Part shown: positions 1 to 64,000 of the stretch, one piece after another
Layout: each line of letters starts with the position of its first letter
Position numbering within the stretch: the stretch's first letter is position 1
Origin: Luteibacter sp. OK325
GTDB lineage: Bacteria; Pseudomonadota; Gammaproteobacteria; Xanthomonadales; Rhodanobacteraceae
Length of the DNA stretch: 64,000 bases
Direction of reading: 5' to 3'
Assembly: GCF_003050935.1 (NCBI RefSeq)
Contig: NZ_QAOX01000005.1
Coordinates: forward strand, 62,001-126,000
Notes under the pieces: model-generated
Told to the model about the DNA's origin: nothing
Seen by the model: only the letters and a program-made list of their open reading frames with translations
Databases searched by the model: none
Made by a program: the position numbers and the translations under genes

Positions 1-1576
1 GAATGAAAGACGGCGACGAAGCCATCCAGCCGTCGTGGTAGAGACCGCGGTTGCCACCCAACTCGAAATACTGGGTCGTTCGCGTCGCCGTCGCACCGGC
101 GTCGTCGAACACCGTGGCGAAGCTGCGGCCTTCGATCGGCTTCTGCTGGATGCCGTTGAGTTCACTGGGTGCGGTGATGCCACACAGCTCGTAGAGCGTC
201 GGCACGATGTCGATCGTGTGCAGGAACTGGTCGCGCAGTCCGCCCTTGTCGCGGATCTTTGCCGGCCAGGAGATGATCATGGGATTGCGCGTGCCACCGA
301 AATGGCTGGCGACCTGCTTGGTCCACTGGAAAGGCGCGTTCATCGCATGCGCCCAGGCGGACGGGAAGTGGTTGAAGTGCTTGGGCCCGCCGAGCTCGTC
401 GATGACCTTGATGTTGTCTTCCCACTTTTCCGAGAAACCATTGAAGAACAGGTTTTCGCACAGTGAGCCCTCGATGCCACCCTCGGCACTGGAACCGTTG
501 TCGCCCGCGATATAGACGATGATGGTGTTGTCGGCGTTGGGAAGCGCCTTGCAGGCATCCACCACACGTCCCAGTTCGTGGTCGCAATGCGCGCCGTAGG
601 CGGCGAACACTTCCATCATCCGGGCATAGAGACGCTTCTGATCGGCGTTGAGCGAATCCCATGCGGGAAGGCCCTTCGAGCGCACGGTCAGCTTCGTGTC
701 CTTCGGCACGACACCGAGCTTCTTCTGCCGCTCTAGCGTCTGCTCGCGGTAGCTGTCCCAGCCGTTGTCGAACTGGCCCTTGAACTTCTCGAGCCATTCC
801 TTCGGCGTGTGATGCGGCGCGTGCGTCGCGCCGGTCGCGACGTAGAGGAAATAGGGGCGATCCGGCGCGATGCTGCTCGCCTGCCGTACCCAGGCGATCG
901 CCTTGTCCGCCAGGTCCACGGTCAGGTGGTAGTCCGGATCGGTGGATGCGGGAACGAGGTCGCGATTCTGGTAGAGGATGGGGTTCCAGTGGTTCATGTC
1001 GCCACCATTGAACCCGTAGAAGTAATCGAACCCGAGCCCATTCGCCCAGCGGTCGAAGGGTCCTACGGCGCTGGTCTCCCACGTGGGCGTATTGTGGTTC
1101 TTGCCGATCCACGCCGTCATATAACCGTTCTGCCGGAGCACTTCGCCGATCGTGCCGCAGCTGCGCGGGAGGATGCAGGTATACCCGTCGTATCCCGTCG
1201 CCAGTTCGGTGATGCCCGCGAATGACGTGGAATGGTGATTGCGGCCCGTGATCAGCGCCGCCCGGGTGGGGCTGCATAGTGCGGTGGTGTGAAAGCGGTT
1301 GAAGCGCAAACCCTCGGCGGCCAGCTTGTCCATGGTCGGCGAGGGAACCCCGCCACCAAAGGTGCTGAACTGGCCGAAGCCGGCATCGTCAATCAGCACC
1401 AGAAGGACGTTCGGTGCCCCCGCCGGTGCTGACACCGGCTTGGGGAACTGCGCCGGATCCGAGTCCAGGTAGGTGCGCCCTACCTCGCCCGGAAAGCGGA
1501 AGTCCGGCCGTGGTAGCACGTCAGGTGTGCCGGCGGGAGAGGGAGATTCAGCGGTTGTCTTCTTCGTCGTGACCAT
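1..1576 (-). CDS. Arylsulfatase, C-terminus beyond window edge
   Basis: Hydrolyses sulfate esters. About 525 N-terminal residues are visible and the frame is open to base 1, so the end of the protein is missing. The sulfatase signature C-S-P-T-R (followed by AALITGR) is present; its Cys would be converted to formylglycine. An N-terminal metal-binding motif (LIDDAGFGQFSTFGGG) and the G-K-N-H segment fit the long arylsulfatase family of roughly 780 residues. The start is the ATG at 1576, which begins MVTTKKTT; no signal peptide is obvious. It is transcribed divergently from DoxX. Family assignment is firm, substrate unknown. Confidence 0.9.
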   Translation of the reverse strand, partial: MVTTKKTTAESPSPAGTPDVLPRPDFRFPGEVGRTYLDSDPAQFPKPVSAPAGAPNVLLVLIDDAGFGQFSTFGGGVPSPTMDKLAAEGLRFNRFHTTALCSPTRAALITGRNHHSTSFAGITELATGYDGYTCILPRSCGTIGEVLRQNGYMTAWIGKNHNTPTWETSAVGPFDRWANGLGFDYFYGFNGGDMNHWNPILYQNRDLVPASTDPDYHLTVDLADKAIAWVRQASSIAPDRPYFLYVATGATHAPHHTPKEWLEKFKGQFDNGWDSYREQTLERQKKLGVVPKDTKLTVRSKGLPAWDSLNADQKRLYARMMEVFAAYGAHCDHELGRVVDACKALPNADNTIIVYIAGDNGSSAEGGIEGSLCENLFFNGFSEKWEDNIKVIDELGGPKHFNHFPSAWAHAMNAPFQWTKQVASHFGGTRNPMIISWPAKIRDKGGLRDQFLHTIDIVPTLYELCGITAPSELNGIQQKPIEGRSFATVFDDAGATATRTTQYFELGGNRGLYHDGWMASSPSFI

Positions 1577-1743
1577 GCCTGGGTCCTCGGCCATCCCTTG
1601 CCACGGGATCGCACGGTTGGGGAACGTGTGTCAGTCAAAGGTGAGACGAGTGCGTTTGCTGCGCCACCGTAGTTATGCAGGGCGACTTGCGTAGAAATTC
1701 GTAGGCCTGTAACCAACCGAATCGCCGCGGCGAACTAGCCCTT

Positions 1744-2244
1744 ATGAAGACATCATTTCTCTCCCGATTCGCGGTCGCGCCGCTGCCCGTACCGTCCGGC
1801 TGGTACGCCGTGCCTCTGCGGTTAATGGTCGGCCTTGGCTTCATGCAGCACGGGTATGCGAAGCTCGCTCGCGGGCCAGACGCCTTCATAGCGATTCTGC
1901 ATGCGATGGGACTGCCCTTCGCGGACCTTCTGGGGTGGGCCACGATAGCGATCGAGGTCGTGGGTGGCCTGTTGATCGTGTTGGGCGCCTTCGTTCCCCT
2001 GGCGGCGCTACCCATGCTCGCCGTGCTGCTTGTCGCGACACTGACGGTGCATCTGCCGAACGGATTCAGCTCAATCAAGCTGCTTTCTTACGACGCGGCG
2101 GGCGCGCATTTCGGCCAGCCTGGCTATGAGACTGACTTGCTGTATGCGGCAGGCCTGCTGGCCCTGTGTTTTGGTGGGGCCGGCCCGTTGGCGCTGGACA
2201 GCTATTGGGTTTCGCGACGCGAGAAGGAACGGCTTCGAAACTGA
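1744..2244 (+). CDS. DoxX family membrane protein
   Basis: A 166-residue integral membrane protein with four predicted hydrophobic helices. It carries the DoxX hallmark near the N-terminus (LRLMVGLGFMQHGYAKL) and a second signature region around IEVVGGLLIVLGAF. DoxX proteins are small membrane proteins linked to thiol and oxidative-stress functions; the exact role here is unknown. Length is typical of the family. It starts at an ATG without a strong Shine-Dalgarno sequence. It is divergent from the arylsulfatase across about 167 bp, which should hold both promoters. Confidence 0.85.
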   Translation: MKTSFLSRFAVAPLPVPSGWYAVPLRLMVGLGFMQHGYAKLARGPDAFIAILHAMGLPFADLLGWATIAIEVVGGLLIVLGAFVPLAALPMLAVLLVATLTVHLPNGFSSIKLLSYDAAGAHFGQPGYETDLLYAAGLLALCFGGAGPLALDSYWVSRREKERLRN

Positions 2245-2410
2245 GATCATGCCCCCCACCTGGGGCGCGCGCCCGTTCCCATGTCGCTGTATCAGGCGCA
2301 GCGCGCCTTCCCGTTATTAATTTATACAACGCAGGGGGGCTTGCGGAAAGCCCTGGTGCGTAGTTCAGCATCGCCACTCCTTCGACGCCTCATGAAGCGG
2401 GAGTAACGAG

Positions 2411-2809
2411 ATGACTGAATCACAGACGTACTACCACGGCACGAAAGCCGACCTGGAAGCAGGTGATCTGATCGTGCCGGGCTATGCGTCCAACTTCGGA
2501 AGAAGGAAAGAGGCGGCGTTCGTTTACCTGACCGCCACCATGGATGCAGCCATCTGGGGAGCTGAGCTGGCCATCGGCACGGGGGGTGGCAGGATCTATG
2601 TCGTCGAACCGACCGGTCCCATCGAAGACGATCCGAATCTGACGGACAAGAAGTACCCCGGCAATATCACGAAGTCCTATCGCTCTCGCGATCCGTTTCG
2701 AGTGACCGGCGAAGTTCTTAACTGGACGGCCCATCCGCCCGAGACGCTCAAGGCAATGCAGGATCGCGTTGAGGAGCTCAGGCAGATGGGCGTCGAGGCG
2801 ATCGAATAA
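2411..2809 (+). CDS. arr: NAD+--rifampin ADP-ribosyltransferase
   Basis: A 132-residue Arr-type enzyme expected to ADP-ribosylate the C23 hydroxyl of rifamycins using NAD+, which inactivates the drug. Family motifs are all present: YYHGTKADL near the N-terminus, VYLTATMDAAIWGAELA in the middle, VEPTGPIEDDPNLTDKK, and KSYRSRDP towards the C-terminus. Length matches stand-alone Arr proteins. The start ATG follows a GGGAG ribosome site. Upstream is a short AT-rich stretch (about 2312-2330) that may be the promoter. It converges on the following SDR with no intergenic base: stop codons end at 2809 and begin at 2810. No mobile element flanks it, so it looks like a chromosomal intrinsic copy. Confidence 0.93.
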   Translation: MTESQTYYHGTKADLEAGDLIVPGYASNFGRRKEAAFVYLTATMDAAIWGAELAIGTGGGRIYVVEPTGPIEDDPNLTDKKYPGNITKSYRSRDPFRVTGEVLNWTAHPPETLKAMQDRVEELRQMGVEAIE

Positions 2810-3559
2810 TCAGACCTGAGCCATGCCACCATCGACGGCGAGGTCGATGCCTGCGATGAAGCTGCTTTCTTCGGAGCCCAGGAACAGGGCGGCGGCAGCC
2901 ACTTCCTCCGAACGCCCCATGCGGCCAAGCGGGATAACCGCCGCGAACGATGCGCGGATCTGGTCGGCACCCTCCTTGGTAGTGGCCTGGCTATCCATGA
3001 TCGGCGTGTCGATCGGACCCGGACTCAAGGTATTGACACGGATACCGCGCTCCTTGAGCTCCAGTGTCCAGGTGCGGGAGAAGGAGCGGATGGCCGCCTT
3101 GGTCGCGCTGTAGGTACCGTATCCTGGGATCGCCTTGGTCGAAGCGACCGAGGCGACGAGGACGATGGAACCACCCCGACCCATCAACGGAAGCGCCTTC
3201 TGCACGGTGAAGTACAGACCCTTGGTGTTGATATCGAAGGTCTTGTCGTAGTGTGCCTCGTCCGAATCATCGATGGTTTTCGGGTCGACGATGCCGGAGT
3301 TGGCAACGAGGACGTCGACGCGACCCTTCTCTTTCTTCACCTGGGCGTACAGCCGATCCAGATCTTCGAGTTTCGAGACGTCGCCCTGGACGGCGTTGGC
3401 GTTGCTGCCGATCAGCGCCACCGCCTTGTCCAGCTCCGCCTGGCGACGACCGGTGATGTAAACGAAGGCGCCTTCGGCAACATAGCGCTGCGCGATGGCC
3501 AGGCCAATGCCGCTGCTGCCACCGGTAATCACGGCGACCTTATTTTTAAGGTAAGACAT
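2810..3559 (-). CDS. SDR family oxidoreductase (classical)
   Basis: A 249-residue classical short-chain dehydrogenase/reductase using NAD(P)H. The cofactor motif TGGSSGIG lies at residues 12-19, NSGI replaces the usual NAG, and the catalytic Ser and YSATK motif are intact, followed by the SPGPIDTPI loop. The start at 3559 (MSYLKNK) follows GGAGA with good spacing; an in-frame upstream ATG adds an implausible 29 residues. It lies downstream of, and in the same orientation as, a LysR gene with a 157-bp gap. Substrate unknown. Confidence 0.9.
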   Translation of the reverse strand: MSYLKNKVAVITGGSSGIGLAIAQRYVAEGAFVYITGRRQAELDKAVALIGSNANAVQGDVSKLEDLDRLYAQVKKEKGRVDVLVANSGIVDPKTIDDSDEAHYDKTFDINTKGLYFTVQKALPLMGRGGSIVLVASVASTKAIPGYGTYSATKAAIRSFSRTWTLELKERGIRVNTLSPGPIDTPIMDSQATTKEGADQIRASFAAVIPLGRMGRSEEVAAAALFLGSEESSFIAGIDLAVDGGMAQV

Positions 3560-3716
3560 GTCAATTCTCCACAGGACGTTGAGGTCCGCGCTGGTTGCCA
3601 GCGTGGTCGCACGTAGATGCGCCCCACAAAGGTGTGGACGTCCCATGGGGTTGAACAGTGGAAGTTATCGACTAGTAACTATTCGCCGGCGTCACACCCG
3701 GTCACTGGTCCTTCCC

Positions 3717-4622
3717 TCACCGCACGCGCAGGTGTGGATGCTCCGCCAGCTTTTCCGCCACGAAGTCCACGAAGACCTGGACCCTCGAAGGCAGGCGTTT
3801 GCTACTGGCGTGCAGGGCATTGATGGGCAAGGTTCCGGGCTCGAACTGATGCAGGACCTGCGTCAGCGTGCCGGCGCTTATCTGGTCATGGAATAGCCAG
3901 CTGGCGTTGTGGGCGACGCCAAGCCCCTCCATCACGGCCGCGCGTATGTATTCCGCGTCGTTGCTCAGGACCCGTGGGGCGGGAACGATCGCAAGCTCCT
4001 TGCCCTCATCACGGAATGTCCAGGGACGGGGCGCGCCTTGAAAGGTGAATACAACTGCGGGCATGCCGGCAAGATCGGTCGGGTGTTCAGGCGTTCCATG
4101 CGCCTGAAAGAACGCCGGGGTGGCGACGGTGGCGAATTCGATCGCCCCGATGCGTTTCGCAATGAGTGTCGAGTCAACCAGGTTGCCGATACGAATGGCC
4201 ACGTCCACCACGTTCTCGATCAGGTTGGCGAAACGCTCGGAGATATCGAACTCAACGCATACTCCTGGATATCGGGCAAAGAACTCGGCGAGATGGGGAA
4301 GAATGTAGATGCGCCCGAAAGCCGGCGATATCGCAACACGAATGCGACCCACCGGTGTTTCCTGGCCCGCCGCGACGCTCTGCTCGGCCTCCTCGAGGTC
4401 GGCAATAAGGCGGACCGAAGCATCATAGAAGGCCCGCCCCGCGTCCGAGAGGTTGAAGCCACGGGGCGTCCGACGAAGAAGCTGCACCCCTAGCCTCTTC
4501 TCGAGTTGTGACATCTGCTTGCTGACCGTCGACTGGCTCACACCAGCGGAGCGTGCCGCCTTGGAAAAGCTTTTCGTGGTGACGACCAGTACGTACAACT
4601 GCATCGCTTCGATCCGGTCCAT
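3717..4622 (-). CDS. LysR family transcriptional regulator
   Basis: A 301-residue LysR regulator with an N-terminal winged HTH (FSKAARSAGVSQSTVSKQMSQ) and a LysR substrate-binding domain covering the remainder. The start at 4622 (MDRIEAM) is preceded by AGGAG at seven bases; the longer in-frame start has no such signal. It faces a divergent FAD monooxygenase across 128 bp and lies upstream of an SDR in the same direction. It probably controls one or both. The effector cannot be inferred. Confidence 0.92.
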   Translation of the reverse strand: MDRIEAMQLYVLVVTTKSFSKAARSAGVSQSTVSKQMSQLEKRLGVQLLRRTPRGFNLSDAGRAFYDASVRLIADLEEAEQSVAAGQETPVGRIRVAISPAFGRIYILPHLAEFFARYPGVCVEFDISERFANLIENVVDVAIRIGNLVDSTLIAKRIGAIEFATVATPAFFQAHGTPEHPTDLAGMPAVVFTFQGAPRPWTFRDEGKELAIVPAPRVLSNDAEYIRAAVMEGLGVAHNASWLFHDQISAGTLTQVLHQFEPGTLPINALHASSKRLPSRVQVFVDFVAEKLAEHPHLRVR

Positions 4623-4750
4623 CCGGAGCTCCTGGTCTATCGGGGTGCGCGTGTTGGCGGAACGCTCGTTATACGCCACTAGCGCTGTCCTGCCGTCGAC
4701 GAGTCACGGCGGGCGCATAATCGGGGATTGTCTATCGAGGATCGGGTTCC

Positions 4751-5872
4751 ATGGCATCTGAAGATTCGCAGCGCATCGTTATCGCCGGCGGCGGCATCGC
4801 GGGCCTGGCAACCTGGCGCGCCCTGAAACAACAAGGCATCGACTCTCTGGTCGTCGAGCGCAGGCCGGTGGCGGCCGATGGCGGTCTCGCCATCAATCTT
4901 CCCGGGAACGCCATCGCCGCGCTCGCACAGCTCGGCCTGGCCGGCGAGATCGAACGCCTGGGCCACCCGGTGCGCAAGCGCGAGTACCGCGCGCAGGACG
5001 ACCGACTCCTCGCAACCATCGACGAGGATGCGTTCTGGGGTGAGGCCATGCGTCCACGCGCGGTCCGCCGTTCCGATCTCATGGCGATGCTCGGCGCCGG
5101 CCTGGATGCATCCGCTCACAGGGCAGATCGCTCCATCGCGGCTGTTCATCAGGATGCTGCCGCCGCCCATATTCGCCTGGACAACGGCGAAGCGTTGTCC
5201 GCAACCCTGCTGGTGGGCGCGGACGGCGTCCGTTCCACCGTGCGACAGGCGGTCATGGCCACGTCGCAGACCTCCGCCGCCCGCCTCGCTTCCGCCAGCT
5301 GGCGTTTCATGGCGCCCAATCCCGGTGTCGATGGCTGGACCTTGTGGACCGGCAAGCGCGGCATGATCCTGCTGCTTCCCGTCGACGATGCGACGGTCTA
5401 CGGCTGGGTTGCCCTGGACTCGCCCGATGTCGCCTTCGACGACCTGAAGCATCTGGACCAGGTGTTCCGTGATTTCCCTGAGCGCGCCCGTAAAGCGCTC
5501 TCCTGGGCGCTCGCTCACCCCGAATCGCTCTACCACTCGCCGATCGAGGAAGTGCGACTGGCCCAATGGAGTGAGGGTCGAGTCGTTCTTGTCGGCGATG
5601 CGGCGCATGCCACCGCACCGGTGTGGGCCGAGGGCGCTGCATTGGCCATGGAGGATGCCCTCGTGCTCGCCAGCATCGTCGCCGGAACCGATGAGGTCAC
5701 GACCATCGGCCGCCGTTTCGAACAGGCCCGCCAGGTGCGGGTCGCACATGTGCAAGCCGCAACCGATCGTCTATCGAAGGCGGCGCGCCTTCCCTACGGC
5801 CTTCGTCGCCTGATCATGCCGTTCATCGTCCCGCGCAGTTATCGGGCCACTTACTCGGCGCTTAAGCCGTAG
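4751..5872 (+). CDS. FAD-dependent monooxygenase
   Basis: A 373-residue class A flavoprotein hydroxylase. It shows the dinucleotide fold G-G-G-I-A-G-L near residue 13, the DG motif (VGADGVRSTVRQ), and the second FAD-binding motif (VVLVGDAAHATAP). Such enzymes hydroxylate aromatic or lipophilic substrates with NAD(P)H and O2; the substrate is unknown here. It is divergent from the LysR gene, so LysR control is likely. It converges on the DUF1254 gene with an 8-bp gap. There is no signal peptide; the protein is expected to be cytoplasmic. Confidence 0.9.
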   Translation: MASEDSQRIVIAGGGIAGLATWRALKQQGIDSLVVERRPVAADGGLAINLPGNAIAALAQLGLAGEIERLGHPVRKREYRAQDDRLLATIDEDAFWGEAMRPRAVRRSDLMAMLGAGLDASAHRADRSIAAVHQDAAAAHIRLDNGEALSATLLVGADGVRSTVRQAVMATSQTSAARLASASWRFMAPNPGVDGWTLWTGKRGMILLLPVDDATVYGWVALDSPDVAFDDLKHLDQVFRDFPERARKALSWALAHPESLYHSPIEEVRLAQWSEGRVVLVGDAAHATAPVWAEGAALAMEDALVLASIVAGTDEVTTIGRRFEQARQVRVAHVQAATDRLSKAARLPYGLRRLIMPFIVPRSYRATYSALKP

Positions 5873-5880
5873 TCGATGTA

Positions 5881-7278
5881 CTAGTCCGTGCGCTGTATCG
5901 CTGGTGTCTTCCATTGGCCAGCGAGCAGCGCCGGTTTCGGCCAGTAGTAGCGCATGAACGTCACGAAGGGCCCCTTGGGCGCTGGAAGCCAGTTCGCTTC
6001 CTTGTCCTTCCCGGGGGAGTCCGACTGGATATAGATGGTCACGCCGCCGTCGGTATCTGTCTTCATCTGCGGCAGCATCGGTGAATTGATCAGGTAACGG
6101 TCGATCGGGTTCTTCACCAGCAACTGTTTCGGCAGGTCGTACATGGTGATCGACCAGAATGCGTTGACCGGTGGTTGCTCGCCCTTCGCAAAGTGAAGGG
6201 TGTACTTGTGTTTGCTGCCGTCCAGGGGCTCGCCCTGGGCATCGTGATCGAGAATGGGATAGAGCGCTTCGTCGCGGGAGTTCGCGCCGATACCTACCTG
6301 CGTACCCGTAGCGCGCGTGACATAGTCGTTCTTCAGGAAGGCGCGGTCACCAAAAAGCTCGTCCGTTCTTCCGTGCAGCGAAGCGCGCTTCTCGTCGATC
6401 TGTTTCTGGCCGTCGAGCATGCCTTGCTCGAGCGCCTCCTTAAGCTCAGGAGAGAGGGTGGATGCATTGAAGGGCTTGCCCGGCTCGATGCCGATCTCGG
6501 CGAAGCGCTCGCGCAAGACCGCTTCGCTAGCGTGTGGGGGCTGGGCGAACTGGAGCAGGAACGCGAGTTCGTTGAAAAACGCCAACGAGGTCCGCTCTTC
6601 GGTTGGCGGGATGGGCTTGACCCAATCGACCGCGGGCGCGGCCGGTGGCGCAGGCGTGCCTTCGAAGGTCGACAGCGGCTGCACCTTGTAGCCCGCCTGG
6701 ATCTTCTTAACGTTGTCGAGATCGGCGGGGTTGAACAACTGGGTGCGTCCGACAACGCTCAACAAGCTGGTCTCCGAAGGGATGACCTTGCTGATGCCCT
6801 TGGGTGCTTCGCCCTTCCAGCCGGGTCCGGTGATGAGGTAATTGCCGCCGTCGTTGCCGGTGGTACGCGAGCCGATATACGCAAAGTTGAACGTGTACAG
6901 ATCCATCAACTGGAACACGAAGTAGCGATTGGCCTCCATCTTCGGCACGGTGATAACCACCGGTTCGCTGCGCAGATCGAGACCGGCAAACGTATAGGGC
7001 GTGTCCGAGTTCGGCGTTACGAAGGCCGTGTCGTCCGGCGTGAAGACGCGTGCGATGTTGAGCACCGAATTGAACGGCCCCTTGTACTGCGGATTGCCCT
7101 TGTCGACGCTATAGGCGTACATCACGCGGTAAGTGTCGACCATCGGCAGGCCGTAGACATAGGCATCGCGTGCGATGACACGCGCCTCGGCTTCGGAAAC
7201 CCCGGCGCGCGCGTCCGATGCCCCCAGCGCCATCGTCGCGACCAGGACCGCGACGCTTCCAAATGTGGCGTTCGACAC
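5881..7278 (-). CDS. DUF1254/DUF1214 domain protein, exported
   Basis: About 465 residues. After a signal peptide ending near SDARA come an N-terminal DUF1254 domain (AYVYGLPMVDTYRVMYAYS, and later FVTPNSDTPYT) and a C-terminal DUF1214 domain (FWSITMYDLPKQLLVKNP, ending near RYYWPKP). I chose the GTG at 7278 because AGGAGA lies five bases upstream and it gives a compact signal peptide. A TTG at 7335 would extend it by 19 residues. The biochemical function of this periplasmic family is not established. It converges on the FAD monooxygenase. Confidence 0.85.
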   Translation of the reverse strand: MSNATFGSVAVLVATMALGASDARAGVSEAEARVIARDAYVYGLPMVDTYRVMYAYSVDKGNPQYKGPFNSVLNIARVFTPDDTAFVTPNSDTPYTFAGLDLRSEPVVITVPKMEANRYFVFQLMDLYTFNFAYIGSRTTGNDGGNYLITGPGWKGEAPKGISKVIPSETSLLSVVGRTQLFNPADLDNVKKIQAGYKVQPLSTFEGTPAPPAAPAVDWVKPIPPTEERTSLAFFNELAFLLQFAQPPHASEAVLRERFAEIGIEPGKPFNASTLSPELKEALEQGMLDGQKQIDEKRASLHGRTDELFGDRAFLKNDYVTRATGTQVGIGANSRDEALYPILDHDAQGEPLDGSKHKYTLHFAKGEQPPVNAFWSITMYDLPKQLLVKNPIDRYLINSPMLPQMKTDTDGGVTIYIQSDSPGKDKEANWLPAPKGPFVTFMRYYWPKPALLAGQWKTPAIQRTD

Positions 7279-7392
7279 GAGATTCTCCTGGGCGACAGTT
7301 CGTCTCAGCTTCGAGACACGTCGACCCAGGGACAAGCGATGAACTACGTGCGCCGCCTAGGTAGATTTGCGTAGTGCAACAGCGAGCAGCGT

Positions 7393-8067
7393 TCATTTGA
7401 CGCCAGCCACCACCAGGTACAGCCCGATGATCACCCCCGTCGCCAGCAGATTGGCTACTGACGCTCTGACAGCAGCGCGCCACCATGACATCTTCAGGAT
7501 CCGTGTGTAGATTGCCGTCTGCGCCCACGCATACCAAAGGCAGCTGAGCAGCAGCGGGGCAGCGCCTGCCAGGATCCAGTCTCCGTGGGCGAAGCTCATG
7601 ATGGTCGACGCGAACGCCAGGCCAAGTGCGAATGGCGCCAGCAGATAGCAGTGGATGTAGAAAGGCTTGCGTAGCGAATCGCGGTTTGTCGGCTGACGCT
7701 GATGCCTCAGCATGCTCATCGCACCGAACAGCCCGAAGAGACAGAAAACAACGCTGCGTGTCGCGATTGTCGCCTGCTCGGAGGAGAAGAGTTCCTTACC
7801 GAGGACCGTATCGATCGTCATCGTACGGTGGCGCGTCCCCAGCTCGATGATATGCGCCAGCACGATGGTCAGGATCAGCATCAACGGCGGGCTTACCATC
7901 TCGGTGAACTGCTTGTCGCGCTCCTGTTTCAGCTGTTCGCCTGTGTAGACCGCAACGGCCACGGGATGTCGAAGTGTTCTCCACAGGGCGCGTGGATAGA
8001 AGATCAGCCAACCCATGATCTCGTAGAGAAACTCTTCGAGCGATTGCAGAATGCGCATGAAGTCCAT
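7393..8067 (-). CDS. Multi-pass membrane protein, function unknown
   Basis: A 224-residue protein with about five hydrophobic segments, including LMLILTIVLAHII, VVFCLFGLFGAM, LLAPFALGLAFAS and a C-terminal LLATGVIIGLYLVVAG. The arrangement recalls Yip1-like permeases of unknown role, but I do not recognise the family with certainty. The start at 8067 (MDFMRIL) follows GAAGGTG; an upstream ATG adds a 17-residue arginine-rich leader with no better signal. It ends 114 bp before the start of the DUF1254 gene in the same orientation. Confidence 0.7.
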   Translation of the reverse strand: MDFMRILQSLEEFLYEIMGWLIFYPRALWRTLRHPVAVAVYTGEQLKQERDKQFTEMVSPPLMLILTIVLAHIIELGTRHRTMTIDTVLGKELFSSEQATIATRSVVFCLFGLFGAMSMLRHQRQPTNRDSLRKPFYIHCYLLAPFALGLAFASTIMSFAHGDWILAGAAPLLLSCLWYAWAQTAIYTRILKMSWWRAAVRASVANLLATGVIIGLYLVVAGVK

Positions 8068-8151
8068 CGGACACCTTCGCCTGGCTTGCCGGAGCGCTAG
8101 CGCCCACTCTACCGTCATCCCGGTGTCAGGAGATGAAAGCGGCCGAAGTGG

Positions 8152-8922
8152 TCATGTCGCCTTAACTTCACCGCCATCCATACGGATAGTCGACCCCGTC
8201 ATCCACTTCGCCACGGGTGAGACCAGGAAGGCCATCAGCTCGGCGATCTCTTCCGGCTCGCCATAGCGACCGATCCCGGCTTCGCGCGGAAACTGCTCCG
8301 TCGCCTCTTCCACCGTCATCCCGTGCAGCGGCGCCCAGTGCTCCAGATAGGAGCGACGCCGACCGGTCATCACGGCACCCGGCAACACGCTGTTGACCTG
8401 GACACCGTCAGCAATGCCGCGATCCGAGAATGCCTTGGCGAGGGCGACAATAGCGGCATTTATGGTGGCGACTGCCGCGTACGGGGCCTTCGGCGTTACT
8501 GCCGAGTTGCCGGATATCAGTACGACAGAGCCTCCGCTCTCCTTCAGCGCCGGCCACGCTTCGATCGTGAGGCGACGGGCCCCGTGAAGCTTGAGCGCCA
8601 TACCGGCATCCCATTGCTCATCGGTCATCTCGAACAGATCGATCTGCGGAACAGCGCCGGCGATATTCAGGAGTGCGTCGATGCGGCCAAAGGTTGCCAG
8701 CGTCCGCTCGACGACCGTTCTTGCCGATGCCTTCTCGCCCAGATCGATGTCGACGACGAGGGCCGCTGCGCCCGATTGGCGAATGGTTTCTGCCGTTGCC
8801 TCGAGCTTTTCCCTATTGCGGGCGACGAGCACGACGGCAGAAAAATCTCGCGCGAGACGAAGCGCCGTAGAGCGACCGATACCCTGGCTGGCTCCCGTGA
8901 CGATCGCTACGGACTTTGACAT
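8152..8922 (-). CDS. SDR-like protein lacking catalytic lysine
   Basis: A 256-residue SDR-fold protein. The cofactor motif TGASQGIG, the N-I-A-G motif and the C-terminal GSTIRMDGG are present. The expected Y-x-x-x-K site reads Y-A-A-V-A, so the catalytic Lys is replaced by Ala while the Tyr remains. Loss of this Lys would be expected to impair classical SDR catalysis, so it may be a pseudoenzyme or use another mechanism. It starts at 8922 after GGAGAG and overlaps the upstream alpha/beta-hydrolase gene by 16 bp, which implies co-translation. The pair faces a CGNR regulator. Confidence 0.85.
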   Translation of the reverse strand: MSKSVAIVTGASQGIGRSTALRLARDFSAVVLVARNREKLEATAETIRQSGAAALVVDIDLGEKASARTVVERTLATFGRIDALLNIAGAVPQIDLFEMTDEQWDAGMALKLHGARRLTIEAWPALKESGGSVVLISGNSAVTPKAPYAAVATINAAIVALAKAFSDRGIADGVQVNSVLPGAVMTGRRRSYLEHWAPLHGMTVEEATEQFPREAGIGRYGEPEEIAELMAFLVSPVAKWMTGSTIRMDGGEVKAT

Positions 8923-9623
8923 GGGATCTCTCCGGGTATCACTTCACGCAGCGCCTCGAGGATCAGCGCCACGACTGCCTCCGGCGCCGTGAGGCTGGGC
9001 GTGTGATCGACGGGCAATGCCCGCACGTGGGCGCCCATGCGTTCGGCCATGAAGCGCTGGATGGGCTCGATGATCATGCGGTCCTGCTCGGCGAGCAGAT
9101 ACCAGGTCGGGATGTCCTTCCACAGGGGGCGACCGACAGGTGCCGTGATGCAGGCGGGCGAGATCGGGCGCTGGGTCGCCGATGACAGTGCCTGGTCTTC
9201 CTGCGATGCGTTCTGCGCGAATGCCGACGCGAATGCCTCGTCCGGCAACCAGATCAAGCCGTGGCTATCCGGCGCGAGCTTCGGCGCCAGCGGGTGCGGT
9301 TCGTTGCGATAGAACACGTCCGCTACGGTTTCACCTTCATCGGGCGCGAGAGCGGCGACGTAGACAAGGGCCTTTACCTTGGGACTGCTTACGGAACCGA
9401 TCACGGCGCCGGCATACGCGTGCCCCACGAGGACAACAGGGCCGTCGACGCGCTCGAGACTGCGCTCAACTGCGCTCACGTCGTCCGAGAGGCTCGTCAG
9501 CGGAACAGGCGCTGAAACCGCCTCGATGCTTGCGTTGCTCAAAAGGGCGATGACCTTGGCCCAGCTTGAGCCATCGGCCCACGCGCCGGGAACGAGAACG
9601 ACCTGGGTGTTTTGCCTGGACAT
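8907..9623 (-). CDS. Alpha/beta-hydrolase fold protein, nucleophile replaced
   Basis: A 238-residue alpha/beta-hydrolase of the short esterase-like type (VVLVPGAWADGSSW at the N-terminus). The nucleophile elbow, usually G-x-S-x-G, reads G-H-A-Y-A-G, so the catalytic Ser is Ala. The acid region (LLAEQDRM) and a C-terminal His (DHTPSL) remain. The same fold occurs in non-hydrolytic roles such as cofactor-free oxygenation or binding, but activity here is unknown. It is the first gene of a two-gene operon with the SDR-like gene and divergent from the CGNR regulator across 134 bp. Confidence 0.85.
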   Translation of the reverse strand: MSRQNTQVVLVPGAWADGSSWAKVIALLSNASIEAVSAPVPLTSLSDDVSAVERSLERVDGPVVLVGHAYAGAVIGSVSSPKVKALVYVAALAPDEGETVADVFYRNEPHPLAPKLAPDSHGLIWLPDEAFASAFAQNASQEDQALSSATQRPISPACITAPVGRPLWKDIPTWYLLAEQDRMIIEPIQRFMAERMGAHVRALPVDHTPSLTAPEAVVALILEALREVIPGEIPCQSP

Positions 9624-9757
9624 GGGAGTTCCTCCGGTGCCTTGCGAGACGATGATGATGTAACCATATTGAGTGACGTAGAAAGGTTATTCTTGTCTAT
9701 GTAACTTGTCAACGCCAATTAAGACGGTTACCTTGACCTCGCCAATCGAGAGATCCC

Positions 9758-10369
9758 ATGTCAGCACCGACCCCCGCGATGTTTATTGCCGATGCCACCG
9801 GCCTGGATTTCCTCAACTCCATAGCCACGCCCGTGAACGCCACTGTCGACTGGATCGACAACGGTGAAGGATTGCTTGACTGGCTTGAACAGGCTGGTCT
9901 GGTGCCGTCCGACGTACTGGCAGCCATGCGAGGCGGCGCGATGCCAGGCGAACTCGATGCTCTGGCAGGACAGGCTCGTGATCTGCGCGAGTGGTTCCGG
10001 GGCTTTGTCCTCGCGAACAAGGGCCAGGCACTGACCGCCGCAAGCCTTCATCAGCTGGATCGACTCAATGCGCTGCTCGCCCGGGATGAAGGCTTCGGAC
10101 GCGTCGTCGCCCGGGAGTCGGGCGTTATAGGCTTTGAAAGGGTGCGCCGCTGGACGTCGCCGGAATCGCTACTGCTTCCCGTCGGCGAGGCGATGGCGAA
10201 GCTGGTGTCCGAAGAAGACTTCTCGTACGTAAAAGCCTGCGAAGGCCCCACATGCACCCTGTTGTTTGCCGATCACACGCGGGGCCACGTGCGCCGCTGG
10301 TGCAGCATGTCGGCGTGCGGCAATCGGGCCAAGCAACTCGCTCATCGACAGCGAGCGCGGGTGACCTGA
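9758..10369 (+). CDS. ABATE/CGNR zinc-finger putative regulator
   Basis: A 203-residue protein with an N-terminal ABATE-like domain (LDFLNSIA near residue 16) and a C-terminal CGNR zinc finger: C-x4-C in CEGPTC, then RRWCSMSACGNRAK. CGNR proteins are thought to be DNA-binding regulators. Its position divergent from the hydrolase/SDR-like pair suggests it regulates that pair. It is preceded by a GAGAG ribosome site. The intergenic region contains several TAACC/GGTTA half-sites (around 9660-9665, 9685-9689 and 9726-9731) that could be its operators. Confidence 0.88.
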   Translation: MSAPTPAMFIADATGLDFLNSIATPVNATVDWIDNGEGLLDWLEQAGLVPSDVLAAMRGGAMPGELDALAGQARDLREWFRGFVLANKGQALTAASLHQLDRLNALLARDEGFGRVVARESGVIGFERVRRWTSPESLLLPVGEAMAKLVSEEDFSYVKACEGPTCTLLFADHTRGHVRRWCSMSACGNRAKQLAHRQRARVT

Positions 10370-10391
10370 TAAGACGGTTGCTGAAGCCGGC

Positions 10392-10790
10392 TCAGTGTTC
10401 GCTTCGACCGGCGTCCTGAGCCTGGGTCACCAGAACCGACACGTCACTAGTCGTTAGTACCTTCAACTCCGCGAATGCCAGATCCGACGCGTGTCGATCA
10501 CCGTTTCCCTCGCCATTCAACTTCATGCCGCCGTCCGGCGTCACTAAAAAAATGAAGTAGAACGGCGCCGCCGGATTACCCTCCTGCGTGACAACGACGA
10601 GTGATCGGGAATCGTCGCATGCGTAGAGGAGCCATTCGCTCCCGCCATAGGTCTTCTTCAATGGACCGCTGGTGCAGGAGAGCTTGGGTTTGGCCGGTTG
10701 GTCCGATGTCGTCGGCGCGTCGGTGGCGTATGAGGCGCCCGCAATGAGGAAAAGAACTGCCAGGAAAGCGTATTGCGCGAAATCTTTCAC
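10392..10790 (-). CDS. Small exported protein, unknown function
   Basis: A 132-residue protein starting at a GTG (VKDFAQYAFL). It has an N-terminal signal peptide (AFLAVLFLIAGASYA), a short Pro/Thr/Lys-rich linker, then a domain with two Cys residues (LSCTSGPLKK and LYACDDSR) that may form a disulfide. I do not recognise the domain. The start overlaps the stop of the preceding membrane-protein gene as GTGA (4 bp), indicating translational coupling. The longer in-frame extension upstream is antisense noise overlapping that gene. Confidence 0.7.
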   Translation of the reverse strand: MKDFAQYAFLAVLFLIAGASYATDAPTTSDQPAKPKLSCTSGPLKKTYGGSEWLLYACDDSRSLVVVTQEGNPAAPFYFIFLVTPDGGMKLNGEGNGDRHASDLAFAELKVLTTSDVSVLVTQAQDAGRSEH

Positions 10791-11323
10791 CGTTCGACCG
10801 CCTGTTCGGAGTTCCGGGACGTGCGCTCCTGGCGAAGCAGCCAGCGAGCGATCGGGTAGGCGCAGCGCACAAAGAATCCAGCGAGAACGATCTGCAGGAT
10901 ATTGATCGCGACGCTTAGCTTTCCACCACTTCCGAGCCATCTGAAGGCGGACTCGCCGCTCTCCGAGGCAAACGCCACGGCGTTGATCCAGAGCCTGATC
11001 AGGGGAAGGAGTGCTTCCTTTAGCCACCACAAGCCCATGAGCATGCAGCCAACGGCCAGCAGGTCGGCAGTCGAAGGCGTCACGTTCTCCATCTTTCCGA
11101 GGCCGGAGACAAGCCACCGTGAAAGCGGGCCACTCATGACCCAGACGACCGCGGCCATCGCCACGAACAGCGCGACAAGAGACAGGCCCAGCAAGGACGG
11201 ATTCCCCCACTCAGCGGTCATCCTCTTCAATGCCTGCGCCGTCCAGAAAAGCTGGAATGCCGCCAGGCACAGCCAGAGGGCGAACAACCTCAAACCGACT
11301 GCAACGATCTGTCTTGCCGTCAC
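10787..11323 (-). CDS. Small multi-pass membrane protein, unknown
   Basis: A 178-residue hydrophobic protein with about four membrane helices (FALWLCLAAFQLFW, SLVALFVAMAAVVWVM, LAVGCMLMGLWWL, INILQIVLAGFFV). The GTG start at 11323 follows GGGGAAA; longer in-frame starts give a non-hydrophobic, implausible leader. It is coupled by a 4-bp GTGA overlap to the exported protein downstream. The two form an operon of unknown function, divergent from the NAD-binding protein at 11610. Confidence 0.7.
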   Translation of the reverse strand: MTARQIVAVGLRLFALWLCLAAFQLFWTAQALKRMTAEWGNPSLLGLSLVALFVAMAAVVWVMSGPLSRWLVSGLGKMENVTPSTADLLAVGCMLMGLWWLKEALLPLIRLWINAVAFASESGESAFRWLGSGGKLSVAINILQIVLAGFFVRCAYPIARWLLRQERTSRNSEQAVER

Positions 11324-11609
11324 GCCCTTTCCCCTGAGGCCGATCCCCGCAGATCCTGCTGCGCTTTCATGATCACGTTCAATGCCGACATCTCTCCCTC
11401 CCCCGTTGCGCCGTGCTGCCCAGACGCGTCCATGGGCGGAGCTTGCCGACGCCTGGGTCAATTCGCAAGCGACGTGCCGATTCGTAAGAACTTGCCAGCC
11501 ATAAGAGAATCGATTGGTGCCTCTATGGAACCAGTCCGGTGCAGCCGCAGGACCTACTGGCCGCGCGACGGCGCACGTAGCATCGACTGGCACGCTGAGC
11601 GAGGTAGAT

Positions 11610-12374
11610 ATGAACATCCTGGTTGTCGGTGGTTACGGCCTGGTCGGCAGGAACGTTGTCGCGCGGCTGCGCTCAGCGGGACACGTGACCACTGCCGTCT
11701 CGCGCTCGACAGGTGTCGACCTGACGACCGGCAAGGGGCTGGCGCAGGCATTGAGCGGCGTAGACGTCGTCGTCGATGTCAGCAACGCGTCTTCGTTCAA
11801 TGACATTTCCGCGTTCGAGTTCTTCAAGGTCGCCATCGAGAACCTCCTGATGGCGGAGGCCGAGGCGGGTGTGGGCCACCACGTTTCGCTCTCGGTGGTC
11901 GGGACCGGCCTGATCGACGACAGTCACTACCTGCGCGGCAAGGCACTGCAGGAAGAACTCATCCAGCGCTCGGGCATTCCATTTACCGTCGTCCAGGCGA
12001 CCCAGTTCTATGAGTTCCTGGTCGACATCGTCAGCTCGGCCATTCGCGACCAGACCGTACGACTGTCTTCGGCCTTCATCCAGCCTGTCGCGTCAGACGA
12101 TGTCGCAGCGGTCATCGCCCATGCGGCGGTGTCGCCAGCTGTCAACGGATCGATCCAGGTGGCCGGTCCCAACCGCGAGCGTCTGTTCGAGATCGTGCAA
12201 CGGTTCCTTCTCGATATCGAGGCACCTTGTGAGGTGATCCTCGATGCGGATGCGCCGTACTTCGGCGCGGTGCTGAGTGAACGCGTCCTGCTGCCGCGAG
12301 CGGACGCACGCCTGGGCGCGCGCTGCTTCCAGGAATGGCTCGACCAGTCGGAGTATGCGCGCGTCGGCTGGTAG
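11610..12374 (+). CDS. NAD(P)-binding atypical SDR (NmrA-like)
   Basis: A 254-residue Rossmann protein beginning MNILVVGGYGLVG, a G-G-x-G-x-x-G dinucleotide site. The later pattern (SLSVVGTG, then ATQFYEFL) resembles NmrA/extended SDR sugar-epimerase-like proteins. There is no obvious Y-x-x-x-K motif. The start at 11610 is chosen because the Rossmann strand begins directly there; an upstream ATG at 11514 adds 32 unstructured residues. It may bind NAD(P)H as a sensor or reduce a small substrate. It converges on the DUF899 gene. Confidence 0.82.
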   Translation: MNILVVGGYGLVGRNVVARLRSAGHVTTAVSRSTGVDLTTGKGLAQALSGVDVVVDVSNASSFNDISAFEFFKVAIENLLMAEAEAGVGHHVSLSVVGTGLIDDSHYLRGKALQEELIQRSGIPFTVVQATQFYEFLVDIVSSAIRDQTVRLSSAFIQPVASDDVAAVIAHAAVSPAVNGSIQVAGPNRERLFEIVQRFLLDIEAPCEVILDADAPYFGAVLSERVLLPRADARLGARCFQEWLDQSEYARVGW

Positions 12375-12379
12375 CCGTC

Positions 12380-13165
12380 CTAACCGCAGCACGAGCGGGA
12401 ACGCGGCTCACGGTATTCGTCGTGGCGCTGCCACCACGCCCCGGTCTCATTGCGACCGTTGGGTGCGCGGTCTAGCCACTGATACATGCCCCACACCCCA
12501 TCCAATCCGCGCGCGTACGTCGAGTACGCGTGGTAAACCACGCCATCTTCGAACACAAACGTGCTCAGGCCAGGTCGGTCGCACGTATACGTGGCAGCGT
12601 CGGTTCCGCAGGTGGCCGCGAATTGGGCGACCGGCTCCGGAACCGTCGTGGCGTCCATCGGATGCGTGCCACGCTGGTAGTTGTATTCGATATCGCCGTT
12701 ACGCTGCTGCGCTTCGGTCACCGCCACGTTGAAGTCGAAGTTGAAATCGTCACCGCCGGACGAGGCCCACGGGAAGGTCCAGCCCATGCGCTTCCTGTAC
12801 GCCTGGAGCTTTGCCAACGGTGCCCGCGACACGGCAACCAGAGACACATCGTGGTTGGCCAGATGGACGGCGATGCCGTTGAAGCCATCCGCTATCGCCG
12901 AGCATGAGGGGCAACCGGCGGCATAGTCGGGCCCGAACATGAAGTGATAGACGAGAAGCTGGGAGCGGCCGGCAAACAGGTCAGTCAGGGAGCGCGTGCC
13001 CTCGTCGGTGTCGAAGCGATAGGCCTTCTCCACCGGTACCCACGGTAGCGCCTGCCGCTGCCTTGCGACGGCATCACTGCGCCGGGTCAGCGCCTTCTCC
13101 TCTTCCAGCAATGCCAGCCGCGCCTTTAGCCACGTTTCATGGGTTCCAACGGTATGGCTGGTCAT
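12380..13165 (-). CDS. DUF899 thioredoxin-like protein
   Basis: A 261-residue DUF899 family protein with a predicted thioredoxin-like fold. It contains a CxxC (C-P-S-C) after the YHFMFGPDY motif and the family tail motif (YSTYARGLDGVWGMYQWLD). The start at 13165 (MTSHTVG) follows GGAGA. The same frame extends upstream to 13759, but that part is antisense to the divergent regulator and is rejected. It is divergent from a winged-helix regulator across 81 bp. A second DUF899 gene lies at 35271. Enzymatic role unknown. Confidence 0.88.
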   Translation of the reverse strand: MTSHTVGTHETWLKARLALLEEEKALTRRSDAVARQRQALPWVPVEKAYRFDTDEGTRSLTDLFAGRSQLLVYHFMFGPDYAAGCPSCSAIADGFNGIAVHLANHDVSLVAVSRAPLAKLQAYRKRMGWTFPWASSGGDDFNFDFNVAVTEAQQRNGDIEYNYQRGTHPMDATTVPEPVAQFAATCGTDAATYTCDRPGLSTFVFEDGVVYHAYSTYARGLDGVWGMYQWLDRAPNGRNETGAWWQRHDEYREPRSRSCCG

Positions 13166-13246
13166 CGCTGCGGTCTCCTCGGGGTCGTGCGCTAGAGTAG
13201 GTCCGACTCGTTCGGGATGGGGAGTGACAAGCGTGGCGGGATTCCG

Positions 13247-14467
13247 ATGGACTCGCTGATCACGGCCGCGGCGCGTGCGCTCGCCGGGGGCGATCCCCTT
13301 GGCGCCTTGAACCGGGTCGCCTTGCGCGACGATGCGCCTGCCCTGGCCTTGCGCGGTATCGCCATGGCGCAGCTCGGCGACTTTGCCCGGGCATCCGCGC
13401 TTGTACGGCGAGCTGCGCGCGCCTTCGGAGCGAAAGAGCCTGTCGCCCGCGCCCGATGCATCGTGGCCGAAGCGGAGATCGCCCTTGCCTCCCGCAACCT
13501 CGGCTGGCCGACAAAGGCACTCGATGTTGCACGAGTCACGCTCGAAGCGCGCGGCGACCGCGTCAATGCCGCGCATGCGCGCTACCTGGAGAGCCGGCGA
13601 GCGCTGCTGATCGGACGCGTCGACGAAGCGGATGGCGCTCTCGCCACGCTCGATGTTGCGTCCCTGCCACCCGCCTTGATGGCGGCTTGCCAACTGGTCG
13701 CAGCGGGCATTGCCATGCATCGCGTGCGGGCGAGTGATGCGCGCGCCGCGCTTTCGCACGCACGCGACGCTGCGCGAGCGGCCGGTATTCCTGCTCTCAT
13801 CGCTGAAGTCGAGAGTGCGTCGATCACCCTCGATTCGCCGGTGGCACGTCTGCTTGCGCGAGACAAGGAGCTGTCGCTTCGTCTCGATGACGTCGAAGCG
13901 CTACTGGTGTCTCGTGCCCTCATCGTGGACGCGTGCCGCAACGTCGCGCGACATGCAGGCACCGTCGCATCGTTCGCGACTCGCCCTGTCTTGTTCGCCC
14001 TCGTACGGGCCATGGCGCAAGCGTGGCCGGCCGATGTGTCCAGGGAAACACTGATTGCCGGTGTGTTTCGCACGAAGCATCCCGACGAGTCGCATCGCGC
14101 ACGGCTACGCGTCGAAATGGGGCGACTGCGCGACCTGTTGCGACCACTGGCCGATGTACAGGCGACCAAATGCGGCTTCGTGCTGATCCCGCGCGACACG
14201 GACGAGGTGGTGGTGCTCGCCCGTCCCATCGACGAGGTCCACGCCACCCTGCTCGCCTTTCTGGCCGATGGTGAGGCCTGGTCGAGCTCCGCTCTCGCGC
14301 TGGCTCTCGGCGCCAGCCAACGCAGCGTGCAACGCGGTCTGGAGTCACTTTCCGCAGCGGGAAAAGTGCAGTCGTTCGGCGGCGGGCGGGCGCGCCGATG
14401 GATAGCGCCGGCTCTCCCCGGATTCGCGACGACGTTGTTACTCACCACCCCGCTGCCCGGTGATTAG
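13247..14467 (+). CDS. Large helix-turn-helix regulator-like protein
   Basis: A 406-residue protein. The N-terminal two thirds is an Ala-rich helical, TPR-like array (paired helices, residues about 1-210). The C-terminal third resembles DNA-binding winged-helix segments: VSRETLIAGVFRTK with RLRVEMGRLRDLLRPLA, and a final HTH (ALALGASQRSVQRGLESLSAAG). It may be a transcriptional regulator with a helical sensor domain. The start at 13247 (MDSLITAA) is preferred over an ATG ten codons upstream. It is followed after 9 bp by the beta-propeller gene, probably as an operon. Confidence 0.72.
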   Translation: MDSLITAAARALAGGDPLGALNRVALRDDAPALALRGIAMAQLGDFARASALVRRAARAFGAKEPVARARCIVAEAEIALASRNLGWPTKALDVARVTLEARGDRVNAAHARYLESRRALLIGRVDEADGALATLDVASLPPALMAACQLVAAGIAMHRVRASDARAALSHARDAARAAGIPALIAEVESASITLDSPVARLLARDKELSLRLDDVEALLVSRALIVDACRNVARHAGTVASFATRPVLFALVRAMAQAWPADVSRETLIAGVFRTKHPDESHRARLRVEMGRLRDLLRPLADVQATKCGFVLIPRDTDEVVVLARPIDEVHATLLAFLADGEAWSSSALALALGASQRSVQRGLESLSAAGKVQSFGGGRARRWIAPALPGFATTLLLTTPLPGD

Positions 14468-14476
14468 GATGAGGCC

Positions 14477-15109
14477 ATGAAAACAAAAGCAGCTCAGGTT
14501 TTACGCGAGTACGGTCCCTTCCCGGGTGTCGACAAGGTGGCTGGCGTGACGTTCGATGGCGAGCACGTATGGCTCGCTTCCGGAGGCCAGTTGCGAGCCC
14601 TCGACCCGGAAAGCGGTGAGATCGTGCGGTCGATCGACGTGGCCGCCCACGCGGGCACAGCCTTCGACGGCACACACCTGTTCCAGCTTGCCGAGGATCG
14701 CATCCAGAAGGTCGATCCGAAGACGGGGCAGGTGCTGGCCATCATCCCGGCGCCCGGCAACGGTGGCGACTCCGGCATGGCATGGGCCGAAGGAACGTTG
14801 TGGGTGGGCGAATACCGGAACCGGAAGATCCATCAGATCGACCCCGAGACGGGCCGGATCCTTCGCAGCATCGACTCCAACCGCTTCGTCACGGGCGTCA
14901 CCTGGGTCGATGGCGAGCTATGGCACGCCACCTGGGAAGATGACGCCAGCGAACTGCGCCATATCGATCCTCAATCCGGCGAGGTGATCGAGAGCCTGGC
15001 CATGCCGACGGGTGCCGGCGTATCCGGACTCGAATCCGACGGGAAGGATCGGTTCTTCTGTGGTGGTGGTGACAGTGGCAAGGTCAGGGCAGTGAGGCGC
15101 GCGCGGTAA
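14477..15109 (+). CDS. Beta-propeller repeat protein (glutaminyl cyclase-like)
   Basis: A 210-residue protein built from repeated propeller blades with a recurring pattern of W/G, I-D-P-x-T/S-G (LDPESGEIV, VDPKTGQVL, IDPETGRIL, IDPQSGEVI). The repeats resemble YncE/Vgb or glutamine-cyclotransferase-like propellers. There is no signal peptide, so it is expected to be cytoplasmic. It starts 9 bp after the regulator gene, so the two probably share a transcript. The ligand is unknown. Confidence 0.75.
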   Translation: MKTKAAQVLREYGPFPGVDKVAGVTFDGEHVWLASGGQLRALDPESGEIVRSIDVAAHAGTAFDGTHLFQLAEDRIQKVDPKTGQVLAIIPAPGNGGDSGMAWAEGTLWVGEYRNRKIHQIDPETGRILRSIDSNRFVTGVTWVDGELWHATWEDDASELRHIDPQSGEVIESLAMPTGAGVSGLESDGKDRFFCGGGDSGKVRAVRRAR

Positions 15110-15131
15110 CCTCGAAGGTCACGAGTCGACG

Positions 15132-16037
15132 CTACGCATCGCCCTCCAGCTCGGCAGCGATGAAGTCAACGAAGGTGCGCGCCGCCATGCGGGTGGCGCG
15201 CCCCAAGGGAAAATACGCATGGACAGGCAGGTCCGCCATCCTCCATTCGGGAAGAAGCTGGGTGAGTGCTCCGCTATCGAAGTCCCGGCGACACGCCCAT
15301 GAGGTCGTCGAGGTAATGCCAAGGCCGCCCACGGCCGCAGCGAGCGCACCTTCGGTATCGTTGGTCGATAGATTCGGTTCCACGTCGACCGAGATCGACT
15401 CGCTATCGCGCTCGAAGTGCCACGAGCTGACGTGCATGCCGGCCGGCCCGCGAACGATGCGATGGCCCGGAATATCCTCGGGACGGCCCGGCGTTCCGCA
15501 GCGCGCCAGGTAGGTCGGTGAGGCGACGATGACGCGATGCATTGTCCCGATCAGTCGGGCGGTGCCACCGGAGTCGGGGAGGGGCCCCACGCGAATGCCG
15601 ACATCTACCGCCTCGCGGACCATGTCCTGACGCTTGTCGTCGAGAAGCAGCTCCACCTGGAGCATCGGATGGCGCTCCGTGAAGATGGACAGCCGCGGTA
15701 TGACCACCCGGATGGCCAGCGTGGACGGCATGCCCACGCGGAGCACGCCACGCAACTCACCCGTCTCGCGCACACTGTTCTCGGCATCCTCGATGGCCGC
15801 AAGGATCGGCTCCATGCGCGCAAGAAACTCCAGGCCGGCCTCGGTGGGGACCACGGCGCGGGTGGTGCGCGACAGCAGGCGCGCGCCGAGGCTGGCCTCC
15901 AGCTCGGCCACCATGCGCGACACCTGCGACTGGGCCAGTCCGCTCTCACGGGCGGCCGCGGAAAAGCTGCCGAGCCGGGCGACGCGGGTGTAGAGCCGGA
16001 ACGTGAGGATGTCCTTCAAGGTGCCCCCGGCATTCAT
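15132..16037 (-). CDS. LysR family transcriptional regulator
   Basis: A 301-residue LysR protein. The HTH lies at about residues 22-45 (SFSAAARESGLAQSQVSRMVAE is its core), followed by a substrate-binding domain. The C-terminal part (SSWHFERDSESISVDVEP) resembles CrgA/AaeR-like members. It is divergent from the split-borosin operon across about 184 bp, so it is the most likely local regulator of that operon, though this is inferred from position only. It converges on the beta-propeller gene with a gap of 22 bp. Confidence 0.92.
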   Translation of the reverse strand: MNAGGTLKDILTFRLYTRVARLGSFSAAARESGLAQSQVSRMVAELEASLGARLLSRTTRAVVPTEAGLEFLARMEPILAAIEDAENSVRETGELRGVLRVGMPSTLAIRVVIPRLSIFTERHPMLQVELLLDDKRQDMVREAVDVGIRVGPLPDSGGTARLIGTMHRVIVASPTYLARCGTPGRPEDIPGHRIVRGPAGMHVSSWHFERDSESISVDVEPNLSTNDTEGALAAAVGGLGITSTTSWACRRDFDSGALTQLLPEWRMADLPVHAYFPLGRATRMAARTFVDFIAAELEGDA

Positions 16038-16153
16038 GCGCAGCCAGCATGGATGCTAGCGGGGACGTGCCAGCTATGCCAGTTCGGTATAGGGCCCGTC
16101 GGGGCAGGAGACGCAATTTCGGCAACCGCCTTCCTGCACCGCCAGACCGCTCT

Positions 16154-16163
16154 TTCCTAGGAA
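16154..16163. promoter_or_regulatory. Palindrome upstream of borosin operon
   Basis: A perfect 10-bp palindrome (TTCCTAGGAA) lies 59 bp before the chosen methyltransferase start and inside the LysR-operon intergenic region. It may be an operator half-pair for the divergent LysR or another factor. No convincing -35/-10 pair could be fixed by eye. A 10-bp palindrome can occur by chance. Confidence 0.25.
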
Positions 16164-16221
16164 GAAGAGGTAGCTGCGGACGAGCGTGCTTCTGTCGCGG
16201 GACATCGCCTACTATCACACG

Positions 16222-17058
16222 ATGAATACACCGCTCGTGGCTCCCAGGAAAGATACGAACCAAGGCAGCCTTGCCGTCGTCGGCATGGGCATGACCCTGG
16301 GTTCCCACCTCACCCCGCTGGCCCGCAGCCACATAGAACAGGCCGATGTCATCTTTGCCGGCCTCTCGGACAACATCGTCGAGCAGTGGCTGGAACGCAT
16401 GCATCCGGACGTGCGCAGCCTGCAACCGTACTACCAGGAAGGTAAGTCGCGCCGGAAGACCTACGAGGAATGGGTCGACCTGATGATGACCGAGGTCCGG
16501 GCGGGCAAGCGCGTGTGTGGCGTGTTCTACGGTCACCCTGGAATCTTTGCCTGGTCGCCGCACAAGGTCATCGAGGTCGCGCGCGCCGAGGGCTTCCAGG
16601 CACATATGGAACCGGGTGTTTCGGCCGAGGACTGCTTGTATGCCGATCTGGGTATCGACCCGGGAACCGTCGGCTGCCAGCACTACGAAGCCGGTCAGTT
16701 GCTGTTTTACGAACGTCGCGTCGATCCCAGCGCCTATCTGGTGCTGTGGCAGGTCGGCCTCGTCGGCGATCGTTCGCTGGCCCGTTTCACGACTGGCGGC
16801 GCATATCGCCAGGTCCTGGTCGACGTGCTGAGCCAGGACTACCCGCTGGATCACGAGATCATCCTCTACCGCGCGGCCACATTACCCATCCAGCAGCCGC
16901 GCATCCGCCGTATCGCCCTGCGCGACCTGCCCCATGTCGACGTGCCCACCGAAGAGACGGTGGTCTTGCCGCCAGCCGCACCGCTGAAGGCAAACATGGC
17001 GATTCGCGAGCGGCTGGCCGCGCTCGACAAGCTGGAAAAGGAAGCATCGCTGGCGTAA
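16222..17058 (+). CDS. Split-borosin alpha-N-methyltransferase (TP-methylase fold)
   Basis: A 278-residue SAM-dependent tetrapyrrole-methylase-fold enzyme, read as a borosin peptide backbone N-methyltransferase. It shows an N-terminal nucleotide-binding strand and loop (SLAVVGMGMTLGSHLT), then the borosin-type patch Y70-Y71-x-x-G-K-x-R...T-Y81, the FYGHPG loop at 102-107, and PGVSAEDCLYADLGIDPG at 131-148. These match fungal OphMA and bacterial SonM families. Unlike OphMA it is not fused to its substrate; two small precursor-like genes follow. The start is uncertain: the ATG at 16222 lacks a strong ribosome site and a GTG at 16186 is possible. It heads a four-gene operon. Confidence 0.88.
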   Translation: MNTPLVAPRKDTNQGSLAVVGMGMTLGSHLTPLARSHIEQADVIFAGLSDNIVEQWLERMHPDVRSLQPYYQEGKSRRKTYEEWVDLMMTEVRAGKRVCGVFYGHPGIFAWSPHKVIEVARAEGFQAHMEPGVSAEDCLYADLGIDPGTVGCQHYEAGQLLFYERRVDPSAYLVLWQVGLVGDRSLARFTTGGAYRQVLVDVLSQDYPLDHEIILYRAATLPIQQPRIRRIALRDLPHVDVPTEETVVLPPAAPLKANMAIRERLAALDKLEKEASLA

Positions 17059-17106
17059 GCCAGATCATCCCTCTATCGCGCCCACAACCACAGGAAGGGT
17101 AAGCAC

Positions 17107-17328
17107 ATGCTGGATACCATCGATATGCTGGAAGCGATCGGTAGCGACGCCTCGCTGCGCCATGCGACGCCGAACGAACTAAGCGCATTCCTCGAACGAG
17201 AGCACGCTTCGCCGGCACTCACTTCCGCTGCCGCTTCCGGCGACAGCTCAGAGCTCTTTGCAGAGCTGGGGTACACCGTCATGCACGTACCGCAGGTCTC
17301 ACAGTATTTCTTCGGGACCACATCCTGA
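17107..17328 (+). CDS. Borosin precursor peptide A
   Basis: A 73-residue peptide. Residues 1 to about 54 form a helical borosin-binding-type leader (DMLEAIGSDASLRHATP, then ALTSAAASGDSSELFAELG); its A-x-S/T-G-D...L...L-G pattern resembles the Shewanella SonA leader. The C-terminal core candidate (YTVMHVPQVSQYFFGTTS) is hydrophobic and rich in beta-branched residues, suitable for backbone N-methylation. A strong GGAAGGG ribosome site precedes the ATG. It lies 48 bp after the methyltransferase and 46 bp before a paralogous peptide. The modified residues cannot be predicted from sequence alone. Confidence 0.82.
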   Translation: MLDTIDMLEAIGSDASLRHATPNELSAFLEREHASPALTSAAASGDSSELFAELGYTVMHVPQVSQYFFGTTS

Positions 17329-17374
17329 GATCTTCGTAATCGCGTTTTCATAGCCACAACAAACAGGGGACTAC

Positions 17375-17677
17375 ATGTCACACACGATTGAACTACTCGA
17401 GGCCATTGGCCGCGACGCGTCGCTACGCCACGCTTCGTCCGAAGAGCTTGCACGCGTTCTCCAGCAGGCAAAGGCCTCCGAGGCCCTCACGGCGGCGGTA
17501 GCCTCCGGCGACCGTTCGCTGCTTGCCGTGGAGCTGGGCAATAAGATCAATGACGTGCCCCAGGCCACTCAGAGCCCGGGCTATGAGGAAAATGAGCCCA
17601 ATCGCGAGACCGACAAGTCGGACGCGCCTCCGGCGACGGATGACGGGAAGTCGTCCACCGAATCATCGACCAAATAG
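17375..17677 (+). CDS. Borosin precursor-like peptide B, long polar tail
   Basis: A 100-residue paralogue of peptide A. The leader is clearly homologous (LLEAIGRDASLRHAS, ALTAAVASGDRSLLAVELG), but the C-terminus differs: NDVPQATQSPGY is followed by about 30 very polar residues rich in Glu, Asp, Ser, Thr and Lys. Both peptides share V-P-Q-x-x-Q just after the leader. It may be a second substrate with a follower sequence, or a non-substrate regulator. AGGGGAC precedes the ATG. Its TAG stop overlaps the start of the diguanylate cyclase gene. Confidence 0.78.
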   Translation: MSHTIELLEAIGRDASLRHASSEELARVLQQAKASEALTAAVASGDRSLLAVELGNKINDVPQATQSPGYEENEPNRETDKSDAPPATDDGKSSTESSTK

Positions 17678-17679
17678 TG

Positions 17680-19452
17680 ATGGCGGGGCTGCCAAGCCGC
17701 ATCCGGGCCAGGACCGCTATCGCGGTCCTGGCCCTTTGCTGGCTTGTGCAGCCCTCTCTCGCGAACGCAGACATCGACCACACCCGATTCCTGGACGACA
17801 CCGAAAGCCTGCGTACAAAGGACCATCCACAGTTTGTCCAGCGCCTGCATCAGATCCATTCTGAATCGAGCAGCCTGACCACTGCCGATCAATGGCGCCT
17901 GCGTTACCTCGACGCATGGGAAGCGATGTTCGAGGGCGAGTACTCGAAGTCGGAGGTCCAGTTCGACGACATCATCAAGCATTCCGGCGACACCACCCTT
18001 GTTACAAAGGCATCGGCGCTCCTTCTCAGCAACCTGGCGTTCAATCGCCGCTATGAGGAGGCGTTCGCGCTGGCTAATCGCCTGGCGACGACGCTTCCCA
18101 CGGTGACCGATCCGTTAGCGCGAGCCACGCTGCTTACCAATCTGTCCCAGATGATGAATTTTGCGGGCCAACCCGACCTCGCCTTCAAATACGCCGACAT
18201 GGCCGAGAACGCGGTCCCCCCGGGCGAAACCGCATGCCGGGCCGTCTGGTACAAGGCGGCCGCGCTCTTCAGCGGAAAGCGCCTGAAATCGTCGAGCCCT
18301 GAGTTGCGGTTGGCTGTCGATACCTGCGCCGCTGGGCGGGAGAAGGTGACCACCGACAGTGCCCTGCTCCTCATGGGAACCCTCTTACTCGAAGAAGGAC
18401 AACCCCAGAAGGCCATGGCTCTGCTGGATCGCATCGAGCCGAGCATTCGCATCAACCACTATTTTCCCAACGAGTTGTCCGCGCAGCTACAGCGTGCCCA
18501 GGCCTATGAAAAGCTGGGAAATGACAGCGAGGCGAAGAAGGCGGCCCTGGCTCTTGTGGCCATGAACGGTCCCAACGACATCAGCGATTGGCTCAGGGAG
18601 GCCTATGAAATTCTCTACCGGGTAGAGAAGCGCAAGGGAAATGCCGTCACCGCTCTGTCGTACTACGAACACTTTGTGGCTCAGGACAAGGGCTATCTCA
18701 ATGATGTCGGCGTCAGAAGCCTGGCCTATCAGGTAAGTCAGCAACATCAGATGGTGCAGACTCTCGCAACGGAGGGCCTGAGCAGACAGAACCGCATCCT
18801 CCGTTTGCAACAGGCGCTCGACGCGAACACGGTGGCTACGGGCCGGCTCTACATCGCACTGCTCCTGGTGGTCCTGGCATCCATCGGACTGCTGTTGTTC
18901 CGGGTGAAGCGTTCGCAACTTCGCTTCAAGAGGATGTCCTCGCTGGACGGCCTGACCGGCATCCTGAATCACCAGCATTTCATGAGCGGGGCCGAGCGGA
19001 TGCTGCGTGTTCAGGAGAAGAAGGTTGGCAGCGCCTGCCTCATCTCCATCGACCTCGACCACTTCAAGCAGGTCAACGACACGCATGGCCATGCCATGGG
19101 TGACATCGTGCTCCAGTACACCGTGGCCGTTCTCCAGGAGCACCTGCGCCCGAGCGACCTGTTCGGCCGCCTGGGCGGCGAAGAGTTCGGCATCCTCCTC
19201 GCCGGTTGCTCGAGCAGCCAGGCGGTAGCGACAGCCCAACGCCTGCGCGTCGCGATCGAAGCGAGTCCGGTCACGGACGACGGCCGTATCGTCCCGCTCT
19301 CGGTCAGCGTCGGCGTCGCCTCCACCGACAGGTGCGGATACGTTCTGGCGCGTCTGTGCCGCGAGGCAGACACGGCGCTGTACCGGGCCAAGCGCGCCGG
19401 CCGCAATCGTGTTGTCACCGATGCCGAGAACGACACGCTCACCGCGGCTTGA
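17680..19452 (+). CDS. TPR-TM-GGDEF diguanylate cyclase
   Basis: A 590-residue membrane protein. It has an N-terminal signal peptide (ending SLANA), a long periplasmic helical TPR-like region (about residues 35-385), a coiled stretch, one membrane helix (LYIALLLVVLASIGLLLF, about 389-406), and a C-terminal GGDEF domain. The active-site signature is GGEEF, and an R-x-x-D inhibitory site (RPSD) lies five residues before it, so it should make c-di-GMP with product inhibition. A GTG at 17677 or ATG at 17680 overlaps the TAG stop of peptide B (TAGTGATG), so it is translationally coupled to the borosin operon. It converges on the SLOG gene. Confidence 0.9.
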   Translation: MAGLPSRIRARTAIAVLALCWLVQPSLANADIDHTRFLDDTESLRTKDHPQFVQRLHQIHSESSSLTTADQWRLRYLDAWEAMFEGEYSKSEVQFDDIIKHSGDTTLVTKASALLLSNLAFNRRYEEAFALANRLATTLPTVTDPLARATLLTNLSQMMNFAGQPDLAFKYADMAENAVPPGETACRAVWYKAAALFSGKRLKSSSPELRLAVDTCAAGREKVTTDSALLLMGTLLLEEGQPQKAMALLDRIEPSIRINHYFPNELSAQLQRAQAYEKLGNDSEAKKAALALVAMNGPNDISDWLREAYEILYRVEKRKGNAVTALSYYEHFVAQDKGYLNDVGVRSLAYQVSQQHQMVQTLATEGLSRQNRILRLQQALDANTVATGRLYIALLLVVLASIGLLLFRVKRSQLRFKRMSSLDGLTGILNHQHFMSGAERMLRVQEKKVGSACLISIDLDHFKQVNDTHGHAMGDIVLQYTVAVLQEHLRPSDLFGRLGGEEFGILLAGCSSSQAVATAQRLRVAIEASPVTDDGRIVPLSVSVGVASTDRCGYVLARLCREADTALYRAKRAGRNRVVTDAENDTLTAA

Positions 19453-19458
19453 GTCGTG

Positions 19459-21162
19459 CTAGAGCTTGCTGTGCTCCACCTGCCGCTCGCGTTGCATCAA
19501 TGTCCATTCCGCGTGCTCCGTCAGGGCGGCATCGCCCAGTGACAGAAGAATGGCCCGCTGTTGGGCGGGATCCTGCGTGCCATCCAGGGCCGTTCGCGCG
19601 CTGGCGAAGATGCGTTGCATGAAGCGGTACTGCCGGATCAATTCCCGGTCCGCCTTGCGGTAGGAGTACGCCTCGCGCACCGCCGCGATGATCGATAGCA
19701 CGGCCATGAGGGTGACCAGGGTCACCTTGGCTTCCTCATCGAGCTTCAGGGCGAAGGCGGCCAGGAAGACGCTGATGGTGACGCCACCCCACAGGCTCAC
19801 ACGCCCGATGGTTTCGGTGATGTGGTGCACGCCGCTACGTTCGGCGCTCTTGCGCTCGTAGTAATTGAGCTGGCCCGACTTGCCCGATTCACCCACCCAC
19901 TCGGCGATGACCTCCGCGAGCGCGGCCGTGGTCGGCGCTTCGGGATGCGTCGACGGATAGAGGCTGGCCGCGCGCATGACGTTGCGTATCCAGCCCAGTT
20001 CGATGTTCTGCTTCTGCAGGAAGTTATCGTGTGCGAACTCGTGGTCCGCGCTGGCGACGATACCGGCACGGCGCCAGCAGGACTGGATACGCAAGCCTTC
20101 GGCGAGGGCGCGGTAATCGAGGTATTTGCGATGCCAGCCACGACGATGCGCGAGTGTGGCGACGATTCCGCCCGTGGCGAACATCACCAGGAACAGGTAG
20201 ATCAGGAAGTTGCTGCCCGGCAGATGCGCATAGAAGGTGAACGCGATACCCATCAGGCCGGCCAGCGTGTACGTCAGGCGCATCGCCATGATCACGCGGC
20301 GGCGGAAATGCACGGCCAGCCAGTCGGCGGCATGAAACAGCCGGTCGATCTCCGCGGTTGCACCCGACGGTGGCCCGGCCATCTCGCGCGGAGCTTCATC
20401 GATGGCTTCCGCGTGACGCGCGCATTCGTTGTTGAACTCGGCCATGCGCGAGAACATCAGGCGGAAGTCGTCTGGCAACGTCGCGTGGAACGCCATGTCT
20501 TCTGCGCTTCGCCAGCCTGATTGCATCGCCTGGAGGCCCGGTGCCGGGCCGTCGCCCTCGCGCGAACAGACGATGTGATACAGCAGGCTCTCATCGCTGC
20601 CGGTGAGTATGTGTCGCGAATGAGGGTGTCGCAGGACCAGGCCCGGTGGCGCGCCGGTGAGATGGTAGTGCACGATCTGTGCTGTTCCGCCGAGTCCGGC
20701 CGCTCCATTGCCGTCCCATATGCTCAGCAACACGTGGCAATGACTGGCGATGTAGACGCCAGCCTTCGCGTACTGGCGGTCGCGCGCCGCACCATGCGCA
20801 CCGATCACATGGTGGGGCTGTTCCATCAGCCGCGGAAGCAGAACCACTTCGGCACGACTGCATAATGCTTCGAAGTTCGCGCGCACGGCAGGTGTCGCGA
20901 AGTCGTCGACGTACAGCGCTCGCGGCAACGGCAGGGGCGCTATCAGGCGTGCGCCGGCGGCCAGTGCTTCTTCCGCGATCAACTGGTCGCCGCCTTCGGC
21001 GAGGGCCGAAAGCACCACCAGCGGCAGCTCGGGAAATGCCTCGCGAAGCTGGGCAAAGAATGCGCGCACGCTCTCGCGGAGGGGCTCTACTTCGTCAACG
21101 GGAATATCCCGATGGCTGGTAACGCCGACGACCAGTGGGGTCATGGCAGCTTGCCCGGCCAT
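19459..21162 (-). CDS. SLOG-SLATT-like membrane protein
   Basis: About 567 residues. The N-terminal Rossmann-like domain fits the SLOG nucleotide-binding family: VVGVTSHRDIP near residue 11, then LSALAEGGDQLIAEEAL and APLPLPRALYVDDF. The C-terminal half has two pairs of membrane helices with the SLATT-type connector HRKYLDYRALAEGLRIQSCW, followed by a cytoplasmic tail. SLOG/SLATT pairs are linked to nucleotide-dependent conflict systems and membrane effectors; that is family knowledge, not shown here. The start is uncertain: ATGs exist at 21246, 21162 and 21144, and the Rossmann fold begins at the last. Downstream of the TIR gene in a probable operon. Confidence 0.72.
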   Translation of the reverse strand: MAGQAAMTPLVVGVTSHRDIPVDEVEPLRESVRAFFAQLREAFPELPLVVLSALAEGGDQLIAEEALAAGARLIAPLPLPRALYVDDFATPAVRANFEALCSRAEVVLLPRLMEQPHHVIGAHGAARDRQYAKAGVYIASHCHVLLSIWDGNGAAGLGGTAQIVHYHLTGAPPGLVLRHPHSRHILTGSDESLLYHIVCSREGDGPAPGLQAMQSGWRSAEDMAFHATLPDDFRLMFSRMAEFNNECARHAEAIDEAPREMAGPPSGATAEIDRLFHAADWLAVHFRRRVIMAMRLTYTLAGLMGIAFTFYAHLPGSNFLIYLFLVMFATGGIVATLAHRRGWHRKYLDYRALAEGLRIQSCWRRAGIVASADHEFAHDNFLQKQNIELGWIRNVMRAASLYPSTHPEAPTTAALAEVIAEWVGESGKSGQLNYYERKSAERSGVHHITETIGRVSLWGGVTISVFLAAFALKLDEEAKVTLVTLMAVLSIIAAVREAYSYRKADRELIRQYRFMQRIFASARTALDGTQDPAQQRAILLSLGDAALTEHAEWTLMQRERQVEHSKL

Positions 21163-21250
21163 GGGAATCCCAGGCAGCGGCCGTTGCCGGCCACCACCGA
21201 TGGAACCGATCGGGTCCCTGCCGCCTGGATCGGTGCGCTGCCTCATAGGC

Positions 21251-21400
21251 TCAGGTGTTCTTGATGCCCGGGTTCGTGGTCACCCTCGACGGGCCACCAC
21301 CGCGCTCTTCGTCAGCCTCGCGTTCACGCGAGTTCTCGGTTTCTTCGTCGAGGGGATCGTCCGGTTCATCGCGGTCTTGTTGATTGCCGAGCTTGGACAT
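21251..21400 (-). CDS. Small charged protein in TIR-SLOG operon
   Basis: A 49-residue reading frame starting with ATG (MSKLGNQQDRDEPDDPLDEE) after a GGAGAAC ribosome site at proper spacing, and ending TTNPGIKNT. It is dominated by Asp, Glu and Arg and has no hydrophobic core, so it is probably disordered. It lies between the TIR gene (42 bp upstream) and the SLOG gene in the same orientation; one possible SLOG start lies 4 bp after its stop. No family recognised. Confidence 0.6.
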   Translation of the reverse strand: MSKLGNQQDRDEPDDPLDEETENSREREADEERGGGPSRVTTNPGIKNT

Positions 21401-21442
21401 GATGTTCTCCCACTGGGTGGATGGTGATGAGGGACGGCTTGG

Positions 21443-23629
21443 TTACTCCCGCTCTTGCGGTGGCCCGCCGCCCGTGGCCACGAGCAGTTCATGCTGGAAT
21501 GCCTGGTTTACCGGGTAGTCGATATGCTCCCTCCGCAACACGCGCAACAACCCCGGGTCGCGATAGCCGCTTGCCCAGAGGCGCTGGATGACCGCCGTCG
21601 CATCCGGCTTGCGTTGCAATGCCAGCAGCGCCTCGACACGCAGCGCCTGCAGGCGGGGATCGCCCTGCCCGCTCCTGGCCGTCTGCACGCTGTCCAGCGC
21701 TTCGCTGCGGAGTTGTCGGGCTGCCTGCTCGTCGGTCGTGACGGTGGCCAGTGACAGTCGTGCCGCCGTGCCCGCGAGCAGGGTGGAGCGATCGTCAGGT
21801 AGCTGGACCATCAGCGGCGCGAGCGCGTGCAGCGCAGCCGTGACGCGCTCACGCGCTTCGTCCTGCCGTCCGGCTTCGCGTAGCTGCGCCGCCTGCTCCA
21901 CCAGGGCTTCGGCGTACTCACGCTGCCAGGCCGCGTTGTCGGGATCGTGCCGCGCCAGTCCGGTGAAGATCGAGAGCGCTTTGTCCGTAAGCGCCGTGGC
22001 GGACGGGAGGTCGCCACTCAGGCGACGCAAGCGGCTCAGCTGTGTCGCATACAGGGCCGCGTGTTCCTGGAAATCGGTGTTGCTCGGATCCAGCACGCCG
22101 AGTTGCGTCGCCATGTCGACGGCACGCTGGAGTCGATCCATGCCGGCCGTCGTGTCACCTGTGAGCGCCTGCGTCCGTCCAAGGATGGCGTGTACGGTGA
22201 GCAGGTTGTCGCGCCGGCTCATGTTCTTCGGCTCGGCCGCCGACAGGCCGGACTGGATCCGCTCATCCGCACCGTACCGGGCAACGGCCTCCGCGAGGTC
22301 GCCGCGCATCAAGGCCAGCTTGCCGAGGTTGTTGTATGCCGAACCGAGGTACTCGACCCAGTCCGCGTTGTGCGGTTGGCCGATGACCAGGTCCTGCATC
22401 TGGGCGAGCATGTGCCGGTACTGCGCAGCCGCCTGATCCAGCTCGCCGCGGGCCTCCATGACATGGCCGATGTTGTTGTCCAGCGTGGCACGCTGGAAGG
22501 CAAGCTGCGTGTTGCCCGGCGCAAGCACGGCGGCCCGTTGCAGCGTGGTCTGTGCGCCGGCGAAGCTCCGCTGCGCGTCGTCGAGTTTGCCCTGTCGCCA
22601 CTGGGTCATGCCGATGAAGGCACCGACTTCCGCGAACGCCAGTTGCCGCTCGATATTGGCCGGTGCCGCGTCGGCCAGCCGTTTTGCCACGGCATTGGCC
22701 GCTTGATACGAGGTCATGGCGGCGGCTAGCTGACCCTGGTCCAGGCGCACGCTGCCGATCTTCTCCAGCGCCGAGGCACGCTGCGCCAGCGCCCGGTCGG
22801 TGACTTCGTCCATCGGCTGGGCCTGGAAGTACTTCATGGCCTGGTCGTCCACCGCTTCCATGATGTCCAGCCGCGACACCTGGGCCAGCTTGTCGTTGAG
22901 GTCGCCGAGCATGAAGCTGACCAGGTCCTCGGCCTCCTTCTGCCGCCGCTCGGCGGCGTGGCGAGAGATGAAAGCGCTGATCGCCAGGCCGGTCGTCACC
23001 GTCATGATGCACAGGGCGACGACGGCGAGCGCCATCGCGCGCCGCATGCGCCGGTGCAGATCGCGTTGCTTCAGGTCATCGAATGCGACGTCGAGAATAC
23101 CGGCGAGCAGTTTGATCTTCGCAATGAGCTTGCCGTCACTGCCGAGCCTCACGTCGGCGGCGATGGGCTCGATGGCCTCGCCGCCCAGGCGATAGCGCAG
23201 TGCCGGAACGAAACACTCCTCCGCTTCGCGCCCATCGACCCGACTGACGTTCGGCTCGCCGGCGACGATAAGACAGAAGATCCGTTCATCCCGACCGAGC
23301 CGCTTGAACGAGAGCACTTCCTCATTGACCCACCGCGACACCGCAGCTTGCGGCGAACAGATCACCAGCAGGCATTCGGATTGCGCAAGGGCCGCGTTGA
23401 CGGTGCGACCGAGGTCGTCGGCGCTGGCAAGTTCGTCGCGATCACGAAAGACCGGCGCCAGCCTGGCGGGAATGACGCCCATGGCTGTGGACTTGCCCAC
23501 GAGGCGCTTCGGGATGACGTAGGTTTCCAGGGCGCGATGCAACCACGCCGCCCAGGCTTTGTCCTGGTGGCTGTAGCTGATGAAGGCGCGGTACCGATAA
23601 CCCGGCCCGATGGAACCTTCGCTCGACAC
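21443..23629 (-). CDS. TIR-TM-TPR protein
   Basis: About 728 residues. An N-terminal TIR domain (residues about 10-140: RAFISYSHQDKAWAAWL, FRDRDELASADDL) is followed by a membrane helix (about 199-221), a coiled region, and at least five TPR-like repeats to the C-terminus. The putative NADase glutamate is present in S-R-W-V-N-E-E (Glu104). The GTG start at 23629 follows GGGGTG; a longer GTG start at 23689 would place a CRP-like palindrome only 3 bp upstream, which makes it less likely. It is the first gene of an operon with the small charged protein and the SLOG/SLATT-like gene. Role in defence or signalling is inferred. Confidence 0.85.
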   Translation of the reverse strand: MSSEGSIGPGYRYRAFISYSHQDKAWAAWLHRALETYVIPKRLVGKSTAMGVIPARLAPVFRDRDELASADDLGRTVNAALAQSECLLVICSPQAAVSRWVNEEVLSFKRLGRDERIFCLIVAGEPNVSRVDGREAEECFVPALRYRLGGEAIEPIAADVRLGSDGKLIAKIKLLAGILDVAFDDLKQRDLHRRMRRAMALAVVALCIMTVTTGLAISAFISRHAAERRQKEAEDLVSFMLGDLNDKLAQVSRLDIMEAVDDQAMKYFQAQPMDEVTDRALAQRASALEKIGSVRLDQGQLAAAMTSYQAANAVAKRLADAAPANIERQLAFAEVGAFIGMTQWRQGKLDDAQRSFAGAQTTLQRAAVLAPGNTQLAFQRATLDNNIGHVMEARGELDQAAAQYRHMLAQMQDLVIGQPHNADWVEYLGSAYNNLGKLALMRGDLAEAVARYGADERIQSGLSAAEPKNMSRRDNLLTVHAILGRTQALTGDTTAGMDRLQRAVDMATQLGVLDPSNTDFQEHAALYATQLSRLRRLSGDLPSATALTDKALSIFTGLARHDPDNAAWQREYAEALVEQAAQLREAGRQDEARERVTAALHALAPLMVQLPDDRSTLLAGTAARLSLATVTTDEQAARQLRSEALDSVQTARSGQGDPRLQALRVEALLALQRKPDATAVIQRLWASGYRDPGLLRVLRREHIDYPVNQAFQHELLVATGGGPPQERE

Positions 23630-23691
23630 GCGTGCACCCCGCAGGTCGTGGGTAGCCTCCCCGGGCGGCCCGAAGCGACACGCTAGCACCG

Positions 23692-23713
23692 AAATGTGAC
23701 GCAGCGCACATTT
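23692..23713. promoter_or_regulatory. CRP/Clp-like palindrome before TIR operon
   Basis: Arms AAATGTG (23692-23698) and CACATTT (23707-23713) form a perfect 7-bp inverted repeat separated by 8 bp. The core TGTGA-N6-GCACA differs from the CRP/Clp consensus TGTGA-N6-TCACA by one base. It lies 62 bp upstream of the chosen TIR start and 164 bp upstream of the efflux operon start, so it could act on either. Confidence 0.5.
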
Positions 23714-23790
23714 TCACGTCATTTGCACACCCAGGCGTTATCGCTGCTTCCACAGCGTCTTCACGCAGCACCCTCCTGCAAAAACCGACC

Positions 23791-23810
23791 GAGGGCTGCT
23801 AGAAGCCCTC
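23791..23810. other. Perfect hairpin upstream of efflux operon
   Basis: GAGGGCT and AGCCCTC are exact inverted copies with a 6-base loop. No T-tract follows on either strand, so it is not a good intrinsic terminator. It may be an operator or a leader hairpin for the RND operon, whose first start codon is 68 bp downstream. Confidence 0.35.
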
Positions 23811-23877
23811 CAACGGGCAGATGACACTCAGGTTGTCGTTGCACCTTCGCAACGGCGCGGAGTTGGGGAAAATCCAT

Positions 23878-25008
23878 ATGCCTGGCAGAAGCTACATATT
23901 TCCGGTGGCCTGCGCCCTGGTCCTGGTCGCCTGCGGCAACCACGGCGCTGCACCCGCCGCCGGACCGGCCGAGGTCGACGTAGCCGTGGTGGTCAACAAG
24001 TCGGTCACGGACTGGCAGAGCTACTCCGGAAGGCTGCAAGCCATCGACCATGTGGACATCCGCGCCCAGGTGCCGGGCACCATCATGGCCGTCTATTTCA
24101 AGGACGGGCAGATGGTGAAGAAGGGCGATCCGCTCTTCCTGATCGACCCTCGCACCTATATAGCGGCAGTCGACCGCGCCTCCGCGCAGCTTGCGGCCGC
24201 CCGCGCCCATGAGAAGTTCACTTCCGCCGATTCCCAACGCGCGCAGAAGCTCCTGCAGGGCAATGCGATCTCCCGGCGTGATTTCGACGACCGCTCCAAC
24301 GCCGCTCTCGTGGCCACGGCGGAGGTCAAGGCGGCCGACGCCGCGCTCGAGGATTCACGGGTCAACCTGGGCTACACAAAGATCGTCGCGCCGGTCGACG
24401 GGCGCATGTCGCGCGCGGAGCAGACGGTCGGCAACATCGTCGCGGCCGGCTTCAGTTCACCGCCCCTGACCACCCTGGTTTCCGTCAATCCCATCTATGC
24501 CGGCTTCGACGCGGACGAGCAGACCTACCTGAAGTACCTGAGCCAGGCGGCCAACCACGATGTGGCGGTGCGGCTCGGCCTGGCCAACGAGACGTCGTTC
24601 TCGCGCACGGGCAAGATCGCCTCGGTGGACAACCAGCTCAACAGCGCCACCGGGACGATCCGCGTCCGTGCCGCCTTCGACAACGCCGACGGCGTGCTGC
24701 TGCCGGGCATGTTCGCCCGCGTGGCGGTGGGCGGAGGCACGGCGCATCCGGCCATCCTGATCGACGACCGCGCGATATCCACGGACCAGGCGAAGAAGTT
24801 CGTTCTGGTGGTTGACGACAAGGATCACGCTCAATACCGCGAGATCGTGCCCGGATTGATGGTGGACGGCCTGCGCGTGGTGGATTCGGGCCTCAAGCCC
24901 GGTGAGAAGATCGTGGTCAACGGCCTGCAGCGTGTGCATCCGGGCGACCCGGTACACGCGAAGGTCGTCCCCATGGCGGGCGAGGAAGCCGTGGCGAGTA
25001 GCCCCTGA
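23878..25008 (+). CDS. RND efflux periplasmic adaptor (MFP) lipoprotein
   Basis: A 376-residue membrane fusion protein. It begins MPGRSYIF and has a lipoprotein signal with lipobox L-V-A-C, then the split biotinyl-lipoyl domain (DIRAQVPGTIMAVYFKDGQ and later NLGYTKIVAPVDGRMSRAE) flanking an alpha-hairpin and a beta-barrel. It bridges the inner-membrane pump to the outer-membrane channel. The start is at 23878 with GGGGAAA upstream; a longer ATG start at 23821 would bury the signal sequence. It overlaps the pump gene as TGATG. Confidence 0.93.
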   Translation: MPGRSYIFPVACALVLVACGNHGAAPAAGPAEVDVAVVVNKSVTDWQSYSGRLQAIDHVDIRAQVPGTIMAVYFKDGQMVKKGDPLFLIDPRTYIAAVDRASAQLAAARAHEKFTSADSQRAQKLLQGNAISRRDFDDRSNAALVATAEVKAADAALEDSRVNLGYTKIVAPVDGRMSRAEQTVGNIVAAGFSSPPLTTLVSVNPIYAGFDADEQTYLKYLSQAANHDVAVRLGLANETSFSRTGKIASVDNQLNSATGTIRVRAAFDNADGVLLPGMFARVAVGGGTAHPAILIDDRAISTDQAKKFVLVVDDKDHAQYREIVPGLMVDGLRVVDSGLKPGEKIVVNGLQRVHPGDPVHAKVVPMAGEEAVASSP

Positions 25009-28000
25009 TGAATATTTCCCGCTTCTTCATCGACCGGCCCATCTTTGCCGGGGTGCTCTCGACGCTGATCCTGCTGGCCGGTGTGATCGCCATGTTCCAG
25101 CTGCCGATCTCCGAGTATCCGGAAGTGGTGCCGCCGTCGGTGGTGGTCTACGCGTCGTATCCGGGCGCCAATCCGAAGGTCATCGCGGACACCGTGGCCG
25201 CACCGCTGGAAGAGCAGATCAATGGCGTGGAAGGCATGCTGTACATGCAGTCCCAGGCCAGCAGCGACGGCAACATGGCGCTCACGGTCACCTTTCGCCT
25301 GGGCATCGATCCGGACAAGGCCCAGCAGCTGGTGCAGAACCGCGTGTCGCAGGCACTCCCGCGGCTGCCGCCCGATGTGCAACTGCTCGGCGTCACCACC
25401 ATCAAGTCGTCGCCGACATTGACCCTGGTGGTGCACCTGATTTCGCCCGACGCCCGCTACGACCAGACCTACCTGCGCAACTACGCCCTGATCAATGTGA
25501 AGGAGCGCCTCGAGCGTCTCAACGGGATCGGCCAGGTGGTGCTCAAGGGATCGGGCGACTATGCCATGCGCATATGGCTGGACCCGAAGAAGCTGGCGGA
25601 ACGCAATCTCACGGCATCCGATGTCGTCGCCGCCATCCGGGAGCAGAACGTGCAGGTGGCCGCCGGCGTCATCGGTGGTTCGCCCATGAGCGGAGCGGTA
25701 CCCCTGCAGCTGAGTATCAACGCCAAGGGTCGTCTGCAGACCGAACGGGAGTTTGGCGACATTGTGCTCAAAAGCACCAACGGTGCGTTGACCCACGTCC
25801 GCGATGTGGCTCGCGTGGAACTGGGCGCGGCAGAGTTCGGCTCCCGCGCCCTGCTCGACAACAAGCAGGCCGTGGCGATGTGGATCTTCCAGCTGCCGGG
25901 CGCGAACTCGCTGCAACTGTCGGAGGATGTGCGCGCGGCGATGAAGGACTTGCAGAAGGACATGCCGCCGGGCGTCGAGTACAGCATCGTCTACGATCCG
26001 ACCACCTTTGTCCGCTCCAGCATCGAGGCCGTGATCCACACGCTGATCGAGGCGATCTGCCTGGTGGTGCTGGTGGTGATCCTGTTCCTGCAGACCTGGC
26101 GCGCGTCGCTCATCCCGTTGCTCGCGGTGCCCGTGTCGATCATCGGCACGTTCTCGATACTGTTGTTACTCGGCTATTCCATCAACGCGCTCTCCCTGTT
26201 CGGCATGGTGCTCGCCATCGGCATCGTCGTGGATGATGCCATCGTGGTCGTGGAGAACGTGGAACGAAACATCGAATCCGGACTGTCCGCGCGTGAGGCC
26301 ACTTACCAGGCCATGAGCGAGGTGAGCGGACCCATCATTGCCATCGCGCTGACGCTCGTCGCCGTGTTCGTGCCGCTGGCTTTCATGTCCGGCCTTACCG
26401 GGCAGTTCTACAAGCAGTTCGCCATGACCATCGCCATCTCCACGGTGATCTCCGCTTTCAACTCGCTCACCCTATCGCCGGCCTTGGCCGCGCTTCTGCT
26501 TAAGGGACATGACGAGCCGAAAGACTGGCTGGCCCGGGTGATGGACCGCGGGCTGGGCGGCTTTTTTCGCGTGTTCAACAAGGTCTTCCACCGCGCCTCG
26601 GAAGGTTACGGTCACGGCGTCACGCGGGTCATTGCACACAAGGGCGGCATGCTCATTCTCTATGTCGTGCTGCTTGCCGGCGCCGTGATGATGGGCCGGA
26701 TCGTGCCGGGCGGCTTCGTGCCCGCGCAGGACAAGGAATACATCATTGCCATCGCCCAGTTGCCCAATGGCGCCTCACTGGACCGTTCCGAGGCGATTAC
26801 CCGCGAGATGGGCGAGATCGGCATGAAGCAACCGGGCGTGGCCCATGCGGTGCAGCATCCGGGGCTGTCGATCAATGGCTTCGTGAACTCGTCCAGTTCG
26901 GTCGTGATGTTCCTGGCGCTGAAACCGTTCGCCGATCGCCACGGGGCCGGCGAGTCGGCGGGTGCCATTGCGATGGCGTTGAACCAGAAGTACGCCGCTA
27001 TCAAGGGTGCGTATATCGCCGTGTTCCCACCGCCGCCCGTGCTCGGTCTTGGCACGCTGGGCGGCTTCAAGTTCCAGATCGAGGATCGCGGGGCGCAGGG
27101 CTACACGGCGCTTAACGACGCGGTGAAGGCTTTCCTTACGAAGGCGGCGAAGGCACCTGAGCTCGGCCCTACCTTCTCCAACTACCAGATCGACGTGCCC
27201 CAGCTGCAGGTGGACCTGGACCGTGACAACGCCAAGCAGCTCGGCGTGGCGGTCACCGATGTCTTCAATACGATGCAGGTGTTCCTCGGCTCGCAGTACG
27301 TCAATGACTTCAACCGTTTCGGCCGCGTGTTCCAGGTGCGCGTGCAAGCGGACGCGCCGTTCCGCGCGCATCCCGACGATATAGGCCTGCTGAAGACGCG
27401 CAACGTCGACGGACAGATGATTCCCCTGGCGTCGCTGGTCAAGGTCTCGACCACCTTCGGTCCGGAATCCGTCGTGCGCTACAACGGCTACACGGCCGCC
27501 GATATCAATGGCGGCCCCGCGCCGGGTTATTCCTCCGGCCAGGCACAGGCTGCCGTGGAACGCGTGGCTGCCGAAACGCTGCCGCGTGGGTTCAAGCTCG
27601 AGTGGACCGACCTCACCTACCAGCAGATCATCGCGGGCAACGCCTCGCTGCTGGTCTTCCCGGTGAGCCTGTTGCTCGTCTACCTGACGCTGGCCGCACT
27701 GTACGAGAGCCTGACGTTGCCGTTGGCCGTGATCCTGATCGTACCGATGAGTCTTCTGTGCGCACTTATCGGGGTGTGGCTGGACAGGGGCGATAACAAC
27801 ATCTTCACCCAGGTCGGCCTGATGGTGCTGGTGGGCCTGGCGTCGAAGAACGCGATCCTGATCGTCGAGTTCGCCCGCGAGCTGGAGATACAGGGGCGCT
27901 CCATCGTCGATGCCGCGATTGAAGCGAGCCGCCTGCGTCTGCGCCCGATCCTGATGACCTCGATCGCCTTCATCATGGGCGTGTTGCCGCTGGTGCTTTC

Positions 28001-28208
28001 CTCCGGCGCGGGTTCGGAGATGCGCCACGCCATGGGCATCGCCGTGTTCTTCGGCATGCTCGGTGTCACGCTGTTCGGCCTGATGCTGACACCGGTCTTC
28101 TACGTGATCCTCCGCCGTCTCTCGGGCGGCCATCTTCTGGAAGACAAACACGGCAAGAACGGGCGCGTCATCGGCATCGAAGACGCCGGCCCGGGGAGTC
28201 CGACATGA
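25008..28208 (+). CDS. RND multidrug efflux permease (HAE1)
   Basis: A 1066-residue hydrophobe/amphiphile efflux RND transporter with twelve membrane helices and two large periplasmic loops. It starts MNISRFFIDRPIFAGVL and contains the SEYPEVVPP loop motif. The proton-relay motif G-I-V-V-D-D-A-I-V-V-V-E-N-V-E-R lies in TM4. Overall it resembles the MexF branch. It exports drugs or biocides using proton motive force; substrates cannot be read from sequence. Overlapping starts and stops on both sides (TGATG and ATGA) show tight operon coupling with adaptor and outer-membrane genes. Confidence 0.96.
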   Translation: MNISRFFIDRPIFAGVLSTLILLAGVIAMFQLPISEYPEVVPPSVVVYASYPGANPKVIADTVAAPLEEQINGVEGMLYMQSQASSDGNMALTVTFRLGIDPDKAQQLVQNRVSQALPRLPPDVQLLGVTTIKSSPTLTLVVHLISPDARYDQTYLRNYALINVKERLERLNGIGQVVLKGSGDYAMRIWLDPKKLAERNLTASDVVAAIREQNVQVAAGVIGGSPMSGAVPLQLSINAKGRLQTEREFGDIVLKSTNGALTHVRDVARVELGAAEFGSRALLDNKQAVAMWIFQLPGANSLQLSEDVRAAMKDLQKDMPPGVEYSIVYDPTTFVRSSIEAVIHTLIEAICLVVLVVILFLQTWRASLIPLLAVPVSIIGTFSILLLLGYSINALSLFGMVLAIGIVVDDAIVVVENVERNIESGLSAREATYQAMSEVSGPIIAIALTLVAVFVPLAFMSGLTGQFYKQFAMTIAISTVISAFNSLTLSPALAALLLKGHDEPKDWLARVMDRGLGGFFRVFNKVFHRASEGYGHGVTRVIAHKGGMLILYVVLLAGAVMMGRIVPGGFVPAQDKEYIIAIAQLPNGASLDRSEAITREMGEIGMKQPGVAHAVQHPGLSINGFVNSSSSVVMFLALKPFADRHGAGESAGAIAMALNQKYAAIKGAYIAVFPPPPVLGLGTLGGFKFQIEDRGAQGYTALNDAVKAFLTKAAKAPELGPTFSNYQIDVPQLQVDLDRDNAKQLGVAVTDVFNTMQVFLGSQYVNDFNRFGRVFQVRVQADAPFRAHPDDIGLLKTRNVDGQMIPLASLVKVSTTFGPESVVRYNGYTAADINGGPAPGYSSGQAQAAVERVAAETLPRGFKLEWTDLTYQQIIAGNASLLVFPVSLLLVYLTLAALYESLTLPLAVILIVPMSLLCALIGVWLDRGDNNIFTQVGLMVLVGLASKNAILIVEFARELEIQGRSIVDAAIEASRLRLRPILMTSIAFIMGVLPLVLSSGAGSEMRHAMGIAVFFGMLGVTLFGLMLTPVFYVILRRLSGGHLLEDKHGKNGRVIGIEDAGPGSPT

Positions 28209-29683
28209 AATCCGTGCCTGCAATCGCCAGCTGGGGCCTGTTGCTGGTCGGCCTGAGCAGCTGCTCCCTCGCGCCGAAGTACAGCGTACCGCCGGCGGCG
28301 CCATCGCCTGCGTTCAAGGAGACGCTCAGCGCCGCCGAGGCGGGCACATGGCAGACCGCCGTGCCCGCCGAGAACGCCGCACGCGGCGAGTGGTGGAAGG
28401 TGTTCAACGACAGTCAGCTGGATGACCTCGAAGGCCAGGCGCTGGCCGCCAACCAGAACCTCGCCGCCGCCGCCGCGCGCGTGCAGGAGGCGCGCGCCAT
28501 CGAGGGCGTGACCGGTGCGGCGCGCTTCCCCAGCCTCTCTGCCGGGTTTGGCCCATCGCGCCAGCAGAACGCGCCTGACTCGCTCGGCGTGCCCGCCGAT
28601 AGCCCCCGCCCGGACGCACAGACGGTGTGGCGGGCCCAGGCCAATATCTCCTACGAGGTGGACCTGTTCGGTCGCGTCGCTTCCTCGGTGCACGCGGCGC
28701 ATGCGGATACGCAGCAGAGCGAGGCCCTGTTCCGTTCCGTACAACTGGCTCTGCAAGCTGATGTCGCGCAGAACTATTTCAACCTTCGTGAGCTCGACGC
28801 CGAGCTGGCGGTTTATCATCGCGCCGTCGAGTTGCGCACCGAGGCACTGACCTTCGTGCAACACCGCGCGGAGGCTGGCGAAGTAAGCGATCTGGAACTT
28901 GCCCAGGCGAAGGCCGAGCTGGCCTCGGCTAAGTCCGACGCGATGACCGTGGAACGGCAGCGCGCGGCGTCCGAGCATGCGCTGGCGGTTCTGCTCGGCA
29001 AGGCGCCGTCCGAGTTATCGGTGGCGCCGCGGCCGCTCGAACCGGTGGTGATCCATATTCCACCGGGCATGCCGTCTTCGCTGCTGGAGCGCCGGCCCGA
29101 CATCGCCGCCGCCGAGCGGGCCATGGCCGCGGAGAACGCGCGCATCGGTGTCGCCCGAGCGGCGTACTTTCCTTCCATCGTGCTCACCGGTACGGGTGGT
29201 TACGAGTCGTCCGCCTTCAGCGACCTGTTCAAGTGGTCGAGCCGCAGCTTCCTTCTTGGTCCGCTGGTCGGCACGGCCGCCAACCTGCCGATTTTCGACG
29301 GTGGCGTGCGCAAGGGCAATCTGGCCAACGCCAGGGCGCGATACGAGGAGAATGTCGCCAAATACCGTCAACAGGTCCTGGTGGCCTTCCAGGAGGTGGA
29401 AGACAACCTCGCCAACCTGCGTATTCTCGAGAACCAGACACGTGTGCAGGGTGACGAAGTGGCCGCCTCGACGCGCGCAGCCGAGTTGTCGAAGACGCAA
29501 TACGAGGACGGTTCGGTGGCCTATCTCAATGTTATCGATACGGAGCGCGTGGTGCTCGACGCGCGGCTCACCGCCGTGCGATTGCGCGGCATCCAGGCCA
29601 CCTCCACGGTGAACCTGATTCGTGCGCTTGGCGGTGGCTGGGGCGATGCGCCGGCGGCAACCGCATCGCCCGCGACGGATTGA
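28205..29683 (+). CDS. Outer membrane efflux lipoprotein (NodT/OprM family)
   Basis: A 492-residue TolC-like channel with a lipoprotein signal (lipobox L-S-S-C) and two repeated outer-membrane efflux domains. Typical motifs include WWKVFNDSQLDDL near the N-terminus, NISYEVDLFGRV in the first repeat, and the second-repeat region (PSIVLTGTGGYESS and FDGGVRKGNLANA). It completes the tripartite pump. The ATG overlaps the permease stop by 4 bp (ATGA). No local regulator is adjacent. Confidence 0.95.
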   Translation: MKSVPAIASWGLLLVGLSSCSLAPKYSVPPAAPSPAFKETLSAAEAGTWQTAVPAENAARGEWWKVFNDSQLDDLEGQALAANQNLAAAAARVQEARAIEGVTGAARFPSLSAGFGPSRQQNAPDSLGVPADSPRPDAQTVWRAQANISYEVDLFGRVASSVHAAHADTQQSEALFRSVQLALQADVAQNYFNLRELDAELAVYHRAVELRTEALTFVQHRAEAGEVSDLELAQAKAELASAKSDAMTVERQRAASEHALAVLLGKAPSELSVAPRPLEPVVIHIPPGMPSSLLERRPDIAAAERAMAAENARIGVARAAYFPSIVLTGTGGYESSAFSDLFKWSSRSFLLGPLVGTAANLPIFDGGVRKGNLANARARYEENVAKYRQQVLVAFQEVEDNLANLRILENQTRVQGDEVAASTRAAELSKTQYEDGSVAYLNVIDTERVVLDARLTAVRLRGIQATSTVNLIRALGGGWGDAPAATASPATD

Positions 29684-29722
29684 TGCGACGCGGCATTCCG
29701 GCTACTCCAATGACGTCCGTCT

Positions 29723-29728
29723 TATAAT
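29723..29728 (+). promoter_or_regulatory. Candidate -10 element (TATAAT)
   Basis: A consensus TATAAT lies about 30 bp before the start of the gene at 29759 and after the efflux operon. No good -35 is visible at the usual spacing, so this is only a candidate promoter. Confidence 0.35.
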
Positions 29729-29758
29729 GAACGCATCCGCTTAAGGGAGACCGCGACC

Positions 29759-30217
29759 ATGGCTGCAACGACGTTGGGTGCGATGCTTCGAATCACCGAG
29801 AAGTGTGCGAAGGCCGATTGCCTGCGCGACCTCGAACAACAGGCGAATCAGCAGGGGCCATCCGCCGAGAAGGATCTTCGCCTGGTACAGGAGTTTCTCG
29901 ATACGGCGAAGACCCAGTTCACCACCCGGATCCTCGCCGGTACGGAGGTGAAACCGATCCAGCTTGGCGCGGGCCAGAACACCACGGTCGCGTTGATCCT
30001 GCAGACATTCCGCTGGGCGCCGGATTACGACATCCGCAATCCGACGCACCCATATAACGCCGCGTGGAAACCTTTCGTCACCTGGTGCGAGGAGAACGAC
30101 CTCGAGCCGGTGCTACGCAAGTATCACGACGCCAAGGGCAAGGAGCACTGGTACACGCTGAGCGTGCGCTCCGCACCGGAACATGCCGCCGGACACGCGG
30201 CGGCCACCGGCGCCTGA
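29759..30217 (+). CDS. Conserved-looking protein, unknown function
   Basis: A 152-residue soluble protein with no signal peptide or membrane helix. It begins MAATTLGAMLRITEKCAKAD after an AAGGGAGA ribosome site; the first half is helical and charged, and the second half contains Trp/Tyr-rich segments (FRWAPDYDIRNPTHPYN, HWYTLSVRSAPE). I do not recognise a family. Codon usage and the clear ribosome site support a real gene. It stands alone after the RND operon. Confidence 0.65.
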   Translation: MAATTLGAMLRITEKCAKADCLRDLEQQANQQGPSAEKDLRLVQEFLDTAKTQFTTRILAGTEVKPIQLGAGQNTTVALILQTFRWAPDYDIRNPTHPYNAAWKPFVTWCEENDLEPVLRKYHDAKGKEHWYTLSVRSAPEHAAGHAAATGA

Positions 30218-30330
30218 CGAGCCGGCTTTCGTTTCCGAAAAAACCGTGGTATTCGAGAAGGCATGCGGGCGGACGTCGGCCACCATAGGGCGCGCGGCAT
30301 ACCGTCGATGCCTCAAGGGGAATGCCACCG

Positions 30331-31098
30331 ATGTATGCGATCGTCGTTTCGCTTGGCGTGCTCGTGCTGGCCTGCGGCAGCCTGTTCGTGGGCGGTTGGA
30401 TCTCCCGGCGCATGCCGGAGGAACACCTCGTCTACGAGGCGCAGAAATCCGCGCAGTTCGGCATCAGCATGATGGCTACGCTGGCCGCGCTGGTGCTCGG
30501 CTTCATGGTCACCTCGGCACGCGCTACCTTCGACCGCGCCAATGACGACATCGTCGGCGTTTCCACATCGATCCTCCTGCTCGACCGCGCACTCTCCGGC
30601 TACGGCCCTGAGACCGCCCGGATTCGCACGGACGTTCGTGCCTTCCTGGCTCACGCCACCGAGCGCGTCGCTCCCAATGGAGAGATGCAAAAGGTGGTGT
30701 TCCGCCTTCCGCATACCAGCCTCAGCCTGATCACCGAGCTGCAGGCATCGATCCTCGCGCTGCACCCGGATACCGAAGGCAAGCGCTGGTTCCAGTGGCG
30801 CGCGCTCGAGATCACGTCCGATCTCGGCAAGGAGCGCATCCTGACCTCGGAGCACGAGCGATCGTCGGAGCCCACCTTCCTGCTTATCGTCGTGACCGCA
30901 TGGATCGTGCTGATCTTCATCGGCATGGGGACGTTCGCCATGCACAACGCGTCGGTTCGTCTCGTGTTGTTCTGCGCCGCCCTGGCTTTCTCCGGCTCGA
31001 TCTTCCTGATCATGGAGCTGGAGGCGCCGTATACCGGCGTGTTGCGCGTATCCGGCGAACCCTTGCTGCAGGCAGCCACGGAACTTGCGTTGCCGTGA
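30331..31098 (+). CDS. DUF4239/bestrophin-like membrane protein
   Basis: A 255-residue membrane protein. An N-terminal helix (VVSLGVLVLACGSLFVGG) is followed by a second (FGISMMATLAALVLGFMVTSA), a long soluble loop, and two C-terminal helices (LLIVVTAWIVLIFIGMGTF, VLFCAALAFSGSIFLIMEL). This layout matches the DUF4239 bestrophin-like family, whose function is unproven. The ATG at 30331 has AAGGGGA at good spacing; the ATG three codons earlier is too close to it. Downstream lies a GTGGGAGC repeat and a LysR gene. Confidence 0.72.
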   Translation: MYAIVVSLGVLVLACGSLFVGGWISRRMPEEHLVYEAQKSAQFGISMMATLAALVLGFMVTSARATFDRANDDIVGVSTSILLLDRALSGYGPETARIRTDVRAFLAHATERVAPNGEMQKVVFRLPHTSLSLITELQASILALHPDTEGKRWFQWRALEITSDLGKERILTSEHERSSEPTFLLIVVTAWIVLIFIGMGTFAMHNASVRLVLFCAALAFSGSIFLIMELEAPYTGVLRVSGEPLLQAATELALP

Positions 31099-31127
31099 AA
31101 GGATTGACACTTGCCAGCACCCGTCGC

Positions 31128-31151
31128 TGTGGGAGCCGCTTCAGCGGCGAT
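31128..31151 (+). repeat. GTGGGAGC palindromic (REP-like) repeat
   Basis: One copy of the GTGGGAGCCGCTTCAGCGGC element followed by GAT. The inner GCCGCT/AGCGGC arms form a hairpin with a 2-base loop. It lies between the DUF4239 gene and the LysR gene. The same element recurs near 41.4 and 48.0 kb. Confidence 0.75.
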
Positions 31152-31210
31152 GCTTTACCTTTGCGCAGAAAGCCGCGTATAAGCGGAATACATTCGCGCT
31201 GAAGTCAACG

Positions 31211-32113
31211 ATGAACATCACCCTCGACGAGATCCAGAACTTCATCGCCGTCGTCGATACCGGTTCGATCACCAAGGCGGCGCAGCAGCTGGACCAGACG
31301 GTGTCGGCGGCGAGTCGCACGCTCGGCCGCCTGGAAGAGAAACTGAAAACCACCCTGCTCCGTCGTATCACGCGACGTATCGAGCTGACGGACGAAGGTG
31401 AAGCATTCCTCGAACGCGCGCGCGATATCGTCGCCGCGGTGGAAAATGCCGAAGAGCAGATGGCCACGCGACGCAGCAGCCCGGCAGGCCGTCTACGGGT
31501 CGACGCCGCGTCGCCTTTCATGCTGCACGTGGTGGTGCCTCTCATCGCCGGCTACCGCGAGCGCTTTCCCGACGTGGACCTGGAGCTGCACAGCAGCGAG
31601 GGTTACATCGACCTGCTTGAACGGCGAACGGATGTGGCGTTACGCATCGGCAGGCTCAAGGACTCCACCCTGCATGCGCGACCGATCGGCAGCAGTCGCA
31701 TTCGTTGCCTGGCCAGTCCCGCGTACCTGGAGGCGCGCGGCATGCCGCGCAAGGTGTCGGAATTGTCGAAGCACTCGCTGCTCGGCTTCACCGAGCCCGA
31801 CACGCTCAACGACTGGCCCCTGCTCGACGAGAAGAAACAGCCCGTGCACATCAAGCCGACGATCAGTGCCTCAAGCGGAGAGACCCTCCGGCAACTGGCG
31901 ATCGAGGGCAACGGCGTCGTCTGTCTCTCCGATTTCATGACACGCGATGATCGCGATACGGGCCGGCTGGTGCAGGTGTTGGCGAAACACACCGTCGAGT
32001 TCCGCCAGCCGATCAATGCCGTTTACTACCGCAATACAGCGATCTCCGCACGCATCGCTTCACTCGTGACGTATCTGGTCGAATCCATTGGCGAGAGCGG
32101 CTTCGATCACTGA
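31211..32113 (+). CDS. LysR family transcriptional regulator
   Basis: A 300-residue LysR protein. The HTH occupies residues about 18-37 (SITKAAQQLDQTVSAASRT), then a type-2 periplasmic-fold effector domain. The region DVALRIGRLKDSTLHARPIG is typical of the YhaJ/CrgA-like group. The start at 31211 (MNITLDEI) begins directly with the HTH; longer in-frame starts read through the repeat element. It converges on the L,D-transpeptidase gene 20 bp away. Its target is not obvious. Confidence 0.92.
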   Translation: MNITLDEIQNFIAVVDTGSITKAAQQLDQTVSAASRTLGRLEEKLKTTLLRRITRRIELTDEGEAFLERARDIVAAVENAEEQMATRRSSPAGRLRVDAASPFMLHVVVPLIAGYRERFPDVDLELHSSEGYIDLLERRTDVALRIGRLKDSTLHARPIGSSRIRCLASPAYLEARGMPRKVSELSKHSLLGFTEPDTLNDWPLLDEKKQPVHIKPTISASSGETLRQLAIEGNGVVCLSDFMTRDDRDTGRLVQVLAKHTVEFRQPINAVYYRNTAISARIASLVTYLVESIGESGFDH

Positions 32114-32133
32114 CCGCGCAGCGGTCCGCCGAC

Positions 32134-33171
32134 TCAGACACCCGGCGGATTCGAATCGATCACCTGTACCTTGCCGCCCGTGGTCTCCGGCTGCACGCTT
32201 TCGTCGGTGGCCAGCAGCACGGAACCCGGCGCCAGCAGGGGAACGATCTTCTCCATGAACTCGCGCGGCACGGAGACGCGATCAACCAGCGCTTCGTCCA
32301 CGACCTTGCCGGCTTCGTCGCCATGGCCGGGAATACCGATGGTGATCCAGTTGGGCATCTGCAGGCCGGCGCGCTGCGGCGCGTCGGGCATGTAGCCGGA
32401 GGCGACGATGAAGGCGTGCGTGCCAACCAGCGGATCTTTCACCTCGACGCGGCTGCGGCCGATTTCGATGCCGTTGCGGAAGACGATGACTCGACTATCG
32501 GCAACGCTGAGTACCATCGAGATGGGACCGGTGGGCGAGGCGTCCGGGTTCCAGCGATACGGCACGCCGTCGGCCAGCGGCGCCAGCGGCAGGTCGCTAC
32601 CGTTGTGCGGATCGATCGGGATGACCGCGCTGGGATGCACGACCGTCACCGGCGCCGTGCCCTGCTCGGCGACGACCACGGTCATGCCCATGTTGGTCGC
32701 GTCGAACAGCAGGCGTGCGAACTCGGTGGGCATGTGCACGCAGCCGTGCGATTCCGGATACCCGGGCAGACCACCCGCGTGAAGCGCTACGCCGTCCCAG
32801 GTCAGGCGCTCCTGGTAGGGCATGGGGGCGTCGTCGTACTTCTTGGAGTGGTGGTCCTTGTCCTTCTGCAGGATGGTGAACACACCGGTGGGCGTTTCAT
32901 GGCCCTTCTTGCCCGTGCTCACCGTGGTCACCCCGATGAGGATGCCGTTGCGGTACGCGTAGGCGCGCTGCTCGGTGATGCTTACGATCACTGCCATCGG
33001 GCCGGGCGAGGCGCCGCGGCCGCCCCAGATCCACTGGCCCGGCTTGAGATCGCCCGGCCGGGTGTCGGAGGGACTGGATTGCTTCGCCCCCCACACCGGA
33101 ACGGGATTGGCGGCGAACGACGCCGTGGAAAGCGATACGAACAGTACGACGGCAGCGACAACGCGTTTCAT
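32134..33171 (-). CDS. L,D-transpeptidase (YkuD family)
   Basis: A 345-residue exported enzyme expected to form or modify peptidoglycan cross-links or attach proteins to them. An N-terminal signal peptide (VVAAVVLFVSLSTASFA) precedes the YkuD domain, with the upstream His (VALHAGGLPG) and catalytic Cys in S-H-G-C-V-H. The usual Arg after this motif is His. A second, C-terminal region (MVLSVADSRVIVFRNGIEIG) partly repeats the N-terminal strand pattern (AVIVSITEQRAYAYRNGILIG), suggesting a duplicated domain. The start at 33171 was chosen for the signal peptide. Activity is probable. Confidence 0.9.
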   Translation of the reverse strand: MKRVVAAVVLFVSLSTASFAANPVPVWGAKQSSPSDTRPGDLKPGQWIWGGRGASPGPMAVIVSITEQRAYAYRNGILIGVTTVSTGKKGHETPTGVFTILQKDKDHHSKKYDDAPMPYQERLTWDGVALHAGGLPGYPESHGCVHMPTEFARLLFDATNMGMTVVVAEQGTAPVTVVHPSAVIPIDPHNGSDLPLAPLADGVPYRWNPDASPTGPISMVLSVADSRVIVFRNGIEIGRSRVEVKDPLVGTHAFIVASGYMPDAPQRAGLQMPNWITIGIPGHGDEAGKVVDEALVDRVSVPREFMEKIVPLLAPGSVLLATDESVQPETTGGKVQVIDSNPPGV

Positions 33172-33248
33172 CCGGATCTCCGATGTTCCCCTTCGCACTG
33201 AGCGTAAACCGAGTACGGCCGCACGCGCGAGTATGGTTTTTGCGCATC

Positions 33249-34463
33249 CTACGGAGCGGGGAGCTCCTCCGCTTGCACATCCTCGCCGCGCGGCGTGCGC
33301 CGATGGCCCGCCTCCCCGGTAAGAATGCTCAACATCGGCCCACGCGCGCCGGGCGTCTTGCCCAGCGGGCCGAAGAACACGTCACGAAACCAGCCGAGCA
33401 CGGTACGGTCCGACTGGAACAGGGGTGTCAGCCAGCGGCTCATGCGCTGGTAGATGCGCACGTGGCCATGGCGCTGGCGTCGATAGGCATCGAGTGCGTG
33501 GTCGAGATCGTCATGTTCGCGCAACGCGTCGGCCAGTGCCGCGGCGTCGAGCAACGCCATGTTCACGCCCTGCCCCAGCTGCGGGCTCATGGCGTGCGCG
33601 GCGTCGCCGATGACGACGAGACGGTCGTGGTGCGGCCGGCGCAGCACCACGTCGCGATAGCGGGCACGGTTGAGCTGTTCGGAGTGTTCGAGATGCGCGA
33701 TATGCGGAGCGAGCTCGGGCCAGATACCGGCCACGGTGGTCTTCATTGCGGCGACGGCAAGGTCGTCGAAGACATCGACCTCGTCGCCCGGCAGACTGAA
33801 ATAGAACGTCAGCCAGCGGCCCTCGTGGCCCGGACGCGTGCCGACCGGCAGCATGCCGACCATGGCGCGGGTGCCCGCATACCGTTGCAGAAGATGCGTC
33901 GGCGTCGCCCAGTCGTCGATACGCAACAGGCACCACACCGCGCCCCACGGGTAAAGCTTCTCCCGGCTGACCTGGTTCTCGCAGCGCGAGCGCAGTACCG
34001 AGTGCGCGCCATCGGCGGCAATGGTCAGGTCGAACGGACCATGTGGTGTGCCCTCATGATCGACCACCGAACGCGTGGCGGCGTCATAACCGGCGATGTA
34101 CACGCCGGTGCGCACCTGGGCAGCCTCGTGATGCGCCCCGCGCAACAACTCGAATAGCGCGCCACGGGTCATGCCCAGGCCAAAACAATCGGCGCGCCGG
34201 TCGCGGTAGCGCATGGCCATGACCGGGCGACCACGCGGCGTGGCGCCATGAAGCTCGTCGATCCGCTGGCCCAGGGCCATGGCGCTCTCGGCAAGACCCA
34301 TCCGGTCGAGCACGGCGATCCCGGTGGGTTGCAGCAGGAAACCTGCGCCGACCGGCCCCAGCGACGGGCTTTTCTCGAAAACCGTGACTTCGTGTCCCTG
34401 CGCGGCAAGCAGGATGGCACTTGCCTGCCCTGCCGTTCCGTAGCCTACGATGGCGACCTTCAT
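33249..34463 (-). CDS. FAD-dependent monooxygenase
   Basis: A 404-residue flavoprotein hydroxylase beginning MKVAIVGYGTAGQASAILL, a G-x-G-x-x-G FAD site. The DG region (LTIAADGAHSVLRSRCENQ) and the GD motif (VVIGDAAHAMSPQLGQGVN) are intact. The start at 34463 is the beginning of the Rossmann fold; the frame runs open to 35150, but that part is antisense to the GST gene and is not real. It is divergent from a GST/DUF899/regulator operon. The substrate is unknown; aromatic hydroxylation is the family's usual chemistry. Confidence 0.9.
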   Translation of the reverse strand: MKVAIVGYGTAGQASAILLAAQGHEVTVFEKSPSLGPVGAGFLLQPTGIAVLDRMGLAESAMALGQRIDELHGATPRGRPVMAMRYRDRRADCFGLGMTRGALFELLRGAHHEAAQVRTGVYIAGYDAATRSVVDHEGTPHGPFDLTIAADGAHSVLRSRCENQVSREKLYPWGAVWCLLRIDDWATPTHLLQRYAGTRAMVGMLPVGTRPGHEGRWLTFYFSLPGDEVDVFDDLAVAAMKTTVAGIWPELAPHIAHLEHSEQLNRARYRDVVLRRPHHDRLVVIGDAAHAMSPQLGQGVNMALLDAAALADALREHDDLDHALDAYRRQRHGHVRIYQRMSRWLTPLFQSDRTVLGWFRDVFFGPLGKTPGARGPMLSILTGEAGHRRTPRGEDVQAEELPAP

Positions 34464-34595
34464 CCGTGATCCTCCGTTTCGCAGGAGGATAGCAAGACCG
34501 ATCCAGCGGCGACGCCTGCCGCGTGTCGAAATGCCCGCTTCCCGTTCGACGTGAAGAAGAACCCCGTCTTCACGTCCCCGATCGAGGTGCATGCG

Positions 34596-35255
34596 ATGCC
34601 GTTGAAACTCTACGCCCACCCGTTCTCGTCGTACTGCCAGAAAGCCCTCGTCGCCATTTACGAGAATGGCACGCCGTTCGAATGGAAGATGCTTTCGCCG
34701 GAGCAACCAGAAATTTACGCGGAGTTCGCCGATCTTTGGCCACTGCGGCGCTTTCCCATCCTGGTTGACGGCAAGCGGACCATCACCGAGGCGAGCACCA
34801 TCATCGAATACCTGGACCTCTACCACCCCGGTCCGGCGCCGATGCTGCCCGAAGACCGCAAGGCCGCACTCGAGGTCCGTACCATGGACCGCTTCTTCGA
34901 CAACTACATCTCGACGCCGCAGCAACGGATCGTCTTCGACATCCTGCGCCCCGGCGGCCAGCGCGATCCCTGCGGCGTGACCGATTGCCGGCAAATGCTC
35001 GACACGGCCTATGCGTGGCTGGACAAGGTGATGGTCAACCGCGAATGGGCGGCCGGCGAGCGCTTCAGCCTGGCGGACTGCGGCGCGGCCCCGTTCCTGT
35101 TCTACGCCGACTGGACGCACCCGATCCCCGAAGCATTCACGCATGTGCACGCCTACCGTCGGCGCCTTCTCGGGCGCCCCTCATTCGCCCGCGCTGTCGA
35201 CGAGGCCCGTCCGTACCGCCCGTTGTTTCCTCTCGGCGCGCCCGACCGCGACTGA
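34596..35255 (+). CDS. Glutathione S-transferase
   Basis: A 219-residue GST. The N-terminal thioredoxin-fold domain (LKLYAHPFSSYCQKALVAI, with ITEASTIIEYLD as the glutathione-binding Ser/Glu region) is followed by an all-helical domain (ERFSLADCGAAPFLFYADW). The start at 34596 follows GAGGTG; an ATG 15 codons earlier lacks a good ribosome site. It is 15 bp before a DUF899 gene and belongs to a three-gene operon with the PAS-HTH regulator. It probably acts in detoxification. Confidence 0.92.
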   Translation: MPLKLYAHPFSSYCQKALVAIYENGTPFEWKMLSPEQPEIYAEFADLWPLRRFPILVDGKRTITEASTIIEYLDLYHPGPAPMLPEDRKAALEVRTMDRFFDNYISTPQQRIVFDILRPGGQRDPCGVTDCRQMLDTAYAWLDKVMVNREWAAGERFSLADCGAAPFLFYADWTHPIPEAFTHVHAYRRRLLGRPSFARAVDEARPYRPLFPLGAPDRD

Positions 35256-35270
35256 TCCCGGAGAATCCGT

Positions 35271-35978
35271 ATGAACAGCCAACTGCTCACTGCCGCCAGC
35301 GAACTGGCGAGCCGCAACACTGTCCGCATGCCGAACGAGAGTGCCGAGTACCGCAGTGCTCGCAACGCGCTCCTGGCCGAAGAGATCGAACTGCGGCGAC
35401 ACATCGAACGTGTCGCTGCCCAGCGCCGTGCGCTGCCACCCGGTGGTGAAGTGCGTGGCGATTACCGGTTCGAAGGTGTGAACGGTCCCGTCGATCTCGC
35501 CGGCCTGTTCGGCGACAAGCAGACGCTCGTCGTCTACAGCTATATGTTCGGGCCCGAGCGCGAGCGTCCGTGCCCGATGTGTACCTCGCTGCTGAGTTCG
35601 TGGGACGGCGAAGCACGCGATATGGAACAGAATTTTGCGCTGGCCGTGGTGGCGCGCTCACCCCTTGCGAAGCTGCTGGCGTTCAAGAAAGAGCGTGGCT
35701 GGCAACACCTCAAGCTCTATTCAGACCTCAACGGCAACTTCAGCCGTGATTACCACGCCATCGCCGATGACGGCAGCGACATCCCGGCGTTCAACGTTTT
35801 CACGCGGCGTGACGGCACGATCCGTCTGTTCTGGGCGGGTGAGATGGGCGGCGAGTCCGCTGATGCCGGGCAGGATCCCCGTGGCGCGCCCGATCCTATG
35901 CCGCTGTGGACCGTGCTGGATGCTACGCCTGAAGGCCGGAGGCCAAAATGGTATCCGAGCCTCGACTACCCGGGCTGA
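35271..35978 (+). CDS. DUF899 thioredoxin-like protein
   Basis: A 235-residue DUF899 protein, paralogous to the one at 12380. It has the YSYMFGPERERPCPMCTS motif with a CxxC, and the family-typical ARSPLAKLLAFKKERGWQHL region. It is preceded by GGAGA. The 3' end overlaps the next gene by 31 bp, pointing to co-expression with the GST and the PAS-HTH regulator. It may be a redox protein; this is not demonstrated. Confidence 0.88.
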   Translation: MNSQLLTAASELASRNTVRMPNESAEYRSARNALLAEEIELRRHIERVAAQRRALPPGGEVRGDYRFEGVNGPVDLAGLFGDKQTLVVYSYMFGPERERPCPMCTSLLSSWDGEARDMEQNFALAVVARSPLAKLLAFKKERGWQHLKLYSDLNGNFSRDYHAIADDGSDIPAFNVFTRRDGTIRLFWAGEMGGESADAGQDPRGAPDPMPLWTVLDATPEGRRPKWYPSLDYPG

Positions 35979-36649
35979 AAAACAGGAAGTCCATTCTGGA
36001 CAATCCGTATCTCGCCCGCGATCATCGCCGAATGGTCGACTCCCTAGCTCCCTACATCCCCGTCGCCGACGCGATAGCCACGGTGTTCAAGCCCCATGCC
36101 GAGGTGGTGATCCACGACCTCGGCAGCGGCACGATCCGTCATATCGCCAATCGTATGTCGCCACGAAAGGCGGGCGATAATTCGCTGGCCGAGCTGGACG
36201 ATCTCGTCTCGCTCGACGATGCGGTCATCGGCCCCTACCCCAAGACGAACGCGGACGGCCGTTCTCTGAAGTCGATTACGGCCGTGTTGCGCGATGGCCG
36301 TCGCAAGCCCATCGGCCTGCTCTGTATCAATGTGGACGTGAGCATGTTCGAAGCCATGCATTCCCTGTCGAAGGACTTCCTGCGTTTCGCCGAATCCGCA
36401 CCAAGGCCAGCCGCGCTTTTCCGCAACGACTGGCGAGAGGAGGTCAACGATATCGCCGGTCAGTTCCTGGGGAACCGCGGGACCACACTTGCGGCCATGG
36501 GCATCGTCGATCGCGAAGCTCTCATCACCCTGCTTGAGGAACGTGGCCTGTTCGATGTACGCCACGCGGCGACGTACATCGCACAATTACTCGGCCTGTC
36601 GCGAGCCACCTTGTACAAGACACTCAAGGCAGTGCGCGAGGCGACTTAG
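35948..36649 (+). CDS. YheO-type PAS/HTH transcriptional regulator
   Basis: A 233-residue regulator with an N-terminal PAS-like YheO domain (VFKPHAEVVIHDLGSGTIRH and SLKSITAVLRDGRRKPIGLL) and a C-terminal HTH (AATYIAQLLGLSRATLYKTL). The layout matches the DauR/YheO family. The start at 35948, inside the end of the DUF899 gene, is favoured by GGAGG six bases upstream. It probably regulates its own operon; the ligand is unknown. It converges on the chemoreceptor with a 7-bp gap. Confidence 0.9.
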   Translation: MVSEPRLPGLKNRKSILDNPYLARDHRRMVDSLAPYIPVADAIATVFKPHAEVVIHDLGSGTIRHIANRMSPRKAGDNSLAELDDLVSLDDAVIGPYPKTNADGRSLKSITAVLRDGRRKPIGLLCINVDVSMFEAMHSLSKDFLRFAESAPRPAALFRNDWREEVNDIAGQFLGNRGTTLAAMGIVDREALITLLEERGLFDVRHAATYIAQLLGLSRATLYKTLKAVREAT

Positions 36650-36656
36650 CGAAGGC

Positions 36657-38228
36657 TCACGCGGCCTCCTCCTCCAGAACGAAGTAAGCCACTTCCTGTC
36701 GCAGGATCTCCGCGCTCTCGCGCATCGCGCGGCTGGCTGCGGCGGCCTGCTCCACGAGTACCGCGTTCTCTCGCGTGGTTTCGTCGATGCCGTGGATGGC
36801 ACCATTAACGCGGGCGATGCCGTCATTCTGGCTCCGAGTCGCATCCATCACCGAGCCGACCAGGCCGGACAACTCGTTCACACGTTCGCCGATGCCGGCA
36901 AGCACGGCACCCGCGCGGTCGACGGAATCCACGCCAGCCTGCACGGCTTCGTCGCTGTCGGCGATCAAGCTACGGATGTCACGCGCCGCAGTGGCGCAGC
37001 GCTTGGCAAGGTCACGAACCTCCGAGGCGACCACCGCGAAGCCGCGACCATGCTCCCCGGCGCGCGCGGCTTCGACGGCTGCGTTGAGTGCAAGGAGGTT
37101 GGTCTGGAAGGCGAACTGGTCGACCACGTCGAGCACCTCGGTCATGCGTTCGGTACTGCGACGGATCTCGCGCATATTGCCGATGGCGTCCATCGCCACG
37201 CGGTGGCCTTCGTCGGTCATGGAGCGCGTCTGCGCTACGGCGCTATGCGCGGCACTCGCGTGACTGAGTCCACCGGCGACGGCGCTGGCCATGTCGTCCA
37301 TCGATGCAGAAGTGGAGCGCAGGTGCCCGGACTGGGTGCGCGTGCGCTCGTTCAACGCGTCGTTGCCGTGCTCGATGCCGCTGGCGGCTTTCGCCACATG
37401 GTCGGCGCGATCGCGCACCTGCACGACGACGTTGCCGAGCTGGGCATCCATGGCTGCCAGTGACGAAAGCAGTGCACCGATTTCATCGTTACGGCCCACG
37501 TCGATGCGGGAGCCCAGCGTGCCGCGCGCAATGGCGGCGGCAACTTCGGAGGCCCGGTGCAGGCGGCGGCCCAGCGAGCGGATGATCGCGAGGTCCACCA
37601 CGCTGGCGACGAGCAAGGCGAGTCCGAGCAGGATGGCCGAGGTGATCCCGCCGTGGCGGATGTCCGCGTGCTGCGCTTCGGCCTCGGCCTTGCCGGCATC
37701 CAGTGCCAGTGCGAAGAGGTTGGAGAAATCGCTCTTCAACGGCACCACGGCCGATTGCACATCGTTCGAAAGCTGCAACTGAGCGATGTCGTACTGCTCG
37801 GCCTTGAGCAACTCGATCACGTCGTCGACGGCTTTGTCCGCCGCCTTGCGGTGCTCGGCGGCCAGGGCGACCAGCTTGCTCTGCGCCTTACCCAGGCCGC
37901 TGGCGGTGAGTGATTTCCACTGTTTGTCGATGTCGTGGCGGTCGCTGCCGATGGCGGTGACCGCGTCGTCGACCGAGGACGGAAGACGGGTCAGTGTCGC
38001 GTGCACAAGCGCGTCGAGCAGGTCGTTGTAGTCGTTCTGGATACGGCCGACATCGGCAACGGGCGCGAGTGTCTCGTCGACCACGTTTTGCAGTCGCTGG
38101 TCAGCGGTACGCAGCTGGGTGCCGCCGACAATCCATAGCGCAAGAAGAAGAAAGATGGTGCCGCCCATGCGCAGCAACAGACGGGCGCGAAGGGTCAACA
38201 CGGGCAACGGGATTCGGGGGAATGGCAT
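36657..38228 (-). CDS. Methyl-accepting chemotaxis protein
   Basis: A 523-residue chemoreceptor. It has an N-terminal membrane helix ([13 protein letters not shown]), a periplasmic four-helix-bundle-like sensor (about residues 40-190), a second helix, a HAMP domain, and a cytoplasmic signalling domain. The hairpin tip is nearly canonical ([20 protein letters not shown], then [17 protein letters not shown]). The ligand is unknown. There is no C-terminal CheR pentapeptide; it ends LEEEAA. A sigma-28-like promoter lies 28 bp upstream of the start, fitting control with the flagellar regulon. Confidence 0.94.
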
Positions 38229-38255
38229 GACGTACTCGGGGGCGGGGATGCCTTC

Positions 38256-38282
38256 CTGTCGGCCGCCGAATCGGCAACTTTA
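38256..38282 (-). promoter_or_regulatory. Sigma-28 (FliA) promoter of the chemoreceptor
   Basis: Read on the minus strand, TAAAGTTG and GCCGACAG are separated by exactly 11 bases. Seven of eight -35 positions and six of eight -10 positions match the consensus TAAAGTTT-N11-GCCGATAA. The -10 ends 27 bp before the chemoreceptor ATG. Confidence 0.75.
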
Positions 38283-38427
38283 GCTTTATTTTCAGCAGAT
38301 TATGCTTTTATTTCAGTCGCTTGAATATGCGGTTACACGACAACCGAAGGCTGCGCTTCATACGTCACCCTATGCAGGCCGGTGCCCGTGTTCTTGGCCA
38401 CGCGTTTGGCCGACGCAGCAAGTGGGA

Positions 38428-39036
38428 TCAGGCTTCGACGAGCACCTGGCTGTCGAGGTTCCAGCGGTCGACCACATAGGCGCCGCCTGCGATGGTGAGC
38501 GGCGTATACGCGCAGTTGCCGTGGCGATAACTGGCGTAGTCGCCGCCGTCGCGAAGGGCGCCAAGCAGGGCTGTCAGGCAATGGCCATGGGTGATCACGG
38601 CGACGCTGCGATACGGCAGGGCGCGGACGGCATCGAGGGCCGGCAGCGCGCGTTGTGCGACGCCGTGCAGCGATTCGCTGCCCGCCGCGGCGGCGAGTGG
38701 ATCGTGGCCGCGGACGACGGCCGCCCATTCGGGATTCTCAGTAAGGGCTTCGGCGACGATCCGCCCTTCGAGTTCGCCGAAGGCGCGCTCGACGAAACGT
38801 TCGTCGACACTGACTTCGCAGCCGATGATTTCCGCCACTACCTCAGCGGTGTGCAGGGCACGGCCGAGCGTCGACGACACGATGTGTTCGACGCCCCGCG
38901 CGGCGAGCATGCGGCCCAGTGCGCGCGCCTGCTCGATACCAGCGGCGGTGAGCGGACTATCGGCACGCCCCTGCGCGCGACCCGCGATGTTCCATTCCGT
39001 CTCGCCGTGACGGGCGAGGATCAGGTGTTCGAGCAT
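38428..39036 (-). CDS. Histidine phosphatase family protein
   Basis: A 202-residue phosphoglycerate-mutase-like phosphatase. The catalytic R-H-G-E-T-E-W-N motif lies at about residues 9-16, the second catalytic region includes ERAFGELEGR, and the second His is in VAVITHGHCLTALLG. The reaction is phosphate-ester hydrolysis through a phosphohistidine; the substrate is unknown. It starts at ATG 39036, about 48 bp after the DksA-like gene in the same orientation, so they may be co-transcribed. Confidence 0.9.
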   Translation of the reverse strand: MLEHLILARHGETEWNIAGRAQGRADSPLTAAGIEQARALGRMLAARGVEHIVSSTLGRALHTAEVVAEIIGCEVSVDERFVERAFGELEGRIVAEALTENPEWAAVVRGHDPLAAAAGSESLHGVAQRALPALDAVRALPYRSVAVITHGHCLTALLGALRDGGDYASYRHGNCAYTPLTIAGGAYVVDRWNLDSQVLVEA

Positions 39037-39084
39037 CGCGTGGATCGTCCGTGCAGGGGTGGGGAGTCGGCTAGTTTAAAGCTT

Positions 39085-39351
39085 TCATCGCAACTGGCTG
39101 TCCTTGCTGCCGCGACGGTTGTAACCGCTGAAGCTGGCTTCGTCATGATCGGCCTGCTCCTGGCAGGCCACGCACAGCCGCACACCGGGGACGGCCTTGC
39201 GGCGCGCCTCGGGAATGGGTTTGTCACATTCCTCGCAGCGCTCAAGGCTGGGCCCCTTCGGCATATGGCTGCGCGCGCGTTTCACCGCGTCCTCGATGGT
39301 CGCGTCTATCTGGTCCTGCACGGCGGTATCGCCCGCCCATCCGGTTGCCAT
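39085..39351 (-). CDS. DksA/TraR-type C4 zinc-finger protein
   Basis: An 88-residue protein with a short N-terminal helical part and a C4 zinc finger (C-E-E-C ... C-V-A-C-Q, spanning about residues 39-63). It is shorter than DksA and lacks the long coiled-coil domain, resembling YbiI/TraR-like members that may bind RNA polymerase through the secondary channel. It lies between a LysR gene and the histidine phosphatase gene, all on the minus strand. Confidence 0.9.
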   Translation of the reverse strand: MATGWAGDTAVQDQIDATIEDAVKRARSHMPKGPSLERCEECDKPIPEARRKAVPGVRLCVACQEQADHDEASFSGYNRRGSKDSQLR

Positions 39352-39379
39352 GGGTCACCTCCCGGCGGCTTGCCTCAAG

Positions 39380-40303
39380 CTACCTATATGGTGGCAAGTC
39401 TTTGGTTTCAAAGGGCGGATGGGCACGCACGAAATCGACGAAGGCTTTCAACACGACAGGCGGCTGGCGCCTGCCCGGGTAGTAGAGAAACAGACCCGGG
39501 TGGTACTGGCACCAATCCTCGAGGACTCGGACCAGCCGTCCCGTCGCGACGTCGCCTTCCACGGATTTCTCGAACACGAACGCGAGACCGGCACCATCCA
39601 GTGCTGCCTGCACGCACAGGCTCATCTCACGCAGGATCAACGGGCCGTCGACGTGGATTTCCAGCTCGATGCCGCCGCGCTCGAAATCCCAGTGGTACAT
39701 CGCGCCACTGGGAAAGCGCTGGCGAATGCATGGCAGGCCACGCAGGTCCTGGGGCACGATCGGTTTGCCGAACTTCACGAACACCTCGGGCGTGGCGACC
39801 ACGGCCGAGCGCATACGCGGCACAAGCGGCACGGCGATCATGTCGCCCTCGATGCGTTCGCCAAAACGCACGCCCACGTCGAAGCCTTCGGCCACCACGT
39901 CGATCAGCGCATCGTCACTGACGATCTCCACTTCGACATCCGGGTGCGCCGCGATGAAACGTGTGACAAGCGGCATGACCGCGAGTCGCGCGGCAATGAG
40001 ACCGACGCTTATGCGCAGCTTGCCGGCGACACGACCCTGCGAGGCGTTGAGGTCGTCCAGCGCGTCGTCGATGTCACGGAACGCGGGGCTAATCCTGCCC
40101 ACGAGACGCTCACCCGCTTCGGTAAGGGCCACGCTGCGTGTCGTGCGGTTGAGCAACCTCACGCCAAGGCGCTCTTCAACGCCGCGAATGGTGTGGCTCA
40201 GGGCGGAGGGCGTTACGCCGAGATCCGTGGCGGCGCGGCTGAAGCTCAGCTGCCGCGCCACGGCGAGGAAGCTCATGAGGTCCGCCGGCTTGATGCCCCG
40301 CAT
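39380..40303 (-). CDS. LysR family transcriptional regulator
   Basis: A 307-residue LysR regulator with an N-terminal HTH (SFSRAATDLGVTPSALSHTI, about residues 20-40) and a substrate-binding domain with the CrgA-like pattern GFDVGVRFGERIEGDMIA. It is divergent from an SDR at 40412. The 108-bp gap holds a CATGTGAT/ATCACATG inverted repeat, probably its operator. It likely controls the SDR. Confidence 0.93.
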   Translation of the reverse strand: MRGIKPADLMSFLAVARQLSFSRAATDLGVTPSALSHTIRGVEERLGVRLLNRTTRSVALTEAGERLVGRISPAFRDIDDALDDLNASQGRVAGKLRISVGLIAARLAVMPLVTRFIAAHPDVEVEIVSDDALIDVVAEGFDVGVRFGERIEGDMIAVPLVPRMRSAVVATPEVFVKFGKPIVPQDLRGLPCIRQRFPSGAMYHWDFERGGIELEIHVDGPLILREMSLCVQAALDGAGLAFVFEKSVEGDVATGRLVRVLEDWCQYHPGLFLYYPGRRQPPVVLKAFVDFVRAHPPFETKDLPPYR

Positions 40304-40325
40304 TGCTGAATGCTCCTCACAAACC

Positions 40326-40353
40326 CATGTGATTCTTTTAGGATTATCACATG
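40326..40353. promoter_or_regulatory. Inverted repeat between LysR and SDR
   Basis: Perfect 8-bp arms CATGTGAT (40326-40333) and ATCACATG (40346-40353) with a 12-bp AT-rich spacer, centred in the divergent intergenic region. The spacing is too wide for CRP; a LysR operator is the simplest reading. Confidence 0.5.
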
Positions 40354-40411
40354 AAAGGTCGCGGTCCAGACTTCTCCCACGCAGTTACCCAACCCGTCAG
40401 GAGAATTCATC

Positions 40412-41236
40412 ATGCGTACCTGGTTCATTACCGGCGCCGGCCGTGGTTTTGGCGCCCTCATCGTCGAAGAAGCCCTTTCCCGCGGCGATAACGTGGTCGC
40501 CACCACGCGTGATCCGTCCGAGCTGATCGCGCGTTATGCCGACCAGCCCCGCCTGCTCGCCCTGCCGCTGGATGTCACCGACGAGCAGCAGGCACACGCT
40601 GCCGCCGCCGAGGCCGTCCGCCGCTTCGGCCGCATCGACGTGCTGGTCAACAACGCCGGCTATGGCCTGCTTTCGGCCGTCGAGGAAGCCAGCGCCGACG
40701 AGATCGTCAACCAGTACCGGACCAACGTCTTCGGCGTGCTCGCCGTGACCCGCGCCGTGCTGCCACACATGCGCCGCCAGCGCTCGGGCCATGTGATGAA
40801 CATCTCGTCGATCGGCGGCTACAGCGCGTACCAGGGCTGGGGCGTTTACGGCTCGACCAAGTTCGCCATCGAGGGGATTACGGAAGCCATGGCCATGGAA
40901 CTGAAGCCGCTGGGAATTCACGCGACCGTCGTCGAGCCGGGCTTCTTCCGTACCGACTTCCTCGACGAACGCTCGCTGCATCGTTCGGCGAATGTGATCG
41001 AGGATTACGATGAGACCGTGGGCGCCATGCGCCGTCTGGCCACCGATGTAAACCACGCGCAGCCGGGTAATCCCGCCATGTTGGCCAGGGCACTGATGGT
41101 GCTGGCCGATGCCGAACATCCGCCGGTGCGACTGCCGCTGGGCAGCGATACCGTGGCGCGCATCGAGGCGAAGAATCGTTTTGTGACTGAGGAGCTGGCG
41201 CAGTGGCGTGAGTTGGCGTTGTCGACGGATTTTTGA
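40412..41236 (+). CDS. SDR family oxidoreductase
   Basis: A 274-residue classical SDR. The cofactor motif TGAGRGFG, N-N-A-G (VLVNNAGYGLLS), catalytic Ser (NISSIGGYSAY), Y-G-S-T-K and the PGFFRTDF loop are all present. A strong AGGAG precedes the ATG. It is divergent from a LysR gene that probably regulates it. It ends next to a tandem repeat array that separates it from the convergent fucosidase gene. Substrate unknown. Confidence 0.93.
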   Translation: MRTWFITGAGRGFGALIVEEALSRGDNVVATTRDPSELIARYADQPRLLALPLDVTDEQQAHAAAAEAVRRFGRIDVLVNNAGYGLLSAVEEASADEIVNQYRTNVFGVLAVTRAVLPHMRRQRSGHVMNISSIGGYSAYQGWGVYGSTKFAIEGITEAMAMELKPLGIHATVVEPGFFRTDFLDERSLHRSANVIEDYDETVGAMRRLATDVNHAQPGNPAMLARALMVLADAEHPPVRLPLGSDTVARIEAKNRFVTEELAQWRELALSTDF

Positions 41237-41254
41237 AGTTTGTCGCCAACAGCC

Positions 41255-41398
41255 ATCGCCGATGAATCGGCTCCCACACGGAGCAAGAGCATCGCCGATG
41301 AATCGGCTCCCACAGGGAGCAAGAGCATCGCCGATGAATCGGCTCCCACAGGGAGCGAGAGCATCGCCGATGAATCGGCTCCCACACGGGAGCTGCGT
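41255..41398 (-). repeat. Tandem array of four 36-bp REP-like units
   Basis: Four near-identical units start at 41255, 41291, 41327 and 41363, an exact 36-bp period. Each contains the GCCGATGAATCGGC palindrome followed by TCCCACA, and differs from the others by one to three bases. There are no variable spacers, so it is not CRISPR. It fills the gap between the convergent SDR and fucosidase genes, together with an opposed copy at 41414. Confidence 0.85.
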
Positions 41399-41413
41399 CG
41401 GTCTGCTGGCTCT

Positions 41414-41437
41414 TGTGGGAGCCGCTTCAGCGGCGAT
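41414..41437 (+). repeat. Opposed GTGGGAGC repeat copy
   Basis: A copy of TGTGGGAGCCGCTTCAGCGG plus CGAT, in the orientation opposite to the tandem units just upstream. It ends 8 bp before the stop of the convergent fucosidase gene. Confidence 0.78.
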
Positions 41438-41444
41438 GCCGGCC

Positions 41445-42929
41445 TCAGCCGGCGCGGGGTTCGTCGTAGATACCGAACTCCGTGATGCCCGGCTGTTTCC
41501 CGGTCACGTTCAACCGCACACGGCTCGCTGTCGTTCGTGGCACCTCGTGGAACTGGTAGTGGGCGGGCTGGTCGCCACTTACCAGCGCTACCCACGCGCC
41601 ATCGCGCTCCACCTCGACGCTGTAGCTCGCGATGCGACTGGTGTTGCCATACTCTTCCGCGCCCAGCGCCTCGACGATCGACAGCGTGTTGAACGACACC
41701 GGCTGCTCGAAGCGCACCTCGATCCAGGCCTCGGTCTTGCCGCGATCGGCCAGCCAGTAGCTGCGGAAGTTGTCGTCGAATGCCTGGTCGGGGCCGACGG
41801 CTTCATCGCTTGCGCTGGCCCAGGCGGGCTTGCCAGCGGCGAGGTCGGGCGTGGTGATGGTGACCGAGCGACCGATCTCCGGCGCAGGGCCAGTGTTCTT
41901 CCACAGCTTACCGATCTCGGCGAGGCGGGCGACGGCGTTGTCGTCGAAGCGACCGTCGCGGTTGGGCGCCACGTTGAGGATCAGGTTGCAGTGGTTCTGG
42001 TTGAACGGCACCAGCCACTCATCGACGATGGTTTTGGCTGAAGCCAGTTCCGAGGTCGGATAGGCCTTCTTCCAGAACCAGTCGCTCTGCAGCGTGGTGC
42101 CGGACTGCGAGGGCACGGGGCTGTTTGGCGGAATCTTCTGCCCGGCGTGCTGCTCGTACTGTTTGATGTCGGTGTAGTAGAGCGCCGTGCCCGGGTAGCT
42201 ACCGGCGTTGTGGTCGGTCACCAGGCAGTCGGGCTGTAGCGTCTTCACCAGATCGTAGATTTCGCGGTAGGGCAGCTCGGCGTAGGAAATGCGCGACCAC
42301 GAGGCGTTCCAGCCATCGAGGATCAACGCGGTAAGCGGACCGTACTGGGTAAGAATCTCGGTGAGCTGCGCCTTGATCAGCGCAATCTTCTCCGGCGTGA
42401 CCGTGCGCGCGCGGATATCGGCGCGAAGATCGAGGACAGAGAAATACAGGCAAACCTTGAGGCCCGCCTTGCGGAACGAATCCACGTAACGTCGCACCAC
42501 GTCGTGCGGATACGACGACTGCATGATGTTCGCGCTGCCCGTCTTCGTAGGCCACAGACAGAAGCCGTCATGATGCTTGGTGGTTAAGCACGCGTAACCC
42601 ATGTTGGCGGACTTCGCCGCCCGGGCCCACTGGTCCGTGTCCAGATGCTTCGGGTCGAACAGCTTCGGAGAAAGCATGGGATCGCCCCATTCGCGTTCTT
42701 CGAAGGTGGCCATATTCAAGTGAATGAACATGCCGAAGCGAAGGTCGAGGAAGGCTTGCTGCAGCGCCTGCAGCCGTGGCGGATCCACGGCGACATGCTT
42801 GCCCGTCGCCGCGGGTGTCATCGTCGTCGGCACGGCTGCCCTGGCCCGCCCCGCGGACCACGTTCCACTTCCGATCACACTGGCGATGGCCAGCGTCCTG
42901 GCGAATTCACGTCGGTTCAACGGCCGCAC
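41445..42929 (-). CDS. Alpha-L-fucosidase, GH29
   Basis: A 494-residue exported glycoside hydrolase. It has a twin-arginine-like signal (LNRREFARTLAIASVIGSG), a GH29 catalytic domain (LRFGMFIHLNMATFEEREWG and YACLTTKHHDGFCLWPT; nucleophile region LILDGWN), and a C-terminal F5/8-type carbohydrate-binding-like domain (about residues 355-494). It should release fucose from glycans outside the cytoplasm. The start is a GTG at 42929. No other glycan-use gene is adjacent. Confidence 0.9.
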   Translation of the reverse strand: MRPLNRREFARTLAIASVIGSGTWSAGRARAAVPTTMTPAATGKHVAVDPPRLQALQQAFLDLRFGMFIHLNMATFEEREWGDPMLSPKLFDPKHLDTDQWARAAKSANMGYACLTTKHHDGFCLWPTKTGSANIMQSSYPHDVVRRYVDSFRKAGLKVCLYFSVLDLRADIRARTVTPEKIALIKAQLTEILTQYGPLTALILDGWNASWSRISYAELPYREIYDLVKTLQPDCLVTDHNAGSYPGTALYYTDIKQYEQHAGQKIPPNSPVPSQSGTTLQSDWFWKKAYPTSELASAKTIVDEWLVPFNQNHCNLILNVAPNRDGRFDDNAVARLAEIGKLWKNTGPAPEIGRSVTITTPDLAAGKPAWASASDEAVGPDQAFDDNFRSYWLADRGKTEAWIEVRFEQPVSFNTLSIVEALGAEEYGNTSRIASYSVEVERDGAWVALVSGDQPAHYQFHEVPRTTASRVRLNVTGKQPGITEFGIYDEPRAG

Positions 42930-42987
42930 TCCACATGGGATGACGACCGACTTTCGCTGGCATCGTCGCGGCTGTCAAACCATAGCG

Positions 42988-43743
42988 TCAGTTGAACAGC
43001 TGCACCGCGACGACGACAAGGAGCAGCAGCAACACCATCAACACCGCATAGATCACCCAGAAGATGCCTTTCGGCGCGTCTTCAATCACACCGGTGCGCT
43101 GCCATGTGGCGATGCGCGTCAACTGGCCTTGGAGGTACCAGGTGGTGAAGAAGAACAGCGTCACCCCACCGATTTCCATGGGCAGCCCACGTTCGATGCC
43201 GAAGCGCTTCAGCGACGACGACATCGAGAAGTAGCCCATGTAGACCAGCACGATGTCGACCACCTGCAAGCCGTAGTTCATGACCGAGGTAGCGCCGAAG
43301 AAACCGCCGACGATGCCGCAGGCCAGGCCGATGATGAAGTAAGTCGTCGCGCCGCTGCGTGGATCGATCTTCTTCACCCACACCGACTGCACGAACATCC
43401 AGACGATGGCGAAGATACCCAGCGTAAGCACGCTGAGCACGGCGACCCAGCCCCAGTGGAGCGACGGCGCGACAGGCACGTCATCACGCGGGGTGACGGC
43501 GACCGAGGCACGCGGCGTGAGTCCCGGCGGCGGAACCTCGAAGGAAGGCGGCTCGTTGAAGGTAACGGCGGCACCGTTCTCACGCAGGAACGTATCCAGC
43601 GGCACCCATTCGGCCATGCCTTCGCGCCAGCAGAGGCTTCCGCTATCGAGCACGCCCTGCTGATGCCAGCGCTGCACGGTCGCCAGCGTATATGGTCCGA
43701 AGCGCTGGCCGTTCAGGCCAAGCCATATCTGTAGATCGTCCAA
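42988..43743 (-). CDS. GYF_2 (DUF4339) membrane protein
   Basis: A 251-residue protein with an N-terminal GYF_2 domain (WLGLNGQRFGPYTLATVQRW, then WREGMAEWVPLDTFL), a proline-rich linker, and a C-terminal domain with four or five membrane helices. It uses a TTG start at 43743 with AGGGGCGAG upstream. The GYF_2 domain is usually a peptide-binding or regulatory cytosolic module; the function of this architecture is unknown. Neighbours are a LysR gene and the fucosidase gene. Confidence 0.82.
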   Translation of the reverse strand: MDDLQIWLGLNGQRFGPYTLATVQRWHQQGVLDSGSLCWREGMAEWVPLDTFLRENGAAVTFNEPPSFEVPPPGLTPRASVAVTPRDDVPVAPSLHWGWVAVLSVLTLGIFAIVWMFVQSVWVKKIDPRSGATTYFIIGLACGIVGGFFGATSVMNYGLQVVDIVLVYMGYFSMSSSLKRFGIERGLPMEIGGVTLFFFTTWYLQGQLTRIATWQRTGVIEDAPKGIFWVIYAVLMVLLLLLVVVAVQLFN

Positions 43744-43785
43744 TGTCTCGCCCCTGCTACCACGTGGTGGATCACCGCGCGGCCA

Positions 43786-44667
43786 TCATACAGAGTCGAA
43801 GAATGCGGGCGACGCGTCCTGGAAGTGGTCGACGAGCATGCCGACAAACGCGGAGACCTTGCCCGCCACGTGCCGTTGCGGCGGATACAACGCCCATACT
43901 TCGATGGAGCGACCATCCACCTCACCCCATAACTTCAGTGCTCCGCTGGCAATGTCGTCGCGAATGAGCGAGGCCGGCATCATGGCGGCGCCGATGCCTT
44001 CGCGGACCGCGTCGTAGATCAGCGCCATGGACGAAAGGCGAACCACCTCGCGGGGAAGCATCGTCGTCGTCTGCCCTTGGGCGGTCAGTCGCCACGCCGC
44101 GAGCTGGGCGTCTCCGAGCACGATGGCGGGAACGGATTCACCTTCCCCGGGCTCCGCCAACGAGGGCGCGGCCGCGACGACGAGGCGATCGCGGAGGAAG
44201 CAACGCCCGGCCAGTTCGGTCGAGGCCGCGGGGTTCGCACGGATGACAACATCGAAACCCTCCTTCAGCGGATCGACAAAGCGATCGTCCACGACCACTT
44301 CCAGCCGCACTGCCGGGTAGTTCATCGCAAACCGGGCTGCAAGGCGTCCGAGACCGCGATGGGCGAAGAGTACTGGCGCGCTGACGCGCAACGCACCGCG
44401 TGGTGCCCCTGCACGGGCGACCAGGCCCTCGGCGACGTCCTCGATACGGCCAAGCATGACGTGCGCCTCGGCGTGCAGCGTGGCCCCCTCCTCCGTCAGG
44501 CGGAACGGTCTGGCGCCACGCTCGATAAGGCGGACGCCCAGGTCGTCCTCGAGCTCACGCACGCGGCGCGACAGGGTGGCCTTCGGCCGCCCCGTGGCGC
44601 GGTTCGCCGCCCCGAATCCACCGTGAAGGGCCACGACATCGAAGTCGGCGAGGGCGAGCAGATCCAT
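43786..44667 (-). CDS. LysR family transcriptional regulator
   Basis: A 293-residue LysR protein. The HTH is slightly divergent (GFGAANRATGRPKATLSRRV, residues 17-36) but the following ELEDDLGVRLIER is standard; the effector domain follows. It is divergent from an NmrA-family gene across 101 bp containing a 10-bp inverted repeat, and probably regulates that gene. Effector unknown. Confidence 0.92.
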   Translation of the reverse strand: MDLLALADFDVVALHGGFGAANRATGRPKATLSRRVRELEDDLGVRLIERGARPFRLTEEGATLHAEAHVMLGRIEDVAEGLVARAGAPRGALRVSAPVLFAHRGLGRLAARFAMNYPAVRLEVVVDDRFVDPLKEGFDVVIRANPAASTELAGRCFLRDRLVVAAAPSLAEPGEGESVPAIVLGDAQLAAWRLTAQGQTTTMLPREVVRLSSMALIYDAVREGIGAAMMPASLIRDDIASGALKLWGEVDGRSIEVWALYPPQRHVAGKVSAFVGMLVDHFQDASPAFFDSV

Positions 44668-44680
44668 AGGTGTTCCGCCT

Positions 44681-44746
44681 ATGAGACGAGATGTCCCAAG
44701 TATGCGTCTTTCGTCCCTGGTGTGGAACGACCATCTTGTCTCTCAT
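44681..44746. promoter_or_regulatory. Inverted repeat between LysR and NmrA-like gene
   Basis: GAGACGAGAT (44683-44692) and ATCTTGTCTC (44733-44742) pair with one mismatch across 40 bp, within the divergent region. They may be distant LysR operator half-sites; a hairpin is less likely at this spacing. Confidence 0.3.
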
Positions 44747-44768
44747 CTACCCACGCAAGGAGTTCGTC

Positions 44769-45647
44769 ATGAGCATTCTCGTTACTGGCGCCACGGGCAA
44801 CATCGGTTCCGCCGTGATCGCGCGACTGGCCGAAGCCGGCGCCGATGTGCGCGCGCTCGCACGTAGTCCCGACAAGCTGAAGGCACCCAAGGGCGTCCGC
44901 GCCGTTGCCGGCGATCTTACCGACGTTCCCTCGGTGCGCGCCGCCCTCGAGGGTGTCGACACCCTCTTCCTGCTCAATGCCGTCACCCCGGATGAGCTGA
45001 CTCAGGGACTGGCCACGCTCGGCCTGGCTCGTGATGCCGGCATCCGTCGCATCGTGTATCTGTCGGTGCTCAACGGTGACCGTTTCGCGGACGTGCCGCA
45101 TTTCTCCGCGAAGTACACGATCGAACGCGCCATCGAGCAGTTCGACCTGCCGGTGACCGTGCTGCGTCCGTCGTATTTCATGCAGAACGACGCGAGCCTG
45201 CAGATGCCGCTCACCCAGGCGGGGGTCTACCCGATGGCGCTCGGCAACGTCGGTGTGTCGATGGTGGACACTCGCGATATCGCGGAGATCGCAGCGGCGG
45301 CGCTACTGCGCCGCGAGCGCGCTTCCGGTGCGCTGCCGCGTGAGGTGATCGAACTGGCGGGGCCGGACGCGATCACCGGAGAATCGGCCGCGCGCATCTG
45401 GAGCGAGACGCTTGGCAGACCTGTCGCCTATGGCGGCGACGACCTCGACGCCGCCGAGGCGGCGATCGCGCGGAACGCACCGTCCTGGGTGGCTTACGAC
45501 CTGCGCCTGATGCTCGCCCGCTTCCAGTCCGAAGGCATGCTGGCCAAGTCGTCCGCGACGGACATCATGACCTCGCTGCTCGGCCGCGCACCGCGCAACT
45601 ACCGCGACTTCGCACGCGAGACCGCGACCGCCTGGAAGCAGGCATAA
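44769..45647 (+). CDS. NmrA-family NAD(P)-binding oxidoreductase
   Basis: A 292-residue atypical SDR beginning MSILVTGATGNIGSAVIARL, with the TGATGNIG dinucleotide site, the LSVLNGD strand, and an NmrA/azoreductase-like C-terminal part. The ATG at 44769 follows AAGGAG at seven bases; a longer in-frame ATG lacks this. It is divergent from a LysR gene. It could be an NAD(P)H-dependent quinone or azo-type reductase or a redox sensor. It converges on the VOC protein. Confidence 0.88.
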   Translation: MSILVTGATGNIGSAVIARLAEAGADVRALARSPDKLKAPKGVRAVAGDLTDVPSVRAALEGVDTLFLLNAVTPDELTQGLATLGLARDAGIRRIVYLSVLNGDRFADVPHFSAKYTIERAIEQFDLPVTVLRPSYFMQNDASLQMPLTQAGVYPMALGNVGVSMVDTRDIAEIAAAALLRRERASGALPREVIELAGPDAITGESAARIWSETLGRPVAYGGDDLDAAEAAIARNAPSWVAYDLRLMLARFQSEGMLAKSSATDIMTSLLGRAPRNYRDFARETATAWKQA

Positions 45648-45657
45648 CGCGAACGAC

Positions 45658-46134
45658 TCAGGCTGCTGCCTTCATTGCCGCGATGTCGATCTTCTTCATC
45701 TGCATGAGGGCGGCGACCGAGCCGGGGTTTTGCACCAGCTCCTCGATGTCGGCCGGCACGATCTGCCAGGACAGGCCGTACTTGTCCTTGAGCCAGCCGC
45801 AGGCCTGGGCGTTCGGATCGCCACCGGCGGAAAGCTTCTCCCAATAACGGTCGATCTCGGCCTGGTCATGGCAGCGGACGACCAGCGACAGCGCTTCGTT
45901 GAACTTGAAGATCGGGCCGCCATTGAGGGCGGTGACCTGCTGTCCGTCGAGCTCGAAGGCGGCGGTCATCACCGAGTCCAGTGGGCGACCGGAAGCCTCT
46001 GCCGACTCTTTGGTGTAACGGGTGATGCTTGTGATCCGCGAGTTCGGAAAGATCGAGACGTAGTAGTTCGCGGCCTCTTCGGCCTGGGTATCGAACCAGA
46101 GGAAGGGCGTGATTCGCTGGAAACGGCCTGACAT
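45658..46134 (-). CDS. VOC/PhnB-like domain protein
   Basis: A 158-residue protein of the PhnB-type vicinal-oxygen-chelate group, often annotated as 3-demethylubiquinone methyltransferase-like although no methyltransferase fold is present. Typical motifs are ITPFLWFDTQAEEAANYYVS and CGWLKDKYGLSWQIVPADI. The start at 46134 follows GGAGGTCACC; in-frame sequence upstream is unrelated. It converges on the NmrA-like gene 10 bp away. Function unknown. Confidence 0.88.
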   Translation of the reverse strand: MSGRFQRITPFLWFDTQAEEAANYYVSIFPNSRITSITRYTKESAEASGRPLDSVMTAAFELDGQQVTALNGGPIFKFNEALSLVVRCHDQAEIDRYWEKLSAGGDPNAQACGWLKDKYGLSWQIVPADIEELVQNPGSVAALMQMKKIDIAAMKAAA

Positions 46135-46162
46135 GGTGACCTCCTTCGTTGGGATTTCATGT

Positions 46163-46312
46163 CTACGTCGAACGTGGAACGGCCGGATCGACAAGCTTGT
46201 GCTGAGGGTCGCCGGAGCCCGTGTTGACCGGTTCGACCGGCTTGGGGCCGTCGCCATGGCTGGGATCGCCGGACCCGGTCGTGGGTTCGTCGTACGTGTC
46301 GGGCTCTTTCAT
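46163..46312 (-). CDS. Small hydrophilic protein with GSGDP repeats
   Basis: A 49-residue reading frame with ATG at 46312 after GGAG and a stop just before the VOC gene. It contains a duplicated G-S-G-D-P motif and many Pro, Asp and Thr residues, and is likely disordered. Position and ribosome site support it, but low complexity makes it uncertain. It lies upstream of the VOC gene in the same orientation and may be co-transcribed. Confidence 0.42.
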   Translation of the reverse strand: MKEPDTYDEPTTGSGDPSHGDGPKPVEPVNTGSGDPQHKLVDPAVPRST

Positions 46313-46349
46313 GAGGGGCTCCGCGTCGCGAACGCCGAGCAAACCACCT

Positions 46350-46359
46350 TTGACGTCAA
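46350..46359. promoter_or_regulatory. Palindrome upstream of MFS exporter
   Basis: A perfect palindrome (TTGACGTCAA) followed by a GTCACGTC partial repeat, 46 bp before the MFS start and 37 bp before the small-protein start. It is a candidate operator shared by these divergent genes. Confidence 0.3.
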
Positions 46360-46405
46360 CGTCACGTCCAAGGCAGTCCGGTCGCCGTCGCGCTAGGCTG
46401 TGGCG

Positions 46406-47956
46406 ATGACCCAGCCCGGCACCTCTCCCTGCGACCACCTCACCGGCGATGAAGCGGTCGCCTGCAGCGAAGCCGCGCGGCGCTGGACCCTGGTTGCCGC
46501 CGTGGTGGGCTCGGGCATGGCCTTCGTCGACGGCACCATCGTCAACGTCGCCCTTCCGGCCATCCAGCGGGCCATGAACGCAACGACGGCTGACGCGCAG
46601 TGGGTCATGGAGAGCTATGCCTTGCTGCTCTCCGCGTTGCTGCTGGTGGGCGGGGTGCTCGGCGACCACTACGGCCGGCGCCGCGTTTTCGTCATCGGCG
46701 CCGTGGTCTTCACGCTTGCCTCGCTGGGCTGCGCCGCATCGCCCACCGTTTCATGGTTGATCGGCATGCGCGGACTGCAGGGTCTCGGTGCTGCGCTACT
46801 CGTTCCGGGCAGCCTGTCGTTGATCAGTTCGGCCTATCCGAAGGAACGGCGCGGTGCCGCCATCGGCACATGGTCCGCTTTCAGCGGCATCACGGCGGCG
46901 ATAGGCCCTGTGCTCGGCGGTTTTCTCGTCGAGCACATATCATGGCACTGGGCATTCCTGGTGAATCTGCCGCTGGGCGTCGGGCTGGTCGCCATCTGCT
47001 TCTGGCGCGTGCCGGAAAGCAAGGGCATGGAAGCCGGGAAGATCGACATCGTCGGCGCGGTAGTTGCGACGATCGGGCTGGCAGGCGTCGTCTATGCGTT
47101 CATCGAGGCGCCGTTGCAAGGCTGGTTCTCGCCTGGCGTGATCGCTTCGACGATCATCGGCATTGTCGCGCTGGCGGTCTTCGTCGTCGTAGAGATGCGC
47201 ATCCGCGCACCCATGCTGCCGCTAGGCCTCTTCCGCGACCGCGATTTCGCCGGGGCTAACCTGCTCACCCTGCTGCTTTATGCATCACTGGGCGGCAGCA
47301 TGTTCTTTATCCCGCTGAACCTGATCCAGGTGCACGGTTACGGCGCGACGGCCGCGGGTGCTTCGTTCCTGCCTTTCATCGTCATCATGTTCCTGCTGTC
47401 TCGATGGACAGGGCGGCTCGTCGACGTCGTCGGCGCGCGCCTGCCGCTGGTCGTCGGGCCGACCATCGCCGGCGCCGGCTTCGCACTGTATGCGTTACCC
47501 GGCGCCGGCGGCTCGTACTGGACCACCTTCTTCCCGGCCGCATGCGTGCTCGGCCTCGGCATGAGCATCACCATCGCACCGCTGACGACGACGGTGATGA
47601 ACGCGCTCAATCCGGCGCTGGCTGGGACGGCATCGGGTGTCAACAACGCGGTGTCGCGCGTGGCTGGCCTGCTCGCGGTCGCCGTGTTCGGCATCGTGCT
47701 GACGCAGGGTTTCGATACGGCGCTGCAGGCGGGGCTGGCTTCGGGCGTTCCGGCGGACGTCGTGCAAAGCGTGATGGCGCAGAGGGCGAAGCTCGCAGGC
47801 ATCCAGGTGACGAACGAAGCCGCGCGTCATGCGATCGATGCGGCGTTCGTCGCGGGGTTTCGGCAGGTGATGTGGCTTTCGGCCGGGTTGGCTGTTCTTT
47901 CCGCCATCGCAGCCGGCCTGATGATCCGGCCTTCGGTGAAGGCCGATCGCCGCTGA
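46406..47956 (+). CDS. MFS multidrug transporter, DHA2 (14-TMS)
   Basis: A 516-residue drug:proton antiporter of the EmrB/QacA type with about 14 membrane helices. The DHA2 motif near the N-terminus (FVDGTIVNVALPAIQRAM), motif A (GDHYGRRRVFVIG) and motif C (SAFSGITAAIGPVLGG) are all visible. The start is the ATG at 46406; a GTG two codons earlier is possible. There is no adjacent EmrA-like adaptor. Its stop codon lies inside a GTGGGAGC-type repeat. Confidence 0.93.
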   Translation: MTQPGTSPCDHLTGDEAVACSEAARRWTLVAAVVGSGMAFVDGTIVNVALPAIQRAMNATTADAQWVMESYALLLSALLLVGGVLGDHYGRRRVFVIGAVVFTLASLGCAASPTVSWLIGMRGLQGLGAALLVPGSLSLISSAYPKERRGAAIGTWSAFSGITAAIGPVLGGFLVEHISWHWAFLVNLPLGVGLVAICFWRVPESKGMEAGKIDIVGAVVATIGLAGVVYAFIEAPLQGWFSPGVIASTIIGIVALAVFVVVEMRIRAPMLPLGLFRDRDFAGANLLTLLLYASLGGSMFFIPLNLIQVHGYGATAAGASFLPFIVIMFLLSRWTGRLVDVVGARLPLVVGPTIAGAGFALYALPGAGGSYWTTFFPAACVLGLGMSITIAPLTTTVMNALNPALAGTASGVNNAVSRVAGLLAVAVFGIVLTQGFDTALQAGLASGVPADVVQSVMAQRAKLAGIQVTNEAARHAIDAAFVAGFRQVMWLSAGLAVLSAIAAGLMIRPSVKADRR

Positions 47957-47969
47957 AGCGGCTCCCACA
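47946..47969 (-). repeat. REP-like repeat overlapping the MFS stop codon
   Basis: An inverted copy of the GCCGCT/AGCGGC-type element. The TGA stop of the MFS gene (47954-47956) is the middle of its hairpin, so the last codons of the gene come from the repeat. Confidence 0.75.
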
Positions 47970-47999
47970 AACATCTGGAACCAAGGTCAGGTGCCGTAC

Positions 48000-48082
48000 T
48001 GTGGGAGCCGATTCATCGGCGATTGGGTGCTAACGGCAACCTGGCCCGCTGCCGCGGGATCGCCGATGAATCGGCTCCCACA
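48000..48082. repeat. Facing pair of REP-like repeats
   Basis: Two opposed copies of the GCCGATTCATCGGC variant (48000-48023 on the plus strand, 48059-48082 on the minus) separated by 35 bp. Together they can form one long 24-bp stem. They sit between the convergent MFS and TpsB genes and may act as a bidirectional transcription barrier. Confidence 0.75.
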
Positions 48083-48099
48083 GAAGGGTCACAGACCGA

Positions 48100-49779
48100 T
48101 CAGAAGCCTTTCTGGACCTGCACCCACGCGCGCATATCATGTGTTTCGCCAGCGAGGGATGGACGCGCACCCACCGGGTGCGACACGTCCGCGCTGAGCG
48201 ACCACTGGTCGTCGCCCTGCCAGCGCATGCCCAGGCCGATGTCCTGCATATGCGCGCTGTTCGTGCCCGGTGCGAAGCGGTCCTTGTAAATGGTCACGTG
48301 GCCGGCGTCGGCGAATGCCAGCGCCGTCCAGCTGCCCGGCAAGCCCATATGCAGCGTGCGACGGAACTCGAGGTTGACCATCTGGCCCTGCGTGCCCGCC
48401 AGCACGCCAGTGTCGTACCCGCGCACGTTGTTGGCGCCGCCCAGGTAGAACTGTTCGGCGGTGTCGAGGTTCTTGTTCGCCCACTGGCCCTGGAAACCCA
48501 GGTAAACGGCATTGTTCTCGGAGAGCTGCTGCAGGCGGGCCACCGAGAAGGTGTACTTCAGGTAATGACCCTTGGTCTGCGTGCTGATCGCGTCGACGAA
48601 CTCGGCGAACGCATCGTTGAAGCCGAGAAGGCCGTACGTGGCGGCGATGTTGAAGTTGGTCACGCCGTGTGCGTCGCGCTGGTCACCGGCTAATGTGGCG
48701 GTCCAGCCATACGTGTGACGCAGCGTACGGATGCCGACGATATCGATCGAATCGTTCAGATGACGACGGTCGTAGCCGAGCTGGCCGTACAGGTTGCCAT
48801 CGGTGGAACGAATGAACGGATGGCTGACGAACAGGCTGGCGACCTGCGCCGTGCCGTGTGCATCGAGCACGCGCAGGTCGCCCTTGAGCCTGTAGTCGAG
48901 TGACGAAACGGAGGCGCCGACCACGGTGCCTTCGCCGTTCACCAGGTAACGATAGCCGAGGCGGCCGTAGTTCATGTTCGAGCCCGCCGAGAGCGCGGTC
49001 GCGTCGAGCAGGTCGCCCTGGTGTAACAAACCGTTGACGTTGAAAGTGCCGGTCAGGCGCGCGCGTCCGGTGTACTGGTTGCCGTAGTCATCGAGTGCGA
49101 CCATACCGGTATAGCGCGGACGGTCGTCGGTGCGCACGGCGAGGTCGGACGTACCCGGTTCGTCACCCGGGCGAAGCGCCGAGGTTTCCATCACACCCGG
49201 AATGTCGCCGAGCAGAAGCAGGCTGCGATCGAAGCCGTGGGCGCTGATCGGAGCGCCGCTGGTGAGCGGGTCCAGCGTCGCCTTCAGGGGACCATCGTGC
49301 GTGGCGCTGTGGTTTTCCAGCACGACCTTGCCCAGGCGAGCTTCCTGCACCGCGATACGGACCGTGCCACCACTGAGCGTCTGCGCCGGCACATAGGCCA
49401 GCGTGAGCGGATAACCGTTTGCGCGGTATTCCGCGGTGATGCGGTTGGCCAGTTCGTTGAGCTGGCGCAGGGTGATGTCCTTGCCTTCGCCCGATGCAAC
49501 AAGCGCATGTAACCGCGCGACAGGAATCAGCGTCGCCCCGGTGATCTCGATCGTCGTGACGTGGAACGGCGCACTGTCACCCTGGTCGGCCGCCGCCTTC
49601 GGCACGACCTTGAGGCCGGTGTCGTTGGACTTCTGCGGCTGGGGAGCGACAGGCACCTGGCGGAGAAGGTCGCCGCTCTGCGGTGGACGCACCTGCGCCA
49701 CGGCCGTGGAAGCGAGCGCCAGGAGAATGCATGCGCCAAGGAGGTTCGCGGCGCGCTTGGGAAGATTAGCCATGGTCAT
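48100..49779 (-). CDS. TpsB two-partner secretion transporter (FhaC/ShlB family)
   Basis: A 559-residue outer-membrane transporter. An N-terminal signal peptide (ending TAVA) precedes a POTRA_2 domain (FHVTTIEITGATLI...), a second POTRA, and a 16-strand beta-barrel. The conserved N-V-R-G-Y loop motif appears, and the chain ends in Phe, as outer-membrane barrels do. It exports the TpsA encoded 54 bp upstream in the same operon. The start is at 49779, with a second ATG at 49773. Confidence 0.93.
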   Translation of the reverse strand: MTMANLPKRAANLLGACILLALASTAVAQVRPPQSGDLLRQVPVAPQPQKSNDTGLKVVPKAAADQGDSAPFHVTTIEITGATLIPVARLHALVASGEGKDITLRQLNELANRITAEYRANGYPLTLAYVPAQTLSGGTVRIAVQEARLGKVVLENHSATHDGPLKATLDPLTSGAPISAHGFDRSLLLLGDIPGVMETSALRPGDEPGTSDLAVRTDDRPRYTGMVALDDYGNQYTGRARLTGTFNVNGLLHQGDLLDATALSAGSNMNYGRLGYRYLVNGEGTVVGASVSSLDYRLKGDLRVLDAHGTAQVASLFVSHPFIRSTDGNLYGQLGYDRRHLNDSIDIVGIRTLRHTYGWTATLAGDQRDAHGVTNFNIAATYGLLGFNDAFAEFVDAISTQTKGHYLKYTFSVARLQQLSENNAVYLGFQGQWANKNLDTAEQFYLGGANNVRGYDTGVLAGTQGQMVNLEFRRTLHMGLPGSWTALAFADAGHVTIYKDRFAPGTNSAHMQDIGLGMRWQGDDQWSLSADVSHPVGARPSLAGETHDMRAWVQVQKGF

Positions 49780-49833
49780 CAGGAAACCGATACAAAGAGA
49801 GTGAATGAAGTCATGCGGGGCGGTGCGATGCCT

Positions 49834-52800
49834 TTACTGCATCGCGTCCGCCGGGAGCCGCACGCCACCGTCGACGACCTGCAACGACAGGCCCGGGACG
49901 AAGTCCGCGCGCTGCACGTTCTTTTCGATCGGCTGACGGGTCTTCTTGTGATTACCGGAGAACGGGCCGACGGTGACATTCGAGGCCGCGCCGTAAGGCG
50001 TTGCGATGAGGTCCGGGCCGAGGACGCCGTCGATCTGCGCGAGTACGATGGCTGAGGCGCCCTGCGACGCGCTCTGGTTGATGCTGGCGGTCGTCTCCGC
50101 CGATGCGTTGAACGCGTAGTTACCCGCGTCGGCGCCCATCGCGTAGATGCCAGTGACCGAGACCGGCTTGGCGCGACCGACCGCCGGGTCGCCGAACAGC
50201 GCACTCGCGGCGCCAAAGGCGATCACGTCGCCCGGAAGGATGCCGCTGCTGGAAAGCGTCGCGCGATCCGATGCATTGCCGTCGAAGAACTTGTCGATAC
50301 CCTGCGCATCAACGACGACCGGGCGCTTCGTGATGCTCGCTGTCGTGGTCGGATTGAACGTGAGCGTATAGTTGCCTGCATCGCCGCCGGCAATCGTACC
50401 GTCGACGTTGACCGTCTTGCCGTTGGCCGCGTTCTTGTCGACGAATGTGCCGTTGGTCGCGAGAGTGACCTGGTCGCCACCGAGTACGCCCGTCAGAACG
50501 CCGTGCGTGATCGCTCCGGTGTTGCCGTCGTAGACCTTATCGTCAGCCGAAATACCGGCGTTGATGCCCAACGGCGTCACCGTGGCGATGTGATTGCCGC
50601 CGACGAGGGTGTAGTTCGCCGCAAGGCCGGCGCCATCGTCATTCAGTGCCAGCGAGCCGAGACCCGCCAGCGGACGATCGGTCGCGACGATCTTGCTGGC
50701 AAGCACGCCCTGGCCGCTGAGGATCAGACTCTCGCCCGCCACGCCCGCGATGACGCCCGCGCTGCCGAACATACCAGCAGACGCGACCGTACTGGCGTCA
50801 TAGACACGGGTGCCGTCAAGATTCAGCACGACCTTGTAGACGTCGGCCGCCGTGGTCGCGTTGGTCGTCAGGGTGTAGTTACCTGCGTCCGCCCCGGTGA
50901 GCACGCCAGCGACGTTGACCGTCTTGCCGTTGCCCGCGTTCTTGTCGGCGAAGTTGCCGCTGGTGCTCACGCCGAGCTGGTCGCCGGCAAGCACGCCGGC
51001 GAGGGTGCCGCTGGTCTGCGCCGTGGTAGTGCCGTCATAGGTCTTGCTGCCGGCGATGATGTTGCCGGCGATGCCGAGCGGCGTGATGTTGCCCGTTGTG
51101 AAGGCCGTCTGGTTGAACTGATAGTTGCCGGCATCCGCACCCGAGGCGGTGATGCCATCGACCGTGATCGTCTTGCCATTCGCGACGTTCTTGTCGCTGT
51201 AATTGGCATCGGCACCAGTGAACACGATCTGGTCGAGCCCCACCACACCGGTCGAACCCAGCCCTGCCGCAGCGACCGTGGTGCCGTCGTAGACCTTGTT
51301 CGAACCGGTGGCGTCCACGACGATCTGCTTCGGCGTGATTGTCGCGTCGTCGGTGCCACCGACCAGCGTGTAGTTACTGCTCAGCGTAGTGCCGTTGCCC
51401 TGGAGACCGAGCGTACCAAGTGACGTGAGCGTCTTCGCCGTACCGACATTCCTGTCGCTGACCGAACCCGCGCCGCTCAGCGTGAGCGTGTCGCCATTGA
51501 GACCGGCCACCTGGGAGTCACTGGCGAAGACGGACGCAGCGATGGTCGCGGAGCCGTCGTACTCGCGGCTTCCATGGAGGCTGATGACGTAGGGTGTGAT
51601 GTTGGCGAAGGTCGTCGCCGTCGTGTTCCACACATAGTTACGGGCATCCAGGCCCGCGCCGGCGATGCCGACGGTCGTGACCGTCTTGCCGGTAGCGGCA
51701 TTGGCATCGGAGAAGTCCGAGGGTCCACCCGTGAACGTCACGTCGTCGCCGGTGATGATTCCCGCCGCCGAGAGTGTCGCGGAGGCGGAGGTGTTGCCGT
51801 CGTAAACCTTGTTGGGGGCCGTCGTCGTCACCACGATGGTTGCCGGCGTGATGGATGCCGTGGTCGCCGTGTTGCTCGTCACGATGTAGTTGTTCAGGTC
51901 GGTGCCGCCCACGACACCGGACACCGTCACCGTCTTGTTGCTGTCGACGTTCTTGTCGCCGAAGCTGCCCGTGGTGGACGTGTAGACCAGGTTGTCGCCT
52001 GCCAGGACGCCGATGAGGCTACCGTGAGTCACCACCCCCGTGGTCTGGTCGTAGACACGGTCATCCGCGAGAATGCTTCCGCTGATGGCGAGTGCCGTGA
52101 CATTAGCTACGGCGCTTGCTGTCGCGTTCCAGGTGTAGTTGCCGGCATCGGCACCGCTTGCCGTGATCCCCGCGATCGAGATGGGCTTGTTTTGGCCCAC
52201 ATTCTTGTTGTCGAACGTGGCCGTGCCGGCAGCGAAGTCAATCGTATCGCCATGGAAGATACCCAGGGACGAGAGAGCGACCGCGGCGGCCGTGTTCGCG
52301 TTATAGACCTTGTCGATGCCGTCTGCGTCAACGGTCAGGGCGAACGGCGTAATCGTGAAGCTGTCGACGCCGCCGACCAGGGAGTAGTTGCCGGCGCTGG
52401 CACCCGCGTTGCCCGTAAGAGCCAGGGTGTTCAGGTCGAAGTTACCGGTGCCGTCGGCTGCGCGGTGGTACGTCGCCACGTTCTTCGAAGCCGTCGTGCC
52501 CGATCCGCTCAGCGTCAGCGTCTCGCCGTTCGCGCCATTGACGACGCCGCTGGTCCCGAAGAGCGCAGCGGCTGCACCGGCCGTGGCGTCGTAAGTGCGC
52601 GTACCCGAGAGATTGATGATGAACGGTGTGATGGCTGCCGTGGTATGCGCAGTGCCGTTAATCAGGATGTAGTTGGAGGCATCCGTACCACTGGAGGTGA
52701 TACCGTCGACCGTCACGTCCTTACCGGTACCGACGTCCTTGGTGTCGAAGGTATTCGTCGTGAAGTTGAACGTCACCTGGTCACCGACAACAATGTCGCC

Positions 52801-55800
52801 GGAGAGCGTGGCGGCCGAAGTCATCGAGCCGTCGTATACCTTGTTGACGCCGGTAGCCACCACCGTGATGGACTTGGCCGCGATGTCGGCCTGGAGATTC
52901 GAAGGCTGGACGAGGTTGTAGTTGCCGGCGTCCGTACCGTCGATGCCCATCGCCGTCGTGACGGTCTTCTTCGTGCCGACATTCTTCGTGTCGAAGGTGC
53001 CGGTCGCGTCGTTGGTGAGGTCCACCGTGTCGCCGGTCAACACGCCGCCAAGCGTCGACCCATGGAGGCCTGCAACCGTGTTTCCGTCGTAGGGCTTGTC
53101 CTCGGCCACTGTCCCGGTGACGTTCAGGGTCGCCTTGGTGACAATGTAGTTGTCAGTACCGCCCACCAGGGTGTAATTGCTGGCCAGGCCGCCCGGCGCA
53201 TCGGAAAGGGCGAGCGTATCCAGGCCGAAGCCCGCGCTGTTCTTGTAGGTACCGACGTTCTTGCTCGACAGCAAGCCGGACCCGCCCAGTGAAAGCGATT
53301 CACCCGCCACCACGTTACCGAGGACCAACGAGCCGGCGTCGGCAGCCTTCGTCGTGTCGTAGACGCGCGTGCCGCTCAGGTTGACGATCCGCGGCGTGAT
53401 GTTCGCCGTGGTCGTCGCCGTATCGGTGGATAGGACATAGTTGCCTGCATCGGCTCCGCCGGACACGGTGATCCCACCCACAGTGACCGTGCGCCCGTTA
53501 GCAACGTCCTTGCCGTCGAACTGGCTGGAGGTGCTGGCGAAGGTGACCGTGTCGCCGCCATATACGCCGGAAGACGCCAGCGTCGTGCCGGCATTCGTCG
53601 TCCCGTCGTACTGCCTGTTCTGAGCGGTGGCAGAGGGGGCGATCGTCTTCGGCGTAATGTTGGCCGTCACACCGGTCGGCTGTACGAGCACATAGTTGCC
53701 GATGTCGCCACCGTCGATGGTCATCGAGGTAGTGACCGTCTTCGGACTGCCGACGGCATTGACGTTCTTGTCGCTGAACTGACCGAGTGCATCATTAGCC
53801 AGCGTCACGGCGTCGCCGGCGAAGACGCCGTTGAGCGTCGATCCCGAGAGGTGCGCCGCCGTTGTGTGATCGTAGATCTTGTCGTCGGCAACGGTTCCGC
53901 TCACCGTCAGCGTGGCGGGGGTGATCGTCACCCAGTCGACGCCGCCGACCAGTGTGTAGTTGCTGGCCAGACCGCCGCTACCGCCGTTGGCGAGCGCGAG
54001 GCTGCCCATGGCGAAGAAATCCTTCTCCTCGCCCACGTTCTTGTCGACCAGCGTGCCGCTGCCCGTAACGCCGAGCGTCTCGCCGTTCACACCCTGCAGG
54101 ACGCCGAACAGCGAGCTGTTGGCCGTTGCGGTGCCGTCGTAGACGCGCGTACCGGTAAGGTCGATCACCTTCGACTGGATCACGCCGTTACTGCCGGCGC
54201 CCGTGGTCGGCAGGATGTAGTTGGAAAGATCGGTCCCTGCGTTCGCGACGAAGTCCGAGGTCACCAGGGTGGACGCGACGCCCAGGCCGGTGCCGACGTT
54301 CTTGGTGAGGTAGTTGGCGGTCGCCGATTGCGGAATGGAGGCGCCCTGGATACCGACGAAACCCTGCAGGTCGTAGTCGGACGCAATCAGCGTGGCCGAA
54401 TCGGTACCATCGTAGACCTTGGTCGGGCTGCCGGTGATTACCGCTGTGAGCTGCTTGGGATTGATCGTCGCGGTCAGGCCGGCCGGCTGCTGGAGCTCGT
54501 AGTTCCCCGAGCTGCCGCCATTCAGGCCAAAGCCGCTGATGGCGACGCCGAGGTTGTCGCCAGCATTGGCCGTACCGAACCGGCCCGATGCACCACCTCC
54601 GTCGAATCCCACCGTATCACCGGCGAAGACGCCATTGAGCGCTGCATTACCCGCAATGGTGAGCGTTGCGGTGGTATTGCCGTCGTACGTCTTGTCGTTC
54701 GCGGTCACGCCACTCAACGTCAGCGTAGCCTGGGTGATATTGGCGATCAGGCCGGCGACCGGCTGCAGGATGTAGTTGGCCGCCGCACTGCCGGTGATTC
54801 CGAAGCCGGCCGCCGTCACGGTCAAGCCGTTGCCGACATTGGCCTGGCTGAAGTTGGCGCTCACGCCAGCCAGGTTCAGAGCCACCTTGCTGGCACTGCC
54901 CGCATCTGTGTCTACCAGCCCGGCGAGGCCGGCCCTGGACAGGTTGAGCGTATCGGCCGTGGTGGCGTTGTAGCTCCTGTTCGTGGCGAACACGCCCGTG
55001 ACGAAGAGCGGTGCCTGGTTGATCGTGCCGGAGCCCGTGGCGGTGAGATCGACGTTGTAGTTGGAAAGCAGTGTGCTGCCGCCGAGTACGTAGTTGCCTG
55101 GCGTCAGTGTCGCGGTGATGGCGCGTCCGTTGGCCGTGCTCGCGTTCGCACTGTCGTAGCTGGCGGTAGCGCTGGGATTGATCGTGCCACTCTCGCCCGA
55201 CACCCAGCCGCTGACATTGAAATTGCCTGATCCCAGCGCCGCATTGGTGCTGCCGTTATACGTCTTGGTCGGATTGCCGACGATCGACACCGTCAGCTGA
55301 GCCGGCGTGATATTGCCAATGCCCAGCACCGGCGTATTGATCGCGTAGTTCGACAGGATGGTGCTGCCACCGGGGGTCAGGTCGGCCGTGGAAAGCCCGG
55401 CCGACAACGCGAGATCCGTTCCGACGTTCTTCTGGCCAAACGTGCCGATGATCGAGTGCGAGACCACGCCGCTGTCGGTACCGACCCACCCGCTCAGCGT
55501 GAAGTTGTTCGGCATCAAACTGATGTTCAAGCTGCCGTCGTAGATCTTGCTGGCATTGACGATGCCGACGCCGAGCGTGATCAAGCCGCCGGTCAACGGT
55601 GCCGGCGTGATCGAGCCCGAGCCGAGATAGCTGGTCGGCAGAAGGTAATTGCTCAACAGCGTGCCACTACCGGCCGTGAAGTCGGTGCCGGGCAGCGCGC
55701 CCGCACTGGCGCCGCGTGCGCCAGCGTTCGGGTTGTCATACTGACCGGGCACGGTGCCGCTGAAACTGGCACCGATGCTCTGGCCTGACAGCAGGCCGAG

Positions 55801-58800
55801 CAGTTGCAGGTTCGATGCACTCAGTGCGGCATCCGTGGTGCCGTCGAACACCTTGGTCGGGTTACCGACGATCTGGCCCGTCAGCTGTAGCGGATTGATC
55901 ACGCCCAGGCCAAAGCCGGTCACCGTCGGCGCAAACGTGTAGTTGGACATCGAGGTGCCGCCGGCCGGCACGAAGTCGGAGGGCTGGAGAGCCGCCGTGA
56001 CATCGATGCCACTGCCTGCGTTGGCAGTCGCGTAGGTTGCCGAACTCTGGCCCACCGTCGCGCTTTGGCCGGCGACAAAGCCACCGAGCGTGAAGTTGCC
56101 GCCGTTCAGGGTGACGGCATTGGTGCCGTCATAGGTCTTGGTTGGATTGCCGATCATGCCGATGGTCAGCAGGCGCGGCGTGATGTCCGCCGTAAGCACT
56201 GGCGCGGCGAGCATATAGTTTCCGGCAGCCGAACCGGTGAGACCGAAGCCGCTGGCGGTCACGGCGAGTCCGCTGCCCACGTCGGTCTGGCCGAACAGGG
56301 CTGTCACGCCTGACGCTGTGAGCGTGACATCGTCGCTGCCCACCTTGCCGGTCAGCGCATTGCCGGTGTCGCCGATGGTGAGCGTGCCATTCTTCGTGTT
56401 GTCGTAGATCTTGTTGTTGGCGGTGACCGTGGCCGGGTTGATGGTCAGTGTCTTTGGCGTGATGTTGGCGCTCAAGCCGGTCGGGGCTTGCAGCACGTAA
56501 TTGCTCGCCTTGCCACCGGTCAACGCATAACCACTGATCGCCACGCCGATGCCGTTGGCCACGTTGGCATCGGCGAACGTGCCGACGATGCCGGTGGTGA
56601 CGAGCGCCACCTGCCCCGAGTCGGGCTGGATCACGCCGAACAGTTTGGCGCCGCCGGTGAGAATGGCGTCGTTCGCGTTGCCGTCGTAGATCTTGTTGCT
56701 GGCCAACAGACCGCTGATCAACAGCGGCGCCTGGTTGATCGTGCCCATGCCGGTCGCTGCGGTCGGCAGGAGGTAGTTGGCCAGGCTGGTGCCGGCGCCT
56801 GCCGTGAAGTTGGTCACCGAGAACGTAGCATTGAGTGCCACGCTGCCGGCGTCGGACCCGGCGTAGGCGATGGAGCTCGGCTGTTTCACCGTGGCGCTCT
56901 GGCCGCCGACGAAGCCATCGATCTGGTAGTTGCCCGAGCCCAGCGTTGCCGTGGCGGTGCCGTCGTAGGTCTTGGTCGGATTGCCGATGATCTGTGCGGT
57001 CAGCGGTGCGGGTGTGATCTGGCCAACCCTGGCGCTCACCGGGGAGCCGCCCAGGGCATAGCCGAACACCGGAATCGTCCCGGCGGCATCCCTGATGCTG
57101 AAGTTGTCGATCGTTCCCGGCGAGGTGACACGTATGTTCGAGGCCGCGTTCACGGTAGCGTACGTGCCACCGGTGGCACCGATGATCGTGTCGCCGTCGG
57201 TCAGGCCAGTCGTGGTGAGGTTCGCACCCGTGAAGTTGGCTGAGTTCGTGCTGTCGTAGACCTTGCTGACTGAACCAGTCAGGCCCGTAACGGTCAACGT
57301 CGGAGCGAGCTTGTAGAGGAAGCCGTTGCCTGCACCCAGCGGCGTGGCCCCGGCATTGGCCGCGTACTGCATGAACTGCGGGGCAAGACCACCGCGCGTA
57401 TCCAGCGTCGGATCCGACGAGTAGACCAGCCATTTGCCCAACGCCGAATTCAGCGCAGCCGACCCGGCATGGTTTATGAAGTTGTTTGCCGCGGTGAGCG
57501 TCACGCCGGCACCACCGGCGATCGTGCCGCCGGCTGCGAGAGTGATATTGCCGCGGTTGGCCGTGAGTACGACGCCGCCTGCGCCCGAGATCGGCGCATT
57601 GACGTTGATGCCGCGATACGCGTCGAGCGTGAGTGTCGCCGCCGCGCTGTTCCACGTGATGGCCGAATTAACGTTGATGTCGCCCACGCCGGAGGCGTTC
57701 TGCACGCCCTGCCCGGTGGCATCCGTTGCGGTGGTGATTTCGGTGACACTGGTGCCGCCGTTGAGCGTGGTCGAGATGGTCGCTGCAGCGGTCGCGTCGA
57801 TCGTCAGGTCATACGGATCCACCAACCACGTACCGGCCTTACCCTTCGGCGCGCTGGCATTGATCGACGCCGCGCCGATATGCGCGAACGCTGCCGAGGT
57901 TTCGATGCTGCCACCGTTGCCGCCGTTCGGCGCGCTGGCGTCCAGTGTGCCTTCCACGTTCACGTGGCCCGCCTGCATGCCGCCGAGCAGCACGATCTGG
58001 CCGTTGTGGTTTTCCACCGTCTGCGCACGGACGACGCCGGTGTTGTTGACCGTGCTGGCCAGCAGCGAATCCGCTGCGCCTGCTGTCATTAGCACGCGGC
58101 CGCCATCGGCCTGCACCAACTGGCGGTTCTCGACGAGGTTGTCCAGGGTGCTGCGGTCCACCTGCAGGTGAAGGAGCTGGCTGCCGTCGAAAGTCAGCGT
58201 GACAGCGCTGCCTCCGCCCATGGCGACCGTACCGAGCTGCGCACTGATCGTGCCCTGGTTCGACACTGTGTTGCCGAGCAGGGCCACGTAGCCGCCGTTG
58301 GCCGCACGGATGGAACCCTTGTTGACCACGCTTCCCTTGCCGTTACCACTGAAGCTGCGCGTATCCGACGAGAGCGAGCTATCCGACGTGTCCAGCGTGG
58401 AGGCGACCAGCCCGCCCACGTTCACCTGTGCACCTTGTCCGAACAGCACGCCGTTCGGATTGATCAGCCAGACCTGGCCGTTGGCGTTGAGGTGGCCGTA
58501 GATCCCCGACGCGCTGTTGCCCAGAATGCGGTTGACCGCGATCGCATCCCTGCCCGGCTGCACGAAGTTCACCGTTTCGTTCGGCGCGATGTCGAAGGTC
58601 TGCCAGTTCAGCGAGAGATGCTGGCTGCCCTGGTTGATCGTGGTGGTCGCGCCGTTCTGGTGAATCGCACCGCTACCGGAAACGATCTGACCGCCGGTCT
58701 GTCCGGCATGCGCGGCACCCGCGGCGCTGAGCGCCAGCGCGATGGCCAACGCGATCGAAGCGGCATGAGGGTTCTTCGATGTCGATGCGGAACGTGCCGC

Positions 58801-58884
58801 CGGACGGCTATTGCGAGCAAGTTCGCTGGCAGCGACCCACTGCGACGTGACGGCATTCCAGCACAGGCGATAGATACGATTCAT
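49834..58884 (-). CDS. TpsA haemagglutinin-like exoprotein with YDG repeats
   Basis: A very large secreted protein of about 3016 residues. It starts with an extended signal region (MNRIYRLCWNAVTSQWVAAS) and a signal-peptide core ending AGAAHA at residue 60. The TPS secretion domain follows (LNWQTFDIAPNETVNF, with N-R-I-L-G and N-P-N-G-V-L-F near 119-148). From about residue 540 to 2960 there are roughly 27 YDG/MBG-type repeats, each opening with a K/R-x-Y-D-G/x-x-T signature and ending in a glycine-rich strand. The start at 58884 is the ESPR ATG. It lacks a C-terminal enzymatic or toxin domain. TpsB follows 54 bp downstream. Confidence 0.95.
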   Translation of the reverse strand: MNRIYRLCWNAVTSQWVAASELARNSRPAARSASTSKNPHAASIALAIALALSAAGAAHAGQTGGQIVSGSGAIHQNGATTTINQGSQHLSLNWQTFDIAPNETVNFVQPGRDAIAVNRILGNSASGIYGHLNANGQVWLINPNGVLFGQGAQVNVGGLVASTLDTSDSSLSSDTRSFSGNGKGSVVNKGSIRAANGGYVALLGNTVSNQGTISAQLGTVAMGGGSAVTLTFDGSQLLHLQVDRSTLDNLVENRQLVQADGGRVLMTAGAADSLLASTVNNTGVVRAQTVENHNGQIVLLGGMQAGHVNVEGTLDASAPNGGNGGSIETSAAFAHIGAASINASAPKGKAGTWLVDPYDLTIDATAAATISTTLNGGTSVTEITTATDATGQGVQNASGVGDINVNSAITWNSAAATLTLDAYRGINVNAPISGAGGVVLTANRGNITLAAGGTIAGGAGVTLTAANNFINHAGSAALNSALGKWLVYSSDPTLDTRGGLAPQFMQYAANAGATPLGAGNGFLYKLAPTLTVTGLTGSVSKVYDSTNSANFTGANLTTTGLTDGDTIIGATGGTYATVNAASNIRVTSPGTIDNFSIRDAAGTIPVFGYALGGSPVSARVGQITPAPLTAQIIGNPTKTYDGTATATLGSGNYQIDGFVGGQSATVKQPSSIAYAGSDAGSVALNATFSVTNFTAGAGTSLANYLLPTAATGMGTINQAPLLISGLLASNKIYDGNANDAILTGGAKLFGVIQPDSGQVALVTTGIVGTFADANVANGIGVAISGYALTGGKASNYVLQAPTGLSANITPKTLTINPATVTANNKIYDNTKNGTLTIGDTGNALTGKVGSDDVTLTASGVTALFGQTDVGSGLAVTASGFGLTGSAAGNYMLAAPVLTADITPRLLTIGMIGNPTKTYDGTNAVTLNGGNFTLGGFVAGQSATVGQSSATYATANAGSGIDVTAALQPSDFVPAGGTSMSNYTFAPTVTGFGLGVINPLQLTGQIVGNPTKVFDGTTDAALSASNLQLLGLLSGQSIGASFSGTVPGQYDNPNAGARGASAGALPGTDFTAGSGTLLSNYLLPTSYLGSGSITPAPLTGGLITLGVGIVNASKIYDGSLNISLMPNNFTLSGWVGTDSGVVSHSIIGTFGQKNVGTDLALSAGLSTADLTPGGSTILSNYAINTPVLGIGNITPAQLTVSIVGNPTKTYNGSTNAALGSGNFNVSGWVSGESGTINPSATASYDSANASTANGRAITATLTPGNYVLGGSTLLSNYNVDLTATGSGTINQAPLFVTGVFATNRSYNATTADTLNLSRAGLAGLVDTDAGSASKVALNLAGVSANFSQANVGNGLTVTAAGFGITGSAAANYILQPVAGLIANITQATLTLSGVTANDKTYDGNTTATLTIAGNAALNGVFAGDTVGFDGGGASGRFGTANAGDNLGVAISGFGLNGGSSGNYELQQPAGLTATINPKQLTAVITGSPTKVYDGTDSATLIASDYDLQGFVGIQGASIPQSATANYLTKNVGTGLGVASTLVTSDFVANAGTDLSNYILPTTGAGSNGVIQSKVIDLTGTRVYDGTATANSSLFGVLQGVNGETLGVTGSGTLVDKNVGEEKDFFAMGSLALANGGSGGLASNYTLVGGVDWVTITPATLTVSGTVADDKIYDHTTAAHLSGSTLNGVFAGDAVTLANDALGQFSDKNVNAVGSPKTVTTSMTIDGGDIGNYVLVQPTGVTANITPKTIAPSATAQNRQYDGTTNAGTTLASSGVYGGDTVTFASTSSQFDGKDVANGRTVTVGGITVSGGADAGNYVLSTDTATTTANITPRIVNLSGTRVYDTTKAADAGSLVLGNVVAGESLSLGGSGLLSSKNVGTYKNSAGFGLDTLALSDAPGGLASNYTLVGGTDNYIVTKATLNVTGTVAEDKPYDGNTVAGLHGSTLGGVLTGDTVDLTNDATGTFDTKNVGTKKTVTTAMGIDGTDAGNYNLVQPSNLQADIAAKSITVVATGVNKVYDGSMTSAATLSGDIVVGDQVTFNFTTNTFDTKDVGTGKDVTVDGITSSGTDASNYILINGTAHTTAAITPFIINLSGTRTYDATAGAAAALFGTSGVVNGANGETLTLSGSGTTASKNVATYHRAADGTGNFDLNTLALTGNAGASAGNYSLVGGVDSFTITPFALTVDADGIDKVYNANTAAAVALSSLGIFHGDTIDFAAGTATFDNKNVGQNKPISIAGITASGADAGNYTWNATASAVANVTALAISGSILADDRVYDQTTGVVTHGSLIGVLAGDNLVYTSTTGSFGDKNVDSNKTVTVSGVVGGTDLNNYIVTSNTATTASITPATIVVTTTAPNKVYDGNTSASATLSAAGIITGDDVTFTGGPSDFSDANAATGKTVTTVGIAGAGLDARNYVWNTTATTFANITPYVISLHGSREYDGSATIAASVFASDSQVAGLNGDTLTLSGAGSVSDRNVGTAKTLTSLGTLGLQGNGTTLSSNYTLVGGTDDATITPKQIVVDATGSNKVYDGTTVAAAGLGSTGVVGLDQIVFTGADANYSDKNVANGKTITVDGITASGADAGNYQFNQTAFTTGNITPLGIAGNIIAGSKTYDGTTTAQTSGTLAGVLAGDQLGVSTSGNFADKNAGNGKTVNVAGVLTGADAGNYTLTTNATTAADVYKVVLNLDGTRVYDASTVASAGMFGSAGVIAGVAGESLILSGQGVLASKIVATDRPLAGLGSLALNDDGAGLAANYTLVGGNHIATVTPLGINAGISADDKVYDGNTGAITHGVLTGVLGGDQVTLATNGTFVDKNAANGKTVNVDGTIAGGDAGNYTLTFNPTTTASITKRPVVVDAQGIDKFFDGNASDRATLSSSGILPGDVIAFGAASALFGDPAVGRAKPVSVTGIYAMGADAGNYAFNASAETTASINQSASQGASAIVLAQIDGVLGPDLIATPYGAASNVTVGPFSGNHKKTRQPIEKNVQRADFVPGLSLQVVDGGVRLPADAMQ

Positions 58885-59023
58885 TCGAGCAACCTTCGGT
58901 CGTGGGCGCATGCATAGGCAGAGGCGTCCCCAGCGTTAGCCGAGACGTGGTAGTTGCTTGGGCCCCCCTGCGGGCCGCGCTGGGCCGTTTCGGCGCCTGC
59001 GCGTTTGCGGCATGTTAGTCGAT

Positions 59024-59045
59024 AAGTGTGAAGTGCATCACATTT
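59024..59045. promoter_or_regulatory. CRP/Clp-type operator before TPS operon
   Basis: A perfect core TGTGA-N6-TCACA at 59027-59042 sits in an extended half-palindrome (AAG...TTT). It is about 140 bp upstream of the TpsA start. Xanthomonadales have the CRP-like regulator Clp, which uses such sites; that Clp binds here is inferred. Confidence 0.6.
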
Positions 59046-59114
59046 AAGTTGTGAAGACGGTCGCGCTTTGCTCGTTTGACCCGGATAAAATTGGTCAGGT
59101 CCTGGCCAGCAGGC

Positions 59115-60020
59115 TCACGGAGGCGATGCCAGTTCCACGCAGAAGTCCACGAACGCGCGAACCTTGGGCGGGGAGTTCTTGCGCGACGGGTAGAAGGCGT
59201 ACAGGGGAAAGCGCTCCTCGGCCCAGTCGGGGAACAGTTCGACCAACCGTCCGTCGGCCAGGGCATCCTGCACGCTCACCGCCAGCACCTGCGCAATCCC
59301 TGCCCCGGCGATGCACACGGCGAACATGATTCCCGAGTCCGTGACCAGGAGCGGCCCGGTGGTTTCGACCGGTACGACCTTGCCCTTACGGTGAAACTCC
59401 CATTCGAATGGACGACGGGTAACCGGGTCGCGGAACTGGATGCACCGATGATTGACGAGGTCCTTCGGTGTCGCCGGACGGCCATGGGCGGCGAGATAGG
59501 CCGGCGCCGCGACGGTGAGCACCCGGGTTTCAAGCAGCTTGCGGCCGATCAGTGACGATGACGGAGGCACACCGAAGCGGACGGCTACATCGATGCCATC
59601 GGCGACGAGGTCGCCGAGTTCATCACGGGTGACGATCTCCAGTTCCAGGGCCGGATAACGAGCCAGGAAGGCGGCGAGTTGCGGCGCGATAACCTGGCGG
59701 GCAAACATGGGGTCCAGGCTCACTCGCAGTCGGCCACGTACCGCTTGCGAATCGCCGGCGGCGGCCAGGGCGGCATCTTCGATCCCCGACAACAGCGGAC
59801 CCACCTGCGCATAGAGGCGCTCGCCTTCATCGGTCAGGGTGACCGAGCGGGTGGTCCGATGAAGCAAACGCACGCCGAGTCGTTCTTCCAACCGGCTCAC
59901 CGCGCGACTCACGCCCGATGGCGAAAGCCCCAGGGCGTCGGCTGCGCGCGCGAAGTTGCCGGTCTCGACGACGGAAACCAGAACATTTAGGTTGCCAAGC
60001 AGGCGGCCATCGGAGGACAT
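59115..60020 (-). CDS. LysR family transcriptional regulator
   Basis: A 301-residue LysR regulator with a standard HTH (NFARAADALGLSPSGVSRAV) and a CrgA-like effector domain (IDVAVRFGVPPSSSLIGRKL). The ATG at 60020 is preferred; a GTG nine codons upstream is also in frame. It is divergent from the SDR at 60129 across about 108 bp and probably regulates it. Nothing indicates that it controls the TPS operon behind it. Confidence 0.92.
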   Translation of the reverse strand: MSSDGRLLGNLNVLVSVVETGNFARAADALGLSPSGVSRAVSRLEERLGVRLLHRTTRSVTLTDEGERLYAQVGPLLSGIEDAALAAAGDSQAVRGRLRVSLDPMFARQVIAPQLAAFLARYPALELEIVTRDELGDLVADGIDVAVRFGVPPSSSLIGRKLLETRVLTVAAPAYLAAHGRPATPKDLVNHRCIQFRDPVTRRPFEWEFHRKGKVVPVETTGPLLVTDSGIMFAVCIAGAGIAQVLAVSVQDALADGRLVELFPDWAEERFPLYAFYPSRKNSPPKVRAFVDFCVELASPP

Positions 60021-60128
60021 GAGGGGCGACTCGTGATCGTGAGTCACGAAAGATCTGCCTCGGCGGATATTCCGTCAATAGAGCGAGGCGCTTAGTCTGT
60101 GCACCATCCCTTTCCCACCGAGCCTTCC

Positions 60129-60833
60129 ATGAACGCTTCCCGCGCACCTATCGCCCTCATCCTGGGCGCGAGCCGCGGCCTGGGCCTCGCCCTCGTCGAG
60201 GAATACCTGCACCGCGACTGGCACGTCGTCGCCACCGTGCGCAGTGAGACACCGGCCGCGCTCGCAGCGCTGGCCACCGCTTCGCAAGGACGCCTTCGCA
60301 TCGAGCATGCCGACATTGCGCGGGGCAGCGACATCGACGCGCTGCGCCGCACGCTCGATGGCACCGCCTTCGACCTGGTATTCGTCAACGCCGGGGTGAT
60401 GACCCAGGCACGCGATGCGAACGGCGCCACGATTTCCGACGAAGAGTTCGCCCACGTCATGGCGACCAACGTGCTTGGCCCGATGCGCGTGCTGGAAGCG
60501 TTCGAATCGTTGGTACCACGCTCCGGCACGCTGGGTGTTATGTCGTCCGGGCTCGGTAGCATCGAGAACAACCAGGACGGCGCCTGGACCGTATATCGCG
60601 CCAGCAAGGCGGCGCTTAACCAGATGCTGCGCAGCTTCGCCAATACCCGCCGTGGCGATCCTCGCGCGGTGCTTGCGATCGCTCCCGGTTGGGTGCGCAC
60701 GGACATGGGCGGTGCCGATGCCGCGCTTTCGGTCGAAGAGAGTATCCCGCGCGTGGTCGACGTCATCGAGGCGCACCGCGGCAAGGCGGGCGCGCATTAC
60801 GTCAATTACCAGGGCCAGACCCTGCCCTGGTGA
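60129..60833 (+). CDS. SDR family oxidoreductase
   Basis: A 234-residue SDR with LGASRGLG at the cofactor site, the N-A-G-V motif, and an intact Ser and Y-R-A-S-K catalytic pair. The PGWVRTDMGG loop follows. It starts at 60129 (MNASRAPIALIL); the upstream in-frame ATG adds ten residues. It is probably controlled by the divergent LysR. It converges on copB 4 bp away. Substrate unknown. Confidence 0.9.
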   Translation: MNASRAPIALILGASRGLGLALVEEYLHRDWHVVATVRSETPAALAALATASQGRLRIEHADIARGSDIDALRRTLDGTAFDLVFVNAGVMTQARDANGATISDEEFAHVMATNVLGPMRVLEAFESLVPRSGTLGVMSSGLGSIENNQDGAWTVYRASKAALNQMLRSFANTRRGDPRAVLAIAPGWVRTDMGGADAALSVEESIPRVVDVIEAHRGKAGAHYVNYQGQTLPW

Positions 60834-60837
60834 CCGC

Positions 60838-61647
60838 TCAGAGCCAGATACGGATGCCGGCCACCCAGCGGCGATCGGTGATGCGCCGGCCGTCGTTGCG
60901 TGCGAGACCGGCCGTGGCGCCGGTGAGATGTTCCCAGGACACACCGACATACGGCGCGATGGTGCGGCGGATCTCGTAGCGAAGCCGAAGGCCACCTTCG
61001 ACACTTGAGATACCCGCGCGCAACTCACGCTGCACGTCATCCTTGCCGTACGCGTTGATCTCGATTTCCGGCTGGAGGATCAGTCGCTGGGTAAACAGGA
61101 GTTCGTACTCCGCACGCACGCGTGCGGCGGTACGTCCGCCCTCACCCGCATACGCCGTCGCCTCCAGCTCGAACCAGTACGGCGCGAGACCCTGCACGCC
61201 GAACGCTGCCCAGTTGTGCTTCGGACCTTCACCGATGTCGCGCCGCACGCCCAGTTGAGTATCCCAATAGGTCGCCACGGCGTGGCTCCAGAACAACTCG
61301 ACGTCGCCATCGCGCGGCCGGTTGCCTTCACGCTCGCCTTCGCTGCGCATCCAGAGCTTGTCGCTGTCATTGCCGTACCAGCCCTCGGCCTCCCAGGACT
61401 GGCCGTGGCCACCCTGCCCCGCGAACGACTCCAGGCGGTCCACCAACAGCATGCCGACAGGAGCGGTGTCGTCCATGTCATGCATGGCCATGCCGTGCAT
61501 GCTGCTGGACGGCACGCCATCGGACCAGTCGGGGCTGCGCGCGTCGGCTGGCGCGTTGCCGCCCTGCATGGCGCCCATCTTCATGTCCTGTGCGCCTGCC
61601 GACGCGATGGTACCGAGCGCCAGCAGGGCAAATACGAAGCGCCTCAC
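60838..61647 (-). CDS. copB: Copper resistance protein CopB
   Basis: A 269-residue CopB outer-membrane protein. A signal peptide (FVFALLALGTIASAGA) precedes a short Met/His-rich copper-binding N-terminus (MHGMAMHDMDD), then the CopB barrel domain (WEAEGWYGNDSDKLWMRSEG, PYWFELEATAYAGEGGRTA). The chain ends RIWL. The GTG start at 61647 overlaps the copA stop by 4 bp (GTGA), so the two are translationally coupled. It protects against excess copper in the envelope. Confidence 0.93.
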   Translation of the reverse strand: MRRFVFALLALGTIASAGAQDMKMGAMQGGNAPADARSPDWSDGVPSSSMHGMAMHDMDDTAPVGMLLVDRLESFAGQGGHGQSWEAEGWYGNDSDKLWMRSEGEREGNRPRDGDVELFWSHAVATYWDTQLGVRRDIGEGPKHNWAAFGVQGLAPYWFELEATAYAGEGGRTAARVRAEYELLFTQRLILQPEIEINAYGKDDVQRELRAGISSVEGGLRLRYEIRRTIAPYVGVSWEHLTGATAGLARNDGRRITDRRWVAGIRIWL

Positions 61648-63332
61648 GAGACCACCACTTCGCGGAACATGCCCGCTTCCATGTGATAGAGCATGTGGCA
61701 GTGGAAGGCCCACCGCCCGGGGTTATCGGCATTCACCGCATAAGTCACCTGCTGGGCGGGCTGCACGTTCACCGTGTGCTTGCGCACCAGGAACTCGCCA
61801 TCCGGCGATTCCACCTCGCTCCACATGCCGTGCAGGTGAATCGGGTGATTCATCATGGTGTCGTTGACCAGGCGCACGCGCAAGCGCTCGCCGCGGCGGA
61901 AATGCACCGGTGTCGCAGCGGAATACTTCACGCCGTCGAACGACCACGCGAAGCGCTCCATGTTGCCGGTAAGGTGCAGTTCGATCGTTCTCCCCGGCTC
62001 GCGCGTGTCCAGCGCACCGCCGATCGTACGCAGATCGGCGTAGGTAAGGACGCGATGGCTGCGCTCGCGCAGCCCGACGCCGGGATCGTCAAGGTTGGTC
62101 CGTGGCATGTCCACACGCATGTCGACACCGGGGCCGTACTCGGTGCTGGCGTGGTGGGCCATCACCATCCCGCCGCCATCGCCGCTGTCTTCGGCCATCG
62201 AGCCCATCATGTCGCGCATCGCCAGGCGCGGTCGGGAATCGAGTGCCGGCACCTCGGCGCGCATGCCCTCGCGTGGCGCTAGCGTGGCGCGGGCGAAACC
62301 CGAGCGGTCGATCGACTGGGCGAAGATCGTATAGGCGGGGTCCTCGCGCGGCTCGATGATCACGTCATAGGTTTCCGCCGCGGAAAGGCGGAGCTCATCG
62401 ACCATGACAGGCTCCACGTCCTGGCCGTCCGCGGCGACCACGCTCAGGCGCAGGCCAGGAATGCGCAGGTCGAAGATCGAGTTGGACGAACCGTTGATCA
62501 GGCGCAGCCGGACCCGCTCGCCGGGCCGGAACAAGCCGGTCCAGTTGCCTGCCGGCGCGCTGCCGTTGACGAGGTAGGTGTACGTCGCGCCCGATACATC
62601 GGCGAGGTCGCCAGGGTTCATCCGCATGCGGTTCCACATGCGACGCATGGCCATGGCATCGCCAAAGCCCTTCGCACGCGCGTCGCGCAAGAAGTCGGCA
62701 ACGGTCGGCTGCGCGTAGTTGTAGATATCACTGCGCGAGCGCAGCTTGGCATAGAGGCGCTCGGGATCCTCATCGGTCCAGTCGCTGATAAGGATCACGT
62801 GCTCACGGTCCACCGCGTGGCGTTCACCCTCCTTCGGGGCGATGACGATGGCACCGTACAGGCCGCTCTGTTCCTGGAAACGACTGTGTGCGTGATACCA
62901 ATAGGTGCCCGATTGCTTCACGGCGAAGCGATAAGTGAACTCGCTGCGTGCCGGTATGCCGTCGAAGCTCAGGCCCGGCACGCCGTCCTGGTTGAAGGGC
63001 ACCACGAGGCCGTGCCAGTGAATCGACGACACGGTGTCGAGCTGGTTGCGCACGCGCAGGATGACGGACTCGCCCTCGCGCCAACGCAGGATCGGGCCCG
63101 GCACACCACCATTCACCGTCACGGCGGTCCGTGCGCGACCGGTGAAGTCGACGGCAGCCTGACGGATGTCCAGGGTCATGTCAGGGCCGGCCAGTTCGCC
63201 CGCACTCCGCATCGGCTCGGTCGCGGTGGCGGGTCGGACGACGCCGAAGCCCAGCCCGATGCCTGCCACCGCCACGCCCTGGACGAAACGGCGGCGTGGC
63301 AGGTGGATCGTTGGTTCGCCGTGATCGCGCAT
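61644..63332 (-). CDS. copA: Copper resistance multicopper oxidase CopA
   Basis: A 562-residue periplasmic multicopper oxidase. It has a twin-arginine-type signal (LPRRRFVQGVAVAGIG), copper ligands H-W-H-G (105-108) and H-A-H-S (147-150), and the C-terminal H-L-H-G and H-C-H-M-L-Y-H-x4-M centres. Met/His-rich patches between cupredoxin domains (MGSMAEDSGDGGGMVMAHHA region) fit the CopA branch. It oxidises Cu(I) to Cu(II). The start at 63332 was chosen for the Tat signal and GGGAAA upstream. It is transcribed with copB. No CopRS-type regulator is in the window. Confidence 0.95.
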   Translation of the reverse strand: MRDHGEPTIHLPRRRFVQGVAVAGIGLGFGVVRPATATEPMRSAGELAGPDMTLDIRQAAVDFTGRARTAVTVNGGVPGPILRWREGESVILRVRNQLDTVSSIHWHGLVVPFNQDGVPGLSFDGIPARSEFTYRFAVKQSGTYWYHAHSRFQEQSGLYGAIVIAPKEGERHAVDREHVILISDWTDEDPERLYAKLRSRSDIYNYAQPTVADFLRDARAKGFGDAMAMRRMWNRMRMNPGDLADVSGATYTYLVNGSAPAGNWTGLFRPGERVRLRLINGSSNSIFDLRIPGLRLSVVAADGQDVEPVMVDELRLSAAETYDVIIEPREDPAYTIFAQSIDRSGFARATLAPREGMRAEVPALDSRPRLAMRDMMGSMAEDSGDGGGMVMAHHASTEYGPGVDMRVDMPRTNLDDPGVGLRERSHRVLTYADLRTIGGALDTREPGRTIELHLTGNMERFAWSFDGVKYSAATPVHFRRGERLRVRLVNDTMMNHPIHLHGMWSEVESPDGEFLVRKHTVNVQPAQQVTYAVNADNPGRWAFHCHMLYHMEAGMFREVVVS

Positions 63333-63421
63333 GTCGTTTCCCGAGCCCGGAACATCGAAAGAACACCGAGCGTAACGACGATGGTCGAGGCGCGACAACT
63401 CTGGAGCAGGCTCCGTGCGGC

Positions 63422-64000
63422 CTAACGGTAGCTCACGTTGACGACGATCGAAGCATTGGCCGCACCGGGCGTCACCGTCTGGCCGACGCGGCGATAGCGG
63501 GCGCGAAATCCGTAGCTGCGCCCTTCACGCACCGCCGGCAGGATCAAGGGCGACGGCCCGTTGGGTATGACCTGGGTATCGGGATCGTCACTGCGCAGTT
63601 CCACGGCGACGCCGGTGGCCGGAGCGGCGCCTCCGATCTTGAACAATGAGGCGTCGTGGTCGTCCGGCGCCGCCGTGAAGCTCATGAGTATCTGGGTGGC
63701 ATTCCTGCAACCGGTGGAGACCAGTGCCTGCGAGACCCACGGGCTGCTGCCGGCGACGAGCAGGTCGCGGCCATCGACCTTGTCCAGCGCAAAGGTGAGG
63801 CCGCGTGAGGCAAAGGCGCAGGTGGGTCGCTCCGGCTCGATACGCGTGTCCAGCAGGTCCACCCAGACCTGCGCACGGTCGTCGTAGCCGCCGCGGGCGA
63901 GTGTTCCCGAGGTAAGCGCCCCACCCTCGTCGACGGCGCCGGTCTTGATGAGCTGCACGCGGTAGTGCGAGACGAGGGTGGCATCGAAGATAAAGGGAAT
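63422..64000 (-). CDS. Fimbrial subunit/adhesin, 5' end beyond window
   Basis: The C-terminal 193 or so residues of a chaperone-usher-type fimbrial protein. The frame is open to base 64000, so the N-terminus is missing. Visible features are the strand YRVQLIKTG, a Cys pair (PTCAFASRG and STGCRNATQ), and a pilin-domain tail ending VVNVSYR. The penultimate aromatic motif fits donor-strand exchange. The partial nature leaves open whether it is a major pilin or a tip adhesin. It lies 89 bp upstream of copA in the same orientation, but need not share a transcript. Confidence 0.78.
   Translation of the reverse strand: MPFIFDATLVSHYRVQLIKTGAVDEGGALTSGTLARGGYDDRAQVWVDLLDTRIEPERPTCAFASRGLTFALDKVDGRDLLVAGSSPWVSQALVSTGCRNATQILMSFTAAPDDHDASLFKIGGAAPATGVAVELRSDDPDTQVIPNGPSPLILPAVREGRSYGFRARYRRVGQTVTPGAANASIVVNVSYR

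Follow-up and report, generated by a model that had tools for sequence, protein, structure and literature searches.

Analysis of a 64,000-nucleotide stretch of the genome of the soil bacterium Luteibacter sp. OK325 (the window) supports the presence of a split-borosin system at positions 16222-19452, in which a predicted methyltransferase and separately encoded precursors with a SonA-type leader are followed by a diguanylate cyclase carrying a tetratricopeptide repeat (TPR) sensor. We propose, with moderate confidence, that the adjacent TPR sensor reads the methylated peptide as a signal and would thereby alter c-di-GMP. The synthesis part of this model is well supported by comparison with known enzymes and precursors; the sensing part we infer. 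Four consecutive genes are found on the plus strand, as read from the sequence and its open reading frames:

16222..17058, plus strand: predicted split-borosin α-N-methyltransferase, 278 aa, related to SonM and lacking a fused substrate
17107..17328, plus strand: precursor peptide 1, 73 aa, with a leader of about residues 1-54 and a short core ending in FFGTTS, tail-less (family HMM)
17375..17677, plus strand: precursor peptide 2, 100 aa, with a core of about VPQATQSPG and an acidic, proline-rich C-terminal tail (family HMM)
17680..19452, plus strand: TPR-GGDEF diguanylate cyclase, 590 aa from the ATG (Pfam GGDEF 2.1e-39, TPR_14 2.4e-09)
18940..19410, plus strand: GGDEF domain, residues 422-578 of the open reading frame starting at 17677 (Pfam match)

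The ATG of the cyclase lies 2 bases past the stop codon of peptide 2, and an alternative GTG start at 17677 overlaps that stop. Since the neighboring genes, a LysR regulator upstream and a DUF4231 protein downstream, are both encoded on the opposite strand, the operon stands alone. Scanning for promoters and terminators gave no signal exceeding that of shuffled sequences, and an Rfam scan of the whole window returned no family at gathering score, leading us to reject riboswitch feedback. The two small open reading frames are considered real genes because they recur beside the enzyme and because dN/dS against two close relatives (L034 and L033) is 0.24-0.28 for peptide 2, compared with 0.08-0.10 for the enzyme and 0.11 for the cyclase; several of the comparisons for peptide 1 were saturated. 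Together with the profile match described below, this rules out chance open reading frames.

The initial annotation had recognized Tyr/Arg and FYGHPG features of borosin methyltransferases in the TP-methylase-fold enzyme at 16222, and had named a profile-based placement in cobalamin or siroheme biosynthesis as the outcome that would speak against them. All four residues concerned, Y71, R77, Y81 and Y103 (FYGHPG), are present and are invariant in an alignment of 15 rows (A1) as well as in a set of 30 rows. By alignment they correspond to Y58, R67, Y71 and Y93 of SonM, its catalytic and lock residues. Pfam assigns the enzyme to the broad TP_methylase fold, and the best NCBIfam scores remain far below their cut-offs (YabN, 41 bits against 525; CysG, 24 against 400; precorrin enzymes, at most 22). 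A search of the PDB placed SonM at the top with 257 bits (1.4e-75) and fungal borosin enzymes at 170-179 bits, while the sole precorrin enzyme among the matches listed reached 23 bits. These scores rule out a cobalamin or siroheme enzyme. Structural alignments give 45-47% identity to SonM, and the proposed split arrangement is borne out by a separate 278-aa open reading frame homologous to SonM and OphM. Methyl groups are thus probably carried on the peptide backbone in this operon, as judged from homology.

Both small peptides had been described as paralogs with SonA-like leaders, and this description holds. A profile of 17 peptides from the window and other Xanthomonadales (A4) aligned with a profile of 18 SonA-like peptides (A5) over 69 columns without gaps (probability 96.2, E 2.3e-9). 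A5 includes the peptide of locus L342, a near-identical match to SonA (2.4e-38). Direct phmmer searches of the PDB with peptide 1 and peptide 2 did not find SonA with either. In a model of enzyme and peptide 1 as a single fused chain, the peptide is predicted to form five short helices at residues 299-348; the SonA leader is a five-helix bundle according to the available text of PMC8429565. Confidence in the fold of this leader bundle is fair; the core end has a pLDDT below 50, and whole-chain superposition of the model on OphMA gave an rmsd of about 14 Å. The further suggestion that the two substrates are dissimilar applies to core and tail, the acidic tail being found in peptide 2 only, but not to the leader, which is common to both at 51% identity (A4). 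Across the family the pattern MSDTIDLLEAIGRDASLRHAS is followed by a variable core, often near PQxxQxPG, and the peptide adjoining the cyclase ends in an acidic, proline-rich tail. The closest two relatives carry long peptide arrays, numbering 7 members in L033 and 11 in L034. For peptide 2, the probable equivalent in each is the last of the array (64-65% identity). That of peptide 1 opens the array in L034 (74%), and its best match in L033 is the sixth (64%).

The cyclase starts with a signal-peptide-like N-terminus, as read from the sequence, which leads into TPRs, a single transmembrane helix with positive charges behind it, and finally a GGDEF domain. The GGEEF motif is intact (codons 19174-19188) and is preceded by RPSD, which we take to be an I-site-like motif, assuming the customary meaning of both. 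The TPR part is predicted to be periplasmic and the GGDEF domain cytoplasmic. The hydrophobicity threshold used failed to register the N-terminal stretch of the window cyclase, and among 246 cyclases it left 97 with no hydrophobic stretch within their first 130 residues; the periplasmic placement therefore leans also on a pair of Cys residues, which 154 of 155 sensors possess. For the sensor of a second cassette in the same genome, a structure model of high confidence shows a TPR superhelix (126-436) leading into a long helix (440-535). AlphaFold did not confidently place an unmethylated core in the TPR groove of a homologous sensor (pLDDT about 40-55). A structure search with the sensor retrieved fold similarity common to many TPR proteins; such folds are generic and do not establish peptide binding. 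PADLOC returned no match for the cyclase, and a defense-system reading was rejected. RRNPP receptors such as Rap, NprR and AimR are cytoplasmic and have DNA-binding or phosphatase activity. In contrast, the window sensor is predicted to be periplasmic, Pfam found no HTH match in the cyclase, sensors of this type have GGDEF or kinase outputs, and backbone methylation is predicted for the peptide.

The OK325 genome encodes 25 GGDEF proteins, three of which carry this sensor. One belongs to the second cassette, where the order is peptide, TPR-GGDEF, enzyme and the enzyme is 66% identical to that of the window. The third lacks an enzyme but is preceded by a leader-type peptide. We estimate that such a neighbor would occur within 4 kb by chance at about 0.5% of places. 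Enzyme matches at E<=1e-3 were obtained in 49 of 61 genomes (OK325 and relatives), 42 of them below 1e-50 and 7 weak. At E<=1e-20, matches were present in 10/369 genomes of the class, 70/295 of the order around genome G405 and 15/398 of the phylum, in samples that overlap. Neighborhoods were read for the window, 61 loci of its own and related genomes, the best 80 of 552 confirmed named loci and 74 others; for the order around G405 they are part of roughly 105 places listed. Removal of identical copies left 212 enzymes, 206 of them with enough sequence. These 206 loci comprise 161 with peptide and cyclase, 14 with peptide and kinase, 12 with a cyclase and no detected peptide, 12 with peptide only and 7 with neither.

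A search with the sensor part alone was positive for 183 of 187 partners. TPRs were recognized by Pfam in L263 and L267, L192 and L268 were removed as having a same-strand cyclase of another kind, and L034 was added after its cyclase was located behind the 11 peptides. A same-strand TPR sensor is thus found in 186 of 206 non-identical methyltransferase loci, a figure describing a sample picked by similarity; given this selection and shared descent, the loci are not independent. Two further loci, L257 and L261, encode a stand-alone TPR protein with a signal peptide instead, and some cassettes have peptides and no sensor nearby (L057, L064, L078, L139, L150, L152, L159, L191 and L250). A Xanthomonadales cluster with a coupled GGDEF gene had been put forward as apparently undescribed. 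The cyclase does adjoin the peptides, but the pairing is the rule among the sampled gammaproteobacterial loci.

The association spans 18 family-level groups. Two gene orders occur, and the output behind the TPRs can be GGDEF, a histidine kinase or none; among kinase partners, TPRs were detected by Pfam in 10 of 11 examined (all except L278). In several loci, two or three peptide-sensor pairs surround one enzyme. Of 16 enzyme-less sensors in Luteibacter, 9 have a leader-type peptide upstream, and no peptide was seen among the upstream open reading frames of the remaining 7 (only 1.3 kb being available in L302); a seventeenth place, L321, is truncated and was not counted. Because gene order, output domain and presence of the enzyme all vary while the TPR protein stays, we regard the TPR part as the partner. 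Beyond enzyme and sensor, no gene family occurs in more than 4 of 36 chosen divergent loci, and Xanthomonadales cassettes contain no recurrent exporter, transporter or protease. A TonB-dependent receptor was rejected as a general fourth gene, since full-length copies close to the enzyme are confined to L003, L057 and L064.

Based on this arrangement, the following sequence of events can be envisaged. The SonM-like enzyme would bind the precursor leader and methylate backbone nitrogens in the short core. The core would then be released and leave the cytoplasm via machinery encoded outside the cassette. In the periplasm, the peptide may bind the TPR superhelix of the adjoining membrane sensor, and the coiled coil and membrane helix would pass the binding event on to the GGDEF domain, altering c-di-GMP. 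In other lineages, where the architecture is directly visible, the same type of sensor would drive a histidine kinase or act as a free TPR protein. A single enzyme could serve several peptide-sensor pairs, and peptide and receptor variants could therefore evolve side by side. The existence of peptide-sensor pairs without an enzyme suggests that methylation may not always be needed. Also counting against the scheme are the cassettes with peptides but lacking a sensor, the seven enzyme-less sensors without a visible peptide, the cyclases without a recognizable hydrophobic N-terminus, the low-confidence docking of the core and the absence of a recurrent exporter or protease from Xanthomonadales cassettes.

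Co-variation of core and sensor was considered and is unsupported: after removal of enzyme and GGDEF distances, the partial rank correlation between core and sensor distances is 0.01, compared with 0.17 for core and GGDEF, in a test for which cores are short and noisy. The leader-sensor value is 0.40. This pattern fits better with joint movement of the pair, or with the leader meeting the sensor, than with core recognition. It is also compatible with the TPR protein being a handling partner that holds the leader or released peptide during export or trimming, while the cyclase or kinase reports on the process, and the secreted-looking stand-alone TPR proteins of L257 and L261 would suit such a role. 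We nevertheless regard it as improbable, as the leader is expected to stay in the cytoplasm with the enzyme whereas the sensor domain is predicted to be periplasmic, and no transporter recurs beside the sensor.

A somewhat stronger competitor, though still unlikely, is that the TPR sensor regulates the borosin cluster by sensing something else, the peptide being the product (an antibiotic, a metallophore or another compound) and c-di-GMP or a phosphorelay setting the timing. Cluster-situated regulators are common in RiPP clusters, some precursor tails look metal-binding, for example a run of six His in L003, and specific core-sensor co-variation is lacking. On the other hand, peptide-sensor pairs survive without the enzyme and multiply as pairs around a single one, the partner may be a TPR protein devoid of an output domain, and a diguanylate cyclase would be an indirect way to regulate a cluster. 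Finally, the loci share descent and their counts are not independent, so that an ancient operon might simply have been carried along. Such inheritance alone appears very improbable in view of the two gene orders, the swaps of output domain, the 18 family-level groups and the absence of any other widely recurring neighbor. Signaling to the adjacent sensor remains our preferred reading.

Split borosins of types IV-X are known from the available portions of PMC11395268 and PMC11285071. The closest characterized system is the type IV split borosin SonM-SonA of Shewanella oneidensis, for which the available text of PMC8429565 describes a separate α-N-methyltransferase and a precursor of about 70 aa with an N-terminal helical borosin-binding leader and a C-terminal core. 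Its catalytic residues are identical to those of the window enzyme; the window differs in its pair of precursors, of which one carries a long acidic tail. In genome G665 (L342), the enzyme matches SonM at 1.5e-167, the peptide matches SonA at 2.4e-38, and a TPR-GGDEF gene comes directly after them; on account of these two matches G665 is almost certainly a Shewanella. A near-identical SonM-SonA pair thus also adjoins such a cyclase, and the available text of PMC8429565 contains no mention of GGDEF, diguanylate, operon or signal. A TPR domain also governs a diguanylate cyclase, encoded in an operon with its partner, in the case of RcbB of Vibrio vulnificus, as described in the accessible part of PMC12282931; there, the regulator of RcbB is another TPR protein. 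The same part refers to a pair of Vibrio cyclases whose TPR domains are predicted to be periplasmic, and does not mention a methyltransferase or methylase. The literature searched, which did not include Imani 2022, Lee 2024 and Cho 2022, yielded no report joining borosins and diguanylate cyclases. RiPP precursor peptides and diguanylate cyclases came up together in two texts that are, judging by title, wide-ranging reviews of actinomycetes. Likewise, in the literature searched, borosins were not linked with quorum sensing in Shewanella, nor ribosomal backbone N-methylation with c-di-GMP; no α-N-methyltransferase was reported from Xanthomonads, and the portions available gave no role for bacterial split borosins.

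In some relatives, the gene of a pepsin-like (A1-type) aspartic protease precedes the enzyme gene in the same orientation. This was seen in 14 loci out of 201, one of the copies being a fragment; two of these proteases were tested by Pfam and matched PF00026. Within the order around G405, 28/295 genomes have the protease; each of the 28 is also one of the 70 borosin-enzyme genomes, and in 14 the two genes are adjacent. The chance of this co-occurrence is 2e-20 if kinship, which inflates it, is ignored. With PF00026 at E<=1e-5, matches were obtained in 3 of 61 relatives and no pepsin-like protease was found in the window genome. This search misses some proteases, as the one in L082 of G060, found by protein similarity, escaped it. 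The A1-type shewasins resemble the proteases located near the methyltransferase in these 14 loci related to that of the window, and differ in that the window genome has no homolog at the PF00026 threshold given. According to the accessible text of PMC4814920, Shewasin D resides mostly in the cytoplasm and works at acid pH, and a role of shewasins in stress tolerance has been suggested, none in peptide maturation.

As a broader and more tentative proposal, to which we assign somewhat less than an even chance, gammaproteobacterial split borosins including SonM-SonA might generally be backbone-N-methylated signals rather than cryptic natural products, either pheromones or self-made envelope signals, with their own periplasmic TPR receptors, interchangeable outputs (c-di-GMP or phosphorelay), pairs multiplying around a shared enzyme and trimming by a pepsin-like protease in some lineages. 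The presence of the sensor beside the peptide genes, here and in most related bacteria, suggests a purpose for a little-understood class of peptides. Because it accompanies enzyme and peptide in so large a part of the sampled loci, this purpose amounts to a specific, testable role, and ligand and receptor can be assayed together. The co-occurrence in 28 of 28 protease genomes would also hint at a possible job for bacterial pepsins. If true, the model would join RiPP chemistry and c-di-GMP signaling.

The two closest relatives carry 7 and 11 precursor paralogues of varied core ahead of one TPR-GGDEF sensor, versus 2 precursors in the window. The precursor of the second borosin cassette in the window's genome (L003) contains a His6 run within an Asp/His-rich tail that is possibly metal-binding; similar tails are also found in L052, L053 and L056.

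L033:7525-10144, array of 7 precursor paralogues
L034:3356-6946, array of 11 precursor paralogues
L003:12096-12425, - strand, second-cassette precursor

A gene presumed to be TonB-dependent-receptor-like is found close to three borosin cassettes that are related; in two of these, peptides are encoded but there is no sensor nearby.

L003:5426-8617, L057:9205-12396 and L064:9168-12359, TonB-dependent-receptor-like gene

A pepsin-like aspartic protease gene is located on the same strand and 5' of the borosin enzyme in L082, L239, L241, L244, L247, L253, L256, L262, L265, L272, L274, L291 and L292, and as a fragment only in L250. Among 295 genomes of one order, all 28 protease-bearing genomes encode a borosin enzyme, and the protease is a candidate maturation protease.

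One borosin-enzyme match falls inside a 1174-aa open frame (L295:4451-7975, - strand, G736), possibly a fused borosin. TALE repeat proteins are found among the phmmer matches of the SonA-like leader from a pair nearly identical to SonM-SonA (L342:7832-8044). Their repeats match residues 14-48 many times over, and the listing probably arises as an artefact of summing these matches.

Past the operon, two adjoining genes possibly form a defence pair. The larger product, which we take to be TIR-like, matches the PADLOC SAVED-TIR model (3.2e-09, 34 bits).

19459-21246, - strand, DUF4231/SLATT-like protein
21443-23689, - strand, large TIR-like protein

Elsewhere in the window's own genome (L196, contig C6), a leader-type peptide gene adjoins a TPR-GGDEF gene with no methyltransferase nearby.

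L196:7772-8212, - strand, leader-type peptide
L196:5944-7809, - strand, TPR-GGDEF gene

Because similar cassettes of other Luteibacter, e.g. L069 and L073, do encode a methyltransferase, the enzyme may have been lost at this locus.
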